DNA of 64,000 nt, from NCBI RefSeq assembly GCF_916619195.1, contig NZ_CAKAKL010000007.1:248001-312000 (forward strand), read 5' to 3'. Origin of the DNA: Inquilinus sp. Marseille-Q2685 (GTDB taxonomy: Bacteria; Pseudomonadota; Alphaproteobacteria; DSM-16000; Inquilinaceae). Position numbers and translations under genes: made by a program. Shown in pieces: positions 1-64,000 of the stretch. The notes below the pieces were generated by a model that was not told the DNA's origin, made no database searches, and saw only the letters and a program-made list of their open reading frames with translations. How positions within the stretch are numbered: the first letter of the stretch is position 1; each line of letters opens with the position of its first letter.

Positions 1-2
1 AG

Positions 3-107
3 GAGCCGCTGGTCGCCGCCACCGTCTCGATCACGACGCTGCTGTCGGTGCCGACGCTGCTGATCTGGCTTTATGCCCTGTCCGGAGCGGTGGCACGGAC
101 GGGCTGA
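3..107 (+). CDS. C-terminal fragment of a membrane transporter, possibly AEC (auxin efflux carrier) family
   Basis: Only the last 34 residues lie in the window; the gene begins upstream of base 1. They form one hydrophobic membrane segment (about residues 10-30 of the fragment, rich in L, T, S, V) followed by a short polar tail ending in ARTG and a TGA stop. The pattern of a final helix with a conserved TTLLSVPTL-like stretch recalls the last helix of AEC-family permeases, but the fragment is too short to be sure. It points right, convergent with the leftward genes that follow. It could be the tail of any polytopic membrane protein. Confidence 0.4.
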   Translation, partial: EPLVAATVSITTLLSVPTLLIWLYALSGAVARTG

Positions 108-157
108 ACGGATCGGACCATCCGCCGATCGCTGCCAGCGCCATCTGTCCGTGCAGC

Positions 158-652
158 TCAGTCGTCGCCGGATATGGTGACGCTAACCCGCGATCCGACC
201 TGGGAGAAGGAGATCTCGGCCGCATCTCGTTTCCAATAGGCCGTCGTTCCGAAGTCATGCTTGTCGAGCGTGTCCGGGGCGCCGAGGCGTTCCGACAGGG
301 CGTCCAGAAACCCGTCAGGGCTGCCCGTCGAATAAGAGCACGCCCTGTGCCCGTTGGGCCCTCGCGCGATCCAGAACGACAGCGTGTCGTCGCCGTCCTT
401 CTCTCCCCGCCGCCATGCCAGCACCTGCACCGAGCCGCCGTTGTAGGCGACGAAGCTGCTGCGCCAGTCCTCGAGCTGTGCGTCTGTCATGCGCTGCCAG
501 CCAAGGCGGTCGCCTCTCGCCGCGGCTTCCGGGATCGTCGAGGATCCGCAGACATCGAACAGCTGCGCGGCCGTCAGCGCCGGCATCGCCGCGGCCGGCC
601 CGGCGGCCAGGAGGATGCCTAAGACGGCAGCGGCTGCGATGTTCGCGCGCAT
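158..652 (-). CDS. Small secreted hypothetical protein
   Basis: 164 residues. The N-terminus (MRANIAAAAVLGILLAAGPAAA) is a clear Sec signal peptide with an AxA cleavage site, so the mature protein is probably periplasmic. The mature part begins with a Rap1a/Tai-like pattern, ALTAAQLFDVC, suggesting a small immunity-like or helical periplasmic fold, but this is weak. An in-frame ATG at 694 would add 14 residues (MGVVKKASLDHGRR) and overlap the TAG of the upstream kinase gene. I prefer 652 because it gives a standard signal peptide and has GGACGCAGG just upstream. Coupling with the kinase gene is likely. Function unknown. Confidence 0.6.
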   Translation of the reverse strand: MRANIAAAAVLGILLAAGPAAAMPALTAAQLFDVCGSSTIPEAAARGDRLGWQRMTDAQLEDWRSSFVAYNGGSVQVLAWRRGEKDGDDTLSFWIARGPNGHRACSYSTGSPDGFLDALSERLGAPDTLDKHDFGTTAYWKRDAAEISFSQVGSRVSVTISGDD

Positions 653-684
653 CCTGCGTCCATGGTCCAGTGATGCCTTCTTCA

Positions 685-1587
685 CTACCCCCATCCACCC
701 GCCGCCAGCGCCCGCCCGGTGAACGCCCGGTGCCGCTCCCGCAGGCTGCGCTCTTCCGCCGGCTCCAGGCCCCAGCCGGGCAGGCCGGCGATCGGGCGCA
801 GCGCCGCCCACAGCTCCCAGAGGGGAAGGGCTGTCGTGTCGGCTCCGGTCAGGGCGAGATAGTGGCGGGTGAGGGCGGCCATGGCGTCCTCGCCATGGGC
901 GAGGAACAGCTCCAGCCGGGCATTGGCCAGGTCGGCCAGCGGGTCGCCGGCGGCCGCGTCCTCCCAGTCCACCACCGCCTGCAGCCGGCCGCCGCGCCAC
1001 AGCAGGTTGCCGGGCCAGACGTCGCCGTGCAGCAGCACCGGCGGGTTGCGGCGGGGCGGGGGCCAGGCCGCGGCCAAAGCGGCGCGCAGGCGGGATTCGG
1101 CCAGGGTCTCGTCCGGCTCGGGCCGGGGCCGGGCGATCAGCGCCGCCGCCTGCTCCTCCTGAAGCGGCAGGAACGGCAGGGCCGGCACGCGGTGGATCGC
1201 GGCCAGCGCCTCGGCGATCTGGCGCATATGATCGTCGAGGTCGGCCGGCACGTCCTCCGTGTCGCCGTCGACGAAGCCCTGCAGCAGGAAGGGCGTCGGC
1301 AGGATGGTGCCGCTGGTGTCCAGGTGCAGCGGCCGGGGTGCGGGCACGCCGGCGGCCTGCAGCACCTGCAGCAGGCGAAACTCGTGCGCCGCGATGTCCG
1401 GGTCGCGCGCCAGGTCGGCGGCGCCGTGGCGGCGCAGCACCAGGGTCTCGGCCCGCCCGTCCGGATGCGCGACCTCCAGCGCCGTCACCTCGGCCGAGAC
1501 GCCGCCGGCCAGCGGCCGGGCGGCCAGCAGGCGAGCACCTGGATAGAGGCGCTGGACCAGCCGCGCCAGGGCACCGGGATCCTTCAT
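685..1587 (-). CDS. Aminoglycoside phosphotransferase (APH)-fold kinase
   Basis: 300 residues with the APH/choline-kinase signature: a Brenner-like catalytic loop LLHGDVWPGNLLW (HGDxxxxN), followed by the metal-binding AVVDWEDAAAGDP (DWE in place of the usual DFD/DWE). An N-terminal ATP-binding lobe carries TLVLRRH. Members phosphorylate small molecules (aminoglycosides, homoserine, sugars, choline); the substrate cannot be read from the sequence. The start ATG lies 5 bases after the stop of the upstream unknown gene (1593-2183), so the two are probably co-transcribed. Resistance activity should not be assumed: most environmental members act on metabolites. Confidence 0.85.
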   Translation of the reverse strand: MKDPGALARLVQRLYPGARLLAARPLAGGVSAEVTALEVAHPDGRAETLVLRRHGAADLARDPDIAAHEFRLLQVLQAAGVPAPRPLHLDTSGTILPTPFLLQGFVDGDTEDVPADLDDHMRQIAEALAAIHRVPALPFLPLQEEQAAALIARPRPEPDETLAESRLRAALAAAWPPPRRNPPVLLHGDVWPGNLLWRGGRLQAVVDWEDAAAGDPLADLANARLELFLAHGEDAMAALTRHYLALTGADTTALPLWELWAALRPIAGLPGWGLEPAEERSLRERHRAFTGRALAAGGWG

Positions 1588-1592
1588 CCCGA

Positions 1593-2183
1593 CTACCGGC
1601 CCAGCGCGATGGCCGAGCCGGTGAAGGGCACGACCAGGGTGAAGCCCTGCGGCGCCGGCTGGACCGGCGCGCCGGCGGCGGTGCCGAACTGGGTGACGCC
1701 GCGGCCGAGATGCTCGGCGACGTCGTGGCGGCCGCCGGCGAAGTCGAAGGGCGTGCTCTCGACCAGAAGGGCGGAGAACACGTTGGTGCCGACCAGCGCC
1801 GCCGCCGTAGTGCCGTCGGGGGCGGTGACGGTGGTGCCGACCACCAGGCTGGCGCGTCGGAAGGTGGCGATGCATTCGCCCACGGCGAAGGAGGCCGGGT
1901 CGTCGAAGCTCCCTTCCGGCCGGCGCTGCAGGTACAGCGAGAACTCGCCGACCGGATCGACCCCGAGCCGCAGCGCGCCGTTGTCGACGCCATGCGCCTG
2001 GAACGGTTTGGCGGCGAAGGTGAAGTGGGCGGTGGTCTCACCACGCTTGCCGAGGAACAGCGGCACGTCGAGGAAGGGCAGGTGCAGAAAATAGCCGTAA
2101 TCCGCCACCCGCCCGTCCGGCTCGGCCTGGTAGAAGCGGCCGGTGACGTACCAGGCGAGCTCGGCGGGGAGGAGGGCGGGCAT
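1593..2183 (-). CDS. Hypothetical protein, probable all-beta fold
   Basis: 196 residues, no signal peptide or membrane segment. The sequence is rich in short hydrophobic beta-like stretches (GYFLHLPFLDVPLFLG, FSLYLQRRPEG, FTLVVPFTGS) with an ALVGTNVFSALLVESTPFDF core, suggesting a beta-sandwich or jelly-roll. I do not recognise the family. It is the first gene of a probable two- or three-gene leftward transcript with the APH-fold kinase, which follows 5 bases later. The start is the ATG at 2183, preceded by GGAAGGACCGCCG, a good Shine-Dalgarno. Confidence 0.6.
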   Translation of the reverse strand: MPALLPAELAWYVTGRFYQAEPDGRVADYGYFLHLPFLDVPLFLGKRGETTAHFTFAAKPFQAHGVDNGALRLGVDPVGEFSLYLQRRPEGSFDDPASFAVGECIATFRRASLVVGTTVTAPDGTTAAALVGTNVFSALLVESTPFDFAGGRHDVAEHLGRGVTQFGTAAGAPVQPAPQGFTLVVPFTGSAIALGR

Positions 2184-2562
2184 CGGCGGTCCTTCCGGGG
2201 CTGATCGAAGGCGTGCGCTGGGGCGAGGGCACGGTATGATGCCGGAACCGGTGCCAGGATTCGATGCCCGGATGCGCGATTGATCCGGGATCCCCTGGGT
2301 GGACTATGCCGAAACGGATCGTGCATTGGGCCCTGCTCGACCGCGGCGTCCAACTCCGGCGCTCAACCTCGACGTGGCCTCCGCCGCGACGGTGGCACGA
2401 TCTGTCTACCCAACATCGCCGCCTGGGCTGATTGCTGCGGCAGGGCCAAGGTGGGCGACCAGGGAGCGGTGGAGACGTTCCGGCCGCTGACGGGCTCACA
2501 GGCACGATGGCTCTGGCAACCGGTTTGCAGGGCGAATAGCCCATGCTTCGCGCGGACGAAGC
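2184..2562. other. Intergenic region, left flank of the AT-richer cassette
   Basis: No convincing gene on either strand; the short open frames here have no Shine-Dalgarno and overlap each other. Base composition drops from the very GC-rich neighbour genes towards the cassette at the right. It probably holds the promoter of the leftward genes and the left junction of the cassette. I see no tRNA remnant, direct repeat or transposase fragment. Confidence 0.5.
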
Positions 2563-2591
2563 TTGACTCGCAGCTTTGGAACATATAGAGA
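2563..2591 (+). promoter_or_regulatory. Sigma70-like promoter of the two-gene cassette
   Basis: TTGACT at 2563-2568 matches a -35 hexamer (TTGACA) and, after 17 bases, TAGAGA at 2586-2591 is a moderate -10 (an alternative TATAGA lies two bases earlier with a 15-base spacer). The -10 falls inside the SOS box, the classic geometry of a LexA-repressed promoter. The first gene starts about 75 bases downstream. Confidence 0.55.
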
Positions 2592-2593
2592 AC
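2579..2593. promoter_or_regulatory. SOS box (LexA operator, alphaproteobacterial GTTC-N7-GTTC type)
   Basis: GAACATATAGAGAAC reads GAAC-N7-GAAC, the exact reverse complement of the alphaproteobacterial LexA consensus GTTC-N7-GTTC. It sits 72-86 bases upstream of the GTG start at 2665 and covers the -10 of the putative promoter. Seen in the sequence: the motif and spacing. Established: this direct-repeat operator is used by LexA in Alphaproteobacteria. Inference: the downstream pair is induced by DNA damage. Confidence 0.7.
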
Positions 2594-2664
2594 ATTCTGG
2601 CTCTGGTTTACTAAGTCCACCCTGCTGGTTAGGCTGTGATCTTTAATCAGGCAGGGGAAACAAA

Positions 2665-3711
2665 GTGTCTCTTATTTCGGTAGAACAGTTAGATAAAATC
2701 GTTATAGAGAGGATGATATTTCATGTTGTTGGTCCGGAAGATGCGAATTTAGTGTTGTTAGAGGAGATTGATCCAGGAAGTCATGCGAGTTTCTTCCTTG
2801 ATAGGATTCGATCTTCTTGCAATGGAATCATGTTTGATTTTCTTTCAGCATCACCGGTTCTAGCATCTCTCAGGCGTGTTGAAAGTGACTCTAGTCGATT
2901 TTCATCAGAGACAAAGGATTTGGCCGCGCTGTTCAACGGGCTGCACAGTGGAGCAGCAAGTGTTGGTGTATTTTTGGTATTCATGTTGCTTGTTGACGGG
3001 AATCGATTTTATGCAATAATTAAATACGATCACGAAGAAGTTTTGTCGTATACTATACAGGAAGAAGAAGATGTTCGACGTGCATTGATTGCAGCACTTC
3101 AGAGTACCTTTGTTCGCTCTCCTGACGCTTTGCAGAAAGCGGCGATCATACGGCTTACTGATGTAGGCGGCGAACTTTCTATCCGCGATCGGGTGTCTCC
3201 AGGAAAGGTCACTAAGTATTTCCAAGGATTTTTAGGCGTGAGACGCCGTTTTCAACCGGATCAGCTCACTAGTTCACTTTCTGAAATTGCTAAGAAGACA
3301 GCTCGGAGGCATGCAGCAGACCTCGGTTCTGCAGTAATGGGGCAGCTTAACCGGCGTGTTTATGATGCAATTCAGGCGCAGCCCGGATTCGATCCTGCCA
3401 ACCGTGAACCGTTCCTTGCGGCGGTGTTTGGTCCACTTCCTGAAGACTCACCGATCCGCAAGACCTTTGATAGGGAGTTGCGGAACTCGCGCATTGAGAA
3501 CGAAGTATTTGAATTCGACAAGGCTGCTGTGCCGCGTCCTCGTCGTAAGCATTTAGTTACAGATGAGGGTATCGAGGTTATATACGACCGTCAGTATGAC
3601 GATCGTATTCGTCGTGAGCCTAACGTCGGTGGGGGAGAACGCATTGTGATCGAGACCGGAGGGGTCAGGGTCGAAGATGACTACGCCGAACCGCGTACGC
3701 GCCTTCGTTAA
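2665..3711 (+). CDS. NdpA-like (37-kDa nucleoid-associated family) protein, first gene of SOS-boxed cassette
   Basis: 348 residues, starting at GTG with a strong AGGGG Shine-Dalgarno 9-13 bases upstream. The order of features resembles NdpA/YejK proteins: an N-terminal strand pair (VIERMIFHVV...NLVLLEEI), a hydrophobic GVFLVFMLLVDGNRFYAIIKYD core, a KVTKYFQGFLG segment near residue 190, and a C-terminal GIEVIYDRQYDDR...IVIETGGVRVED region. NdpA proteins bind the nucleoid; KwaB of the Kiwa defence system is another DNA-associated partner of a membrane protein, though I cannot show homology to it. Codon use is unlike the neighbours: bases 2701-2760 hold only 22 G/C of 60 by hand count. It overlaps the next gene by 35 bases, implying translational coupling. 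The NdpA assignment is by eye and moderate; it may be a distinct family of the same fold. Confidence 0.55.
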   Translation: MSLISVEQLDKIVIERMIFHVVGPEDANLVLLEEIDPGSHASFFLDRIRSSCNGIMFDFLSASPVLASLRRVESDSSRFSSETKDLAALFNGLHSGAASVGVFLVFMLLVDGNRFYAIIKYDHEEVLSYTIQEEEDVRRALIAALQSTFVRSPDALQKAAIIRLTDVGGELSIRDRVSPGKVTKYFQGFLGVRRRFQPDQLTSSLSEIAKKTARRHAADLGSAVMGQLNRRVYDAIQAQPGFDPANREPFLAAVFGPLPEDSPIRKTFDRELRNSRIENEVFEFDKAAVPRPRRKHLVTDEGIEVIYDRQYDDRIRREPNVGGGERIVIETGGVRVEDDYAEPRTRLR

Positions 3712-5101
3712 TCAACTTGCTGAGAATGGTTCGCTCGACGAGCGTCTTGATCGAGTTGATGTACGTGGCTTGGCCGGTGCTTCTCTGATCGCGGAGCTAC
3801 GTGAAGTCGCGCGCCTATGGCAAGATGGCGGATTTGGCAGCTTTGAGGCGTTAGATGCGCTCGGTGATGATCTGGACTTGGCGACGCTCAGCGAGGTCGA
3901 AGGTGAGCTGCGATTGATCATCACAAAGCGATCGACTGATACTACGTCTTACTTTCTAACGCCTCAGGGAGTTCGTCATCTTCTAATAGATGCGGGGCGA
4001 GTAGCAAAGACAAGGCGTGTACTTGTTGCCGAGGCCTTCGACGCCTTTCAGACAGTTTCCTGTTCGTTTGAGCCATGGATAACCATGGTTGAGGACATAA
4101 CGGAACCATGTCGTCTTCAGGGCGTAGTGCCGCGACGTATCGTACGAGACCAACTTGCGCAGGTTCCGCTCTCGATTGGGCCAATCCTACTTGATTCCGC
4201 GCCGGCTCAAGCTAGTACAGTTTTCGAAGTCTGGAGGGCCGTTGCGGCTCCCCAACTCCTTACCACGCTTTGTGATGAGATATGGTCGGTTGATGGCGTT
4301 ACGACGATAGCCCTGTCTGGTCCGAGACGTCGGCGTCTTATTGCTGACTTCGATGCCGTCTTGCCCGAGCGCGATCTTGGCCCGGCTATGGAAGCTGCCT
4401 CTTGGATCTATGACAGCGGTCGTGATGTAGAGACTCGCCACACTCTCTTTACATACGAGCTTGCGCGTGAATGGCCAGCAGACACTCCGTTTGCGCTTGG
4501 ATTTGCTGCGCGGGTACCCGATGCTCTGGAGGCCGCAAAATCCGCATTTCGTATGCATGTTCGTGAGGCTAGCAAGGAAACGCTAAAATCCTTGCAGGAT
4601 TTGCGGAAGAGCCTGTCGGAAGATGTTGCCCGGATGGTCACCCAAACCCGCGAGCTCGTGGCAACAACTTGGCGGGATTTTCTCGTCGTGGTAGCTGCGT
4701 TGTTGGGAAGGATGGCGCTAGTCAGCTCTTCAAAATCTTCTGAGTTAGATGCTGCTGAATGGTTGCTCATAGGCACTGCCATTTATCTTACTTTCAGCAT
4801 TATCATCACGATCGCATCTAATGCTAGCTTCATGCGCCTCGCAAGAGAGTCTCGCGCGGAATGGAAGACTAAGCTTTATGGGTTTCTTGATGAAAAGGAC
4901 TTCAAGAAACTAGCTGCTGATCCGTTAGATAAAGCAGAGCGCATTTACCGTCGAGCACGCAACGTTGCTTGTTGCGCTTATGTTATTTTGATTGTCGGTC
5001 TTATTGTGATGGCGATTGTTTCGGGAATTGGGGCTGGTAGAGCGGAGGCCAGCGAGGAGGATGTGCCGTTTCTGCTAGCGCACGCACCGACTTCCGAGTA
5101 G
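3677..5101 (+). CDS. Hypothetical protein with three C-terminal membrane segments, second gene of SOS-boxed cassette
   Basis: 474 residues. Residues 1-330 are soluble and of no family I recognise; the stretch around 295-330 (EASKETLKSLQDLRKSLSEDVARMVTQTREL) looks coiled-coil. Three hydrophobic segments follow at about 334-352, 362-385 and 430-455, with a charged loop between the second and third (RESRAEWKTKLYGFLDEKDFKKLAADPLDKAERIYRRAR), so the protein is probably anchored in the inner membrane with a large cytoplasmic head. The ATG lies inside the end of the NdpA-like gene with AGGG upstream. AT-richer than the surrounding genes, suggesting the pair was acquired together. A DNA-associated partner plus a membrane protein under LexA control is reminiscent of two-gene abortive-infection designs, but the function is unknown. 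Confidence 0.75.
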   Translation: MTTPNRVRAFVNQLAENGSLDERLDRVDVRGLAGASLIAELREVARLWQDGGFGSFEALDALGDDLDLATLSEVEGELRLIITKRSTDTTSYFLTPQGVRHLLIDAGRVAKTRRVLVAEAFDAFQTVSCSFEPWITMVEDITEPCRLQGVVPRRIVRDQLAQVPLSIGPILLDSAPAQASTVFEVWRAVAAPQLLTTLCDEIWSVDGVTTIALSGPRRRRLIADFDAVLPERDLGPAMEAASWIYDSGRDVETRHTLFTYELAREWPADTPFALGFAARVPDALEAAKSAFRMHVREASKETLKSLQDLRKSLSEDVARMVTQTRELVATTWRDFLVVVAALLGRMALVSSSKSSELDAAEWLLIGTAIYLTFSIIITIASNASFMRLARESRAEWKTKLYGFLDEKDFKKLAADPLDKAERIYRRARNVACCAYVILIVGLIVMAIVSGIGAGRAEASEEDVPFLLAHAPTSE

Positions 5102-5166
5102 TCCCGTCGTGCATGATTATGTGGTGGCCTGGATCGTCGTGCGTATGGGGATGATTGTGGCTAGTT

Positions 5167-7302
<2,136 letters not shown>

Positions 7303-7452
7303 TCGCTCTTTCCCTTCCAGGCCGGCTGAGCCGGCCCCCGTAGCTCTTGGCACCAGTCCGTTGCCGCTGCCGCTCGCAAGGATCGATGTCGGGCGATCAC
7401 TCAATCCGGCAACGGGGATGAATGTTCCGCACCGGCCCCCGTCATCAACAAC

Positions 7453-7491
7453 CCTCCCCCTGGCCCCCTCCCGCGAGGGGAGGGGGAGGAT
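7453..7491. repeat. Short GC-rich intergenic hairpin, related to the dispersed palindrome family
   Basis: A C-rich run (CCCTCCCCCTGGCCCCCTCCC) followed by GCGAGGGGAGGGGGAGG forms a strong hairpin between glgX and the gene upstream of it. It resembles the cores of the longer repeats at 40159, 42600 and 51578. It could slow or end transcription before glgX. Confidence 0.5.
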
Positions 7492-7526
7492 GGACGGCGA
7501 GGGCTGATCCAAAACCTGCCGTCCCC

Positions 7527-8040
7527 TCACAGCGCCTCGCGCCAGCGGGACCGCCACAGCCGGTAGTCCGCCCCGTATTCGCAGGCCGGGCTGGTCTCGT
7601 TGCCGAAGCGGTCGCGGAACGGGTTCAGCACCCGGTGGCCGCGCCAGTCGAACACGTCGGTCGCCGCGGTCGGCCCCAGCGCCTCGGCCAGCGCGTCGTT
7701 CCGTAGGCCGCGCAGGAGGGCGAAGGCGTCGATCGGGCGCAGGCCGAGCCATTCGTCGAGATCGGCGGGATGCAGGCACAGGCGCCGCCGCTTGCGCCAA
7801 TGGCCGAGCACGTCCCAGACCACCGGCGCCGGCTCCTCCTCGTCCCCCGGCGGGCGGGCGACGGCACGGATGTCGACCCGCTCGGCGAAGCAGCCGGTCA
7901 GCTCCACCCGCTCCGGGCCGGAGCTCGTGACCGACAGGCCCAGCCGCTCGAAATGCTCGCGCTGCGGCTCGTCGGAGGCGGCGGAGCGGGGCAGGGGCAG
8001 CCCGCCCTGCGCGGCGGGGTTCGAGATCAGGCGCAGGACT

Positions 8041-8051
<11 letters not shown>
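7527..8051 (-). CDS. Hypothetical protein of the trehalose operon
   Basis: 174 residues, start ATG overlapping the TAG of treY (ATGGTGAATAG), so translation is coupled. No signal peptide or membrane segment. A central beta-like region (HFERLGLSVTSSGPERVELTGCFAERVDIRAVAR) is followed by an Arg/Trp-rich part (WDVLGHWRKRRRLCLHPADLDEWLGLRPIDAF) and an aromatic C-terminus (YRLWRSRWREAL). I do not recognise the family. Its position after treZ-treY suggests a role in, or passive co-expression with, trehalose synthesis. Confidence 0.65.
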
Positions 8052-10538
<2,487 letters not shown>

Positions 10539-10542
<4 letters not shown>

Positions 10543-12386
10543 GCCGCCGGCTCCAGCGCCACGACGGTGCCCCAGCCCTCGACGCCGTCGGCCAGGGCGG
10601 CGGCGAGGCCGGGGGCGCTCTCGAACAGGATCTCGCCGGACGGTATCTCCCAGGCCGGACCCTTCTCCGGCGCCAGATGGGCGATGATGCGAAGCCAGCC
10701 GCCGCCCCGCAGCATCCAGGCGACGTCCAGCATCCGGCCGCGGCTGCGGTCGATGCCGGAACCGATCCGGCGCGGCGCCAGCAGCGGCACCACCCGCCGC
10801 CGCCGGATGTCGAGCAGCCGGCGCACCAGCGCCAGCCGGCGCGCGGCCTGGGGATCGTCGTCGTCGGGCTGCAGCACCGCGGAGTCGAAGGTGGCGGGGT
10901 CGAGCGCGTCGGGCAGGGTCTCGGCCGCGTCGGCGAAGCCGGCGAACTGCGCGAACTCCTCGCGCCGGCCGCGGCGCACTGCGTCGGCCAGCTCGCCCTC
11001 GAAGTCGCAGAAGAAGGGGAAGGGCTGGCGGCTGCCCCATTCCTCGCCCATGAACAGCAGCGGGATCTGCGGCGCCAGCAGCAGCACCGCGGTCATCGCC
11101 TCGACCGCCGCCGGCTCGGCCAGGGCGGCCAGCCGGTCGCCGAGGGCGCGGTTGCCGATCTGGTCGTGGTTCTGCAGGAAGCTGACGAAGGCGGTCGGCG
11201 GCAGATGGGCGCTGGGCTCGCCGCGCGGGGCCCGCCGCCGCTCCGACCAGTCGCCCTGGTAGACGAAGCCTTCGGCCAGGGCCCGTCCCAGGCGGGCCAC
11301 CGGGGCGTCGGCGTAGTCGGCGTAGTAGCCGTCGGCCTCGCCGGTCAGCGCGACATGGGCGGCGTGATGGACGTCGTCGTTCCACTGCGCGTCGTAGCGC
11401 CCCTGGGCCCCGGGCGTGCCGGACAGCCGCCGCGCCTCGTTCAGGTCGTTCTCCAGCACCAGATGGATGTGGCGGTCGGGGAAGGCGGCGCGGGCGGCAT
11501 CGGCGATCTCGGTCAGGATGTCCGGCCGGCTGTCGTCCCGGATCGCGTGCACGGCGTCGAGGCGCAGCCCGTCGAAGCGGAACTCCTCCAGCCAGTAGAG
11601 GGCGTTGTGGCGGAAGAAGGCGCGCACCTGCGGCCGGCGGAAGTCGATCGCCGGGCCCCAGGGCGTCAGACGGTCCTGGTCGAAGAAGGACCTGGCGTAG
11701 AGCGGCAGGAAGTTCCCGGCCGGGCCGAAATGGTTGTAGACGACGTCCAGCAGCACCATCAGCCCGCGCCGATGTGCCGCGTCGACCAGGCGCTTGAGGT
11801 CGTCCGGCGAGCCGTAGATCGAGGCCGGGGCAAAGGGCAGCACCCCGTCATAGCCCCAGCCGCGCGACCCGGGGAAATCGGCCACCGGCATCAGCTCGAT
11901 CGCGGTGACGCCGAGGTCGGCGAGGTTATCGAGCCGCCCTTCCACCGTCGCGAAGCCGCCGGGCCGGCCGATGGCGCCGCAATGCAGCTCATAGATCACC
12001 GCCTCGTGCCGGGGCCGGCCGAGCCAGCCCCCCGCCTGCCACTCGAAGGCATGCGGATCGCAGACCAGGGACGGGCCGAAGGGACCGCCTGCTTGGGCGC
12101 GCGAGGCCGGGTCCGGCACCTCGGTGCCGTCGGCCAGACGGTAGCGATAGGGCGTGCCCGCCGGCGCGCCCGTCACGGTGCGGCCGAACCAGCCGTCGTC
12201 CAGCCGCTCCAGCGGCAGGGGGGCGCCGTCCTGGCCGAGCAGCAGGGTCACGCTTTCGGCATCGGGCGCCCACAGGCGAAAGCGCGTGCCGCCGTCCAGG
12301 CGCAGCTCGGCCCCGAAGGGCATGGCGTGGGCGGTGCGCTCGGGCTGCGACGCCGGAGCGGCACGGGCGGCGGCCGGCGGGGGCAT
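10539..12386 (-). CDS. treZ: Malto-oligosyltrehalose trehalohydrolase TreZ
   Basis: 615 residues. TreZ hydrolyses maltooligosyl-trehalose to free trehalose. It has an N-terminal beta-sandwich (FRLWAPDAESVTLLL) and a GH13 barrel with LDVVYNHFG, GLRLDAVHAI, LENDLNEAR and FLQNHDQIGNR. The ATG at 12386 is chosen because GGAGGG lies 7-8 bases upstream; an internal ATG at 12323 would remove a low-complexity Ala/Pro leader. It follows the DUF2934 gene by 33 bases and overlaps treY, forming one operon with them for stress-related trehalose synthesis. Confidence 0.95.
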
Positions 12387-12419
12387 CGCCCGCCCTCCGG
12401 CCGCAGGCTCCGCATCCGG

Positions 12420-12617
12420 TCAACCCCGCTTCGGCGCGCCATCGGGGTCCAGCTCCTCCGCCCCTTCGGGCACGCTGCCGGTGCCCTGGCTCTCCTCGCC
12501 CAGGATCTCCGCCTCGGCCTGGGCCCAGTGCTGCTGCTGCCCGCCTTCGGGCCGGCCCAGCGCCTCCCAGATCTCATAGGCGCGGCGTCGGATCCGTTCG
12601 TTGCGATCGTCGCTCAT
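12420..12617 (-). CDS. DUF2934 domain small protein
   Basis: 65 residues. The N-terminal half fits DUF2934: an Arg-rich start and RIRRRAYEIWEALGRPEGGQQQHWAQAEAEIL, predicted to form two helices around the conserved RAY.IW...GRP.G....HW..AE core. The C-terminus is acidic and disordered. Function unknown; such proteins are often found beside glycogen/trehalose and stress genes, as here at the head of the treZ-treY operon. GGAG lies 10 bases before the ATG. Confidence 0.85.
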   Translation of the reverse strand: MSDDRNERIRRRAYEIWEALGRPEGGQQQHWAQAEAEILGEESQGTGSVPEGAEELDPDGAPKRG

Positions 12618-12713
12618 CCACCACTCCGTCTTTAGTATTAGAGTTATTATGGTTCATTCGTCCGTACGTGCACTCCGATTCGCACCAGCAAATGTGAATG
12701 TTTTGTAAATTGA

Positions 12714-12739
12714 AACGATCTTTCTATCCTGTCCGGTCC
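12714..12739 (-). promoter_or_regulatory. Candidate EcfG-type general stress promoter for the trehalose operon
   Basis: On the minus strand the bases read GGACC-N17-CGTT, one mismatch from the alphaproteobacterial EcfG consensus GGAAC-N16/17-CGTT. It lies about 97 bases upstream of the DUF2934 start. Trehalose and DUF2934-type genes are common members of that regulon, which makes the match more credible, but a one-mismatch site of nine bases can occur by chance. Confidence 0.3.
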
Positions 12740-13054
12740 TGATATTCACGTGGCCTCTATGCAAAATTTATTGTCAGGCAAAAGAAATCGCTTCGCTGCT
12801 GGCCGAAGTATTTCTTCCTGTGCGTGACGGGGCGCACCGAAACGGCTGCGCCCGCTGGTGTCGGGGCCTCGGCGAAGCTGCGGCGGCGGAACGTGCCCGC
12901 AGCACAGCCTCATCAGCGTCAATAGTGGCTGCACGGTTCGGTTCCGGCCCGCTCGCAAATTCTTTTCACGGTGGGAAAAGAGTCTTTCCAGATCCGGAAC
13001 GAGTGCGGCATGATCGCCATTCGCGATGCCCGCTTGACGGGAGGAGTCGGGAAT

Positions 13055-13068
13055 TGGTAACGTTCCCA
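13055..13068. promoter_or_regulatory. LacI-family operator upstream of the regulator gene
   Basis: TGGTAACGTTCCCA is a near-perfect palindrome with the central AACGTT typical of LacI/GalR-family operators. It lies 47 bases upstream of the regulator's TTG start and differs at only one base from the perfect palindrome at 14229-14242, so both are probably bound by the encoded LacI protein (autoregulation). Confidence 0.65.
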
Positions 13069-13115
13069 CAACCTGCCCGGGAGGCAGGGGAAACGGCTTC
13101 ACCGGGGAGGCGTCT

Positions 13116-14183
13116 TTGAACGGCAAGCGGCAGCCCACGATCATCGATGTCGCCCGCCTGTCCGGCGTCTCGAAGACGACGGTGGCGCGGGTGCTGTCCG
13201 GCGTCGGCGCGGTGCATGCCGAGACCCGCCAACGGGTGGAGGAGGCGGTCCGCCAGTCCGGCTATGAGCGCAACCACCTGGCCTTCGGCCTGCGCACCGG
13301 CCGCAGCCGCATGATGGGGCTGGTGATCCCCGACATCTCGAACCCGTTCTGGGCCGATCTCGCCCGTGGCGCCCAGGATCGGGCGGAGGCCGAGAAGCGG
13401 TCGCTCCTGATCTTCAGCTCGGACTGGGATGCGGAGCGCGAACGCCGTCACCTGCAGGCACTGCGCCAGGCGCGGGTCGACGGCATCATTCTCAACCCCG
13501 CGACCGACGACCGCGGCCTGTTGCGCCAGACCGAGGCGCCGGTGGTGGTGATCGGCTCCTCCGGCGAGCGCTTCCCCGAATTCTCCAGCGTGCGCAGCGA
13601 CGTCGCCCAGGGCGTGCGGCTGGCGCTCGATTACCTGATCGCCGCCGGGCACCGCCATATCGGCCTGATCAACGGCCGCGACCGGCGCGTCGCCCGGACC
13701 CGCTTCGTCACCGAGGCGCAGGCGCATTGGCAGCGCCACGGCTTCGATCCCGCGGCGCTGCCCATGGACGAGGGCGACTACACAGCGGAGTCCGGCCAGG
13801 CGGCGATGCATCGGCTGATCGAGCGCGAGGGCCGGCGGATGACCGCGGTCTTCGCCGCCAACGACCTGATGGCGGTGGGCGCCATCCTGGCCGCCCGCGC
13901 CGCCGGCCTGGCCTGCCCCCGCGACATCTCGATCATGGGCATGGACGGGGTCGAGGCCGGCAGCTTCACTGATCCCGGCCTGACCACAGTCGACAAGCCG
14001 CGCTACGACATGGGCGTCCACGCAATGCGCCAGCTGCAGGCCGAGATCGACGGCGAGGCCGAGATCGTGCACACGGTGCTGCCCTGCCGGGTGGTCGAGC
14101 GCGCCTCGGTCGCCGCCCCGCCGACGGCCGCCCTGCGCAGTGTCCGGCCGGCCCCACGCGCCGCCCGGAAGAAGAGCGCCTGA
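13116..14183 (+). CDS. LacI-family transcriptional regulator
   Basis: 355 residues starting at TTG, with GGGGAGG 5 bases upstream. The N-terminal helix-turn-helix TIIDVARLSGVSKTTVARVLSG is canonical LacI, followed by a hinge and a periplasmic-binding-like sensor domain (MGLVIPDISNPFWADLARGAQ, VDGIILNPA, AVFAANDLMAVGA, DISIMGMDG). It heads the operon of permeases, ADP-ribosylglycohydrolases, CoA-transferase and lyase, and presumably senses the imported sugar-like compound. The permease gene begins 1 base after its stop, so it is the first gene of that operon. Confidence 0.95.
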   Translation: MNGKRQPTIIDVARLSGVSKTTVARVLSGVGAVHAETRQRVEEAVRQSGYERNHLAFGLRTGRSRMMGLVIPDISNPFWADLARGAQDRAEAEKRSLLIFSSDWDAERERRHLQALRQARVDGIILNPATDDRGLLRQTEAPVVVIGSSGERFPEFSSVRSDVAQGVRLALDYLIAAGHRHIGLINGRDRRVARTRFVTEAQAHWQRHGFDPAALPMDEGDYTAESGQAAMHRLIEREGRRMTAVFAANDLMAVGAILAARAAGLACPRDISIMGMDGVEAGSFTDPGLTTVDKPRYDMGVHAMRQLQAEIDGEAEIVHTVLPCRVVERASVAAPPTAALRSVRPAPRAARKKSA

Positions 14184-14184
14184 C

Positions 14185-15147
14185 ATGACCGGCCTCGATC
14201 ATAGCCCGGCCTCGATTCCGATCCTCGGTGGGAACGTTCCCAAGGCGGCCCGCGAATCCGCCCTGCGGCGGGTCTGGCGCTGGCGCGGCTATTACCTGAT
14301 GCTGCTGCCGGGCCTGCTGTACTTCGTGGTCTTCCATTACCTGCCGATCTGGCAGGCCAAGCTGGCCTTCCAGGACTACCGCATCATCGGCCCCAGCGTC
14401 TGGGTCGGGCTGAAGCATTTCCGGGCGCTGTTCGACAGCCCCGTCTTCTATCAGGTGCTGTGGAACACGGTGCTGATCAGCGCCATGAAGCTGGTCATCC
14501 TGTTCCCGGTGCCGGTGATCGTGGCGATGCTGGTCAACGAGGTGCAGGGCCGGCGCTACCGCCGTTTCGTGCAGTCGGCGATCTACCTGCCGCATTTCCT
14601 GTCCTGGATCGTCATCGCCGGCGTGTTCATCGCCGTGCTGTCGCCGACCGACGGCACGGTCAACGCCATCCTCGGCCTGTTCGGCTTCGCGCCGGTGCCG
14701 TTCATGACCTCGGAAGGCAGTATCCTCTGGGTCCTGGTCTTCTCCGAGATGTGGCGCAGCGCCGGCTGGGATTCGCTGCTGTTCCTCGCCGCCGTGATGG
14801 CGATCGATCCGCAGCTCTACGACGCCGCGACGATCGACGGCGCCGGCCGCTGGCGCAAGATCTGGCACGTCACCCTGCCGGCGCTGGTGCCGACCATGGC
14901 GACGGTGTTCATCCTCAATCTCGGCGCCTTCATGAGCGCCGGCTTCGACCAGGTGTTCAACTTCTCCAACGACGCGATCCGCGACCGGATCGACATCCTG
15001 GACACCTATGTCTATCGCATGGGCCTGGTCGGCGGCGAATACGCCTATGCCACCGCCGCCGGCGTGTTCAAGGCGGTGATCGGCATGGCGATGATCCTGG
15101 CCGCCCACTTCGTCTCCAAGCGCATCACCGGCAAGGGGGTATGGTGA
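14185..15147 (+). CDS. ABC transporter permease, LplB type (polysaccharide/oligosaccharide uptake)
   Basis: 320 residues, six membrane segments starting at YLMLLPGLLYFVVFHYLPIW. The EAA-like loop that contacts the ATPase is YDAATIDGAGRWRKIWHVTLPAL. This is the LplB branch (COG4209) of carbohydrate-uptake permeases, which pairs with a YtcP-like permease, the next gene. The ATG lies 1 base after the lacI stop. The codons for residues 15-20 contain the perfect palindrome TGGGAACGTTCCCA, an apparent operator inside the coding sequence. No ABC ATPase is encoded in the operon; a shared MsmK-type ATPase is usual for this family. Confidence 0.9.
   Translation: MTGLDHSPASIPILGGNVPKAARESALRRVWRWRGYYLMLLPGLLYFVVFHYLPIWQAKLAFQDYRIIGPSVWVGLKHFRALFDSPVFYQVLWNTVLISAMKLVILFPVPVIVAMLVNEVQGRRYRRFVQSAIYLPHFLSWIVIAGVFIAVLSPTDGTVNAILGLFGFAPVPFMTSEGSILWVLVFSEMWRSAGWDSLLFLAAVMAIDPQLYDAATIDGAGRWRKIWHVTLPALVPTMATVFILNLGAFMSAGFDQVFNFSNDAIRDRIDILDTYVYRMGLVGGEYAYATAAGVFKAVIGMAMILAAHFVSKRITGKGVW
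14229..14242. promoter_or_regulatory. LacI-family operator within the permease 5' coding region
   Basis: TGGGAACGTTCCCA is a perfect 14-base palindrome, 45 bases inside the permease gene. It matches the site upstream of lacI at 13 of 14 bases. A regulator bound at both sites, about 1.17 kb apart, could loop DNA or act as a roadblock between lacI and the transport genes. Confidence 0.6.
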
Positions 15148-16046
15148 TGGCGACGCAGATCAAGCGCACCCCGCTCGAGCGCATCGAATACGCCATCATC
15201 TGCTCGACCCTGCTGCTGATGGTGGTGGTGACGGTCCAGCCGATCTTGAACCTGCTGGCCGTGTCGCTGTCCGACAGCGCCCAGGTGCCGGGGATGAGCG
15301 GCCTGGCGGTGCTGCCGCACGGCTTCTCGCTCGACGTCTGGCAGGTGCTGCTGACCCATCCGCAGGTGCTGAAGGGCCTGGCCAACAGCCTGCTGATCAC
15401 CGTCGCCGGCACCGCGATCAACGTCGTCGCCACCACGCTGATGGCCTGGGCCCTGTCGCGCGAGGGGCTGCCGGGGCGCCGCGCGATCCTGGTCTTCATC
15501 CTGGTGACCGTGGTGTTCGAGCCCGGGGTGGTGCCGGACTATCTGGTGATGAAGCAGCTCGGCCTGCTCAACTCCTACTGGTCGGTGATCCTCTACCGCG
15601 GCGTCTTCGCCTGGTACCTGATCGTGCTGATCCGCTTCTTCGAGGAGATCCCGAAGGAGCTGCTGGAGGCGGCGGAGATGGAGGGTGCCTCGCCGCTGCA
15701 GACGCTCTGGCACGTGGTGGCGCCCCTGGCGCTGCCGGCGATCGCCACCATCACCCTGTTCTACACGGTGCTGCACTGGAACGAGTATTTCCGGGCGATG
15801 ATCTACCTGAACGACCCCGGAATGTGGCCGCTGCAGGTGGTGCTGCGCCAGTTCGTGGTCGAAGGCGACAAGTCGCTGATGGTCGGGCTCCAGGCCATGA
15901 ACCAGTACACCGGCGGCAGCCAGATCGACCTGCGGGCGCTGAAGGCCGGGATGATCATCCTGACGCTGATCCCGGTGCTGGCGATCTATCCGCTGATCCT
16001 GAAGTTCTTCACCAAGGGGACCATGAGCGGGGCCGTCAAGGGATGA
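15147..16046 (+). CDS. ABC transporter permease, YtcP type (carbohydrate uptake)
   Basis: 299 residues, six membrane segments. The EAA loop is KELLEAAEMEGASPLQTLWHVVAPLALP, a good match to EAA-x3-G-x9-I-x-LP. It is the second permease subunit, partner of the LplB-type protein. The start ATG overlaps the TGA of the previous gene (TGATG) with AAGGGGG 7 bases upstream; an in-frame ATG six bases earlier is too close to that site. The C-terminus FTKGTMSGAVKG is the usual end of this family. Confidence 0.9.
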   Translation: MATQIKRTPLERIEYAIICSTLLLMVVVTVQPILNLLAVSLSDSAQVPGMSGLAVLPHGFSLDVWQVLLTHPQVLKGLANSLLITVAGTAINVVATTLMAWALSREGLPGRRAILVFILVTVVFEPGVVPDYLVMKQLGLLNSYWSVILYRGVFAWYLIVLIRFFEEIPKELLEAAEMEGASPLQTLWHVVAPLALPAIATITLFYTVLHWNEYFRAMIYLNDPGMWPLQVVLRQFVVEGDKSLMVGLQAMNQYTGGSQIDLRALKAGMIILTLIPVLAIYPLILKFFTKGTMSGAVKG

Positions 16047-16090
16047 CCCGCGCCGATGACCCCCAACCAAAAAGTCGAGGAGGAGACGCA

Positions 16091-17536
16091 ATGAACAAGA
16101 TGCTGCTGGGTTCCGCACTGGCCCTGGTGTTCGCGGCGGCGCTGGGCGCGTCGGCGCAGGCTGCCGACCCGGTGACCCTTCGCGTCGTCAGCAAGGACTT
16201 CACCAAGTCGAATCCGGACGATGTCAAGCTGGTGGCGGCGATCGAGGCCGGCATGGCGGCCAAGGGCCATCCGATCAAGATCGACCTGGTCGACGTGCCG
16301 CCCGGCGGCTATGCCGACAAGCTGTCGCTGATGCTGCTGTCGGGCGACATCCCCGACCTGATCTACTTCCAGGGCGGCGACCAGAAGATCGTCGAGCAGG
16401 GACTGCTGGAGGACTGGCGGCCCTGGCTGGACAAGGCGCCGAACCTGAAAAACGCACTGTGGGCGCACAACAAGCCGCGGCTCGAGAACTACCCCTATCT
16501 GATCTACCCGTTCCCGGTGCGCGCCAAGGTCGGCGTGATGCGCCAGGACTGGCTGGAGAAGACCGGCCTGCCGGCGCCGCAGACGCTGGAGGACTGGGAA
16601 GCTCTGTTCCGCAAGATCGTGGACGGCGATCTCGACGGCAACGGCAAGAAGGACAGCTACGGCATCACGGTGGCCACTATCCCGCCGGCCGGCGCCACGG
16701 ATGAGCTGGACGAGATCTTCAACCAGGCCTTCGGCGTCAGCGGCACCTGGCTGAAGGATGCCTCCGGCCAATGGATCCACGCCCGCGTCTCGACGCAGGA
16801 GCGCGACAAGATCGCCTATTACCGCAAGCTGTTCGCGGAAGGTCTGCTGGACCCCGACTTCATCACCACCAAGTGGGACACCCGCGAGGACAAGTTCTAC
16901 TCCGGCCGCGTCGGCGTGATCCTCGGCGTGGTCGGCGTCAACATGGACATCTACCAAGGCAAGATGCGCCAGGTTCATCCGGGCGCGACCCTGGTGCCGC
17001 TGGACCCGCCGAAGGGCCCCGGCGGGCAGGGGCTGCGCGCCGTCGACGTCAGCCGCGAGAGCCGCGGCTTCGCCATGTCCGCCATCTCCGAGCACAAGGA
17101 GGATGTGGTCGCGCTGATGGACTTCATGGCCAGCCCCGAGGGCCAGGCGATCGACCGCATGGGCTTCGAGGGCGAGCAGTGGGTCAAGGACGGCGGCACG
17201 GTCAAGACCACCGACAAGATGGCGACTTGGTATCCGCGCTTCATCATCGACCAGCCGGACGCCTGGAAGCCGCCGGTGCCGCTGATGTCGGAGCAGGCCG
17301 AGAAGTCGGTCGCGCTGGCCCAGAAATACTACGCGCCGGACAACGCCTTCGTCTTCCCCAGCGACTACACCGCCAAGCTGGACGCGGCGGAGAACGTGTA
17401 CCGCAGCTACGCCTGGAAGTTCATCTCCGGCGAGCTGCCGATCGAGAAGTGGGACGAGTACGTCGCCGAGTGGAACGCCAAGGGCGGCGCCGACATCACC
17501 GAATATGCGAGGACCAAGCTGAATGGAACGAACTGA
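16091..17536 (+). CDS. Extracellular solute-binding protein of the LplB/YtcP-type ABC transporter
   Basis: 481 residues. Signal peptide MNKMLLGSALALVFAAALGASAQA with AxA cleavage and no lipobox cysteine, so it is a free periplasmic protein, unlike the LipO lipoproteins of Gram-positives. The fold is family-1 solute-binding. A DGDLDGNGKKDSYG loop (about residues 177-190) is a calcium-loop-like DxDxNGxxDxxG motif that is common in this subfamily. AGGAGG precedes the ATG. It delivers substrate to the two permeases just upstream. The last 14 bases overlap the first ADP-ribosylglycohydrolase gene, tying uptake to hydrolysis. Confidence 0.92.
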   Translation: MNKMLLGSALALVFAAALGASAQAADPVTLRVVSKDFTKSNPDDVKLVAAIEAGMAAKGHPIKIDLVDVPPGGYADKLSLMLLSGDIPDLIYFQGGDQKIVEQGLLEDWRPWLDKAPNLKNALWAHNKPRLENYPYLIYPFPVRAKVGVMRQDWLEKTGLPAPQTLEDWEALFRKIVDGDLDGNGKKDSYGITVATIPPAGATDELDEIFNQAFGVSGTWLKDASGQWIHARVSTQERDKIAYYRKLFAEGLLDPDFITTKWDTREDKFYSGRVGVILGVVGVNMDIYQGKMRQVHPGATLVPLDPPKGPGGQGLRAVDVSRESRGFAMSAISEHKEDVVALMDFMASPEGQAIDRMGFEGEQWVKDGGTVKTTDKMATWYPRFIIDQPDAWKPPVPLMSEQAEKSVALAQKYYAPDNAFVFPSDYTAKLDAAENVYRSYAWKFISGELPIEKWDEYVAEWNAKGGADITEYARTKLNGTN

Positions 17537-18740
17537 GGCGGGGCCGTCGCTGAAAGGCCGGGTCCGGGGCATGCTGCACGGCGTCGCGTTCGGCGACGCC
17601 GTCGGCGCCACGATCGAGAAGCTGTCCGCGGCCGAGATCCGGCAGCGCTACGGCCGGGTCACCTCGCTGGAGGTCGACTGGCACCGCGCGGAGGTGCCGG
17701 AGGCGGCGCGGGGCGGCCGGATCCGCGGGCACGGCATCGTCACCGACGACACGCTGATGACGCTGTGCCTGATGGCGGTCTACCGCGAGGCAGGCCGCCA
17801 TCTCGACGCCTGGGACATGGCCGGCGGCATGGTCCGCCAGATCGCCTGGACGCCGCGCTGGATCCCGGAGATGCAGCGCGAGACCATGCTGATCGAGCGG
17901 CTGTTCTACCCGGAGAAATGGATCTTCCAGCGCCACCAGCTGACCAGCTGCGACCCGCGCGAGGGCGGCATCGGCAACATGGTCAATTGCGGCGCCGCCA
18001 TGTACATCGCCCCGGTCGGCGCGGCGAACGCCTGCGACCCGAAGGCGGCCTATGACGAGGCGATCGACCTCGCCGCCGGCCACCAGCACAGCTACGGGCT
18101 GGAGGCGGCCGGGGTGATGGCCGCCTGCGTGGCCGCCGCCATGGTGCCCGGCACCACGATCGAGGCGGTGGTCGACACCGCCGTCTCGCTCGCCAAGGAC
18201 GGCACCCGCGCGGCGATCGCCGACATCGCCGCGGCGGCGCGGCGGCTGAAGCCGCATCGCGCCGACCACGCCCGGGTGACGGCGGAGTTCCAGTCGATCA
18301 TCGGCCGCTATTCCAGCATGGGCGACGACGTGCACCGCCATCCCGAGAGGGCCGGGCTGCCGACCCATGACTACACCCCGTCGCGGCTGCGATCGATCGA
18401 GGAGCTGCCGCTGGCGCTGGGCTTCTGCCTGCTCAACGACGGCGACTTCCGGGCCTCGGTGCTGGACGGCGTCAATTCCGGCCGCGACACCGATTCCATC
18501 GGCTGCATGGCCGGCGCCATCCTCGGCGCGATGCACGGCGAGGCCGTGATCGACCCGGCCGAACGCGACCTGCTGGACCGCGCCAACCGCTTCGACCTGA
18601 CGGCCGAGGCCGACCGCTTCCACGACGCCGTGGCCGGCATCCTGGCCGCGGATTTCGGCCTCGCCCGCCTCCGCGACGCCCGGCGCCGGGCGCTGATCTC
18701 CGATCCCGCCGAACCGGCCCGTGCCGCGGCCGTCCACTGA
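17523..18740 (+). CDS. ADP-ribosylglycohydrolase family protein 1 (single domain)
   Basis: 405 residues, one all-helical DraG/ARH domain. The two metal-binding motifs are intact: TDDT at residues 74-77 and GRDTDSIG near 320-327, with a GD(A)VG motif at the N-terminus (GVAFGDAVGA). Characterised members hydrolyse N- or O-glycosidic bonds to ADP-ribose; the E. coli YegU gene lies with a nucleoside transporter and sugar kinase. No signal peptide, so it acts in the cytoplasm. The gene overlaps the binding-protein gene by 14 bases, which argues for a catabolic hydrolase of the imported compound rather than a protein de-ADP-ribosylase. Confidence 0.9.
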   Translation: MERTEAGPSLKGRVRGMLHGVAFGDAVGATIEKLSAAEIRQRYGRVTSLEVDWHRAEVPEAARGGRIRGHGIVTDDTLMTLCLMAVYREAGRHLDAWDMAGGMVRQIAWTPRWIPEMQRETMLIERLFYPEKWIFQRHQLTSCDPREGGIGNMVNCGAAMYIAPVGAANACDPKAAYDEAIDLAAGHQHSYGLEAAGVMAACVAAAMVPGTTIEAVVDTAVSLAKDGTRAAIADIAAAARRLKPHRADHARVTAEFQSIIGRYSSMGDDVHRHPERAGLPTHDYTPSRLRSIEELPLALGFCLLNDGDFRASVLDGVNSGRDTDSIGCMAGAILGAMHGEAVIDPAERDLLDRANRFDLTAEADRFHDAVAGILAADFGLARLRDARRRALISDPAEPARAAAVH

Positions 18741-18765
18741 CCCGCCCGCAGACCAAGAGCCCGGA

Positions 18766-20874
18766 ATGCCCCTGCCCACCGACACAATCGACCGCATCTA
18801 TGCCGGCTTCCTCGGCAAGGCCATCGGCGTGCGCCTCGGCGCCCCGGTCGAGCCGACGATCTGGACCTGGGACCGGATCGACAAGACCTATGGCGAGATC
18901 ACCGGCTATCTGCGCGACTTCAAGAACTTCGCCGCCGACGACGACACCAACGGACCGGTCTATTTCATCCGGGCGCTGCGCGACTTCGGCCTCGACCCGT
19001 CGCCCCAGGATGTCGGCCGCACCTGGCTGAACTACGCCGCCGAGCTGCACGGCATGTTCTGGTGGGGCGGCTACGGCATCTCGACCGAGCACACCGCCTT
19101 CGCCAACCTCCAGTCCGGCATCCCGGCGCCCGAATCCGGCTCGATCGCCCGCAACGGCGCGGTGATCGCCGAGCAGATCGGCGGCCAGATCTTCGTCGAT
19201 TCCTGGGGCTGGGTGTGCCCGGGCGATCCGGCCCGCGCCGCCGATCTCGCCGCCCGCGCCGCCAGCGTCTCGCATGACGGCAACGGCCTGCACGGCGCCC
19301 GCTTCGTCGCCGCCTGCATCGCCAAGGCCTTCGTGGCGGAGACGATCGAGGAGGTGGTCGAGGCCGGTCTGGCCGCCATCCCGGCCGGCAGCGAATACGC
19401 CCGCGTCGCCCATGCGGTGCAGGCCATGCACCGGGTGAAGCCAAAGGACTGGCGCGCCTGCCGGCGGATGCTGGAGACCGAGTTCGGCTACGACCGCTAT
19501 CCCGGCGTCTGCCATATCATCCCGAATGCCGGGCTGCTGATCCTGGCGCTGCTGTACGGCCAGGGCGACCTGTCGCGCACGGTCGAGATCGCGACCATGG
19601 GCGGCTGGGACACCGACTGCAACGCCGGCAATGCCGGGGCCATCGTCGGCACGCTGGCCGGCATCGCCGGGGTGGCGGCGCATTACCGCAAGCCGATCAA
19701 CGATTGCATCGTCGCCTCCGGCGTCACCGGGTCGCTCAACATCGTCGACATCCCCAGCTTCTGCCGCGAGCTGGCGGTGCTGGCCCATCGCCTGGCCGGG
19801 GGGGAGCCGCCGGCGGAGTGGGTGGCGGACATGGAGCGGCGCGGCATCCGCTTCGACTTCGACCTGCCGGGGTCGACCCATGGCTTCCGCACCGAGGCCG
19901 ACAATCGCATCGCGCTGTCCTGGTCGGACGAGCGCAAGGCGACCGGCCGCGGCGCGCTGTGCGCCCTGCTGGACCGGCTGGAGCGCGGCGATGGCGGCCG
20001 GATCTTTTGGAAGCCGTTCTACCGTCGCAGCGATTTCGACGACGAGCGCTACCGGCCGATGTTCTCGCCCGTGGTGGCGACGGGGCAGGAGGCGACCCTG
20101 CGCCTCTGGCTCGACCCCTGGGAGGGCGACGGCCATCTCCGCATCGTGCCCTATGTCCGCCGGGCGATGAGCGGCACGATCGACGAGATCGGCGCCTGGG
20201 CCCAGCCGCCGGCGGGGGAGTGGCAGGAGCTGCGCTTCACCGTGCCGGAGACGGGCGGCGAGGCGGTCGACGAGATCGGCATCAAGGTCGAGTATTTCGG
20301 CCGGCTGAAGTTCCTCGGCCGGATCTTCATCGACGCGTTCGCCGTCTCCGGCCCCGGCTCGGCCCGCCTCGATCCGCGGATCGAGGCCAATGAGTGGGGC
20401 GGCATCACCCGCTGCACCTGGAACCGCGGCGTCTGGCGCATCGAGGACGGCCGCATCCACGCCCTCACGGCGACCGACGCCGATCTCTGGACCGGCCATC
20501 TCTACGCCCGCGACCAGACCGTGACGGCCGAGATCACGCCGCTGGCCGGCGACGGGCATCTGGTCTGCGCCCGGGGCCAGGGCAATGAGCGCTGCTATGC
20601 CGCCGGCTTCGTCTCGGCAGAGGAGGTGGCGATCATCCGCCGCGACTTCGGCGAGACCGTGCTGGCCCGCGCGCCGTTCAAACGCGAGCTCGGCCGGACC
20701 TACAGCCTGGCGTTGGAAGCGGTGGGTGACCGGCTGGCCCTGTCGGTCGACGGCCAGGTGCTGCTGGAGGCCCACGATGCCACGCTGGCCTATGGCATGG
20801 CCGGCCTGCGCATGCCCTCGGCCGGGCGGATGCAGGCGGGGGTGATCGAGATCCGTGAGGCCGCCCATGGCTGA
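18766..20874 (+). CDS. ADP-ribosylglycohydrolase 2 fused to two C-terminal carbohydrate-binding-like domains
   Basis: 702 residues. The first 340 or so are an ADP-ribosylglycohydrolase domain with DDDT at 58-61 and GWDTDCNAGNAGAI near 279-292. Residues about 355-520 look like a galactose-binding/CBM4-type jelly roll (GEWQELRFTVPE...EIGIKVEY...GRIFIDAFAVSG), and 535-702 like a concanavalin/LamG-type sandwich (GVWRIEDGRIHA...GRTYSLALEAVGDRLALSVDGQ). No signal peptide is visible, so these sugar-binding-like domains would work in the cytoplasm, which is unusual. The ATG at 18766 is preferred over an upstream GTG because it matches the N-terminus of the third paralogue. The Shine-Dalgarno is weak. 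Confidence 0.88.
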   Translation: MPLPTDTIDRIYAGFLGKAIGVRLGAPVEPTIWTWDRIDKTYGEITGYLRDFKNFAADDDTNGPVYFIRALRDFGLDPSPQDVGRTWLNYAAELHGMFWWGGYGISTEHTAFANLQSGIPAPESGSIARNGAVIAEQIGGQIFVDSWGWVCPGDPARAADLAARAASVSHDGNGLHGARFVAACIAKAFVAETIEEVVEAGLAAIPAGSEYARVAHAVQAMHRVKPKDWRACRRMLETEFGYDRYPGVCHIIPNAGLLILALLYGQGDLSRTVEIATMGGWDTDCNAGNAGAIVGTLAGIAGVAAHYRKPINDCIVASGVTGSLNIVDIPSFCRELAVLAHRLAGGEPPAEWVADMERRGIRFDFDLPGSTHGFRTEADNRIALSWSDERKATGRGALCALLDRLERGDGGRIFWKPFYRRSDFDDERYRPMFSPVVATGQEATLRLWLDPWEGDGHLRIVPYVRRAMSGTIDEIGAWAQPPAGEWQELRFTVPETGGEAVDEIGIKVEYFGRLKFLGRIFIDAFAVSGPGSARLDPRIEANEWGGITRCTWNRGVWRIEDGRIHALTATDADLWTGHLYARDQTVTAEITPLAGDGHLVCARGQGNERCYAAGFVSAEEVAIIRRDFGETVLARAPFKRELGRTYSLALEAVGDRLALSVDGQVLLEAHDATLAYGMAGLRMPSAGRMQAGVIEIREAAHG

Positions 20875-22087
20875 GGCGCGGCCCGCCCGCATTGAGCCGG
20901 AGCGCGCGGGGCCGCTCTCCGGCATCCGCGTGCTCGATCTGTCGCGCGTCGTCGCCGGCAACGCGCTGGGGCTGGAGCTGGCGGATTTCGGCGCCGAGGT
21001 GATCAAGGTCGAGCCGCCGGGCGGCGACCCGCTGCGCGATTGGCAGGTGAAGGGCCACAGCCTCTATTGGAAGGAGCTGTCGCGCAACAAGCTGTCGGTC
21101 GTGCTCGACCTGCGCAAGCCGGAGGGGATGGCGGCGCTGGAGCGGCTGATCCCGACCGCCGATGTGATGATCGAGAATTTCCGGCCGGGCGTGCTGGAGG
21201 AGATGGGGCTGGCGCCCGACCGGCTGCAGGCGATGGCGCCGGACCTGATCCTGGTCCGCATCTCCGGCTTCGGCCAGACCGGCCCGGCCAGCCGCCTGCC
21301 GGGCTTCGGCACGCTGGTGGAGGCGATGTCCGGCTTCGCCTCGCGCAACGGCTTCGCCGACCGCGAGCCGGTGCTGCCGCCGCTGGCCCTGGCCGACATG
21401 ATCGCCGGGCTGCACGGCGCCAAGGCGGTGCTGGCGGCGCTGCGGGCCCGCGACCGCGGCATGGCCCGCGGCCAGGTGATCGACCTGTCGCTCCTGGAGG
21501 CGATGTATTCCGTGCTGGGGCCGGAGGCCGGCAGCTACGCCGTCACCCGCCAGGTCAAGGAGCGTACGGGCAGCGCCTCGGGCAACAGCGCGCCGCGCAA
21601 CGTCTACAAGACCCGCGACGGCCGCTGGATTGCCATGTCCGGCTCCACCGACCGGATGGCCAAGCGCATCCTGCTGCTGGTCGGCGGCGACGCCCTGGCG
21701 CGGGATCCGCGCTTCGCCACCAACGCCGACCGGGTGCGCAATCGCGCGGTGCTGGACGCCATCATCGGCGAATGGATCGGCGCCCGCGACCGCGACACGG
21801 CGCTGGCTGTCTTCCGGGCCGAGGGCATCACCGTCGGCCCGGTGCACGACATCGCCGACTTCATGGCCGACGAGCATGTGATCGAGCGCGAGGTGGTGGT
21901 GTCGATCCCCGACCCGGATCTGGGCCCCCTGCCGGTGCACAACGTCCTGCCGCGCCTGTCGGCCACGCCCGGCGCGATCCGCCGCCTGGCGCCGGCGGTC
22001 GGGGCGGACGCCGAGGACGTGCTGCGCCGCGCCGGCTTCTCGGACGAGGAGATCGCGGGCCTGCGCGCCGCCGGGGCGCTGGGGTGA
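20867..22087 (+). CDS. CaiB/BaiF-type (family III) CoA-transferase
   Basis: 406 residues. Family III fold: N-terminal LSGIRVLDLSRVVAGNALGLELADFGAEVIKVEPP and ENFRPGVLEEMGL; the nucleophilic Asp is D177 in LALADMIAGLHG. Such enzymes move CoA between carboxylic acids through an aspartyl-CoA anhydride. The ATG overlaps the stop of the preceding gene (ATGGCTGA), with GTGAGG upstream. With the CitE-type lyase at the end of the operon it suggests that the acid part released by the glycohydrolases is activated with CoA and then cleaved, as in itaconate or citramalate breakdown. Substrate unknown. Confidence 0.92.
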   Translation: MAEARPARIEPERAGPLSGIRVLDLSRVVAGNALGLELADFGAEVIKVEPPGGDPLRDWQVKGHSLYWKELSRNKLSVVLDLRKPEGMAALERLIPTADVMIENFRPGVLEEMGLAPDRLQAMAPDLILVRISGFGQTGPASRLPGFGTLVEAMSGFASRNGFADREPVLPPLALADMIAGLHGAKAVLAALRARDRGMARGQVIDLSLLEAMYSVLGPEAGSYAVTRQVKERTGSASGNSAPRNVYKTRDGRWIAMSGSTDRMAKRILLLVGGDALARDPRFATNADRVRNRAVLDAIIGEWIGARDRDTALAVFRAEGITVGPVHDIADFMADEHVIEREVVVSIPDPDLGPLPVHNVLPRLSATPGAIRRLAPAVGADAEDVLRRAGFSDEEIAGLRAAGALG

Positions 22088-24165
22088 TCCCGGCCGGCTA
22101 CGACGACCGGGTCTATGCCGGATGGCTGGGCAAATGCATCGGCGTCCGCTTCGGCGCGCCGCTGGAGAACTGGACCGAAGCCCAGATCCGCAGCCATGTC
22201 GGCGAGCTGGTGTTCTATCTCAGCGAGGATGACGGCCGGTTCTTCAAGCCGGACGACGACACCGCCTTCTCGATGATCCTGGCCCGCATCTTCGAGGATT
22301 GCGGCGCCTCCACGGAGGTGACGACGCAGCAGATCGCCGAAGGCTGGCTGAATTATCTGGGCGATCAGCACGGCACGCTGTGGTGGGGCGGCTACGGCGT
22401 CGCCGCCATGCACACCGCCTACGTCAACCTGGCGGCCGGGATCCCGGCGCCGCTGGCGGGATCGGCCGCGCTCAACGGCCGGATCGTCGCCGAGGAGATC
22501 GGCGGCCAGATCTTCGCCGATATCTGGGGGCTGATGGCGCCCGGGCGGCCGGGCCTCGCCGCCGATCTGTCGGAGCGGGCGGCACGGGTGGCCTGGGACG
22601 GCAACGCGCTGCAGGGCGCGCGCTTCGTCGCCGCCATGGTCAGCGCCGCCTTCGCCGAGCGCGATCCGGCGGCGCTGATCGAGGCCGCGCTGGCCCGGAT
22701 CGACCGCGACGGCGACTACGCCGCCGTGGTCCGCGCCATGATCGGTGCCCATCGCCGGTTTCCGGACGACTGGCGGGCTGCCTTCGCCGTGCTGTCGGCC
22801 GAGTTCGGCTACGACCGCTATCCGGGCACCGTCCCGATCGTGCCGAATGCCGGCGTGATCGTCCTGGCCCTCCTGTACGGCGCCGGCGATTTCAGCCGGG
22901 CGCTGCGGGTCGCCGCCATGGCCGGCTGGGACACCGACTGCAATGTCGGCAATGTCGGCGCGATCATGGGGGCCGCCGTCGGCATCGAGGGCATCGACCC
23001 GTCCTGGCGCCGGCCCTTGAACGACATCCTGATCAATGCCGGGCTGATCGGCGGCCGCAACCTCATGACGATCCCGCAGGGCGCCGACTTGCTCGCCCGC
23101 CTCGGCCGCCGCCTGGCCGGGATCGAGGCCGGACCGGTGCCGCCGCGGCGGCATGTCCGCCACGGCGGGGCCATGGGCGGGTTCCAGGCCAGGGCGACCG
23201 GTGGCCTGGGCCGGCCGATCGAATGGCGGCGCTCCACCGACATCGATCCGGCCGGCGCGCTGGCCATCGCGATCCGCAAGCTCGGCGGCACCGGCGAGAT
23301 CCGGTTGTCGACCCGCAGCCATGTCCGGCCGTCGGAGCTCAGCGGCAATTTCTACGGCGCCAGCTTCTCGCCGCAGATCCATCCCGGCCAGCGGGTGACG
23401 GCCCGGCTCTGGGTCCCACCCGATGCGCCGTCCTCGCTGCGCGCCGCCCTCTACGTCCGCGACGACAACCACGACCGCAGCCACCAGGCCGAAACCACGC
23501 CGCTGCGGCCGGGCGAATGGCAGGACTTGGCCTTCGACATTCCGCTGCTCGCGGATGCCTGCCTGTCCGAGGTCGGCATCGTGCTGCGCAATCTCGGCGC
23601 GGCCTGGGAAGCGGGATCGCTGCACCTGGCCTGGCTCGACTGGGGCGGCGCGCCGCGCTTCTCGACCAGCTTCGCCCGTGAGCGGCCGCAGACCGGCGGC
23701 ATCAGCCAATGGACCTGGCTGCGCGGCTTCTGGCGGCTGGAGGACGGCGCCTGTCACGCCAGCGGCGCCGGGCTGTCGGAAAGCTACACCGGCGACATCG
23801 AGTGGCGTGACTATGCCGTCGCCGCCACCCTGGTCCCGATCGTCGGCCCCGCCCATGCGGTGCTGGCCCGCGTCCAGGGCGCCCGCCGCAGCTACGCCCT
23901 CGCTTTGACCGCGGAGGGGCTGACCCTGTTCCGGAAGAACGGGGAACTGCGCCCGGTCCGCTCCGTGGCCTTCGCCTGGACGCACGGCCGAAGCTACCGG
24001 CTCGGCATCACCGCCACCGGACCGACCCTGCGCTGCGAGGCGTCGGGTAACGAGGGCTCGGCCCGGTTCGACTGGACCGACGACGCTCCCCTCGGCCATG
24101 GTCAGATCGGCCTCGCCAACTGGGGCGGCGCCCACACCCGCTTCACCGCCGTGGAGGTCGGCTGA
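22084..24165 (+). CDS. ADP-ribosylglycohydrolase 3 fused to two C-terminal carbohydrate-binding-like domains
   Basis: 693 residues starting at a GTG that overlaps the CoA-transferase stop (GTGA). It is a clear paralogue of the protein at 18766: shared DRxYAGxLGKxIGVRxGAP, LWWGGYG-type and EIGGQIF segments, metal motifs DDDT (57-60) and GWDTDCNVGNVGAI (about 281-294), then a jelly-roll domain (GEWQDLAFDIPLL...SEVGIVLRNLG) and a LamG-like domain (RGFWRLEDGACHA...GRSYRLGITATG). The two fusions probably arose by duplication and now cleave related glycosides or successive bonds of one substrate. Cytoplasmic by lack of a signal. Confidence 0.88.
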   Translation: MIPAGYDDRVYAGWLGKCIGVRFGAPLENWTEAQIRSHVGELVFYLSEDDGRFFKPDDDTAFSMILARIFEDCGASTEVTTQQIAEGWLNYLGDQHGTLWWGGYGVAAMHTAYVNLAAGIPAPLAGSAALNGRIVAEEIGGQIFADIWGLMAPGRPGLAADLSERAARVAWDGNALQGARFVAAMVSAAFAERDPAALIEAALARIDRDGDYAAVVRAMIGAHRRFPDDWRAAFAVLSAEFGYDRYPGTVPIVPNAGVIVLALLYGAGDFSRALRVAAMAGWDTDCNVGNVGAIMGAAVGIEGIDPSWRRPLNDILINAGLIGGRNLMTIPQGADLLARLGRRLAGIEAGPVPPRRHVRHGGAMGGFQARATGGLGRPIEWRRSTDIDPAGALAIAIRKLGGTGEIRLSTRSHVRPSELSGNFYGASFSPQIHPGQRVTARLWVPPDAPSSLRAALYVRDDNHDRSHQAETTPLRPGEWQDLAFDIPLLADACLSEVGIVLRNLGAAWEAGSLHLAWLDWGGAPRFSTSFARERPQTGGISQWTWLRGFWRLEDGACHASGAGLSESYTGDIEWRDYAVAATLVPIVGPAHAVLARVQGARRSYALALTAEGLTLFRKNGELRPVRSVAFAWTHGRSYRLGITATGPTLRCEASGNEGSARFDWTDDAPLGHGQIGLANWGGAHTRFTAVEVG

Positions 24166-24166
24166 C

Positions 24167-25054
24167 ATGCCCGCCATTGACGAGTCCGATGGGCGCTTCC
24201 TCCGCCTGCGCTCGCTGCTCTACGTCCCCGCCGATCGCGAGCGCTTCGTCGCCGGCGCGGCCGGACGCGGCGCCGATGCGGTGATCCTCGACCTCGAGGA
24301 CGGCGTCGCCGAATCCGCCAAGCCCGCCGCCCGTTCGGCGCTGGCTGCCGCGGTGTCGCAGGCGGGATCCGCCGGGGCGCGGGTCTTCGTCCGCATCAAC
24401 AGCCGGCTGGCCCATGCCGCCGCCGACGTCGAGGCCGCGGTGCGGGCCGGGGCGGACGGGCTGTTCGTGCCGAAGACCGACGACCCGCAATGGCCTCGGC
24501 TGATCGCCGAGCGCGCCGGGGAGGTGGAGCGTGAGGTCGGGCGGCCGGAAGGCTGGACCCGGCTGGTGCCGATGATCGAGAGCCTGCGCGGCCTCGACCG
24601 GCGGGCGGAGATCGCCGCGGCCACGCCGCGCAACCTCGCTTTGGTCTGCGGCGGCGAGGATCTGTCGGCCGAGATCGGGGCCGACCCGGCCGCCGAGGTG
24701 ATGCGCCTGGCCAAGCTGCAGATCCTGATGGCCGCGCGGGCCGCCGGCCTGACCGCGTTCGGGCTGATGGGATCGCTGGCCGGGATCGACGACCTCGACG
24801 CCCTGCGCCGCGCGGCGGAGGAGGCGGCGCGCCAGGGCTTCGAGGGCGCCAGCTGCATCCACCCGGCCCAGGTGGCGGTGCTGAACCGCGCCTTCACCCC
24901 GGACGAGGCCGCGGTCGAGCATGCCCGCCGGGTGGTCGCGGCGCTGCAGCCGGGGCAGGGGACGGCCAAGGTCGACGGCCGCATGGTCGACGCCCCGGTC
25001 GTCGCCCGTGCCCGCCGGGTGTTGGCGAGGGCCGGGGTGGCGGAGTCGGGCTGA
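24167..25054 (+). CDS. HpcH/HpaI-CitE family CoA-ester lyase
   Basis: 295 residues, TIM-barrel lyase of the CitE/malyl-CoA lyase type: LRSLLYVPADR, AVILDLEDGVAE, VFVRIN, LFVPKT, LVPMIES, ALVCGGEDLSAEIG and CIHPAQV are all in the expected order. The acidic metal ligands (E and D of LEDGV and GGEDL) are present. Family members cleave (S)-citramalyl-, malyl- or citryl-CoA to acetyl-CoA and an oxo acid. It is the last gene of the operon, 1 base after glycohydrolase 3, and follows the CoA-transferase in function. GGAGG lies 9 bases before the ATG. Confidence 0.9.
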   Translation: MPAIDESDGRFLRLRSLLYVPADRERFVAGAAGRGADAVILDLEDGVAESAKPAARSALAAAVSQAGSAGARVFVRINSRLAHAAADVEAAVRAGADGLFVPKTDDPQWPRLIAERAGEVEREVGRPEGWTRLVPMIESLRGLDRRAEIAAATPRNLALVCGGEDLSAEIGADPAAEVMRLAKLQILMAARAAGLTAFGLMGSLAGIDDLDALRRAAEEAARQGFEGASCIHPAQVAVLNRAFTPDEAAVEHARRVVAALQPGQGTAKVDGRMVDAPVVARARRVLARAGVAESG

Positions 25055-25103
25055 GCCGGCGGCCGCGCCATGAAGGCGCCGAACGGGGCAACGGCGAATA
25101 GTT

Positions 25104-25122
25104 GAGAATGGATTGCATTCTC
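25104..25122. promoter_or_regulatory. Fur-box-like inverted repeat upstream of the iron sigma factor gene
   Basis: GAGAATG-N5-CATTCTC is a perfect 7-base inverted repeat, like Fur-type iron operators (GAGAAT...ATTCTC). It ends 38 bases before the GTG of the sigma gene and probably overlaps its promoter, making the sigma factor iron-repressed. The presence of this site also argues against the TTG at 25113 as start. Confidence 0.6.
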
Positions 25123-25160
25123 GATACATTCGCTCCGTCCAACTCGAGCCGCGGGGTGTC

Positions 25161-25670
25161 GTGAAGAAGCTGTCTCGGATCCTGGATGCCTTCGGGGCCA
25201 ACGCACCCGGCATGGCGGCCGGCCTGTATGGCAGGGTGCGCTGCCGGGCGCGCTCCGCCGACATCCTGCAGGACGCCTGGATCAGGCTGGCCGAGCTCGG
25301 CACCGACGGTGCGGTGGAGAACCCGCAGGCCTATGTCCGCCGCACGGTGCGCAATGCCGCGACCGACCATCTGCGCAAGGAACGCCGGCGGGCGGCGATT
25401 GATCAGGAGGTGCACGACCTGCTGTGGGACAGCGCCGACGAGATGTCGCCGGAGCGCATCGCCATCGGCCGGGAAGCCGTGGCGGCGCTGGGGAGAGCGC
25501 TGGCGGAGATGCCGGAGCAGAGCCGGCGGGTGTTCCTGATGAACCGCTTCGAGGGCAGGACCCACCGCCAGATCGCGCGCGATCTGGGCGTGTCCGAGAC
25601 CACGGTCTACTACCACATCCGCCGCGTGCTCGAGCGACTGTCGGAGCTGCGCGACAGTTTGGCCGATTGA
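25161..25670 (+). CDS. FecI-type ECF sigma factor
   Basis: 169 residues. Region 2 (DILQDAWIRLAEL, PQAYVRRTVRNAATDHLRKERRR) and region 4 (LAEMPEQSRRVFLMNRFEGRTHRQIARDLGVSETTVYYHIRRVLERL) are both complete. The following genes encode a FecR-like anti-sigma and an STN-domain TonB receptor, so it is an iron-starvation (FecI-type) sigma activated by cell-surface signalling. The GTG start with GGGG upstream is chosen because the earlier TTG would lie in the Fur-box-like site. Confidence 0.9.
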   Translation: MKKLSRILDAFGANAPGMAAGLYGRVRCRARSADILQDAWIRLAELGTDGAVENPQAYVRRTVRNAATDHLRKERRRAAIDQEVHDLLWDSADEMSPERIAIGREAVAALGRALAEMPEQSRRVFLMNRFEGRTHRQIARDLGVSETTVYYHIRRVLERLSELRDSLAD

Positions 25671-25694
25671 GGCAAATCCCCCTCTCGCACGTCT
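25671..25694 (+). promoter_or_regulatory. Candidate FecI-type ECF promoter before the FecR-like gene
   Basis: GGCAA-N14-CGTCT directly follows the sigma stop. The same two blocks with the same spacing occur once more, upstream of the TonB receptor gene (26733-26756). The repetition at exactly the two expected places suggests a promoter recognised by the adjacent sigma factor. Element boundaries are my guess. Confidence 0.4.
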
Positions 25695-25739
25695 AGGGAG
25701 TAGAAGGGGGAACCGCCCTCCGCCTGCCGCCGCGAGCCG

Positions 25740-26711
25740 ATGGACACCGACGACAACGCCCAGGACATCAGGATCGCCAGGGACGCGCGCGACTGGGTGG
25801 TCCGGCTCGCCTCCGGCACCGCGACCGAGGCCGACCTCGCCGCATTCCGGGCTTGGCGGGCGGCGTCGCCCGACCACGACCGCGCCTTCGCGCGGGAGCG
25901 TGCCTTCTGGCGGCAGCTGCAGGCGATGGCCCCGGAGGCGCCGCCGCGCACCGCGCCCCGGCCGAGGGGCATCGGCCGCCGGGCGCTTCTCGGCGGCGGC
26001 GCGGCGCTGGCGGCCGGCGTGGCCGGGGTCGCCCTGGCGCCGCGGCTGGCGCTGCTGTGGCGGGCCGATCACCGCACCGGCATCGGCGAGCAGGCGCGAA
26101 TCCCGCTGCCGGACGGCTCCGCCGTGCTGCTCAACACCGACAGCGCCATCGCGCTCGGCTTCCGCCCCGGGCTGCGCCTCGTCACGCTGCTGCAGGGCGA
26201 GGCGCTGTTCGAGGCCCGGCGCGATGCCGCGGCGCCGTTCCGGGTGGCGGCGCTGGGCGGCAACAGCGAGACCGAAGGCGCGGTCTTCGCCGTGCGGGCC
26301 GTCGAGGACGAGGCGACCGTGACGGTGGCGGAGGGGCGGGCCGGGGTGTTCGGGCCGGCCGCCGCGGCGGCGCCGATGCCGCCGGCCGGCGCGGTCGCCC
26401 TCGCGGCGGGGCAGCAGGCGCGGTACCGGGAGGGCTCGGCGCCGGGCCGCGCCGCCCCGGTCGATCTCGGCGCCGCTTTGGCCTGGCGGGCCGGCCGCAT
26501 CGTCTTCGACCGCAAGCCCTTCGCCGAGGCGGTGGCCGAGCTGGGCCGCTACGTGCCCGAGCGGGTGGTGCTGGCCGACGGCGGCCGCGCGGCGGAGCCG
26601 GTCGGCGGCGTGTTCTCGATCCGCGAGGCCCAGGCGGCGCTGGCGGCGCTGGCCGAGACCCAGGGCCTGGCGCTGCGCCGGGTCCCCGGCGTCGTGATCG
26701 TGATCGGCTGA
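25740..26711 (+). CDS. FecR-type anti-sigma factor / signal transducer
   Basis: 323 residues. N-terminal DUF4880-like cytoplasmic part (ARDWVVRLASGTATEADLAAFRAWRAASPDHDRAFARERAFW) binds the sigma factor; one membrane segment at about 83-105 (ALLGGGAALAAGVAGVALAP); then the periplasmic FecR domain (IPLPDGSAVLLNTDSAIAL, LLQGEALFEA, AEGRAGVF) and an STN-like C-terminal part (FAEAVAELGRYVPERVVLADGG). It would relay ligand binding at the TonB receptor to the FecI-type sigma encoded 69 bases upstream. Confidence 0.92.
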   Translation: MDTDDNAQDIRIARDARDWVVRLASGTATEADLAAFRAWRAASPDHDRAFARERAFWRQLQAMAPEAPPRTAPRPRGIGRRALLGGGAALAAGVAGVALAPRLALLWRADHRTGIGEQARIPLPDGSAVLLNTDSAIALGFRPGLRLVTLLQGEALFEARRDAAAPFRVAALGGNSETEGAVFAVRAVEDEATVTVAEGRAGVFGPAAAAAPMPPAGAVALAAGQQARYREGSAPGRAAPVDLGAALAWRAGRIVFDRKPFAEAVAELGRYVPERVVLADGGRAAEPVGGVFSIREAQAALAALAETQGLALRRVPGVVIVIG

Positions 26712-26732
26712 AAAATCCGACTTGGCCCTATA

Positions 26733-26756
26733 GGCAAGCCGCCGCCTCACGCGTCT
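26733..26756 (+). promoter_or_regulatory. Candidate FecI-type ECF promoter before the TonB receptor gene
   Basis: GGCAA-N14-CGTCT, same blocks and spacing as at 25671-25694, about 90 bases upstream of the receptor start. It fits activation of the receptor gene by the adjacent iron-starvation sigma. Confidence 0.4.
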
Positions 26757-26846
26757 CTCCAGTGAAGGGCCGCGATCGGCCTGTCCGGGGCTCATGCAGA
26801 GCACCGGATGCATGTGGTTCTGAATTGCAAGCGGGGTGGGGGAAGA

Positions 26847-29336
26847 ATGTCAGACGTTCAGGGGCGGCGTGCGGCGCCGCGGGGGCGGCCGCATCGGGTG
26901 CTGCGGTCCTTGCTGGCCGCGACCGCGTTGGTGGGAGGCGTCCCGCTGGCCCTGGCCGTTGCGCCGTCGGCCTGGGCACAGGACGCTCCGTCCGCCGCGG
27001 CGCGCAGCTTCGACATCCCGCGCCAGCCGCTGGCGGCGGCGCTGCGCCGGTTCGCCGACCAGTCGGGCATGCAGCTGGCCTATGCCTCGGCCGATCTGCA
27101 GGGCCTGACCTCGCCCGGCGTCCGCGGCAGCCTGCCACCGGCCGAGGCACTGTCGCGGCTGCTGGCCGGGACCGGCGTCACCTGGCGCCTGACCGCAGCC
27201 AACACGGTCTCGATCCAGCGTCCGGCGCCGGCCCCCGCGGCCGATGCCACGGCGGAGGGCGCCCTGGCGCTGGACCCGATCATCGTCCAGGGCGGCGGCT
27301 TCTTCGGCGCGACCGACGGCTATGTCGCCGAGGAGTCGCGGACCGCGACCAAGACCGGCACGCCGCTGATCGAGACGCCGCAATCCGTCTCGGTCGTCAC
27401 CCGCCGGCAGATGGACGACCAGAAGGCGCAGTCGGTGTCGCAGGCGCTGCGCTACACCGCCGGCGTGGCGCCGGAGACGCGCCCCGGCCGCTACGACTTC
27501 CCGAACATCCGCGGCTTCGGCACCCCCGGCGGCGCCGACGCCAACTTCGTCGGGCTGATGGACGGTCTCAGGCTGCCGCGCGGCGTCTACTACATCGCCC
27601 CGTCGGTCGACCCGTACATGCTGGAGCGCGTGGAGGTGCTGCGCGGCCCGTCCTCGATCCTCTACGGCAGCGTGAACCCGGGCGGCGTGGTCAATCTCTG
27701 GAGCAAGCGGCCGACGGACGAGCCTCTGCACGAGATCGACCTGGAATACGGCACCTTCGACCGCCTGCAGGCGGGGCTTGATCTCGGCGGCCCGCTGACC
27801 GAGGACGGCTCGCTGCTGTACCGCCTCACCGCGCTCGGCCGCGATTCCGGCACCCCGCTGGCCGATACCCAGGACCAGCGGATCTCGGTCGCGCCGGCGA
27901 TCCCCTGGCGGCCGAACGAGGACCCCAGCCTGACCATCCTCGGCAGCTCCCAGCACGATCCCGCCGCTGGCGCCTTCAACTACCTGCCGGCGCTGGGGAC
28001 GGTCGACCGCGCGCCCTGGGGGCGCTTCTCGACCAGCTTCTTCGACGGCGACACCGGCTTCGACCGGTCGGAACGGACGCAGTACTCGGTCGGCTACGAG
28101 CTGGAGCACAAGGCCGGCGACGTGCTGACCCTGAGCCAGAACTTCCGCTACATGCACGCCGACTACGACTACCGCTCGGTGTTCCAGACCGGCTATGACG
28201 GACCGACATCGCTGGCGCGGGCCACGATCGCGACCAGGGAATCCTTCGACGGCGTCGCGCTCGACAACCAGGCGCTGCTGCGCTTCTCGACCGGGGAGGT
28301 CGAGCACACGGCGCTGTTCGGCATCGACTACCGGCACAATGACGCCAGCGCCCTGCTCGGCATGGGCAGCGCGCCGTCCATCGACGTGCTGCACCCGGAT
28401 CGTCGCCAGGACATCGTCATGCCTGCCTACAACAGCGACACGCGGCAGACGCTGGACCAGGTCGGCTTCTACGCGCAGGAGCAGATGAAGTGGGGCGGCC
28501 TGTCGCTGCTGCTGGGCGTGCGGGCGGACTGGGCCGAGACCGACACCGACAGCCGCGCCCTGCCGGATGGGGCGCTGACCGCGAGCCACCAGGCGGACAG
28601 CGCTGTCACCTGGCGGGCGGGGCTGGTCTACGAATTCGACAACGGGATCGCCCCCTATGCCAGCTATTCCACCTCCTTCGAGCCGGTGAACGGCACCGAC
28701 TTCTACGGCCAGCCCTTCAAGGCCAGCCGGGCCGAGCAGTACGAGGTTGGGGTGAAATACCAGCCGGACTGGATGTCCGGCTTCTTCACGTTCGCCCTGT
28801 TCGACATCACCCAGACCAACGTCAAGACCGCCGACCCGGACCCGCTGCATCCCTATGCCAGCATCCAGACCGGCGAGGTCCGGTCCCGCGGCGCCGAGCT
28901 GGAGGCCCAGGCCAAGGTGACCGACAACCTCAGCCTGCTCGGCTCCTTCACCGTGCTCGACATCGTCAACACCGAGAGCACGACCGCCGAGGACAAGCGG
29001 CCCTACGGCGTGCCGGACCGGCTGGCCTCGCTCTGGGCCGACTACGCCTTCACCGACGGCGCTCTGGACGGCTTGGCGCTCGGCGCCGGCGTCCGCTACA
29101 TCGGCTCGTCCTACGGCAATGCCGGGAACACGCTGAAGGTGCCGGACGTCACCCTGTTCGACCTCGGCCTGCGCTACGACCTCGGTATGCTGCAGCCGGA
29201 GTTGGAGGGGACGCAGATCTCGGTCAACGTCTCCAACCTGTTCGACCGCAAGTTCGTCGCCTCCTGCTGGGACGACAATTCCTGCTTCTACGGCACCCGG
29301 CGCACCATCACCGCCGGCCTGAAGCTGCGGTGGTGA
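26847..29336 (+). CDS. TonB-dependent siderophore receptor with STN signalling domain (FecA/FpvA type)
   Basis: 829 residues. Signal peptide ending AWAQ; an STN domain (ARSFDIPRQPLAAALRRFADQSGMQLAYASADLQGL) at about 50-115, which contacts FecR; a plug domain (GTPLIETPQSVSVVTRRQMDDQ, ALRYTAGVAPE, VEVLRGPSSILYGSVNPGGVVN) and a 22-strand barrel ending in the aromatic RRTITAGLKLRW. It imports a ferric siderophore across the outer membrane using TonB energy and signals through FecR. GGGGGAAG precedes the ATG. The binding-protein gene overlaps its stop, so uptake and signalling are one transcript. Confidence 0.95.
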   Translation: MSDVQGRRAAPRGRPHRVLRSLLAATALVGGVPLALAVAPSAWAQDAPSAAARSFDIPRQPLAAALRRFADQSGMQLAYASADLQGLTSPGVRGSLPPAEALSRLLAGTGVTWRLTAANTVSIQRPAPAPAADATAEGALALDPIIVQGGGFFGATDGYVAEESRTATKTGTPLIETPQSVSVVTRRQMDDQKAQSVSQALRYTAGVAPETRPGRYDFPNIRGFGTPGGADANFVGLMDGLRLPRGVYYIAPSVDPYMLERVEVLRGPSSILYGSVNPGGVVNLWSKRPTDEPLHEIDLEYGTFDRLQAGLDLGGPLTEDGSLLYRLTALGRDSGTPLADTQDQRISVAPAIPWRPNEDPSLTILGSSQHDPAAGAFNYLPALGTVDRAPWGRFSTSFFDGDTGFDRSERTQYSVGYELEHKAGDVLTLSQNFRYMHADYDYRSVFQTGYDGPTSLARATIATRESFDGVALDNQALLRFSTGEVEHTALFGIDYRHNDASALLGMGSAPSIDVLHPDRRQDIVMPAYNSDTRQTLDQVGFYAQEQMKWGGLSLLLGVRADWAETDTDSRALPDGALTASHQADSAVTWRAGLVYEFDNGIAPYASYSTSFEPVNGTDFYGQPFKASRAEQYEVGVKYQPDWMSGFFTFALFDITQTNVKTADPDPLHPYASIQTGEVRSRGAELEAQAKVTDNLSLLGSFTVLDIVNTESTTAEDKRPYGVPDRLASLWADYAFTDGALDGLALGAGVRYIGSSYGNAGNTLKVPDVTLFDLGLRYDLGMLQPELEGTQISVNVSNLFDRKFVASCWDDNSCFYGTRRTITAGLKLRW

Positions 29337-30436
29337 TCATTCGCCGGCTGGCGGCGGCGATCGCGCTGCTGGGGCTGTTCGCGTCGCCAGCGGCGGCCGA
29401 TCCGATCACCGTCACCGACGTCGCCGGCCACACGGTCGAGCTGCCGCAGCCGGCCCGGCGCGTCGTGCTGGGCGATGGCGGGCTGATCGCCGTGCTGGCG
29501 CTGCTGGACCCGGAGCCGCTGTCGCTGGTCGCCGGGTGGGCCGAGAACCTGGTGCGGTTCGATCCCGGCACCGCCGCGGCCTATCGCGCGCGCTTCCCGG
29601 CGATCGACCGGCTGCCGCTGGTCGGCGGGACCACCGCGGAGACCTTCTCGGTCGAGCAGGCCCTCGCCCTGAGGCCGGATCTCGTCGTCCTGCCGCTCTG
29701 GTTCGGCCCGGCGGAGGAGCTGGAGCGACAGCTCGCCGCGGCGGGCGTGCCGGTGCTGCGCATCGACTTCTTCGACGACCCGCTGCGCAACACGGTGCCG
29801 AGCCTCAGGGCGCTCGGCCACGCGCTGGGGCGGGAGGAGCGCGCCGAAGCCTATGTCCGATTCTACGAGGCGCATATAGGGCGGATCGCCGGGACGCTGG
29901 CCGCACATCCCGGCGCCCGGCCGAAGGTGCTGCTGCACGCCCGCGCCGGCGGCTGGGAATGCTGCTGGTCCGCCGGGGCCTCCGGCGCGGGCACGCTGAT
30001 AACCTTCGCCGGCGGCGAGAACATCGCCGGGGCGGCCGTGCCCGGCCCGACCGGCCAGCTCGGCCTCGAATACGTGCTGGCGCGGAATCCGGAGGTCTAC
30101 ATCGCCGCCGGCGGCCCGCAGCTCCCCGGCCCCGGCAATTTCCGGATCGGGCCGGGCGTCTCGCCGGCGGAGGTGCGGCAGCAGCTGGCCGCGATCCGCG
30201 GCGAGCCCGGACTCGGCGAGTTGCCGGCCATCGCCGCCGGTCGCGCCCATGCGCTCTGGCTCAACTTCTTCCACGCCCCGACCCATGTGGTCGCGGCGGA
30301 GGCGATGGCCAAATGGTTTCATCCGGAGCTGTTCGGCAATCTCGACCCCGCGGCCACGCTGGCCGAGATCAACCGCCGCTTCCTTGCCGTGCCGATGGAC
30401 GGGACCTATCTCGGCGACTTCGGAGCAGGGGAGTGA
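29333..30436 (+). CDS. Periplasmic iron-siderophore/cobalamin-type ABC binding protein
   Basis: 367 residues starting at GTG overlapping the receptor stop (GTGA). Signal peptide IIRRLAAAIALLGLFASPAAA; then the BtuF/FhuD-type start VTDVAGHTVELPQPARRVVLG, EQALALRPDLVVLP and GLEYVLARNPEVYIAAGG, the two-lobe helical-backbone fold of metal-chelate binding proteins. It would collect the siderophore delivered by the receptor. No inner-membrane permease or ATPase follows in the window; they must be elsewhere. The gene is convergent with the GntR gene, whose stop is one base away, with no terminator seen between them. Confidence 0.9.
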   Translation: MIIRRLAAAIALLGLFASPAAADPITVTDVAGHTVELPQPARRVVLGDGGLIAVLALLDPEPLSLVAGWAENLVRFDPGTAAAYRARFPAIDRLPLVGGTTAETFSVEQALALRPDLVVLPLWFGPAEELERQLAAAGVPVLRIDFFDDPLRNTVPSLRALGHALGREERAEAYVRFYEAHIGRIAGTLAAHPGARPKVLLHARAGGWECCWSAGASGAGTLITFAGGENIAGAAVPGPTGQLGLEYVLARNPEVYIAAGGPQLPGPGNFRIGPGVSPAEVRQQLAAIRGEPGLGELPAIAAGRAHALWLNFFHAPTHVVAAEAMAKWFHPELFGNLDPAATLAEINRRFLAVPMDGTYLGDFGAGE

Positions 30437-30437
30437 C

Positions 30438-31127
30438 CTAGTCCAAGAAATCCCCGTGCTTGCGCACATGCTCGGCCAGGCCCAGCGTGTGCTCGCGCAC
30501 CAGCGTTTCGGCCAGGTCGGCGTCGCGGGCCTCCAGCGCGGCGACGATCTTCTGGTGGTCGACCACCGAGCGCTGGGCCCGGTGGTCCTGGCCGATCGTC
30601 ACCCGGCGGATGCCGCGCATGTGGATGAACAGGTTGTCGGTGATGTCGACGATCAGCTGGCAGCCGCTGATCCGGATGATCTGCTTGTGGAAGGCGATGT
30701 TCGCCTCGGAATACTCGCTGACATGCTCCTCCGGGTCGCGGTCGCGGAACACGTCGACATAGTCGTGCAGCTTGCGGATCTGGGCGTCGGTCGCGACCTG
30801 TGTGGCCAGCCGCGCCGCCATGCTCTCCAGCGCCGCCCAGACCGTGATCATCTCCAGGACCTCGGCCTTGCTCTTGCGGATCACGAAGATGCCGCGGCGG
30901 GGCACGGAGCGGACGAAGCCCTCCTGCTCCAGCAGCGTCATCGCCTCGCGGATCGGGGTGCGGCTGACGCCCAGCATCTCGCTCAGCTGCCGCTCCTCCA
31001 GCTTGATCTCGCCGGCATGGCCATAGATGTCCATCTCGGTGATGGCGTGCTTCAGAGCCTTGTAGGCCTTGATCCGGAAGCTCGTTTCGGTGTCGAGCGG
31101 CTTGACGTCGATCTGCGGGATGCTCAT
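30438..31127 (-). CDS. GntR-family regulator, FadR (FCD) subfamily, paralogue 1
   Basis: 229 residues. N-terminal winged helix (ERQLSEMLGVSRTPIREAMTLLEQEGFVRSVPRRGIFVIRKS) and C-terminal all-helical FCD domain with metal-binding histidines (NIAFHKQIIR, RSVVDHQKIVAAL, REHTLGLAEH). It is very similar in layout and sequence to the GntR genes at 36382 and 50852. It is divergent from the PanE-like gene; GTATAC palindromes lie between the two, one close to its own start, suggesting autoregulation and control of the rightward genes. Confidence 0.93.
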   Translation of the reverse strand: MSIPQIDVKPLDTETSFRIKAYKALKHAITEMDIYGHAGEIKLEERQLSEMLGVSRTPIREAMTLLEQEGFVRSVPRRGIFVIRKSKAEVLEMITVWAALESMAARLATQVATDAQIRKLHDYVDVFRDRDPEEHVSEYSEANIAFHKQIIRISGCQLIVDITDNLFIHMRGIRRVTIGQDHRAQRSVVDHQKIVAALEARDADLAETLVREHTLGLAEHVRKHGDFLD

Positions 31128-31197
31128 CGAAGGCCCTTCTGTCGCCTGCGCGGCCAGCGTTCACCTCGCCTATAACCTTAGGCGTCGCCGGTCACAA

Positions 31198-31203
31198 GTA
31201 TAC
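31198..31203. promoter_or_regulatory. GTATAC core, putative GntR operator near the regulator's own gene
   Basis: ACAAGTATACCGTGG contains the GTATAC core found at the stronger TGGTATACAAAA sites of this region. It is 70 bases upstream of the leftward GntR start. Weak alone; supported by the sister site at 31290. Confidence 0.35.
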
Positions 31204-31234
31204 CGTGGACGAGAGTCCAACGCAGCTTTCCTCC

Positions 31235-31279
31235 CTTGGATCGATTGGGTCTTGGATCGATTGGGTCTTGGATCGATTG
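31235..31279. repeat. Tandem 16-base repeat, 2.8 copies, in divergent promoter region
   Basis: CTTGGATCGATTGGGT is repeated exactly twice and a third time for 13 bases, head to tail. Each unit holds the palindrome ATCGAT. It sits between the two GTATAC sites that separate the GntR gene from the PanE-like gene, so it may bind a regulator or be a slippage-prone spacer. Confidence 0.85.
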
Positions 31280-31289
31280 ACATTGGGTA

Positions 31290-31301
31290 TTTTGTATACC
31301 A
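31290..31301. promoter_or_regulatory. GntR/FadR-type operator upstream of the PanE-like operon
   Basis: TTTTGTATACCA is the exact reverse complement of TGGTATACAAAA at 36308-36319, upstream of another GntR paralogue. The TGGTATAC-type palindrome agrees with FadR-subfamily operators (TGGTNNACCA-like). It lies 61 bases before the PanE-like start. Confidence 0.65.
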
Positions 31302-31361
31302 CGATGATCCGGTCGGCTGCTCAGCGGCCCTGACTCCAATCAACGGGAGGAAGGCGCGGCC

Positions 31362-32387
31362 ATGAAACTCTGCATCTACGGCGCCGGGGCCATCGGCGGC
31401 TATCTCGGCGTCCAGCTCCATCGCGCGGGCGTCGAGGTCAGCCTCGTCGCCCGCGGCCTGCATCTCGAGGCGATGCGCCAGAACGGCCTGACCCTCAGGA
31501 TCGACGACGAGACCCGCACCGCCCGCATCCGCTGCACCGACAACCCGGCCGAGCTGGGGCCGCAGGACTATGTCGTGATCTGCCTCAAGGCCCATTCGGT
31601 GCCGGGGGTAGTCGAGGCGATGCAGCCGCTGCTGGGGCCGGAGACGGCGGTGGTGACTGCGGTGAACGGGCTGCCCTACTGGTATTTCCATCGCCATGGC
31701 GGCGCGCTCGAGGGCCGCACCATCGAGACCGTCGATCCCGGCGGCGTGCAGTGGAAGCGGCTGGGGCCGCAGCGCGGCATCGGCTGCATCGTCTATCCGG
31801 CGACCGAGGTGGTGGCGCCCGGCGTGGTCGAGCATCACTACGGCGACAAGTTCCCGCTGGGAGAGCCGGACGGCAGCCGGTCGGCCCGCGTCACCGCGCT
31901 CAGCGAGGCGATGACGGCGGCGGGATTGCAGGCGCCGGTCCGGGACAACATCCGCGACGAGATCTGGCTCAAGCTCTGGGGCAATCTCTGCCTCAACCCG
32001 ATCAGCGCCCTGACCCATGCGACGCTCGACGTCATCACCGGCGACCCTTCGACCCGCGACGTCGCCCGGCGGATGATGGCCGAGGCGCAGGCGATCGGCG
32101 ACCGGCTCGGTGTCCATTTCCGGGTCGACATCGAGCGGCGGCTGGACGGCGCCGGCGCCGTCGGCGCCCACCGCACCTCGATGCTGCAGGACCTCGACCG
32201 CGGCCGGCCGATGGAGATCGACCCGCTGGTCACCGTGGTGCAGGAGCTCGGCCGCATGGTCGGGGTGCCGACCCCGACGATCGACACCGTCCTGGCCCTG
32301 GTGCAGCAGCGCGCCGAGATCGCCGGGCTCTACAGCCGTCCCGCGACGGCCGAGACGAAACGGACGCCGGCGCTGGTGCCGGCCTGA
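31362..32387 (+). CDS. Ketopantoate reductase (PanE/ApbA)-like NADPH-dependent 2-oxoacid reductase
   Basis: 341 residues. N-terminal NADP-binding Rossmann motif GAGAIGG (residues 7-13) and VICLKAH; C-terminal helical domain with KLWGNLCLNPISALT (catalytic-type Lys and Asn) and GRPMEIDPL, the conserved GRPTEID-like motif. PanE reduces 2-dehydropantoate to pantoate, but paralogues in catabolic clusters reduce other 2-oxo acids. The context (NADPH-making transhydrogenase downstream, acyl-CoA lyase and Frc beyond) favours a catabolic 2-oxo/2-hydroxy acid role over pantothenate synthesis. GGGAGG lies upstream. Confidence 0.85.
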   Translation: MKLCIYGAGAIGGYLGVQLHRAGVEVSLVARGLHLEAMRQNGLTLRIDDETRTARIRCTDNPAELGPQDYVVICLKAHSVPGVVEAMQPLLGPETAVVTAVNGLPYWYFHRHGGALEGRTIETVDPGGVQWKRLGPQRGIGCIVYPATEVVAPGVVEHHYGDKFPLGEPDGSRSARVTALSEAMTAAGLQAPVRDNIRDEIWLKLWGNLCLNPISALTHATLDVITGDPSTRDVARRMMAEAQAIGDRLGVHFRVDIERRLDGAGAVGAHRTSMLQDLDRGRPMEIDPLVTVVQELGRMVGVPTPTIDTVLALVQQRAEIAGLYSRPATAETKRTPALVPA

Positions 32388-32439
32388 CCCCCGTCCGAGC
32401 GGCCGGAAAGAGCCGCTTTCCAGAGGAGGAACCCAGCCA

Positions 32440-32883
32440 ATGAGGGCCGAAGACATTCTCCGCCAGAAGGATTCGCGCGTCGTCATGATCCGCGTCGGCG
32501 AGACGGTGGCCACCGCCGTCGCGCTGATGACCAAGGAGATCATCGGCGCCCTCGTCGTCAAGGAGGTGTGCCGCACCGAGGGCAATGTCGTGGTCGGGGT
32601 GTTCTCCGAACGCGACGTCGCCCGGGCGCTGGCCACGCATGGCGCCGCGGCGCTGTCGATGCCGGTCTCGGCCTTCATGGGCCGCACGGTGATCAGCTGC
32701 GAGCCCCGCGACAGCATCGAGACGGTGCTGCGGCTGATGGACGAGAACCACATCCGGCACGTGCCGGTGATGGAGGATCACACCCTGGTCGGGGTGATCA
32801 GCGCCCGCGACCTGATCCGGCACTTCCTGCAGCAGTCCTCGCCGGCGCTGCAGGAGCCGGCTGCGGCCGTGGTGCACGCCTGA
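32440..32883 (+). CDS. CBS-domain pair protein
   Basis: 147 residues, two CBS repeats (about 5-65 and 75-135): VMIRVGETVATAVALMTKEIIGALVV...VVGVFSERDVARAL and VISCEPRDSIETVLRLMDENHIRHVPVMEDHTLVGVISARDLIRHF. Such stand-alone pairs bind adenine nucleotides or NAD(P) and sense energy state. It sits between the PanE-like reductase and the transhydrogenase genes, so it may tune them. AGGAGG is upstream of the ATG. Confidence 0.92.
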   Translation: MRAEDILRQKDSRVVMIRVGETVATAVALMTKEIIGALVVKEVCRTEGNVVVGVFSERDVARALATHGAAALSMPVSAFMGRTVISCEPRDSIETVLRLMDENHIRHVPVMEDHTLVGVISARDLIRHFLQQSSPALQEPAAAVVHA

Positions 32884-32901
32884 TCTCCACTTGATGGTGA
32901 A

Positions 32902-32929
32902 CCGCGGCGGCCCGGCCGGGCTGCCGCGG
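32902..32929 (+). terminator. GC-rich hairpin between the CBS gene and pntAA
   Basis: CCGCGGC pairs with GCCGCGG around a self-complementary GCCCGGCCGGGC core. There is no T-run after it (CGTCTCTAA), so it could be a weak terminator, pause or mRNA-stability element rather than a true intrinsic terminator. Confidence 0.4.
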
Positions 32930-32998
32930 CGTCTCTAACGCAGTGCGGCGCCGCCGCCCAATGACCTTGGGGAGGGCCGCGTGGGGGAGCTGTTGTCC

Positions 32999-34165
32999 AT
33001 GCGGATAGTGGTGTTGCGGGAGCGGCGGGACGGTGAGCGCCGTGTGGCGGCGACGGCGGACAGCGTGAAGAAGCTGGTGGGTCTGGGGGCGACGGTCGTT
33101 GTGGAGGCCGGGGCCGGGCTGGGCAGTGCCGTGACGGACGAGGCGTACCGCGCGGCGGGGGCGGAGGTGGCGCCGGACGCGGCGGCGGCTCTCGCGGGCG
33201 CCGATGTGGTGCTGAAGGTGCGGCGGCCCTTGCGGGCCGGGCAGGGCGAGGTCGACGAGCTGTCCTTGATCCCGCGGGGGGCGGCGCTGATCGGGGTGCT
33301 GGAGCCCTATGACGACGCGGAGAGCCTGTCGGCCTATGCCGAGGCGGGGATCGAGAGCTTCGCCCTGGAGCTGGTGCCGCGGATCACGCGGGCGCAGGCG
33401 ATGGACGTGCTGTCGAGCCAGGCGAACCTGGCGGGCTACCGGGCGGTGCTGGAGGCGGCGTCGGTGTTCGGCCGGGCGTTCCCGATGATGATGACGGCGG
33501 CGGGCACGGTGCCGCCGGCGCGGGTGCTGGTGATGGGGGCCGGCGTGGCCGGGCTGCAGGCGATCGCGACGGCGCGGCGCCTCGGGGCCGTGGTCTCTGC
33601 CACCGATGTGCGTCCGGCGGCGAAGGAGCAGGTGCAGTCGTTGGGCGCCAGCTTCGTGGCGGTGGAGGACGAGGAGTTCAAGGCGGCGGAGACTTCGGGC
33701 GGCTACGCCAAGGAGATGTCGGCGGAGTACCGGGCCAAGCAGGCGGCGCTGATCGCCGAGACGGTGAAGAAGCAGGACATCGTGATCTGCACCGCGCTGA
33801 TCCCGGGGAAGAAGGCGCCGGTGCTGATGGACGAGGCGATGGTGCGGTCGATGAAGCCGGGGTCGGTGATCGTGGACCTGGCGGCGGAGCGGGGCGGCAA
33901 CTGCGCCCTGACCCGGCTGGGCGAGGTGGTCGAGGACCAGGGCGTGACCATCGTCGGGCACAGGAACGTGCCGGGCCGGATCGCGACCGACGCCTCGGCG
34001 CTCTACGCCCGCAACCTGGTGGCCTTCCTGACGCCGCTGATCGACAAGGAGAGCAAGGCGCTGAAGGTGGACGGCTCTGACGAGATCGTGGCGGCGACGC
34101 GGCTGACCGCGGGGGGCCGTGTGGTGCATCCGGGCTTCGGCGGCCGGGCCGAGCAGGCGGCGTAG
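32999..34165 (+). CDS. pntAA: NAD(P) transhydrogenase alpha-1 subunit PntAA (NAD-binding domain I)
   Basis: 388 residues, close to the 384 of Rhodospirillum rubrum Pnt[42 protein letters not shown] is the family N-terminus; the RQD-loop region reads [12 protein letters not shown], and the NAD fold is [22 protein letters not shown]. It binds NADH in the cytosol and passes hydride to domain III of PntB. The ATG at 32999 fits homologues; a GTG at 32981 with GGGGAGG upstream would add six residues. It is followed by the separate membrane part pntAB, the split arrangement usual in Alphaproteobacteria. Confidence 0.95.
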
Positions 34166-34179
34166 GGGAGAGCGGGATC

Positions 34180-34584
34180 ATGGCGGCGGACGGGATCGCA
34201 GAGGGCGCGGAGGATCTGGCCGAGGCGGCGCGGGGGCTGGCGGACCAGGCCCAGGCGCTGGCGGTGCAGGCGCCGGCGGCGACGGCCGGGCCGGCGGGGG
34301 AGCACGGCTTCTTCCTGACCGGGCTGACGGTGTTCGTGCTGGCCTGCTTCGTCGGCTACTACGTGGTGTGGCGGGGGTCGCCCGCCCTGCATTCGCCCCC
34401 CATTAGCGTGACCAACGCGATTTCCTCCGGGGTCGCGGGCGGCGCCCTGATAGCGGCGGGGCCGGCGGTGATCGGGGCGTCGAGCGTGCTGGGGGCGCTG
34501 GCGGTGCTCTTGGCCTCGGTGAACATCTTCGGGGGCTTCCTGGTGACGCGGCGGATGCTGGCGATGTACCGGAAGAAGGGCTGA
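34180..34584 (+). CDS. pntAB: NAD(P) transhydrogenase alpha-2 subunit PntAB (membrane)
   Basis: 134 residues: an Ala-rich leader of about 45 residues, then three to four membrane segments ([61 protein letters not shown]). [12 protein letters not shown] is the conserved link. With PntB it forms the proton channel coupling hydride transfer to the proton gradient. The leader is longer than in short homologues. Between pntAA (14 bases upstream) and pntB. Confidence 0.95.
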
Positions 34585-34631
34585 GACAGCCCGTTCAGGC
34601 AACATTCGAATACGAAGGCGAGGGGATCGCG

Positions 34632-36029
34632 ATGACGAGCCTGGCGGTGCTGGCGTATCTGGTGGCGGCGGTGTGCTTCATCATGGCGCTGCGGGGCCTG
34701 TCGAGCCCGGAGACGAGCCGGCAGGGGAACTGGTACGGGATCGCCGGGATGGCGATCGCGGTGGCGACGACGCTGGTGCTGCTGCCGCAGGTGCGGAACT
34801 ACTGGCTGATCGTACCGGCGATCGCGATCGGGGGCGGCATCGGCTACGTGGTGGCGCAGCGGATCCAGATGACGGCGCTGCCGCAGCTGGTGGCGGCGTT
34901 CCACAGCCTAGTGGGGCTGGCGGCGGGGTGCGTGGCGGCGGCGGCGTTCCTGGATCCGGCCGCCTACGCCATCGGCACGCCGGGGGCGATCCATGTCGGC
35001 AGCCTGATCGAGATGGCGCTGGGGGCGGCGATCGGCGCCATCACCTTCACCGGATCCCTGGTCGCCTTCGCCAAGCTGCAGGGTCTGGTCTCGGGCAAGC
35101 CGCTGGTGTTCCCGATGCAGCACCCGCTGAACGCCGGCCTCGGCCTCCTGATCGTGCTCCTGATCGTGTGGATGTGCGCCGGGCAGTCGGGCGCGGCGTT
35201 CCTCCTGCTGATCCTGGTGGCGCTGGCGCTCGGGTTCCTCTTGATCCTGCCGATCGGCGGGGCGGACATGCCGGTGGTGGTGTCGATGCTGAACAGCTAC
35301 TCCGGCTGGGCGGCGGCGGGCATCGGCTTCACCCTGCAGAACAACCTGCTGATCGTGACCGGGGCGCTGGTCGGGTCGTCGGGCGCGATCCTCAGCTACA
35401 TCATGTGCAAGGGGATGAACCGGTCGATCATCAACGTGATCCTGGGCGGCTTCGGCGGCGAGGCCAATGCCGCCGCGGCCGGCGGCGCCTCGGGCGACCG
35501 GGCGGTGAAGCAGGGCTCGGCGGAGGACGCGGCCTTCGTGATGAAGAACGCCCGGTCGGTGATCATCGTGCCGGGCTACGGCATGGCGGTGGCGCAGGCG
35601 CAGCACGCGCTTCGGGAGATGTCGGACCTGCTGAAGAAGGAGGGGGTGGAGGTGCGCTACGCCATCCACCCGGTGGCGGGCCGCATGCCGGGGCACATGA
35701 ACGTGCTGCTGGCCGAAGCCAACGTGCCGTACGACGAGGTGTTCGAGCTGGAGGAGATCAACCGCGACTTCGCCCAGGCGGACGTAGCCTTTGTGATCGG
35801 GGCGAACGACGTGACCAACCCGGCGGCGAAGTCGGACCCGGCGAGCCCGATCTACGGCATGCCGATCCTGGACGTGGAGAACGCCAGGACGGTGCTGTTC
35901 GTGAAGCGCTCCATGGCCTCGGGCTATGCCGGGGTCGAGAACGAGCTGTTCTTCCGCGACAACACCCTCATGCTCTTCGGCGATGCAAAGAAGATCAGCG
36001 AAGACGTGGCGAAGTCACTGGCGGCGTAG
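34632..36029 (+). CDS. pntB: NAD(P) transhydrogenase beta subunit PntB
   Basis: 465 residues. Eight or nine membrane helices up to about residue 260, then the NADP-binding domain III: NARSVIIVPGYGMAVAQAQHALREM, VRYAIHPVAGRMPGHMNVLLAEA, FVIGANDVTNPAAK and KRSMASGYAGVENELFF. It makes NADPH from NADH at the expense of the proton gradient. The operon with a PanE-like reductase and a CBS protein suggests an NADPH-demanding local pathway. A large palindrome follows its stop and may end transcription. Confidence 0.96.
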   Translation: MTSLAVLAYLVAAVCFIMALRGLSSPETSRQGNWYGIAGMAIAVATTLVLLPQVRNYWLIVPAIAIGGGIGYVVAQRIQMTALPQLVAAFHSLVGLAAGCVAAAAFLDPAAYAIGTPGAIHVGSLIEMALGAAIGAITFTGSLVAFAKLQGLVSGKPLVFPMQHPLNAGLGLLIVLLIVWMCAGQSGAAFLLLILVALALGFLLILPIGGADMPVVVSMLNSYSGWAAAGIGFTLQNNLLIVTGALVGSSGAILSYIMCKGMNRSIINVILGGFGGEANAAAAGGASGDRAVKQGSAEDAAFVMKNARSVIIVPGYGMAVAQAQHALREMSDLLKKEGVEVRYAIHPVAGRMPGHMNVLLAEANVPYDEVFELEEINRDFAQADVAFVIGANDVTNPAAKSDPASPIYGMPILDVENARTVLFVKRSMASGYAGVENELFFRDNTLMLFGDAKKISEDVAKSLAA

Positions 36030-36049
36030 GGAAGGGCTCGCCCCGTATT

Positions 36050-36138
36050 GTCATCGCCGGGCTTGACCCGGCGATCCAGGGGCCACCAAGGACCGCTCTC
36101 GAAAGCCCCTGGATCGCCGGGACAAGCCCGAGGATGAC
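36050..36138. repeat. 89-base imperfect palindrome after pntB (intergenic repeat element)
   Basis: The left arm starts GTCATCGCCGGGCTTGACCC and the right arm ends with its near-complement, GGGACAAGCCCGAGGATGAC; arms of about 33 bases surround a loop of about 23. GTCATCGCCGGGCTTGACCCGG-like elements are widespread short repeats in Alphaproteobacteria. It can fold into a long hairpin and probably acts as terminator or mRNA 3' stabiliser for the pnt operon. Confidence 0.8.
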
Positions 36139-36307
36139 AGGAGGGGGAAGGCGAAGACCAAGCCTCCCACTGCACAAGTTTCCTCCCGACTGGGCCGTGC
36201 CACGCCGTGGCACGGCCATCTTTTTGCGCACCGCAGCATAAACTGTCTCTGCGCCAAATAAAAAAGACGATCGCATCCACTTTCCCGGCTTGCCGGACCG
36301 ATTCTTC

Positions 36308-36319
36308 TGGTATACAAAA
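36308..36319. promoter_or_regulatory. GntR/FadR-type operator upstream of GntR paralogue 2
   Basis: TGGTATACAAAA, identical (reverse complement) to the site at 31290-31301. It lies 63 bases before the GntR gene that heads the lyase/Frc operon, consistent with autoregulation or cross-control by the paralogues. Confidence 0.65.
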
Positions 36320-36381
36320 TTCTGAATTCAGTCGACCAGAGAGCCTTCGCGGCCGGTCGCACGCTCTGGGACGGAACGCCG

Positions 36382-37071
36382 ATGCTGGTGGATGGGGTGA
36401 CGCTCGATGTCGCGCCGCTGGCCGCCAAGGCCAGCTACAAGGCCAAGGCCTATCAGGCCCTGCGCGACGCCATCGTGCGCATGAACATCTACGGCCACAG
36501 CCGCCCGATCCGGATCGACGAGCGGCAGTTGTGCGAGGCTCTGGGCATCAGCCGGACCCCGGTGCGTGAGGCAATCGCGCTGCTGGAGCAGGAAGGGCTT
36601 GTGCGGTCGATGCCGCGGCGCGGCGTCTTCGTGGTCCGCAAGACCCGGGACGAGATCCGCGAGCTGATCGTGGTCTGGGCCGCGCTGGAAGGCATGGCCG
36701 CCCGTCTGGCGGCGGCGCGCGTCGGCCCGGCCGAGATCGAGGAGCTGCGCGGCATGATCGCCGGCCAGGCGGCGGAGGCGGATGCGCCCGACCGGTTCGC
36801 CGCCGCCAACATCGATTTCCATCAGGCGCTGATCCGCCTCGGCGGCTGCGTCCTGATCACCGAGATGACCGAGACCCTGTTCCTGCACATCCGCGCCATC
36901 CGCTGGTCCCTGATCGGCCGGCCGGAGCGGGCCGAGCGGTCGGTGGCGGACCACACCGCCGTCGTCGAGGCCCTGGCGCGGCGCGACGGGGATCTCGCCG
37001 AGACGCTGGTCCGCAACCATGCCCTCGACCTGTCGCGGTCGGTCGAGCGGCACGGGACCGGCTTCGAATGA
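36382..37071 (+). CDS. GntR-family regulator, FadR (FCD) subfamily, paralogue 2
   Basis: 229 residues. Winged helix ERQLCEALGISRTPVREAIALLEQEGLVRSMPRRGVFVVRKT and FCD domain (NIDFHQALIRLGG, RSVADHTAVVEAL, RNHALDLSRSVERH). Same length and residue pattern as the paralogue at 30438, including the SYKAKAYQALRDAIVRMNIYGH leader. It precedes the ThDP lyase and Frc genes by 57 bases and probably controls them in response to a small acid or acyl-CoA. Confidence 0.93.
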   Translation: MLVDGVTLDVAPLAAKASYKAKAYQALRDAIVRMNIYGHSRPIRIDERQLCEALGISRTPVREAIALLEQEGLVRSMPRRGVFVVRKTRDEIRELIVVWAALEGMAARLAAARVGPAEIEELRGMIAGQAAEADAPDRFAAANIDFHQALIRLGGCVLITEMTETLFLHIRAIRWSLIGRPERAERSVADHTAVVEALARRDGDLAETLVRNHALDLSRSVERHGTGFE

Positions 37072-37128
37072 CCGCCCGGCGCCGCGCGATGCCGCGCATC
37101 CCGAGCAAGAGGTGAGGAGGAAGCGATC

Positions 37129-38832
37129 ATGCCCGATACTGCAGTGAAGGAAGCGGCCGCGACGGAGGAGGTCATCTCCGGCGGTCACCTCGTGGCCAAG
37201 GCGCTCAAGGCCGAGGGCATCGACACCATCTTCACCCTCTGCGGCGGCCACATCATCGACATCTATGACGGCTGCCTGGACGAGGGCATCCGCATCATCG
37301 ACGTCCGGCACGAGCAGGTCGCGGCCCATGCCGCCGACGGCTATGCCCGCGTCACCGGCAAGCCCGGCTGCGCCGTGGTCACCGCCGGCCCGGGCACGAC
37401 CGACGCCATCACCGGCGTCGCCAACGCCTTCCGCGCCGAGAGCCCGTTCCTGCTGATCGGCGGCCAGGGGGCCCTCGACCAGCACAAGATGGGGTCGCTG
37501 CAGGACCTGCCGCATGTCGACATGATGAAGTCGATCACCAAGTTCGCGGCCAATGTGGTGACCACCGAGCGCGTCGCCGACATGTGCTCGATGGCCTTCC
37601 GCGAGGCCTTCGCCGGCGCCCCCGGCCCGGTCTATCTCGAGATCGGCCGCGACATCCTGGACGGCCATGTGCCGCTGAAGAAGGCCAGGCTGCCGGAGGC
37701 CGGCCACTACCGCTGGTCGACCAAGAGCATCGGCGACCCGCGCGACATCGAGAAGCTGGCCGACATCCTGGTCCACGCGAAGAAGCCCTGCGTGCTGCTG
37801 GGCCAGCAGGTCTGGACCTGCCGGGCGGCCGACGACGCGATCAATTTCGTCCGCACCCTCAACATCCCGGCCTTCATGAACGGCGCCGGCCGCGGCACGC
37901 TGCCGCCGGGAGACCCGCACCACTTCCAGCAGACCCGGCGCTACGCCTTCGACAACGCCGACGTGATCCTGATCGTCGGCACGCCCTTCGACTTCCGCAT
38001 GGGCTACGGCAAGCGCCTGGGCCGCAACGCCACCGTGGTGCAGATCGACCTCGACTACCGGACGGTCGGCAAGAACCGCGACGTCTCGCTCGGCCTGGTC
38101 GGCGATTGCGGCGCCATCTTCGCCGCCGTCACCCAGGCCGTCTCCGGCCGGGTCGACAACGGCGCCAGGAGCCGCGAGCCCTGGCTCGAGGAGTTGCGGG
38201 CCGAGGAGGCGAAGATGGAGGCGGCGCGGCTGCCGAAGCTGAAGTCCGACGCCTCGCCGATCCACCCGCTGCGCCTGGCCTATGAGCTGAACGAGTTCCT
38301 GACCGAGAACACCGTCTATATCGGCGACGGCGGCGACGTCGTCACCTTCTCGGGCGGCGTGGTCAAGCCGCGGGCGCCGGGCCACTGGATGGATCCCGGC
38401 CCGCTCGGCACCCTCGGCGTCGGTGTGCCCTTCGCCATGGCGTCGAAGATCGCCCAGCCGGAGAAGGAGGTGCTCTGTCTGTTCGGCGACGGCACCTTCA
38501 GCCTGACCGGCTGGGACTTCGAGACCATGGTGCGCTTCGACCTGCCCTTCATCGGCGTGGTCGGCAACAACTCGCACATGAACCAGATCCGCTACGGCCA
38601 GATCCAGAAATACGGGCCGGAGAAGGGCAATGTCGGCAACAAGCTGGGCGACGTGCACTACTCGAAATTCGCCCAGATGCTCGGCGGCTATGGCGAGGAG
38701 GTGTACGAGGCCAGCCAGATCCGCCCGGCGCTGGAGCGGGCGCGGGAGTCCGGCAAGCCGTCGCTGATCAATGTGTGGATCGACCCCGACGCCTACGCCC
38801 CGGGGACCATGAACCAGACCATGTACAAGTAA
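37129..38832 (+). CDS. ThDP-dependent lyase, oxalyl-CoA decarboxylase / 2-hydroxyacyl-CoA lyase type
   Basis: 567 residues, three-domain ThDP fold: Pyr domain with the cofactor-activating Glu at position 62 ([17 protein letters not shown]), central domain, and PP domain with [29 protein letters not shown] near 451-479. Length equals oxalyl-CoA decarboxylase (about 568), and the gene is followed by a close Frc homologue. However, the Oxc segment with the active-site Tyr-Glu (YEEMDQ) is replaced by [12 protein letters not shown], so the substrate may be a 2-hydroxyacyl-CoA cleaved to formyl-CoA and an aldehyde or ketone, as in HACL enzymes, rather than oxalyl-CoA. AGGAGG lies upstream. Substrate assignment is open. 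Confidence 0.8.
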
Positions 38833-38840
38833 CGCGGCCG

Positions 38841-38875
38841 CGGGCGCGGGCTGAATCCACAGCCGCCCGCGCCCG
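38841..38875. other. Intercistronic hairpin between lyase and frc genes
   Basis: CGGGCGCGGGC (38841-38851) pairs perfectly with GCCCGCGCCCG (38865-38875) around a 13-base loop. No T-run follows, so it may protect or process the mRNA between the two genes and set different expression levels. Confidence 0.5.
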
Positions 38876-38906
38876 TCCTGCACCGGCACAGATAGGGAGA
38901 GAGACC

Positions 38907-40136
38907 ATGGGCAAGGCCCTGGATGGGGTGCGCGTTCTCGACATGACCCATGTCCAGTCGGGACCCTCGGCGACGCAGATCCTGGCGTGGTTCGGGGCCG
39001 ATGTGATCAAGGTGGAGATGCCCGGCCGCGGCGACATCACCCGATCGCAGCTGCGCGACAAGTCGAATGTCGACAGCCTCTACTTCACGATGCTGAACAG
39101 CAACAAGCGCAGCATCACCATCAACATGAAGTCGCCGCAGGGGCAGGAAGCCTTCACCAGGCTGCTCGAGCAGTCCGACGTGCTGGTCGAGAATTTCGGC
39201 CCCGGCGTGCTCGACCGCCAGGGCTTCCCCTGGGACCGGATCCGGACGATCAACCCGCGGGTGATCTACGCCTCGGTCAAGGGCTTCGGCCCCGGCCCCT
39301 ATGTCGACTGCAAGGCCTATGAGACCGTGGCCCAGGCCATGGGCGGGTCGATGAGCACCACCGGCTGGCATGACGGCCCGCCGACCTCGACCGGCGCTCA
39401 GATCGGCGACAGCGGCACCGGCATGCATCTCGTGGCCGGGATCCTGGCCGCGCTGCTGCAGCGCATCCAGACCGGGCAGGGCCAGCGGGTCGAGGTGGCG
39501 ATGCAGGACTGCGTGCTGAACCTGGTCCGCGTCAAGATGCGCGACCAGCAGCGCCTGGCGCACGGCCCGCTGCGCGAATACCCGAACAAGGAGTTCGGTG
39601 ACGCCGTGCCGCGCTCCGGCAACGCCTCGGGCGGCGGCCAGCCCGGCCAGGCGCTGCGCTGCGCCCCGGGCGGCGAGAACGACTACGCCTATGTCATCAT
39701 CCAGCCGCAGGGCTGGGCGCCGCTGATGCGGCTGATCGGCCGCGAGGAGCTGATCGAGGACCCGGCCTTCGCCACGCCGGAGGCACGGCTGTCCCATCTC
39801 GACGAATGCTTCGGCATCATCGAGGGCTGGACCAGCCGGCGCAGCAAGATCGAGGTGATGCAGGCACTGAACGAGATCGATGTGCCCTGCGGCCCGATCC
39901 TCAGCATGAAGGACCTGATCGAGGATCGCTCGATGTACGACCGCGGCATGCTGGTCGAGGTACCGCATCCGGAGCGCGGCAACTACGTCCAGGTCGCCTC
40001 GCCGATCCGGCTCTCCGACAACGACGTGCCGGTCGACCGTTCGCCGCTCCTGGGCGAGCACACCGACGAGATCCTGGCCTCGATCGGCTACGACGCCGAC
40101 GCCATCGCCGCGATGCGCACCGCCGGCGCCATTTGA
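38907..40136 (+). CDS. frc: Formyl-CoA:oxalate CoA-transferase (Frc) family protein
   Basis: 409 residues, strikingly like Oxalobacter Frc along its length: [61 protein letters not shown] with nucleophilic Asp168, [21 protein letters not shown], the glycine loop GGGQPG (242-247), [12 protein letters not shown]-type [12 protein letters not shown] and [12 protein letters not shown]. It transfers CoA from formyl-CoA to an acid, classically oxalate. A region around 220-235 is shorter than in Oxalobacter Frc. The ThDP lyase upstream would regenerate formyl-CoA, giving a catalytic cycle that ends in formate. Confidence 0.85.
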
Positions 40137-40158
40137 TGATAAGGCGAACCCCTTGTGG

Positions 40159-40290
40159 TGCCTCTCCCGCTTGGCGGGAGAGGTCGGGCGTCCGCAGGAC
40201 GACCGGGTGAGGGCTGGCCCAGGCCTCGACAAAATCCCCTCACCCGGAGCCGCTTCGCGTCTCCGACCTCTCCCGCAAGCGGGAGAGGCA
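40159..40290. repeat. 132-base dispersed intergenic repeat, copy A
   Basis: Bounded by perfect inverted ends TGCCTCTCCCGC / GCGGGAGAGGCA. Inside are CACCCGGAGCCGCTTCGCGT and CCGGGTGAGGG segments. It shares most of its length with the copy at 51578-51712. No open frame or transposase; it behaves like a miniature palindromic element between frc and the acyl-CoA synthetase gene. Confidence 0.9.
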
Positions 40291-40400
40291 ATGACTGATC
40301 CGACGGCCCGGCCGTCGACCCGAACCCGTTGCGACAAACGACCGGATAGCCTCAGGTGGGTCCGGTCCTCCCCCACATCCTTTGCTGAGCGAGGACCGCC

Positions 40401-42551
40401 ATGAATGGCCATGTCGACGTCCTGGACGATGCCCGGACGACCGCCCGCCGCATCCTTGACGCCGTGAAGCGGGACGGGCGCACCAGCCTGACCGCCCCCG
40501 AGGCCCGCGAGCTGTGCGAGGCCTGGCAGATCCCGATCCCGAAGGAGGCGCTGGCGACCACGGCCGACGAGGCGGCGGCCCAGGCCGAGGCGATCGGCTT
40601 CCCGGTGGTGCTGAAGATCGTGTCGCCGCAGATCCTGCACAAGACGGAGGCCGGCGGCGTGCTGGTCGGCGTCAAGTCGGCCGACGACGTCCGCGCCGGC
40701 TTCAAGCGCATCGTCGAGAGCGCCGGCCGGTACGATCCGAAGGCGGAGATCCTCGGTGTCCAGGTCCAGCAGATGCTGGTCGGCGGGCAGGAGGTGATCA
40801 TCGGCGCCGTCACCGACCCCAGCTTCGGCAAGCTGGTGGCCTTCGGCCTCGGCGGCGTGCTGGTCGAGGTGCTGAAGGACATCACCTTCCGCCTGGCCCC
40901 GGTCGACCATGACGAGGCGCTGTCGATGCTGGACGGCATCCAGGCCGCCGCGGTGCTGCACGGCGTGCGCGGCGCGCCGCCGGTCGACCGCCAGGCCCTG
41001 GCCCAGCTGATCGTCCAGGTCTCGCGCCTGGTCGACGCGCTGCCGGAGATCGTCGAGCTCGACCTCAACCCGGTCTTCGCCCGGACCGACGGCGCCATCG
41101 CCGCCGATGTCCGCGTCGTCGTCGACTTCGAGCAGAAGCCGGTGCGGCCGCGGCCGGCGAAGGACGCCATCCTGGCCAAGATGAACCGGATCATGCGGCC
41201 CGACGCGGTCGCCGTGATCGGCGCCTCGGCCGAGGACGGCAAGATCGGCAATTCGGTGATGAAGAACCTGATCAATGGCGGCTACAAGGGGAAGATCTAC
41301 CCGATCCACCCCAAGGCCACCGAGATCCTGGGCCTGCAGGCCTATCCCAGCGTCAAGGACGTGCCGGGCGACATCGACGTCGCGGTGTTCGCCATCCCGG
41401 CCAAGTTCGTGGCCCAGGCGCTGACCGAAGTCGGCGAGAAGAAGATTCCGGGCGCCGTCCTGATCCCCTCCGGCTTCGCCGAGACCGGCAACCATGAGGG
41501 CCAGGAGGAGATCATCGCCATCGGCCGGAAATACGACATCCGCCTGATGGGGCCGAACATCTACGGCTTCTACTACACGCCGAAGAACCTCTGCGCGACC
41601 TTCTGCACGCCGTTTGACGTGCAAGGCCGTGCGGCCTTGTCCTCGCAATCCGGCGGCATCGGCATGGCGATCATCGGCTTCAGCCGGTCGACCAAGATGG
41701 GCGTGTCAGCCATCGTCGGCCTGGGCAACAAGTCGGACATCGACGAGGACGACCTGCTGACCTTCTTCGAGCAGGACGACGCGACCGACGTGATCGCGAT
41801 GCATCTGGAGGACCTGAAGGACGGCCGCGCCTTCGCCGAGGTGGCGAAGGAGGTGTCGAAGAAGAAGCCCGTGGTGGTGCTGAAGGCCGGGCGCACCTCG
41901 CTCGGCGCGCGGGCGGCCAGCTCGCACACCGGGGCGCTGGCCGGCAACGACAAGGTCTATGACGACGTGCTGCGCCAGTCCGGCGTGATCCGGGCCAAGA
42001 GCCTGCAGGACCTGCTGCAATTCGCCCGCGGCATCCCGGTGCTGCCGGCGCCGAAGGGCGAGAACGTGGTCATCATCACCGGCGCCGGCGGCTCGGGCGT
42101 GCTGCTGTCGGATGCCTGTGTCGACAACGGACTGTCGCTGATGGCGATGCCGCCGGATCTCGACGCCGCCTTCCGCAGGTTCATCCCGCCCTTCGGCGCG
42201 GCCGGCAACCCGGTCGACATCACCGGCGGCGAGCCGCCGACCACCTACCGCAACACGGTGAAGCTGGGGCTGGAGGACGACCGCATCCACGCGCTGATCC
42301 TCGGCTACTGGCACACCATCATCACGCCGCCGATGGTGTTCGCGAAGGTGATCACCGAGGTGGTGGACGAGATGCGGGCCAAGGGCATCAACAAGCCGAT
42401 CGTGGCCTCGCTGGCCGGCGACGTGCAGGTCGAGGAGGCGGCGCAGTACCTCTACGACCACGGCATCGTCGCCTACCCGTACTCGACCGAGACGCCGGTC
42501 GCGGTGCTGGGCGCCAAGTACCGCTGGGCCCGCGCCGCCGGGCTGCTGTGA
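40401..42551 (+). CDS. ADP-forming acyl-CoA synthetase (acetate-CoA ligase ACD family)
   Basis: 716 residues. Domain order: ATP-grasp (about 20-245; [51 protein letters not shown]), CoA-binding Rossmann domain (about 268-390; [23 protein letters not shown]), then succinyl-CoA-ligase-like domains with the phosphohistidine motif [11 protein letters not shown]. It couples acyl-CoA formation to ATP hydrolysis to ADP and phosphate, or the reverse. Placed after frc, it is a second way to activate the acid substrate, or a means of saving energy from an acyl-CoA product. Substrate unknown. GAGGA precedes the ATG. Confidence 0.9.
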
Positions 42552-42599
42552 ACCAGGCATAGGAGCAGGGAAGGGGCGGTTCCGGGCATCGGCACCGCT

Positions 42600-42714
42600 C
42601 CCCCTCACCCGAAATCGCTACGCGATTTCGACCTCTCCCCAAGGAGAGGTGATTTTTCCCTCTCCTCGGGGAGAGGGAGGGACCCGCCGCGTTGGCGGCG
42701 GGAGGGTGAGGGGG
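42600..42714. repeat. 115-base dispersed intergenic repeat, variant copy
   Basis: Ends are perfect 11-base inverted repeats CCCCCTCACCC / GGGTGAGGGGG. Inside are smaller hairpins, for instance GAAATCGCTACGCGATTTC. It is related to the 40159 and 51578 elements by the CTCACCCG and CGACCTCTCCC pieces but differs in the rest. It separates the acyl-CoA synthetase from sucC. Confidence 0.8.
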
Positions 42715-42769
42715 AGGGGCGTCGATCGTCGGAGCCGCCCTCGAGCCGGCACCGCAGGAAGGGCAGGGA

Positions 42770-43965
<1,196 letters not shown>

Positions 43966-43966
<1 letters not shown>

Positions 43967-44862
43967 TGGCCGTTCTCGTCGACAAGAACACCAAGGTGAT
44001 CTGCCAGGGCTTCACCGGGGCCCAGGGCACCTTCCATTCCGAGCAGGCGATCGCCTACGGCACCCGCATGGTCGGCGGCGTCACCCCGGGCAAGGGCGGC
44101 ACCCGGCACCTCGACCTGCCGGTGTTCGACACCGTGGCCCAGGCGGTGGACCAGACCGGCGCCAACGCATCCGTGATCTACGTGCCGCCGCCCTTCGCCG
44201 CGGACGCGATCCTGGAGGCGATCGACGCCGGGATCCCGCTGGTGGTGTGCATCACCGAGGGCATCCCGGTCCTGGACATGGTCAAGGTCAAGCGGGCGCT
44301 GGCGGGCTCGGCCACCCGGCTGATCGGGCCGAACTGCCCGGGCGTGATCACGCCGGGCGAGTGCAAGATCGGCATCATGCCGGGCCACATCCACAAGCGC
44401 GGCAAGATCGGCATCGTCAGCCGGTCGGGCACGCTGACCTATGAGGCGGTGGCGCAGACCACGGCGGCCGGCCTCGGCCAGACCACCTGCATCGGCATCG
44501 GCGGCGACCCGGTGAACGGCACCAACTTCGTCGACGCGCTGGAGCTGTTCCTCGGCGACCCGGAGACCGAGGGCATCATCATGATCGGCGAGATCGGCGG
44601 CGACGCCGAGGTGATGGGCGCGCAGTTCCTGAAGGACAGCGGCACCAAGAAGCCGGTGGTCGGCTTCATCGCCGGCCGCACCGCCCCCCCGGGCCGCCGC
44701 ATGGGCCATGCCGGCGCCGTCATCTCCGGCGGCCACGACACCGCCGACCACAAGATCGAGGCGCTGAAGGCCGCCGGCATCGCCGTCGCCGACTCACCGG
44801 CCGCACTCGGCAGCACGATGATCCGGGTGCTGCGCGAGGGCAGCCGGGCCGCCGCGGAGTAG
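43966..44862 (+). CDS. sucD: Succinyl-CoA synthetase alpha subunit (or malate-CoA ligase alpha)
   Basis: 298 residues. CoA-binding N-terminus ([24 protein letters not shown]), [30 protein letters not shown] and the phosphohistidine segment [14 protein letters not shown]. It is phosphorylated on that His and carries CoA in the SucCD heterodimer. ATG within the sucC stop, with AAGGAGG in the sucC tail. After it comes a 320-base gap with TGGTAT-type sites, so it is probably the last gene of the operon that starts at the GntR gene or at the acyl-CoA synthetase. Confidence 0.88.
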
Positions 44863-45182
44863 GGGCCACGAGTTGCTGCGGTGCAGCCACGATTCCGGCT
44901 TGCCAGCGCGGCTGAAACGTTCTTTGGTATCTCAGGTTCTGCATTTGGTATGCCAGAGGGCCGGCCATAACGGCCCCGGATAACAACGACATAACCGAGG
45001 GGAGGGGCAGCCGATCAGCACATCGGCACGACGGGACCTGCTGACCCACCGAACCTGGTCCACGCCGGTCCGGCGGCCGCAGTCCGGCGCACCCCTCCTC
45101 GAGGACGATGGCGTCCGTCACGGGCCGTCACCTCCGATGCCATGGGGTTGCCTCAACCGACATGCGAAGGATTGGGACGGAA
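44863..45182. other. Regulatory intergenic region upstream of the OxlT-like gene
   Basis: About 320 bases without a supported gene. It contains two TGGTAT half-sites 21 bases apart (44925 and 44946) resembling the GntR operators of this region, and short inverted pieces such as GGCCGGCC. Probably the promoter region of the antiporter gene. Confidence 0.5.
44925..44955. promoter_or_regulatory. Pair of TGGTAT sites, putative GntR operators of the antiporter gene
   Basis: TGGTATCTCA at 44925 and TGGTATGCCA at 44946; the latter is a TGGNNNNCCA palindrome. Both share the TGGTAT half of the TGGTATACAAAA sites at 31290 and 36308. Confidence 0.4.
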
Positions 45183-46496
45183 ATGCTGACTGAAAACTCT
45201 GCTCAGGGACCGGCGATCAAGGGACCGCCGGGGGGACGCTGGCTCCAGCTGCTGATCGGCATCGTCTGCATGGCGATGGTGGCCAACCTGCAATATGGCT
45301 GGACCCTGTTCGTCGGCCCGATCGATGCGACGCATCACTGGGGGCGGGCGGCGATCCAGGTCGCCTTCACCATCTTCGTTCTGACCGAGACCTGGCTGGT
45401 GCCGGTCGAAGGCTGGTTCGTCGACAAGTTCGGGCCGCGCATCGTGGTCCTGATCGGCGGCCTGCTCTGCGCCATCGCCTGGGCGCTGAATTCGGTGGCG
45501 GATTCGCTGACCGTGCTCTACATCGCCGCCGCGATCGGCGGCGTCGGCGCCGGCGCCGTCTACGGCACCTGCGTCGGCGCGGCGCTGAAATGGTTCCCGG
45601 ATCGGCGCGGCCTGGCGGCGGGGCTGACCGCGGCCGGCTTCGGCGCCGGCTCGGCCCTGACCATCGTGCCGATCGCCAACATGATCCACTCCGCGGGCTA
45701 TCAGTCGACCTTCATGACCTTCGGCCTGATCCAGGGCGGGGCGGTGGTGCTGCTGTCCTTCCTGCTGGCGACGCCGGCCAAGGGGCAGCTGCCGGCGGTG
45801 AAGCCCAAGGTGGTGCAGACCCGCCGCGACTACGCGCCGGCGGAGATGCTGCGCAGCCCGGTGTTCTGGGTGATGTATGCGATGTTCGTCATGGTCGCCT
45901 CGGGCGGCCTGCTGGCGACGGCGCAGCTGGCCCCGATCGCGGCCGACTTCAAGATCGGCGACACGCCGGTCAGCCTGCTGGGCCTGACCATGCCGGCCCT
46001 GACCTTCGCGCTGTCGCTCGACCGCGTGCTGAACGGCGTCACCCGGCCGTTCTTCGGCTGGGTCTCGGACCATATCGGCCGCGAGAACACGATGTTCATC
46101 GCCTTCTTCCTCGAGGCGGTCGGCATCGTCATGCTGATGGAGTTCGGCCAGGACCCGGTGGCGTTCGTGATCCTGACCGCGATGGTGTTCTTCGCCTGGG
46201 GCGAGATCTACTCGCTGTTCCCGGCGACCTGCGGCGACACCTTCGGGTCGCGCTATGCCACCACCAATGCCGGGCTGCTCTACACCGCCAAGGGGACGGC
46301 CTCGCTGGTCGTGCCCTTCGCCAATGTCGCGGTCAGCCAGCTCGGCAGCTGGGACATGGTGTTCATCTTCGCCGCGCTGGTGAACGTGATCGCGGCGGTG
46401 ATGGCGATGTTCGTGCTGAAGCCGATGCGGGCCCGGGCGCTGGAGCAGGCGCGGGCCGGGGCGAGCCCGGAAGGGGCGCCGCGCCTCGCCAACTGA
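45183..46496 (+). CDS. OxlT-like oxalate/formate antiporter (MFS, OFA family)
   Basis: 437 residues, 12 membrane segments. Closely patterned on Oxalobacter OxlT: GRWLQLLIGIVCMAMVANLQYGWTLFVGPI, FVDKFGPRIVVLIGG, KWFPDRRGLAAGLTAAGFGAG, EMLRSPVFWVMYAMF. The two substrate-binding basic residues of OxlT are kept: the Arg in LNGVTRPFFGWVSDHIGR (OxlT R272) and the Lys in NAGLLYTAKGTASLV (OxlT K355). It would exchange a dicarboxylate such as oxalate for formate across the inner membrane, fitting the Frc/lyase genes upstream. The ATG at 45183 matches the family N-terminus. A strong terminator follows. Confidence 0.88.
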   Translation: MLTENSAQGPAIKGPPGGRWLQLLIGIVCMAMVANLQYGWTLFVGPIDATHHWGRAAIQVAFTIFVLTETWLVPVEGWFVDKFGPRIVVLIGGLLCAIAWALNSVADSLTVLYIAAAIGGVGAGAVYGTCVGAALKWFPDRRGLAAGLTAAGFGAGSALTIVPIANMIHSAGYQSTFMTFGLIQGGAVVLLSFLLATPAKGQLPAVKPKVVQTRRDYAPAEMLRSPVFWVMYAMFVMVASGGLLATAQLAPIAADFKIGDTPVSLLGLTMPALTFALSLDRVLNGVTRPFFGWVSDHIGRENTMFIAFFLEAVGIVMLMEFGQDPVAFVILTAMVFFAWGEIYSLFPATCGDTFGSRYATTNAGLLYTAKGTASLVVPFANVAVSQLGSWDMVFIFAALVNVIAAVMAMFVLKPMRARALEQARAGASPEGAPRLAN

Positions 46497-46537
46497 GATC
46501 CGGGCCGGGACGCGCCCGGCAACCGAGACAATCCCCG

Positions 46538-46565
46538 GGGAGGCGAGCCGTCGCCTCCCTTTTTC
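46538..46565 (+). terminator. Rho-independent terminator of the antiporter gene
   Basis: GGGAGGCGA / TCGCCTCCC form a perfect 9-base stem with a 4-base GCCG loop, directly followed by TTTTTC. It also faces the stop of the leftward small gene and may serve both directions. Confidence 0.9.
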
Positions 46566-46576
46566 TTTGGCCGGGG

Positions 46577-46774
46577 TTACAGCGCCCGCATGAAGCTGGC
46601 CCAGGTCGGGTCGGCGGTCTCGGACTCGTCGGCCGCATCGCCCGTCTCGGCCCGGCGGAGACCCGCGGCGCTGCCGGACAGCGAGGCACCCTGGACCGCC
46701 GCCAGGCGGGGGGCGGTGACGAGGCCCAGCAGGGAGACGAGGGCCAGGGCGGTACCGATCAGCACGCCGGTCAT
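46577..46774 (-). CDS. Small single-pass membrane protein A
   Basis: 65 residues: one N-terminal hydrophobic segment (MTGVLIGTALALVSLLGLVTAPRLAAV) then a polar Ala/Glu-rich tail ending WASFMRAL. AGGA lies 8 bases before the ATG. Its stop is just beyond the antiporter terminator. It is divergent from another 64-residue one-helix protein at 47099; both tails end with a Trp-containing motif. The region between them has two TGGTATAC-like operators. Family and function unknown; the small size makes it easy to miss. Confidence 0.55.
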   Translation of the reverse strand: MTGVLIGTALALVSLLGLVTAPRLAAVQGASLSGSAAGLRRAETGDAADESETADPTWASFMRAL

Positions 46775-46851
46775 GGTCAAGTCCTTTCGAATGGGTTCGG
46801 GTTCCTGTTGCGATGCAATATACGCCTGTTCGACGGGCGGACAAGACAATC

Positions 46852-46863
46852 TGGTATACGGAA
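46852..46863. promoter_or_regulatory. Putative GntR operator TGGTATACGGAA
   Basis: Matches TGGTATAC of the regional operator exactly, followed by GGAATACGAAA. It lies 78 bases upstream of the leftward small membrane protein gene. Confidence 0.5.
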
Positions 46864-47005
46864 TACGAAAAACCGATATGTGTCGAGCTTCGCCGGCACA
46901 TCCGCCGTTCCGTATCGTCGGCCTCTCAGAAACATCAACAAAGTCAGCTGGATAGGCTGAATTGTCCTTATCCTTCCCGGAATCCGCAGATCAGCCATCG
47001 CCGTC

Positions 47006-47017
47006 TGGCATACAAAA
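47006..47017. promoter_or_regulatory. Putative GntR operator TGGCATACAAAA
   Basis: One mismatch to TGGTATACAAAA. It lies 82 bases upstream of the rightward small membrane protein gene. Confidence 0.5.
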
Positions 47018-47098
47018 TCCATAATGCGCGATCTTGATGAAGGTCAGCTGCTCTGTCATATGATGCAGCGCAAGAGAGCCAACCCCACGGAGCTTGCC

Positions 47099-47293
47099 AT
47101 GACCCTCGGACTGATCGCCCTCGTCGTCGCTGCGGCCGGCCTGGCCGCCGTGATCACCGAGATCGCCGTGAAGGCGCCCGACCTGTTCAACGCGATCGCC
47201 ACCGACGTCCGCGCCATGGCGACGCCGCATCGCCACGTGGCGGCCGGCTCCCAGGAGGCCGCCAACAGCAATGCCTGGCGCAAGGCGGCCTGA
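47099..47293 (+). CDS. Small single-pass membrane protein B
   Basis: 64 residues: N-terminal hydrophobic segment MTLGLIALVVAAAGLAAVITEI, then an amphipathic stretch (VKAPDLFNAIATDVRAMATPHRH) and a polar tail ending NSNAWRKAA. GGAG lies 7 bases before the ATG. It is followed by a strong hairpin terminator, so it forms its own short transcript. The paired arrangement with the protein at 46577 and the operator-like sites suggest co-regulation with the transport genes on either side. Function unknown. Confidence 0.55.
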   Translation: MTLGLIALVVAAAGLAAVITEIAVKAPDLFNAIATDVRAMATPHRHVAAGSQEAANSNAWRKAA

Positions 47294-47327
47294 GCGCGGC
47301 TCTTCCCGGTTTCATCGACGCAGATCG

Positions 47328-47360
47328 GACAGGCGGCCCTCGGGCCGCCTGTCGTCGTTT
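47328..47360 (+). terminator. Hairpin terminator after small membrane protein B
   Basis: GACAGGCGGCC and GGCCGCCTGTC form an 11-base perfect stem with a CTCG-sized loop, followed by GTCGTTT, a short T-run. Confidence 0.75.
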
Positions 47361-47523
47361 CCGGCCGTGTGCACAGGCGAAGAGAAGGCGCCGTCTCTAA
47401 CGGACTGGAAAGGGGCGTTTTTCGGCGTTCGTAATTTTCTTCTGCTGCATCGCGAAATAGCGATCGAAACGGAGCGTCTCGGTTTCAAAAAGATCCGTTG
47501 CGTTACATTCCAGATACAATATA

Positions 47524-47533
47524 TTGGATACCA
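47524..47533. promoter_or_regulatory. Putative GntR operator TTGGATACCA
   Basis: TTGGATACCA resembles TTGTATACCA, the reverse of the regional operator, with one change; preceded by CCAGATACAATA. It lies about 85 bases before the binding-protein gene. Confidence 0.4.
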
Positions 47534-47618
47534 GCCAGCCTCGGTCACCGACCTGGCCATCCACCACAAGACAGTCGGGCCGCGCTTCGCGCGAAGCCGC
47601 GGCGCTGGGGAGGCACCA

Positions 47619-48641
47619 ATGACCGGGAAAGTGCGTCAAGCGCTTGTGCATGGATTCGCCTGTGCCGCGGCCGCCGTGGCCCTGCTGGGGGCCGGCATCG
47701 CCCAGGCGGACTGGAAGCCCACCCGCAACGTCGAGTTCGTCGTCCCCGCGGGCACCGGCGGCGGCGCCGACCAGATGGCGCGGATGATCCAGGGCATCAT
47801 CCAGAAGCACGGGCTGATGGAGCAGTCGATCGTCGTGGTCAACCGGTCCGGCGGCGCCGGGGCGGAAGGCTTCCTCGATGTCAAGGGGTCGGGCGGCGAC
47901 CCGCACAAGATCATCATCACCCTGTCGAACCTGTTCACCACGCCCCTGGCGACCGGCGTGCCCTTCAACTGGAAGGACCTGACGCCGGTGACGATGCTGG
48001 CGCTGGACGAGTTCATCCTGTGGGTGAACGCGTCCGAGCCGTACCAGACGGCGCAGGACTACGTCACCGCGATCAAGGCGGCGGGCGACAACGCCTTCAA
48101 GATGGGCGGCACGGGGTCGAAGCAGGAAGACCAGATCATCACCGCCGGGCTGGAGCAGATCCTGGGCAAGCGGCTGACCTACGTGCCCTACAAGGGCGGC
48201 GGCGACGTCGCGGCGCAGCTGGTCGGCAACCACATCAACTCCAGCGTCAACAACCCGATCGAGGCGGTGGCGCAATGGCGCGCCGGCGCGCTGCGCCCGC
48301 TCTGCGTCTTCGACGACCAGCGCATCGCCGTGACCACGCCCCAGGCGGACGGCAAGGCCTGGAGCGACGTGCCGACCTGTAAGGAGGCCGGCCTGGACAT
48401 GAAGTACCTGATGCTGCGCGGCATCTTCATGCCGCCCGAGGCGACGCCGGAGCAGGTGGCCTATTACGTCGCGCTGTTCGACAAGGTGCGCGAGACGCCG
48501 GAGTGGAAGGAGTTCATGGCCAACGGCGCCTTCAACACCACCAGCATGACCGGCGACGCCTTCAGGACCTGGCTGGGCGAGACCGAGCAGACCCACAAGA
48601 GCCTGATGGAAGTGGCCGGCTTCATCGACAAGAGCAACTAG
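47619..48641 (+). CDS. Tripartite tricarboxylate transporter (TTT) substrate-binding protein, TctC family
   Basis: 340 residues. Signal peptide (QALVHGFACAAAAVALLGAGIAQA), then the TctC pattern: VEFVVPAGTGGGADQMARMIQGIIQK, VVVNRSGGAGAEGFLDVKGS, YVPYKGGGDVAAQLVGNHINSSVNNPIE and GIFMPPEATPEQVAYY. These periplasmic proteins bind carboxylates (citrate, tartrate, terephthalate and others). The substrate cannot be read. GGGGAGG lies upstream of the ATG. Genes for both membrane subunits follow. Confidence 0.92.
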   Translation: MTGKVRQALVHGFACAAAAVALLGAGIAQADWKPTRNVEFVVPAGTGGGADQMARMIQGIIQKHGLMEQSIVVVNRSGGAGAEGFLDVKGSGGDPHKIIITLSNLFTTPLATGVPFNWKDLTPVTMLALDEFILWVNASEPYQTAQDYVTAIKAAGDNAFKMGGTGSKQEDQIITAGLEQILGKRLTYVPYKGGGDVAAQLVGNHINSSVNNPIEAVAQWRAGALRPLCVFDDQRIAVTTPQADGKAWSDVPTCKEAGLDMKYLMLRGIFMPPEATPEQVAYYVALFDKVRETPEWKEFMANGAFNTTSMTGDAFRTWLGETEQTHKSLMEVAGFIDKSN

Positions 48642-48734
48642 GGGTCAGGACCGGGCTCCCGGCCCCGGGCCGGGAGCCGCTTCCGGCGGCGCTCGCCCCG
48701 CGGGTGCCGCACAGCCTTCCGGGGAGGATCGGGC

Positions 48735-49241
48735 ATGGCGCACCACGACCAGGAAGACGGCGGCACCGTCAGCGTGCGGATCGTGGAGATCGCCGTCGCG
48801 GCCGTCCTGATGATCGTCGCCGTGGTGGTGATGGTCGACAGCCTGCGCGTCGGCATCGGCTGGGCCTATGACGGGCCGGAATCCGGCACCTTTCCCTTCT
48901 ATGTCGGCGTCGCCCTGTTCCTGGCCAGCGCCGGCACCCTGCTGACCAATCTGGTCGGCCGCTCGGCCGATCTCGGCAGCTTCGTCGGCCGGGAACAGCT
49001 CGGGCTGGTGCTCAAGGTGCTGGTGCCGACCATCGTCTTCGTGGCGCTGATCGGCTTCATCGGCCTCTACGTCGCCGCGGCGCTGTTCATCGCCTTCTTC
49101 ATGCGCTGGCTCGGCAAGTACCCGGCGGTGAAGATCGTGCCGGTCGCGGTGCTGGTGCCGGCGGCGCTGTTCCTGATGTTCGAGCTCTGGTTCCTGGTGC
49201 CGCTGCCAAAGGGGCCGCTGGAGACCATGCTGGGCTACTAG
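48735..49241 (+). CDS. TTT transporter small membrane subunit, TctB family
   Basis: 168 residues with four predicted membrane helices (VEIAVAAVLMIVAVVVMVDSLRV, PFYVGVALFLASAGTLLTNL, VLVPTIVFVALIGFIGLYVAAALFIAFFMRWL, VPVAVLVPAALFLMFELWFLVPLP) and the family end LPKGPLETMLGY. It forms the inner-membrane complex with the large TctA subunit that follows. GGGGAGGATC lies upstream. Confidence 0.92.
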   Translation: MAHHDQEDGGTVSVRIVEIAVAAVLMIVAVVVMVDSLRVGIGWAYDGPESGTFPFYVGVALFLASAGTLLTNLVGRSADLGSFVGREQLGLVLKVLVPTIVFVALIGFIGLYVAAALFIAFFMRWLGKYPAVKIVPVAVLVPAALFLMFELWFLVPLPKGPLETMLGY

Positions 49242-49309
49242 CCCGGACCGACGCGAAACAATCCCGAGACCCGCGGCAGGCGGGCGGAAGCGAACGCTGG
49301 GAGGGACCG

Positions 49310-50833
49310 TTGGACGCTCTCTACTCTCTGATTCACGGCTTCGGCGTGCTCGCCGACCCGATGAACATCGTCTACATGTTCGTCGGCATCACCCTCGGCG
49401 TGCTGATCGGGGTCCTGCCCGGCCTGGGCGGCGCCAACGGCGTGGCCATCCTGCTGCCGCTGACCTTCGCGATGTCGCCGACCTCGGCGATCATCATGCT
49501 GTCCTGCATCTACTGGGGCGCGCTGTTCGGCGGCGCCATCACCTCGATCCTGTTCAATATCCCCGGGGAGCCGTGGTCGGTCGCCACCACCTTCGACGGC
49601 TATCCGATGGCCCAGCAGGGCAAGGCGGGCGAGGCGCTGACCGCCGCCTTCACCTCCTCCTTCTTCGGCGCCTTCGTCGCCGTGGTGATCCTGACCTTCC
49701 TGGCGCCGATCATCGCCGGCTTCGCCCTGAGGTTCGGGCCGGCGGAGTTCTTCGCGGTCCAGCTCCTCACCTTCTGCAGCTTCATCGGCATGGGCCGCGA
49801 GGCGCCCCTGAAGGTGATCGCGGCGATGATGCTGGGCTTCGCCCTGGCCGCGGTCGGCCTCGACACCGTCACCGGCCAGCTGCGCATGACCTTCGGGTCG
49901 ACCGAGCTGCTGCGCGGCTTCGACTTCCTGATCGCGGTGATCGGCCTGTTCGGCATCGGCGAGATCCTGCTGACCATGGAGGAAGGCCTGGCGTTCAAGG
50001 GCAAGAACGCGAAGATCAACGCCAAGGTGGTGCTGCAGGCCTGGGCCCAGCTGCCGAAATACTGGGTCACGGCGCTGCGCGGCGCGATCGTCGGCTGCTG
50101 GATGGGCATCACCCCGGGCGGCGCCACCCCGGCCTCGTTCATGAGCTACGGCCTGGCCAAGCGCTTCTCGCGCAACGGCAAGCGCTTCGGTCGCGGCGAG
50201 ATGGAGGGCGTGGTGGCGCCGGAGACGGCGGCCCATGCCGCCGGCACCAGCGCGCTGCTGCCGATGCTGACCCTCGGCATTCCCGGGTCGCCGACCGCGG
50301 CGGTGCTGCTGGGCGGCCTCCTGATCTGGGGCCTGCAGCCCGGGCCGCTGCTGTTCGTGGAGCAGCGCGACTTCGTCTGGGGCCTGATCGCCAGCATGTA
50401 TCTCGGCAACATCGCCGGGCTGATCGTGGTGCTGACCACGGTGCCGCTCTTCGCCTCGATCCTGCGCATCCCGTTCAGCATCATCGCGCCGGTGATCATC
50501 ACCATCTGCGCGGTCGGCGCCTACACGGTCAGCAATGCCCTGGCCGACATCAGCGTCATGCTGGTCTTCGGCGTCGTCGGCTACCTGTTCAAGAAGCTGT
50601 CCTACCCGCTGGCGCCCCTGGTCCTGGCGCTGGTGCTGGGCGACATGGCGGAAGGCTCGTTCCGCCAGGCGATGCTGCTGTCCCAGGGCAGCCTGTCGAT
50701 CTTCTGGTCGAACGGCCTGGTCGGCAGCATCGTCGCCCTGGCCCTGGTGATGCTGTGCTGGCCGCTGATCTCGGCCGTGATCGCGCGGCTGCGCGGCGGC
50801 GCCAAGCCGGGCGACGCCGTTGCGGCGGATTGA
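49310..50833 (+). CDS. TTT transporter large membrane subunit, TctA family
   Basis: 507 residues starting at TTG with GGGAGGG just upstream. Twelve or so membrane helices; the two duplicated glycine/proline signatures are present: GVLIGVLPGLGGANGVAILLPLTF and TLGIPGSPTAAVLLGGLLIWGLQPGP, plus SCIYWGALFGGAITSILFNIPGEP. It moves the carboxylate bound by the TctC protein, driven by an ion gradient. Last transport gene; a GntR gene follows after 18 bases. Confidence 0.95.
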   Translation: MDALYSLIHGFGVLADPMNIVYMFVGITLGVLIGVLPGLGGANGVAILLPLTFAMSPTSAIIMLSCIYWGALFGGAITSILFNIPGEPWSVATTFDGYPMAQQGKAGEALTAAFTSSFFGAFVAVVILTFLAPIIAGFALRFGPAEFFAVQLLTFCSFIGMGREAPLKVIAAMMLGFALAAVGLDTVTGQLRMTFGSTELLRGFDFLIAVIGLFGIGEILLTMEEGLAFKGKNAKINAKVVLQAWAQLPKYWVTALRGAIVGCWMGITPGGATPASFMSYGLAKRFSRNGKRFGRGEMEGVVAPETAAHAAGTSALLPMLTLGIPGSPTAAVLLGGLLIWGLQPGPLLFVEQRDFVWGLIASMYLGNIAGLIVVLTTVPLFASILRIPFSIIAPVIITICAVGAYTVSNALADISVMLVFGVVGYLFKKLSYPLAPLVLALVLGDMAEGSFRQAMLLSQGSLSIFWSNGLVGSIVALALVMLCWPLISAVIARLRGGAKPGDAVAAD

Positions 50834-50851
50834 TGGAGCGGGGAGGGGGCC

Positions 50852-51550
50852 GTGCTCGAGGCGCGGATCAGCACCCGGCTGGCGCTGCCGCGCCTCGACG
50901 CCAATGACAGCTTCCGCACCCAGGCCTATCTGGCGCTGAAGCACGCCATCGCCGGGATGGACCTCTACGACCATCCCGGCGAGATCCGGCTGGACGAGCG
51001 GCAGCTGTGCCGGGACCTCGGCGTCAGCCGCACCCCGATCCGCGAGGCACTGACGGTGCTGGAGCAGGAAGGCTTCGTCCTGACCCTGCCGCGCCGCGGC
51101 ATCTTCGTCCGGCGCCGGACGAAGCGCCAGATCGTCGAGATGGTGCAGGTCTGGGCGGCGCTGGAGAGCATGGCGGCGCGGCTGGCGGCGACCGTGGCGA
51201 CGGATGCGGAGATCGCGGCGCTGCGCGATCTGTTCGCGGGCTTCGAAGGCCGGCCGGCGGCGGAGATCGACGGCTATTCCGACGCCAACATCGCCTTCCA
51301 CCGGGCGATCGTCCGGCTCGGCGGCAACCGGCTGATCGTCGCCCGCACCGCCGACCTGTTCCTGCAGATCGACGCCATCCGCCGCCGCACCATCCGCGAG
51401 GACGACCGGGCCGACCGCTCGATCCGGGACCATCTGCGGATCATCGAGGCGCTGCAGCGCCGCGACGCGGATCTCGCCGCCCGGCTCGACCGCGACCACA
51501 CGCTGGGCCTGGCCGAGCATATCGAGCGGCACTGTCACTTCCTGGCGTGA
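50852..51550 (+). CDS. GntR-family regulator, FadR (FCD) subfamily, paralogue 3
   Basis: 232 residues starting at GTG with GGGAGGGGG upstream. Winged helix ERQLCRDLGVSRTPIREALTVLEQEGFVLTLPRRGIFVRRRT and FCD domain (NIAFHRAIVRLGGNRLIVARTADLFLQIDAIRRRTI, RSIRDHLRIIEAL, RDHTLGLAEHIERH). A third copy of the protein type at 30438 and 36382, sharing the AYLALKHAIAGMDLYDHPGEIRLDERQL leader. It is co-transcribed with the TTT genes, so it likely reports on the imported acid. Confidence 0.93.
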   Translation: MLEARISTRLALPRLDANDSFRTQAYLALKHAIAGMDLYDHPGEIRLDERQLCRDLGVSRTPIREALTVLEQEGFVLTLPRRGIFVRRRTKRQIVEMVQVWAALESMAARLAATVATDAEIAALRDLFAGFEGRPAAEIDGYSDANIAFHRAIVRLGGNRLIVARTADLFLQIDAIRRRTIREDDRADRSIRDHLRIIEALQRRDADLAARLDRDHTLGLAEHIERHCHFLA

Positions 51551-51577
51551 GCGGGGTCGGCGGGGGTACGAGAACGC

Positions 51578-51712
51578 ATTGCCTCTCCCGTTTACGGGAG
51601 AGGTCGGGCTCGCGCCGCGAGACCGGGTGAGGGCGGGTCCCGGCCTCGACACACTCCCCTCACCCGGAGCCGCTTCGCGTCTCCGACCTCTCCCGCAAGC
51701 GGGAGAGGCAAT
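51578..51712. repeat. 135-base dispersed intergenic repeat, copy B, reaching into the EamA gene
   Basis: Perfect 13-base inverted ends ATTGCCTCTCCCG / CGGGAGAGGCAAT. Its right half (CACCCGGAGCCGCTTCGCGT and CTCCGACCTCTCCCGCAAGC) is identical to copy A at 40159. The leftward EamA gene ends inside it, so its last 17 codons and stop are made of repeat sequence. Confidence 0.92.
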
Positions 51713-52676
51713 CGGTGAGCGCCCGGGAGATCCGTGAAGGCAACCGCGGGATGGCCGCGCCTCCCGGCACCACCGCGATGGCGAAGCCGAGCAGGATCAG
51801 GCCGATGCCGATCAGGTGGAAGCCCCGCACCGGCTCGCCGAGCAGCAGGAAGGCGAGCGCCGAGGAGTAGACCGCCACGAGATGAAAGGACGCGCCGGTC
51901 AGCGCCGGGCCCAGCGTCGCGACGCAGCGGTTCCACAGCCCGGCCCCGAGGAGCGAGGAGAAGATGCCGATGAACAGCAGCGACGCGATGGCATAGGGCT
52001 CGACCGGGATCGACCGCCCGGCCGCCGCCTCGGCCAGCCAGAAGGGCAGCATCAGGACGGCGGTCGTGACCGTCAGCGCCGCCATGAACACCATGTCCGG
52101 CACGCCTTTCGGGCGGTAGCGCAGCAGCACGGAATAGAGCGCATAGCCGGCGGCGGCGAGGAGCACCAGGACCTCGCCGCCGCCGATCGACAGCGCGGCG
52201 AGCGTGGCGGGATCGCCCCGCCCGACGATCCAGCCGACGCCGAGGAAGGACAGGACGATGCCGGCGACCACGCGCGGGCGCGGCGCCTCGCGGGCGATCG
52301 CCCAGGCGAACAGCGGCACCATCAGCGGCAAGGTGGAGTTGAGCATCGCCGCGGTCGCCGCCGGCGTGCCGTGCAGCGCGATGTAGTTCAGCAGCGGATA
52401 GCCGGCGAGGCCGCTGGCGGCGCAGGCGGTGATGACCGGCCAATGCGCCAGGAGCGTGCGCCGATGCACGGCCAGGGCGCGCCAGACGAAGGGCAGCAGC
52501 ACGGCCGAGGCGATCACCCAGCGCCAGAAGGTCAGGCCGAAGGGCGGCAGCTCCTGGGCGAAGGCGCGGCCGATCACCAGGTTGCCGGCCCAGAACAGCG
52601 GCGGCAGGGGCAGCAGCGCATAGGGGCGGCGCCAGACGAGGTCCGGCAGGCGGGCGGGCCGCAGGGACGTGGTCAC
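51660..52676 (-). CDS. EamA/RhaT-family (DMT) transporter with repeat-derived C-terminus
   Basis: 338 residues from a GTG start with GGGG 7 bases upstream (an ATG at 52775 would add an unlikely Arg-rich leader). Ten membrane segments in two EamA repeats: LPPLFWAGNLVIGRAFAQELPPFGLTFWRWVIA and SLLFIGIFSSLLGAGLWNRCVATLGPALTGASFHLVAVYSSALAFLLLGEPV. Such proteins export amino acids, nucleobases or other metabolites. The last residues, DCLSRLRERSETRSGSG, are coded by the dispersed repeat. It is divergent from an AraC regulator that probably controls it. Confidence 0.88.
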   Translation of the reverse strand: MTTSLRPARLPDLVWRRPYALLPLPPLFWAGNLVIGRAFAQELPPFGLTFWRWVIASAVLLPFVWRALAVHRRTLLAHWPVITACAASGLAGYPLLNYIALHGTPAATAAMLNSTLPLMVPLFAWAIAREAPRPRVVAGIVLSFLGVGWIVGRGDPATLAALSIGGGEVLVLLAAAGYALYSVLLRYRPKGVPDMVFMAALTVTTAVLMLPFWLAEAAAGRSIPVEPYAIASLLFIGIFSSLLGAGLWNRCVATLGPALTGASFHLVAVYSSALAFLLLGEPVRGFHLIGIGLILLGFAIAVVPGGAAIPRLPSRISRALTDCLSRLRERSETRSGSG

Positions 52677-52861
52677 GGTGCTGCCCCGGCGGAACCGAAG
52701 CGGCGCCCGCCGTCGCTCTCGCGGGCGGGGTATTCCGGCGTCTCGTGGTAGAAGGGGGATGCCATGGCGGGCCACCTGAGGGATGATCCGGGCAGTCTGG
52801 CCCTGGCGCGGCCGGCGCTATTGGCGGAAATCGAGGCTTCAGAGGATGAACGGAGGGCGGC

Positions 52862-53698
52862 ATGGCCCGGGTTGATCGGCTCAACATCGCCCATTACTGG
52901 CAGGACCGGACCGTCCCGGGCCTCAGCCTGATGCAGGCGGATTTCCGCACCCAGGAATATCCGCCGCATCGCCACGAGGCGCTGGTCGTCGCCGTCACCG
53001 AGCTCGGCGGCTCCATCATCAAGACCCGCGGCGTGGCCGAGCCGGCGAGCGAGGACCAGGCGCTGTTCGTGTTCAACCCGGTCGAGCCCCACGCCGGCTG
53101 GATGGGGGAGAGCCGGCGCTGGCTGTACCGCGCGCTGTATCTGGAGGAGGCGGCGCTGCAGGAGGTGGCGCGGTCACTCGGGGTCGAGGGCCTGACCTAC
53201 TTCCCCCGCAGCGCCTATGCCGACCGCGCCCTGAGCGCGGGATTCCTGTCGCTGCACCGCGCCCTGCAGGCCGGGCGCGACCCGCTGCTGGAGCGCGAGC
53301 TGCTGGTGTCGACCTTCGGCACCCTGTTCCGCCGCCACGGCAGCGGCGAGGGGCGGATCCAGCCCGGGCCCCGCGACCGCACTCGGCTGCGCGCCGCCAC
53401 CGAGTTCATCCAGGCGCGCCTGAGCGAGACGATCTCGCTGGCGGATCTCAGCGCCGCGGTCGGCCTGACCCAGTACCAGCTGATCAGCCTGTTCAAGCGG
53501 ACGACGGGCCTGACGCCGCACGCCTATGTCACCCAGCTCCGCGTCGACCGTGCCGCCCGCTACCTGGCGCAGGGCCTGCCGATCGCCGAGGTCGCCGTCG
53601 CCGCCGGCTTCTACGACCAGAGCGCGCTGACCCGGCACTTCAAGCGCTGCCACGGGATTACACCGCTGCAATACGCCGAGGCGACGCGCGCCGCCTAA
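52862..53698 (+). CDS. AraC-family regulator with N-terminal cupin sensor
   Basis: 278 residues. N-terminal AraC-binding cupin (MQADFRTQEYPPHRHEALVVAVTELGGS, FNPVEPHAGW) and C-terminal double helix-turn-helix (SLADLSAAVGLTQYQLISLFKRTTGLTPHAYVTQLRVDRAARYLAQGLPIAEVAVAAGFYDQSALTRHFKRCHGITPLQY). The PHRH and HAGW pieces resemble amino-acid-efflux regulators found next to exporters. Divergent from the EamA gene across about 185 bases, which it most likely controls. Confidence 0.93.
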   Translation: MARVDRLNIAHYWQDRTVPGLSLMQADFRTQEYPPHRHEALVVAVTELGGSIIKTRGVAEPASEDQALFVFNPVEPHAGWMGESRRWLYRALYLEEAALQEVARSLGVEGLTYFPRSAYADRALSAGFLSLHRALQAGRDPLLERELLVSTFGTLFRRHGSGEGRIQPGPRDRTRLRAATEFIQARLSETISLADLSAAVGLTQYQLISLFKRTTGLTPHAYVTQLRVDRAARYLAQGLPIAEVAVAAGFYDQSALTRHFKRCHGITPLQYAEATRAA

Positions 53699-53923
53699 GG
53701 AGGGAGCTGTTGCCGCTTTCGGCTTGGCGCGGACGTTGTCCGGTGAAGATCTGGGCTGTCCGGTGCGTCCCTGTTTAGTCCCGGCTTGGCTAAGACCGCG
53801 GCGACGATACCCCTTTCATCGACTTTCGCGAGGGACGACCTGAGGTTTGGTCGAGGATGTCCGCTTCGGAGCTACCGGCGCGGTGGCCGGATATGGCGCG
53901 GTCTGGCCAGACGGTAGCGGCCG

Positions 53924-54814
53924 TCACTTGCCGATATAGGCGGCCAGTTCATCGGGCGTTCCCGTCGGAAATGCCTGTTTCAGATGATCGAGAAACGCCG
54001 ATACCCGGGCGCTGAGCAGCCGCCTGGACGGGTAGAGGGTCCACAAGGCGATTTCGGGCCCTTCATCGTCGCCCCAATGCACCAGCGAGCCGTCGGCCAG
54101 ATCATGGCTCACGAGCGACACGGGAAGGCGGCCGGCACCGACGCCTGCCCGCACGGCATCCCGGACCATCATGAGCGATGACAGGGCGAGGACCGGCTCG
54201 ATCGCGATCACGGCTCGGCCGTCAGGCGTCTTCACGGCCCATTCCCGTCGATCGACTGCCGAGCGGACCACGGCTGGAGCGGCGAGATCTCCGGCCGGTC
54301 GGGCGAGGCCGGGGCTCGCCACGACCACCAGCCGGTCGTGCAGGAAGGTCCGTCCGACCAGGCTGTCATCGGGATCCGGGTTGACCCGGATCACCAGGTC
54401 GAATCCCTCCTCGATCAGGTCGACGGGACGGTCCTCGGTCGAGACCTCCAGCCTCACCTCCGGATAGGCCAGGGCGAAGCCGGCGGCGATCTTGCCCATG
54501 GCCGTCTGGGAGAACAGCAACGGGACGCTGACCCGCAACCGGCCTCGCGGCCTCTCACCGCCGGAGGCGATCGCCGTCGCCGTCTCCTCGAGTTCGGTCA
54601 GCAACCGGCCCGCCCGCTCGAACAGCGCCCGTCCTTCCTCGGTGAGCTTCAGCGCGCGCGAGCCGCGCTCGAACAGGCGCAGGCCGAGGGCGGCTTCCAG
54701 CTCGGCGACCCGCCGGGACAGGGTCGCCTTGGGGCGACCCGTGGCGCGTGCGGCTCTTCCGAACCCGCCGTGGCGGGCGACGAGATTGAAATCGGCAAGA
54801 GCGAGCAGATCCAT
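53924..54814 (-). CDS. LysR-family regulator
   Basis: 296 residues. N-terminal winged helix-turn-helix (LALADFNLVARHGGFGRAARATGRPKATLSRRVAELEAALGLRLFERGSRALKLTEEG) and a type-2 periplasmic-binding-like effector domain (GRLRVSVPLLFSQTAMGKIAAGFALAYPEVRLEV, GFDLVIRVNPDPDDSLVGRTF). Start ATG at 54814; a GTG three codons upstream is possible. Divergent from the NmrA-like oxidoreductase gene 102 bases away, which is the usual LysR-target layout. Confidence 0.93.
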   Translation of the reverse strand: MDLLALADFNLVARHGGFGRAARATGRPKATLSRRVAELEAALGLRLFERGSRALKLTEEGRALFERAGRLLTELEETATAIASGGERPRGRLRVSVPLLFSQTAMGKIAAGFALAYPEVRLEVSTEDRPVDLIEEGFDLVIRVNPDPDDSLVGRTFLHDRLVVVASPGLARPAGDLAAPAVVRSAVDRREWAVKTPDGRAVIAIEPVLALSSLMMVRDAVRAGVGAGRLPVSLVSHDLADGSLVHWGDDEGPEIALWTLYPSRRLLSARVSAFLDHLKQAFPTGTPDELAAYIGK

Positions 54815-54916
54815 ATGTTTCACCAGCGGGACGGTCTGTCCAAATATAGCGTCTCCTGGTTTGAATTTGGATCGGTCATCTACAGGGCGTCTTCGACCCA
54901 AACCGGAGTGACTCCC

Positions 54917-55786
54917 ATGACCATCCTCGTGACCGGCGCCACCGGCCGTGTCGGCCGTCATCTCGTCGACCAGCTCGTCCAGCGCGGCGCCGCCGTGCGC
55001 GTGCTGACCCGCGATCCCGCGAAGGCCGGTTTCCCGGCCGGCGTCGAGGTCGCACAGGGCGACCTGCTCGATATCGATGCGCTGCGGTCCGCGTTCTCCG
55101 GCGTCCGCACGCTGTTCCTGCTCAACGCGGTCACGGGCGACGAATTCACTCAGGCGCTCGTTACCCTGAACATCGCCCGCGAGTCGGGCGTCGAGCGCGT
55201 CGTTTATCTCTCGGTGATCCACGCCGACCGTTTCGTGAACGTGCCGCATTTCGCGGTGAAATCCGGCGCGGAGCGGATGATCGAACAGATGGGCCTCAGC
55301 GCCACGATCCTGCGTCCGTCCTACTTCATCGACAACGAGCTGATGATCAAGGACGTCATCCTCAACCACGGCGTCTATCCGATGCCGATCGGCGGCAAGG
55401 GCGTCGCCATGATCGACTCCCGCGACATCGCCGAGGTGGCGGCGATCGAGCTGATCCGCCGCGATCAGGCGCCGGGCAAGCTGCCGGTCGAGACCATCAA
55501 CCTGGTCGGTCCCGACACGCTGACGGGTCAGGGCGTGGCTGCGATCTGGTCGGAGGTCCTGGGCCGCCCGGTCGTCTACGCCGGCGACGACCCCGGCGGG
55601 TTCGAGCAGAACCTGGCGACCTTCATGCCGAAGTGGCAGGCCTATGAGATGCGCTTGATGGCCGAGCGCTATGTCAGCGACGGCATGATCCCGGAGGCCG
55701 GCGATGTCGAACGTCTGACCAGGATCCTGGGCCGGCCGCTGCACTCCTATCGCGACTTCGCGGCCGCGATCGCCTCGGCGGCGTGA
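54917..55786 (+). CDS. NmrA/SDR-type NAD(P)-binding protein (quinone oxidoreductase-like)
   Basis: 289 residues. Atypical short-chain dehydrogenase: glycine motif VTGATGRVGRHLV (residues 5-17), VRVLTRDPAKA, VEVAQGDLLDIDALRSAFSGVRTLFLLNA and ILRPSYFIDN. No classical YxxxK catalytic pair is evident, as in NmrA/QorB proteins that act as redox sensors or quinone reductases. GGAGTG lies upstream. Divergent from and likely regulated by the LysR protein. Confidence 0.9.
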   Translation: MTILVTGATGRVGRHLVDQLVQRGAAVRVLTRDPAKAGFPAGVEVAQGDLLDIDALRSAFSGVRTLFLLNAVTGDEFTQALVTLNIARESGVERVVYLSVIHADRFVNVPHFAVKSGAERMIEQMGLSATILRPSYFIDNELMIKDVILNHGVYPMPIGGKGVAMIDSRDIAEVAAIELIRRDQAPGKLPVETINLVGPDTLTGQGVAAIWSEVLGRPVVYAGDDPGGFEQNLATFMPKWQAYEMRLMAERYVSDGMIPEAGDVERLTRILGRPLHSYRDFAAAIASAA

Positions 55787-55969
55787 CGGCGGGCATCCCA
55801 ACGATCACCCTGCGCGCCGAGGGCAAGCTCTGATCCTCCACCCTGACCAGCGGAACTGCTTCCCTCGGGAGTCTCGCCACCGGCGGCACCCATCCCCGGA
55901 TCGGGCATGGGGGCCGCCGAGGCCAGGGATCGCGACGGAGATCCCCCATCCCGATTTCGGTCGGGAGCA

Positions 55970-56986
55970 TCACTCGACGGTGAGGACGATCTTCCCCCGG
56001 ATATGTCCCTTTGCAGCACGTTCATGGGACTGGCGCGCTTCGGAGAGCGGGAAGGTGCTGTCGATGAGGACGCGGATGGTCCCATCATCGAGCAGGCGTC
56101 CGGCCTTCTCCAACTGGGCGCCGTTCGAGCGAACCTGGGTGGTTGAAACGGTGACGCCCAGCCGTCTGGCCTCTTCGATGCCGGAGAAGCCTAGCGGAAA
56201 GATCGGGAACAGCGCACCGCCGCGTTTCAGGGTGCGGAGGAAACGTCCCGTGCCCGGGCCGCCGACCGCGTCGACAACGAGGTCGACGCCGCGGACCACG
56301 TCCTCGACTGCCGTCCTTGTGTAGTCGATAACCTCGTCGGACCCCAGCCCTCGCAGAACGGGCTCGTGCTTGCCGGAGGCGACGGCGATGACATGCGCGC
56401 CCTTCCACTTCGCCAACTGCAACGCGAGGTGCCCCACGCCGCCCGCGGCCCCGTTCACCAAGACGGTCCTGCCCTGAAGCGGCACCGGCACATGCCGGTC
56501 CGGCTGGAGCGGGTTCGGCTCGTCATGTCCCAGCTCGATCATGAACTGCCACGCGGTCAGCAGCGACATCGGTGCCGCGGCGGCGTGCACATGATCGATG
56601 GCGGCCGGCTTGCGGGCAAGCTCCGACGCCGGCACTCCGACATACTCGGCATAGGCTTTGCTTTCCCCCGCAAGGCCGGTCGGAAAGCGCACCATGGAAT
56701 AGACCTCGTCGCCGGGCGAAAACCGCTCGACGTCGGCCGCCACGGCTTCGACCACGCCGGAAATGTCCGTACCGGGTATCGCTGGGAATGACACCTGCGG
56801 CTGCCACTCCGGGGGCAACATCTTGTAGCCCTCTCGCAGATACCAGTCGGGCGGATTGAGGCCGACCGCGTGAACGCGGACGAGAACCTCGCCGGTCGCC
56901 AGGTGGGGCCTAGGCGCATCCTCGTATCGCAGCACCTCGGGGCCACCGAACGCATGGAAGCGGATCGCCTTCATCCTACTGCTCAC
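55970..56986 (-). CDS. Zinc-independent MDR-type NADP-dependent oxidoreductase (quinone oxidoreductase-like)
   Basis: 338 residues, starting at GTG with GGAGG 5 bases upstream. Medium-chain dehydrogenase fold: N-terminal GroES-like part ([76 protein letters not shown]) and Rossmann part [30 protein letters not shown]. The zinc-binding cysteines are absent, as in quinone oxidoreductases. Divergent from a LysR gene 92 bases away. Confidence 0.92.
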
Positions 56987-57078
56987 ACGAACCTCCAGAA
57001 TTGCGACACTGTGGTCGCCAACAGTTATTCACTCATCTGAAGATTGATAATGACGCCGTCTTTCGCTTCTGTAGTGCC

Positions 57079-58014
57079 ATGAAGGAACAGGTGGCGTTCG
57101 AGAGGTTGACCGGCTTGATCGCGTTCGCGCGCGCCGGATCGATGGGAAGCTATAGCGCCGCTGCCCGGTCGCTATCGATCTCGCCTTCGGCAGTCAGCAA
57201 GAGCGTGCAACGGCTCGAGCAGCGGCTGGGCGTATCGCTCTTCACGCGCACGACCCGCTCCCTGACGCTCACGCCTGAGGGTCGCGAACTGCACGACCGC
57301 GCGCTCAAGCTGCTGCGCGATGCGGAAGAGATCGAGCAGGCGGCGTTGACAGCGCGCGCCGAGCCGTCGGGCACCTTGCGGATTGCCGCCTCCCTGCCGA
57401 TCGGAATGCATGTGATCGCGCCCGCGCTGCCGACCTTTCGCAGGCTCTACCCCAAGGTGACGATCGACCTGCGGCTGAGCGACCAGATTGTCGACATCGT
57501 CGATCTGGGAATCGATATCGCGGTGCGGATCGGCGACCTGGCGGACTCGCGACTGCTGTCACGCCGCCTCGCGCCACATCGCCTCTGTGCGTTCGCGTCG
57601 CCAGCCTATCTGGCCGCGCGGGGCACCCCGATGCACCCCGACGAACTGTCGCGGCACGACGCTGTCAACCTCCGCTACCAGAGCACGGGCCAAGTGTTTC
57701 GCTGGCCTTTTCGGATCGGCGAGCGGGTGGTCGAGATCGTGCCGCCGTCCGGCGTGATCGTCGACGCGAGCGATGCGGTCGTCGCGACGCTCGCGGCTGG
57801 TGGCGGCATCGGGATCAGCGCGGACTTTATCGCGTCCACCTATGTCGCGCGCGGCGAACTGGTCCCGGTGCTGTCCGAGTTCGCCGTCGAGCGGCACAAC
57901 ATCACTGCCCTCTGGCCGGAAAGCCGCCGCACCAACCCAGCTGTCCGCACATTTCTGGCGTATCTGCAGGAGACCTTTCAGGAGCGGATGAGCGTGCTGG
58001 AATCGCAGGTCTGA
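57079..58014 (+). CDS. LysR-family regulator
   Basis: 311 residues. Winged helix-turn-helix [56 protein letters not shown] and effector domain ([67 protein letters not shown]) of the CrgA/DsdC-like group that represses oxidoreductase genes. Divergent from the quinone-oxidoreductase-like gene and probably its regulator. The ATG at 57079 fits the usual N-terminus. Confidence 0.93.
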
Positions 58015-58096
58015 CCCTGCCCACTCCCACCGAGCCGTGGCCATCGCGCCTCGCCGCGCTTCGGGGTGAGCCTCCATCCTCACCAGAATGGTGCTC

Positions 58097-58837
58097 TCAG
58101 CGATGATCCTCGCGCTTGCCGGCAGCGGGCGCTTCGAACACCTCCTCGAACAGCGCAAGCATCATCCGCCATGACCGCTTGTCCGCGGAGGCATCGTAGC
58201 CGTAGCCGGGCCTGTTCAGCCGATCGGCGTCGGGGTTGGTGTAGGCATGTCCGACCCCGCCGAAGAGGTGCAGTTGCCAGTCCACCTGCTTTCTCTGCAT
58301 CTCCGCCGCGAACGCGGCCCTGTCCTCCGGCGGCACGTCGGGGTCCTGGTCGCCGATCATCATGAGGACCTTCGCCTGGATCGGCTGGTCCGGGCTTCCC
58401 GCGGGACGCATCAGACCCGGATGAAAGCCGACGGCGCATCGGACGGGCGCCCCGCCGCGCGCCAGTTCGAGAGCGGTTATCCCTCCCTGGCAAAAACCGA
58501 TCGCGGCCGTCCGCTCCCGGTCCACCCCGGGCAGGGCCGTCAGGACGCCGAGCGCGGCGCTCGCCCGGGCGAGCATCAATCCCGGCGCGGACATCAGCTC
58601 GACATGGCGGCTCACCGCCTCGGGCAGCGAAAATCCCTCGGCGCCATACATGTCGAGCGCGAATGCGGCATAGCCCAGTTCGGCCAGCCGTTTCGTTCGC
58701 GCCCGGATATGATCATTCATCCCGAAGGCCTCGTGCGCGACCAGGATCGCCGGCTTCTTCTCCTGCGGCGCACGGTCGGCGAAATAGCCCGTCAGCCTGG
58801 TCCCTTCACATTCGTAGGCGATCGTTCGTGTCTCCAA
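58097..58837 (-). CDS. Dienelactone hydrolase family protein
   Basis: 246 residues, alpha/beta-hydrolase with the DLH triad: Cys in AIGFCQGGITALEL, Asp in MMIGDQDPDVPPED and His in LFGGVGHAYTNPDA. The N-terminal LVAHEAFGMNDHIRARTKRLAELGYAAFALDMYG is characteristic. DLH converts dienelactone to maleylacetate in chloroaromatic degradation, but many stand-alone copies act on other esters. It shares no operon with the neighbours; the LysR gene is convergent with it. Confidence 0.92.
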   Translation of the reverse strand: METRTIAYECEGTRLTGYFADRAPQEKKPAILVAHEAFGMNDHIRARTKRLAELGYAAFALDMYGAEGFSLPEAVSRHVELMSAPGLMLARASAALGVLTALPGVDRERTAAIGFCQGGITALELARGGAPVRCAVGFHPGLMRPAGSPDQPIQAKVLMMIGDQDPDVPPEDRAAFAAEMQRKQVDWQLHLFGGVGHAYTNPDADRLNRPGYGYDASADKRSWRMMLALFEEVFEAPAAGKREDHR

Positions 58838-59240
58838 TGTCCCGTCTCCTCGGCGTAGCGAAGGTCATCCCTTCGGGCTTCACGACACCGCGCCGGCTTG
58901 GGCGAGGCGAAATGTCGGTGCGCATGCACGCCGCCAGTCTAGCCTCTCGATCGGAGACCACGAATGCGTTGGCGTGACTGCGACCAAAGCTGCGCCTTGC
59001 CGGATGTAATCTGGACTCATCGATAGAGGAGATCTGGATCTATCGGATCGGAACGAGTGACGGCTAAATCCACTATGCTGCGGGTTGCCCGGAAGGTGGT
59101 GGTGGCGGTATCGGCGTTTCTGAAAGTGATTTGAGGCAAATATAAATAAATTGCCTCCTGCCGCGCCCTTCTGCCGAACCGACATCTCTACCGGGGTAGC
59201 CGTATTCGTGACGTTGTCTCGTCTCGACAGGGAGGTGGAC
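58838..59240. other. Divergent intergenic region between DLH and LuxR genes
   Basis: About 400 bases without a supported gene. Bases 59030-59150 are less GC-rich and probably hold the promoter of the LuxR-type gene. No repeat or operator was recognised. Confidence 0.45.
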
Positions 59241-60041
59241 ATGGTTTCGGATCAACATGCGAACGATGCTTCCCTCCTGTCGTCCGGTGCCGCGGATTGG
59301 CAGTCCGGGACCGCTGACGGCCGTGCTTCGCGCCTGTTGACCGGCCGATCGACCGCCCCTGTCACGAGTTCCGGACTCGGCCGGGACGCGATTGCGGTGA
59401 TCGATCGCCGCGCGCTCGGCCGAGACGTCCTGACACGGTCGGTCGAGCTGGCCGGCGGGTGCCGCAGCATCACCGCCTTCTCGAATATCGACGAATGGTT
59501 GATCGATGGGTCCGCTCACGAAACGTCGGCGGTCCTGCTCGGAGTTGGGGATGCGGACAGCGACGATCCGGAGGTCGCCGGAGACCTGAGGCGTCTCGCG
59601 GAATGCCATCCGGATATTCCGGTGATCGTCATCGGCGACAGGGACGATGCGGCCCAGGTGGTCGCAATCCTCTCGCAGGGTGCCAGCGGCTATATCCCGA
59701 CCAGCATGGGTTTGAGCGCAGCGGTCGGAGCCATCTCGCTTGTCATCGCCGGCGGCGTGTTTGTTCCCGCAAGCGCGCTGCTGGACATCGGGAATCCGGA
59801 CACGAGGCGATCGGCACCTTCCGAAACCCGGTTCGGCCTCACCGAACGGCAGGGGGCAATTGCAGATCGAATTGCCCAGGGAAAGCCGAACAAGATCATC
59901 GCCTATGAGCTCAACCTGAGCGAGGGCACCGTAAAGGTGCACGTTCGTACGATCATGAGGAAGTTGAAGGCCAGGAACCGCACTGAAGTGGCTTTCAAGC
60001 TGCATGCCGTTCAGAGACGGCCGGCCGCGCGGACCTTCTAG
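59241..60041 (+). CDS. LuxR/NarL-type regulator with degenerate receiver domain
   Basis: 266 residues, ATG with GGAGG 6 bases upstream. Residues about 50-185 have a receiver-like fold (DAIAVIDRRALGRDVLTRSVELAGG, HPDIPVIVIGDRDDAAQVVAILSQGASGYIPTSM), but the phospho-acceptor position reads AVLLGVGDAD, with Gly where Asp is expected, and the conserved Lys is Thr (GYIPTS). The C-terminal HTH is complete: FGLTERQGAIADRIAQGKPNKIIAYELNLSEGTVKVHVRTIMRKL. It probably works without phosphorylation. A Ser/Thr-rich leader of 50 residues precedes the receiver. Confidence 0.88.
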   Translation: MVSDQHANDASLLSSGAADWQSGTADGRASRLLTGRSTAPVTSSGLGRDAIAVIDRRALGRDVLTRSVELAGGCRSITAFSNIDEWLIDGSAHETSAVLLGVGDADSDDPEVAGDLRRLAECHPDIPVIVIGDRDDAAQVVAILSQGASGYIPTSMGLSAAVGAISLVIAGGVFVPASALLDIGNPDTRRSAPSETRFGLTERQGAIADRIAQGKPNKIIAYELNLSEGTVKVHVRTIMRKLKARNRTEVAFKLHAVQRRPAARTF

Positions 60042-60132
60042 TCTAGGTGCGCAGCGGGTATCGGTCCATGAGCACCGGAAACGCTCGAGACCGTGGTCGG
60101 ACGGCTTCGCCGGGAGTGTCGACGGAAGTCTC

Positions 60133-61719
60133 TCAGGAGAGCGACGGGGCCGGCTCGGTCTCGCCGGCCGCGGCGGTCTCCTCGCCGGCGGCGGCGTCGC
60201 GATCGTCCACGATCTTCGCCGGCACCTCCTCCGGCGCGTTCGGGTCGCCGGGGGCGGTCTCGCAGCCCAGTTCCGGCACCGTCACGATGCGGTGGCCGCC
60301 GCGGCCGGCGGCGCGGCAGACGATGAAGCCGCGCTGCTCCATATAGGACAGGAGGCGCCGGGTGCGGCCGACCGACTGGGTGCCGTAGGCGCGGGCGATG
60401 GTGGCGTCGGACGGGCAGGGGGCTCCAGCCATCGCCGCCTTGACCAGCAGCAGGAAGATGCCCTGCATGTCTTCCGGCAGCTCCCGTGCCAGCCCGGTCG
60501 CGTGCTGCCAGGCCGGGCTTTCCGCCGTGTCGGTGTCGACCCCGGCGCGGGCCACGGCCAGCCGGCCGCGGAAGCCGGCCAGGTCGAGCGCCGGGGCGCC
60601 GCGGCTGCCGACCCGCTGGATGCGGCAGCGCACCAGGAAGTCCTGGTACAGCACCGAGATCGGGCGGAAGGCCGAATCCTCCTCCGCCACTAGGTCGCGC
60701 AGCACCGCGTCGATCGCGGCGTCGCGCTCGGCCTGGGTCATCGGGTCCGCCTCCTCCTCCACCACAGGGGTGTCGGGGCGGCTGCGGATCAGCTGGGCCA
60801 GCAGCTCGGCCGTCGATTGCGGCGGCTGCGGCGGCGGCCGCGGCGGGCGGGGCATCGGCGGCTCGGCCTCGACCGCCTTGAAGATCAGCTCGTGCACGTC
60901 CTCGGGCGGCGCCTCGGGCATCGGCAGCAGCTTCGGGCTGGTCGAACGCGCGCCGGTCTCGACCGCGCCGATCCGGATCTCGATCGGCCGGCGCGACAAG
61001 GCCGGGCCGAGGGCGACGAAGCGGCCGCGGCCGAGGTCGCGGAACATCTCGGCCTGGCGCCGCTCCAGCCCCAGGAGGTCGGCGGCCCGGGCCATGTCGA
61101 TGTCGAGGAAGGTGCGGCCCATCAGGAAGTTCGAGGCCTCGGCCGCCACGTTCTTGGCCAGCTTGGCCAGGCGCTGGGTGGCGATCACCCCGGCCAGGCC
61201 GCGCTTGCGGCCGCGGCTCATCAGATTGGCCATGGCGCCCAGCGTCGCCTTGCGCGCCTCCTCCGACACGTCGCCGGCCGCGGCCGGGGCGAACAGCTGG
61301 GCCTCGTCCACCACCACCAGCACCGGGTACCAGAGGTCGCGTTCGGCGTCGAACAGCCCGTTCAGGAAGGCGGCGGCGGCGCGCATCTGCGAATCGATGT
61401 CGCAGCGCTCCAGGTTCAGCACGGCGGAGGTGCGGTGCTGCCGCACCCGGCCGGCGATGCGGTACAGGTCGTCGTCGGACCGGTCGCCGTCGACCACGAT
61501 ATGGCCGAAGCGGTCGGCCAGGCTGACGAAGTCGCCCTCGGGGTCGACCACCACCTGCTGCACCCAGGCGGCGCTCTGCTCCAGGAGGCGGCGCAGCAGA
61601 TGCGACTTGCCAGAGCCGGAATTGCCCTGCACCAGCAGCCGAGTCGCCAGCAGTTCCTCGAGATCGATCATGGCCGATGCCCCGTCGGACAGCGTTCCGA
61701 TGTCGATTTGAACCGTCAT
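60133..61719 (-). CDS. HerA-like (DUF87) P-loop ATPase
   Basis: 528 residues. Walker A GNSGSGKSHL at about 33-42, a VVVDPEGDFVSLADRFGHIVV segment typical of HerA/FtsK-related DUF87 ATPases, Walker B PVLVVVDEAQLFAP, and MSRGRKRGLAGVIATQRLAKLAKNV (sensor/arginine region). A Pro-rich linker near 300-310 leads to a C-terminal region with a winged-helix-like part (SDATIARAYGTQSVGRTRRLLSYMEQRGFIV). HerA pairs with NurA nuclease or with defence effectors; no partner gene is next to it here. GGAGGGG precedes the ATG at 61719. Confidence 0.88.
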   Translation of the reverse strand: MTVQIDIGTLSDGASAMIDLEELLATRLLVQGNSGSGKSHLLRRLLEQSAAWVQQVVVDPEGDFVSLADRFGHIVVDGDRSDDDLYRIAGRVRQHRTSAVLNLERCDIDSQMRAAAAFLNGLFDAERDLWYPVLVVVDEAQLFAPAAAGDVSEEARKATLGAMANLMSRGRKRGLAGVIATQRLAKLAKNVAAEASNFLMGRTFLDIDMARAADLLGLERRQAEMFRDLGRGRFVALGPALSRRPIEIRIGAVETGARSTSPKLLPMPEAPPEDVHELIFKAVEAEPPMPRPPRPPPQPPQSTAELLAQLIRSRPDTPVVEEEADPMTQAERDAAIDAVLRDLVAEEDSAFRPISVLYQDFLVRCRIQRVGSRGAPALDLAGFRGRLAVARAGVDTDTAESPAWQHATGLARELPEDMQGIFLLLVKAAMAGAPCPSDATIARAYGTQSVGRTRRLLSYMEQRGFIVCRAAGRGGHRIVTVPELGCETAPGDPNAPEEVPAKIVDDRDAAAGEETAAAGETEPAPSLS

Positions 61720-62404
61720 CACCCCTCCGCACACTCCCCCGCCGCCCGGGGACGGCGGGGCCGGGCATGGTCTATCACGACCGGGCGGGCCGGGGGCAAC
61801 CCGATGGGGCAGGGCAGGGTCCCGGCATGCCGAATCCCTCGACCCGCCGGGCCGGGGCTATATCAATAATGGATAGCGTGATGCGGGAACCGGATCCGCG
61901 CGGGGGCGGGACGCCGCAGCCGGGCACAACGCCCGGCCGCCCGCAATGGCCGTCCGGCAAGGGTTGCGGCCGGTCGCGGCGCGTCCGGGCAGGCCAACAG
62001 TTTGGGAAATATCGGACAATTCGCGGGCGCCGGTAACGGAGACGGCTCGCCCTCGGCGCTTGACTCCATCCGGCTTGGTCTGAGCATCTGTTCATAAATT
62101 GAGCATAAGATCATAGCTACCCTGTCGGGCAGACGCCGTGCCAGCCGGATGCCGGTGCCGGCCGGCAGGCAGCGGCATCGCCAGAACGGCTTTGGATCAA
62201 CCCGAGGAGGCCCCGCCCCATGGTTCGGACGATGACGAACGCCCTGGCCCCGCCGGCATGGACGTCCATCGCCGGGGGCGTGCCCTGAGAGGTCCGATCC
62301 CCACGAATCGTGTCGCCAGGAAATCTTGACGATCCACGACCTCCCCGCCGGGCGGGAGAGGTGCCCGGTCCTTCGCCCGCCTCTGTCTGGAAGAGGGAAG
62401 ATGC
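61720..62404. other. Intergenic region between the HerA-like and LysR genes
   Basis: About 685 bases. Open frames on both strands here lack ribosome sites and look like chance GC-rich frames. An AT-rich patch at 62090-62118 (TTCATAAATTGAGCATAAGA) may be a promoter or LysR binding region. Nothing else recognised. Confidence 0.45.
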
Positions 62405-63460
62405 ATGCTTGAATACGCATTCACGCCGACGGCTCCGGCGTCGCAGGCGCAGCAGGCCGCGGTCGGCGGCGACCGTCAGTCGGCCCTGCAGCGGCCAGCG
62501 ATGAACCTGGCCTCGGTCGACCTGAACCTGCTGGTGGCGCTGGAGGCGCTGCTGCAGTTCCGCAACGTCACCCACGCCGCCCAGCATGTCGGCCAGAGCC
62601 AGCCGGCGATGAGCCGGGCCCTGGCCAGGCTGCGCGGCATGTTCAACGACGACCTCCTGGTCCGCACCTCGACCGGCCTGGCGCCGACGCCGCGGGGCGA
62701 GCGGCTGGCCGAACTGCTGCCCTCGGTGCTCGGCGCCATCCGGGAGATCGTGACGAGCCGCAGCTTCGCTCCCGGCGAATGGCGGTCGAAGGTGACGATG
62801 GCGATGCCCGACCACCAGTCCCTGGTCCTGCTGCCGCGCCTGCTGCCGCGGCTGCGCGAGCGGGCGCCGCATCTCGACGTCGTCACCGATCCGCTGCTGG
62901 CCGGCGCCCTGCGGCGGCTCGAACAGGGCGAGATCGACCTCGCCGTCGGGCAGATCGGCGACACCCCGCCCGGCTATTTCCGGCGCAGCCTCTACGCCGA
63001 CCGCTTCGCCTGCCTGCTGCGCCGGGACCATCCGGCCCTGGCGCAGGACTGGACGATCGAACGCTTCTCGACCCTGCGCCACGCCGTGATCGCCTCCGGC
63101 GCCGAGGACGGCTTCGGCCAGGTCTATGACGGGCTGGCCAAGCTGGACCTGCCGGACCGCGACCCGATCCTGGTCCCCAACATGCTGACGGCGCCGGCGA
63201 TGATCGCCGAGACCGACCTGGTGCTGACCGTGCCGCACCGCGTCGCCACCCGCGTCGCCGCCATGCTGCCGCTGGCGGTGGTCGACCCGCCGCTGGAGCT
63301 GCCGGCCTACGAGGTGGCGCTGATCTGGCATGAGCGCCGCCATCGCGACCCGGACCACAGCTGGCTGCGCGGCGAGATCGCCGCGGCAGCGCTCGCGGCG
63401 GTTCATGGCGGCCGCCGGGCCGCCGGCCCGATGGGATTGCACGGCGGCCCGGCATCCTGA
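62405..63460 (+). CDS. LysR-family regulator, NodD/NahR-like
   Basis: 351 residues with the NodD-type start LASVDLNLLVALEALLQFRNVTHAAQHVGQSQPAMSRALARLRGMFNDDLLVRTSTGLAPTPRGERLA, and an effector domain (DHQSLVLLPRLLPRLRERAPHLDVVTDPLLAGALRRLEQGEIDLAVGQIG). GAGGGAAG lies upstream of the ATG at 62405; an internal ATG at 62501 would remove a 32-residue leader and fits family length better, so the start is uncertain. No target gene is adjacent. Confidence 0.9.
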   Translation: MLEYAFTPTAPASQAQQAAVGGDRQSALQRPAMNLASVDLNLLVALEALLQFRNVTHAAQHVGQSQPAMSRALARLRGMFNDDLLVRTSTGLAPTPRGERLAELLPSVLGAIREIVTSRSFAPGEWRSKVTMAMPDHQSLVLLPRLLPRLRERAPHLDVVTDPLLAGALRRLEQGEIDLAVGQIGDTPPGYFRRSLYADRFACLLRRDHPALAQDWTIERFSTLRHAVIASGAEDGFGQVYDGLAKLDLPDRDPILVPNMLTAPAMIAETDLVLTVPHRVATRVAAMLPLAVVDPPLELPAYEVALIWHERRHRDPDHSWLRGEIAAAALAAVHGGRRAAGPMGLHGGPAS

Positions 63461-63473
63461 TGATGCTGCAGGA

Positions 63474-64000
63474 TCAGCGGCCCAGCCGGTCCTCGACCCG
63501 GCGAATCAGCCCCTTGGCATCGGCCGGGGCGCGCACCTTGGCGTCGTTGTCGAAATAGACGTAGACGTCGCGCCCGGCCCGCTTCGGCCCGGGCCGGTCG
63601 ATCACCCGCTCGGCGTCCTTCGGCTCGCGCCCGATGGCCCAGGCGGCCACGCGGTCGGCCCAGGTGTCGAGCGCCGCGTCGTCGTAGCCGCTGACATACA
63701 GCTGCTCCGACCCGTGCAGGCGGCAATAGACGAAGTCGGCGGTCAGGTCCATGCGCCGCGGCCAGTCCACCGTGTCGGCGCAGACCAGAGCCACGCGGTA
63801 GCGGCGCAGCAGCCGGATGAAGGCGGGATCGAGGAAGCTGTCGTGGCGGATCTCCATGGCGTGCCGCATCGGCCGCTTGCGGTCGGTCCTGGTCCAGGCC
63901 CGGCCGGCATAGCGCTCGTCGTGACGGCGGGCGATCTCCGCTGCGGCCTCGGTGTCCTTCGGCAGCAGCTGGAAGAAGGCCTCGATCCGGTCCTGGTCGA
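63474..64000 (-). CDS. DUF72 (YecE-like) protein, partial
   Basis: The 3' part of a leftward gene whose start is beyond the right edge; about 175 residues visible. It has the DUF72 features: RHAMEIRHDSFLDPAFIRLLRRYRVALVCADT, FVYCRLHGSEQLYVSGYDDAALDTWADRVAAW and DVYVYFDNDAKVRAPADAKGL. DUF72 proteins have a TIM-barrel-like fold and may bind Fe-S or nucleic acid; function not settled. The ATG at 63869 is internal, since the frame stays open to base 64000 with family-like sequence. Confidence 0.85.
   Translation of the reverse strand, partial: DQDRIEAFFQLLPKDTEAAAEIARRHDERYAGRAWTRTDRKRPMRHAMEIRHDSFLDPAFIRLLRRYRVALVCADTVDWPRRMDLTADFVYCRLHGSEQLYVSGYDDAALDTWADRVAAWAIGREPKDAERVIDRPGPKRAGRDVYVYFDNDAKVRAPADAKGLIRRVEDRLGR

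What the first reader, a model, noticed from the sequence alone, without database searches (positions are those of the whole stretch)
2563..5101. SOS-boxed, AT-rich two-gene cassette: NdpA-like protein plus membrane-anchored partner
Two overlapping genes, much less GC-rich than everything around them (22 G/C of 60 at 2701-2760 by hand count), sit behind a promoter whose -10 is covered by a GAAC-N7-GAAC LexA box. The first protein resembles nucleoid-associated NdpA; the second has a large unknown head, a coiled-coil-like stretch and three C-terminal membrane segments. A DNA-associated sensor coupled to a membrane effector is the logic of some two-gene anti-phage systems, and induction by DNA damage would link it to phage or genotoxic attack. 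I know no named system with this pair.
Basis: partly seen in the sequence, partly recalled or inferred. Interest (0 to 1): 0.87.

Follow-up and report, generated by a model that had tools for sequence, protein, structure and literature searches.

The report
SOS-boxed two-gene phage-defence-like cassette
A mobile pair of overlapping genes, a DNA-binding YejK/NdpA-type protein and a membrane protein with a large cytoplasmic head, sits at a spot where sister species carry other defence-type genes, and in several distantly related bacteria it is preceded by a DNA-damage (LexA) switch, so it is probably a phage-defence system that the cell arms when its DNA is attacked.

Summary
Window 2665-3711 encodes an NA37/YejK-family protein (PF04245; predicted fold matches solved E. 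coli YejK). Window 3677-5101 encodes a protein of no known family with a head, a 78-residue helix and three membrane segments. They overlap by 35 bases, are 51% G+C against 71% around them, and have a GAAC-N7-GAAC box at 2579-2593.

The pair is a real unit: in 397 proteobacterial genomes gene B was found in 7 and its NA37 partner in the same 7, adjacent in each. Of 6 genomes of the genus only this one has it; at the same site the other 5 carry dGTPase, SIR2+kinase, a GHKL-like ATPase, an AAA-like protein, or almost nothing. Relatives lie on plasmids, in prophages and at an E. coli tRNA-Leu site beside a methylase. A LexA box precedes the pair in 7 of 15 alphaproteobacterial loci, though those proteins are only 28-39% identical to the window's; 8 of 15, and E. 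coli, lack it.

Best reading: a Rex-like abortive-infection module, SOS-primed in some hosts; antiphage function is untested. A YejK-domain defence system was already validated in E. coli (PMC13092281); I could not tell whether it is this pair.

The parts
2494..5166 (.). Inserted cassette, boundaries approximate
   Evidence: In congener G655 the equivalents of window 2493 and 5172 are 50 bp apart (L087 1354 and 1304); the DNA in between has no match (E 1e-5) in the stretches of the 5 congeners compared; cargo G+C 51% against 71% flanks
2563..2589 (+). Promoter-like TTGACT (2563-2568) ... TATAGA (2584-2589), spacer 15, the -10 inside the LexA box
   Evidence: Read by eye; consensus resemblance only, not tested
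2579..2593 (+). LexA (SOS) box GAACATATAGAGAAC
   Evidence: Exact match; exact box upstream of the pair in 7 of 15 alphaproteobacterial loci; near-identical box at the 5' end of a Y-family polymerase gene of the same genome
2665..3711 (+). Gene A: NA37/YejK-type DNA-binding protein, 348 aa
   Evidence: PF04245 E 5.6e-8, 33 bits over cut-off 24.6; predicted model pLDDT 84.8 matches YejK 9be2, E 2.7e-9, prob 1.00
3677..5101 (+). Gene B: membrane protein, 474 aa; head (about 1-265), 78-residue helix 272-349 running into the first membrane segment, three hydrophobic segments, acidic tail
   Evidence: No Pfam, PADLOC or NCBIfam hit over cut-off; model pLDDT 81.6; no PDB or viral fold match at E <= 0.001; hydropathy and charge count
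2200..2493 (+). Left neighbour: remnant of a calcineurin-like phosphoesterase gene with about 545 bp missing inside; the gene is whole in congener G657
   Evidence: blastn to L087 and L089; Metallophos_2 E 1.3e-16 for the G657 copy
5167..7800 (-). Right flank of the hotspot: glycogen-debranching GlgX-like gene (name recalled from its sequence, not searched); 5167-6200 matched at 91-95% in all 5 other genomes of the genus

Best explanation
The cassette is a horizontally acquired two-gene anti-phage (abortive-infection-type) module working like lambda RexAB but built from unrelated proteins. Gene A, a nucleoid protein of the YejK fold, coats or samples DNA and recognises an abnormal DNA state made by phage replication or by damage. 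It then contacts the cytoplasmic head of gene B; the 78-residue stalk helix passes the signal to B's membrane segments, B assembles, and the inner membrane is breached or growth stops before phage is released. In this host and several other alphaproteobacteria LexA holds the operon low; DNA damage raises it. Since a Rex-type sensor triggers its membrane partner when overproduced (published for P. putida), dose control by LexA would be part of the switch. Shown here: genes, pairing, mobility, hotspot, YejK fold (predicted), membrane topology (predicted), recurrent box. Inferred: antiphage function (about 0.7), A as sensor and B as membrane effector (about 0.5), LexA control in this host (about 0.8).
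For: Co-occurrence: gene B in 7 of 397 genomes, the A-type protein in the same 7 plus one 20-bit hit. Intact adjacent pair in 23 of 25 loci examined, longest frames overlapping in 22 of those 23. A and B distance matrices correlate at r 0.945, 0 of 5000 permutations as high (co-inheritance alone can also give this). Hotspot: 5 of 5 other genomes of the genus have both flanks with other contents: GHKL-like ATPase, dGTPase (PADLOC E 4.6e-124), near-empty, AAA-like protein, SIR2_2 + kinase. Mobile settings: 5 intact pairs among 7 plasmid records opened, phage vB_ThpS-P1, E. coli Rac-like prophage, tRNA-Leu + integrase + N-6 methylase + HNH gene in two E. coli, PLD-helicase antiphage genes in Methylocystis, a PADLOC 'Effector, phospholipase' (CBASS-type, label recalled) 3.3 kb away in Bosea. 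LexA: 7 of 15 alphaproteobacterial loci. Model for the logic: RexAB (PMC12894663, PMC11077077, passages). A YejK domain is already validated in defence (PMC13092281 section 5).
Against: No antiphage or induction data. No homology of A to RexA or KwaB or of B to RexB by profile comparison. Gene B resembles no known pore or channel, so 'membrane breach' is inference from topology; by simple hydropathy only 13 of 20 relatives show at least three C-terminal segments, 7 show two. 8 of 15 alphaproteobacterial loci and the three E. coli copies examined lack a box. Neighbours were picked by eye: 4 of 9 sent to PADLOC hit at E <= 1e-8, two of them only generic UvrD-type helicases, and there is no background control. 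L048 (Methylomonas) lies among genes that look ordinary by eye. None of the other cargoes of the hotspot has a LexA box.
Confidence: 0.55

Rival explanations
1. Nucleoid or topoisomerase modulator of mobile elements: A adjusts supercoiling or silences and activates element genes (as NdpA2 does on ICE PAPI-1), and B tethers it and its DNA to the membrane; benefit is to the element, not immunity.
For: YejK family is nucleoid-associated and YejK is reported to act on gyrase and topoisomerase IV (passages of PMC10053502 and PMC10561277); NdpA2 with TprA controls transfer of PAPI-1 (PMC8565334 passages); pair found on plasmids and prophages.
Against: Here the pair stands alone at a chromosomal spot: the insert holds no other long gene, and congeners carry dGTPase or SIR2+kinase at the same place; partner B matches no transcription-factor family.
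Confidence: 0.2
2. Toxin-antitoxin-like addiction pair: B is a membrane toxin, A keeps it silent by binding it or its promoter DNA.
For: Two overlapping genes on plasmids and prophages; in S. meliloti pSymA gene A is whole and gene B broken, as expected if B is costly.
Against: The Klebsiella plasmid keeps a truncated B without A (truncated, so weak evidence); both proteins are larger than most such pairs (recalled); LexA induction of both genes together would not free the toxin by itself (inference).
Confidence: 0.15
3. SOS-induced growth or division checkpoint carried by mobile elements, protecting cells during DNA repair rather than against phage (the kind of role reported for SOS-induced membrane proteins in Caulobacter; recalled).
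For: LexA box in 7 of 15 alphaproteobacterial loci; B is an inner-membrane protein by prediction.
Against: No good E. coli-type LexA box at the three E. coli copies examined or at the other non-alphaproteobacterial relatives except a fair one at L061, so SOS control is not the conserved core; siting among defence cargo.
Confidence: 0.1

Closest known systems
E. coli YejK / NdpA (NA37, PF04245), PDB 9be2
   Same: Gene A passes the Pfam cut-off and its model matches the YejK structure.
   Different: Accessory and mobile, beside gene B; 14% identity in the fold alignment, TM 0.40 and rmsd 15 overall; one 20-bit hit besides the seven pair members in 397 genomes, taken for a housekeeping copy.
Lambda RexAB and the RexAB-type pair of Pseudomonas putida
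   Same: Logic: non-specific DNA-binding protein plus membrane protein, two adjacent genes, carried by prophages.
   Different: No detectable homology (hhalign probability 0.1 for A-RexA, 0.6 for B-RexB, in percent); B has a large head and three membrane segments, lambda RexB is 144 aa and the P. putida partner has four predicted segments; I know of no LexA box on rex (recalled, not searched).
DefensePredictor system with a YejK domain (Science 2026, PMC13092281)
   Same: A YejK nucleoid-associated domain in a transcription unit that protected E. coli MG1655 against phages (section 5).
   Different: Its partner genes are shown only in a figure and supplement that are not held. It may be this pair: 32 of 5,426 E. 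coli genomes match it. No SOS control is described in the sections read (5, 6, 7 and figure legends).
Kiwa (KwaA/KwaB)
   Same: Membrane protein plus DNA-binding protein (recalled).
   Different: No profile match of A to KwaB (PF16162 relatives; probability 0.8 percent); no PADLOC hit.

Membership tests
NA37 / YejK (PF04245) | Score over the Pfam gathering cut-off | tested here: met
   33 bits against 24.6; 10 of 11 alignment members, window included, match PF04245 at E <= 0.1
NA37 / YejK (PF04245) | YejK fold | tested here: met
   Foldseek 9be2, E 2.7e-9, probability 1.00, but TM 0.40 and rmsd 15 over the whole chain
NA37 / YejK (PF04245) | Binds DNA, modulates topoisomerases | not testable with these tools
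   -
Rex-type exclusion (RexAB) | Homology to RexA and RexB | tested here: not met
   hhalign probability 0.1 and 0.6 percent against single sequences; RexA absent from the 50 listed of 306 fold matches
Rex-type exclusion (RexAB) | DNA-binding gene adjacent to a membrane-protein gene | tested here: met
   DNA binding is by family only
Kiwa | KwaB homology | tested here: not met
   hhalign probability 0.8 percent against an alignment of 7 ORFs from KwaB loci, 2 of which (90 and 93 aa) are probably wrong picks; no PADLOC match
LexA (SOS) regulon of alphaproteobacteria | GAAC-N7-GAAC box in the promoter region | tested here: met
   2579-2593, 86 bases before the start codon
LexA (SOS) regulon of alphaproteobacteria | Same type of box on known SOS genes of the same genome | tested here: inconclusive
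   Y-family polymerase gene GAACATATAGCGAAC and an HhH-GPD repair gene GAACATAAAGAGAAC; recA and lexA stretches carry only sites one letter off
LexA (SOS) regulon of alphaproteobacteria | RecA/LexA-dependent induction | not testable with these tools
   -
Anti-phage defence system | Accessory, mobile, in defence hotspots | tested here: met
   no background control
Anti-phage defence system | Protects cells from phage | not testable with these tools
   -
DefensePredictor YejK-domain system | Same partner gene as gene B | not testable with these tools

The most novel reading that the evidence does not exclude
A new class of SOS-primed bacterial immunity: a nucleoid protein has been recruited as a DNA-state sensor that signals directly to a previously unknown membrane effector, and LexA keeps the pair just under its firing threshold, so that DNA damage arms the cell before or during phage replication. 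The same module moves through plasmids, prophages and chromosomal islands of alpha- and gammaproteobacteria, gaining LexA control only in some hosts.
Probability: 0.35. Interest if true: 0.8.

Novelty: new variant of a known kind. Interest (0 to 1): 0.6.

Why it matters
It would give the newly validated YejK defence domain a fixed partner, a wide host range and a regulatory circuit, and would link the SOS response directly to a candidate abortive-infection effector. It also offers a ready test bed: the pair occurs in E. coli, so phage plating in a laboratory strain can settle the function, while the alphaproteobacterial copies allow the SOS part to be tested.

Tried and rejected
Homology to Kiwa KwaB and to lambda RexA/RexB was tested and not found. 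CorA-like or toxin-pore likeness of gene B (long helix into the membrane) was considered; the best PDB matches are long-helix proteins at E 0.66 or worse and mean nothing. PADLOC gave nothing at all and NCBIfam nothing over cut-off for either protein. PDB sequence searches with gene B and with profiles of A and B gave no usable match. Repeats or a target-site duplication at the cassette ends: only short repeats that I take for chance; no tRNA gene in the window. The mechanism of insertion stays unknown. LexA boxes in front of the other cargoes of the hotspot: none in the stretches of 5 of 5 congeners, so SOS control belongs to this cassette, not to the spot. Viral contigs: 5 of 8 scans used, 2 distinct contigs found. 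A tree test did not decide whether the LexA box arose once: 3 changes needed on both trees, at least 2 forced by well-supported branches. E. coli searches with the Klebsiella and pKAZ5 versions found nothing.

Literature: searches looked for a named system with a YejK/NdpA protein (20, 20, 40, 6 and 10 papers listed); 104 was on SOS and defence, 105 on Rex, 111 on the LexA motif, 132 on the E. coli site. The only defence report of a YejK domain that I came upon is PMC13092281. Passages seen: PMC10305613, PMC8565334, PMC10053502, PMC12894663, PMC11077077, PMC10561277, PMC6473078, PMC10732053; of PMC13092281 sections 5, 6, 7 and the figure legends plus passages; a term search of PMC10121019 for yjgR, ahr, leuX and the like found nothing.
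Full report
WHAT IS THERE. Two genes read to the right at 2665-3711 and 3677-5101 and overlap by 35 bases. G+C is 50.8% for the cassette against 71.4% around it. GAACATATAGAGAAC lies at 2579-2593. A TTGACT at 2563 and a TATAGA at 2584 inside the box can be read as a promoter with a short spacer; this is resemblance only.

GENE A. PF04245 (NA37) matches residues 66-308 at E 5.6e-8, 33 bits over a cut-off of 24.6. Its predicted model (pLDDT 84.8) has one match at E <= 0.001 in the PDB, E. coli YejK 9be2 (E 2.7e-9, probability 1.00; the superposition is poor overall, TM 0.4 and rmsd 15, which could mean a different domain placement). 10 of 11 members of the alignment, window included, match NA37 at E <= 0.1.

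GENE B. No family in Pfam, PADLOC or NCBIfam passes a cut-off. The model (pLDDT 81.6) has a mixed alpha/beta head to about residue 265, a helix from 272 to 349, and two more long helices. Hydropathy gives three membrane segments in the window protein; the stretches I take as cytoplasmic carry more K+R than D+E (10 to 8, 11 to 8) and the tail is acidic (1 to 5), which fits head inside and tail outside. Of the 20 proteins compared, 13 show at least three segments over the threshold in the C-terminal part (one of them four) and 7 show two (L034, L038, L040, L048, L050, L060, L062), so three is the commoner but not the only count by this crude measure. No fold match at E <= 0.001 in PDB or viral models.

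THE PAIR IS A UNIT. A profile of B finds 7 of 397 proteobacterial genomes; a profile of A, run with the same drawing of 397, finds the same 7 and one more at 20 bits, which I take for a housekeeping YejK. Only a few first-look candidates per genome were scored, so these are lower bounds. Of 25 loci with B examined, 23 have an intact adjacent pair; the exceptions are a Klebsiella plasmid where an IS26 lies in front of a truncated B and S. meliloti pSymA where A is whole and B is in pieces. The 25 include three near-identical Pantoea loci (L035, L052, L059) and other close relatives. In 22 of the 23 the longest frames overlap. Distances of A and B among 20 loci correlate at r 0.945; 0 of 5000 permutations reach it, which also follows if they are simply inherited together.

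IT IS MOBILE AND SITS IN A HOTSPOT. In 17 genomes of the family and order, 6 of them of the genus, only this one has the pair (B, A). Both flanks were found in all 5 other genomes of the genus, with different DNA between them: a 609-aa protein with weak GHKL-ATPase matches just under the Pfam cut-off (G653), a dGTPase (G654; PADLOC dGTPase E 4.6e-124), almost nothing beyond the phosphoesterase gene (G655, where the equivalents of 2493 and 5172 are 50 bp apart), an 833-aa protein with AAA matches just under the cut-off (G656), and a SIR2_2 protein with a kinase-domain gene (G657). dGTPase and SIR2 proteins are known defence types. The G+C of the four other cargoes is 42-54%. So this place in the genus takes up foreign, defence-like genes.

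OTHER SETTINGS. Relatives of B lie on 11 plasmid records (Rhizobium 3, Pantoea 3, and one each of Methylocystis, Klebsiella, Enterobacter, Sinorhizobium and an uncultured bacterium). I opened 7; in 5 the pair is intact. In Methylocystis the next genes are DUF262 proteins and a PLD-helicase with a DUF1156 gene annotated as antiphage. Phage vB_ThpS-P1 carries a divergent pair near its genome end. In E. coli 32 of 5,426 genomes match, 29 over most of the length (one search lists them); in the one Rac-like prophage opened, the pair lies against the strand of the neighbouring phage genes, between antiterminator Q and Hok/DUF1367 genes. Two E. coli with a version 65% identical over half the length have it at a tRNA-Leu gene next to an integrase, with an HNH gene and an N-6 methylase after it. 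Of 9 neighbouring proteins that I chose by eye and sent to PADLOC, 4 matched at E <= 1e-8: an 'Effector, phospholipase' (CBASS-type; Bosea, 3.3 kb away), a type I restriction subunit, and two UvrD-type helicases, which is weak because that family is general. There is no background control. Integrase genes lie upstream of the pair in L051 and L053, and a TniQ gene is next to L063.

THE LEXA BOX. One box in a window means little. Three things carry weight. First, exact GAAC-N7-GAAC precedes the pair in 7 of 15 alphaproteobacterial loci (window, Methylocystis, two Bosea, three Methylobacterium), 86 to 196 bases before the start, while those proteins are only 28-39% identical to the window's. Second, the tighter form GAACATA-N4-GAAC occurs 6 times in 295,504 bases and all 6 are in front of the pair. 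With the genome's own rate, 7 of 15 has probability about 2e-13, and 5 of 11 after merging close relatives about 7e-10 (rough, since that rate comes from one genome and the box was known before the test in one of the loci). Third, in the same genome GAACATATAGCGAAC stands at the 5' end of a Y-family polymerase gene and GAACATAAAGAGAAC 27 bases before an HhH-GPD repair gene, and the recA and lexA stretches have sites one letter off. I looked at 17 stretches with such sites; apart from these two I recognised no repair gene at them by eye, and only these two were searched. Against: 8 of 15 alphaproteobacterial loci have no exact box, the three E. coli copies have no good E. coli-type box, and only one locus outside the alphaproteobacteria (L061) has a fair one, 3 mismatches. 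Some genome matches to the pattern are a separate repeated motif, GAACATATCATGAAC and a near copy, which makes the background rate used here too high rather than too low.

HOW IT MAY WORK. A YejK-type protein is a non-specific DNA binder by family. B offers a head and a long helix joined to membrane segments. [quoted passage not shown] in P. putida overproducing RexA alone triggers RexB-dependent membrane damage, without depolarisation in that assay (PMC12894663, passages). If A and B behave alike, LexA repression would keep them below threshold and DNA damage would arm them. Steps shown here: pairing, mobility, siting, predicted fold of A, predicted topology of B, recurrent box. Inferred: sensing, contact, membrane effect, defence.

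KNOWN OR NEW. It is not Rex or Kiwa by descent as far as profile comparison can tell. DefensePredictor (PMC13092281, section 5) cloned 94 E. coli units, validated 42, and lists 'a YejK nucleoid-associated domain' among domains new to defence; the legend of its Fig. 3C explains TM and CC marks, but the parts of the main text that I read say no more on that system. Because the present pair occurs in E. coli, that system may be this one; I put it at about even odds. I therefore call the finding a new variant of a known kind (two-gene DNA sensor plus membrane effector). The new parts are the fixed partner B across at least two proteobacterial classes, the hotspot, and the recurrent LexA control.

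VERDICT. Observation confirmed; interpretation partly supported; function untested.

Noticed in passing
window genome G000, e.g. C1:815451, C1:986720, C2:1048866: GAACATATCATGAAC (13 times) and a close variant GAACATAGCATGAAC (7 times) recur among the listed GAAC-N7-GAAC places. It looks like a separate repeated motif rather than a LexA box; its role is unknown.
   Followed up: partly
window 2200-2493: Remnant of a calcineurin-like phosphoesterase gene with about 545 bp lost inside; whole in congener G657 (L089 4260-5009).
   Followed up: partly
L085 1388-3217, L086 1852-3390, L088 1324-3825, L089 1278-3667: Other cargoes of the same hotspot: a GHKL-like ATPase, a dGTPase, an AAA-like protein whose N-terminal part looks HsdR-like by eye, and a SIR2 gene with a kinase-domain gene. 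The ATPase and the AAA-like protein match no PADLOC model at E <= 0.001 and may be unnamed defence genes.
   Followed up: partly
No PADLOC hit for the last two of L060.
   Followed up: partly
L132 (E. coli Ecol_316) 8001-10464: The pair sits in a Rac-like prophage between antiterminator Q and Hok/DUF1367 genes on the opposite strand, as an added-gene (moron) insertion would.
   Followed up: partly
L064 4764-6098: A HipA-type kinase gene lies upstream of the most divergent pair.
   Followed up: no
window 53947-53961: A second GAAC-N7-GAAC match (GAACGCCCGATGAAC, minus strand), less like a LexA box; its gene was not examined.
   Followed up: no
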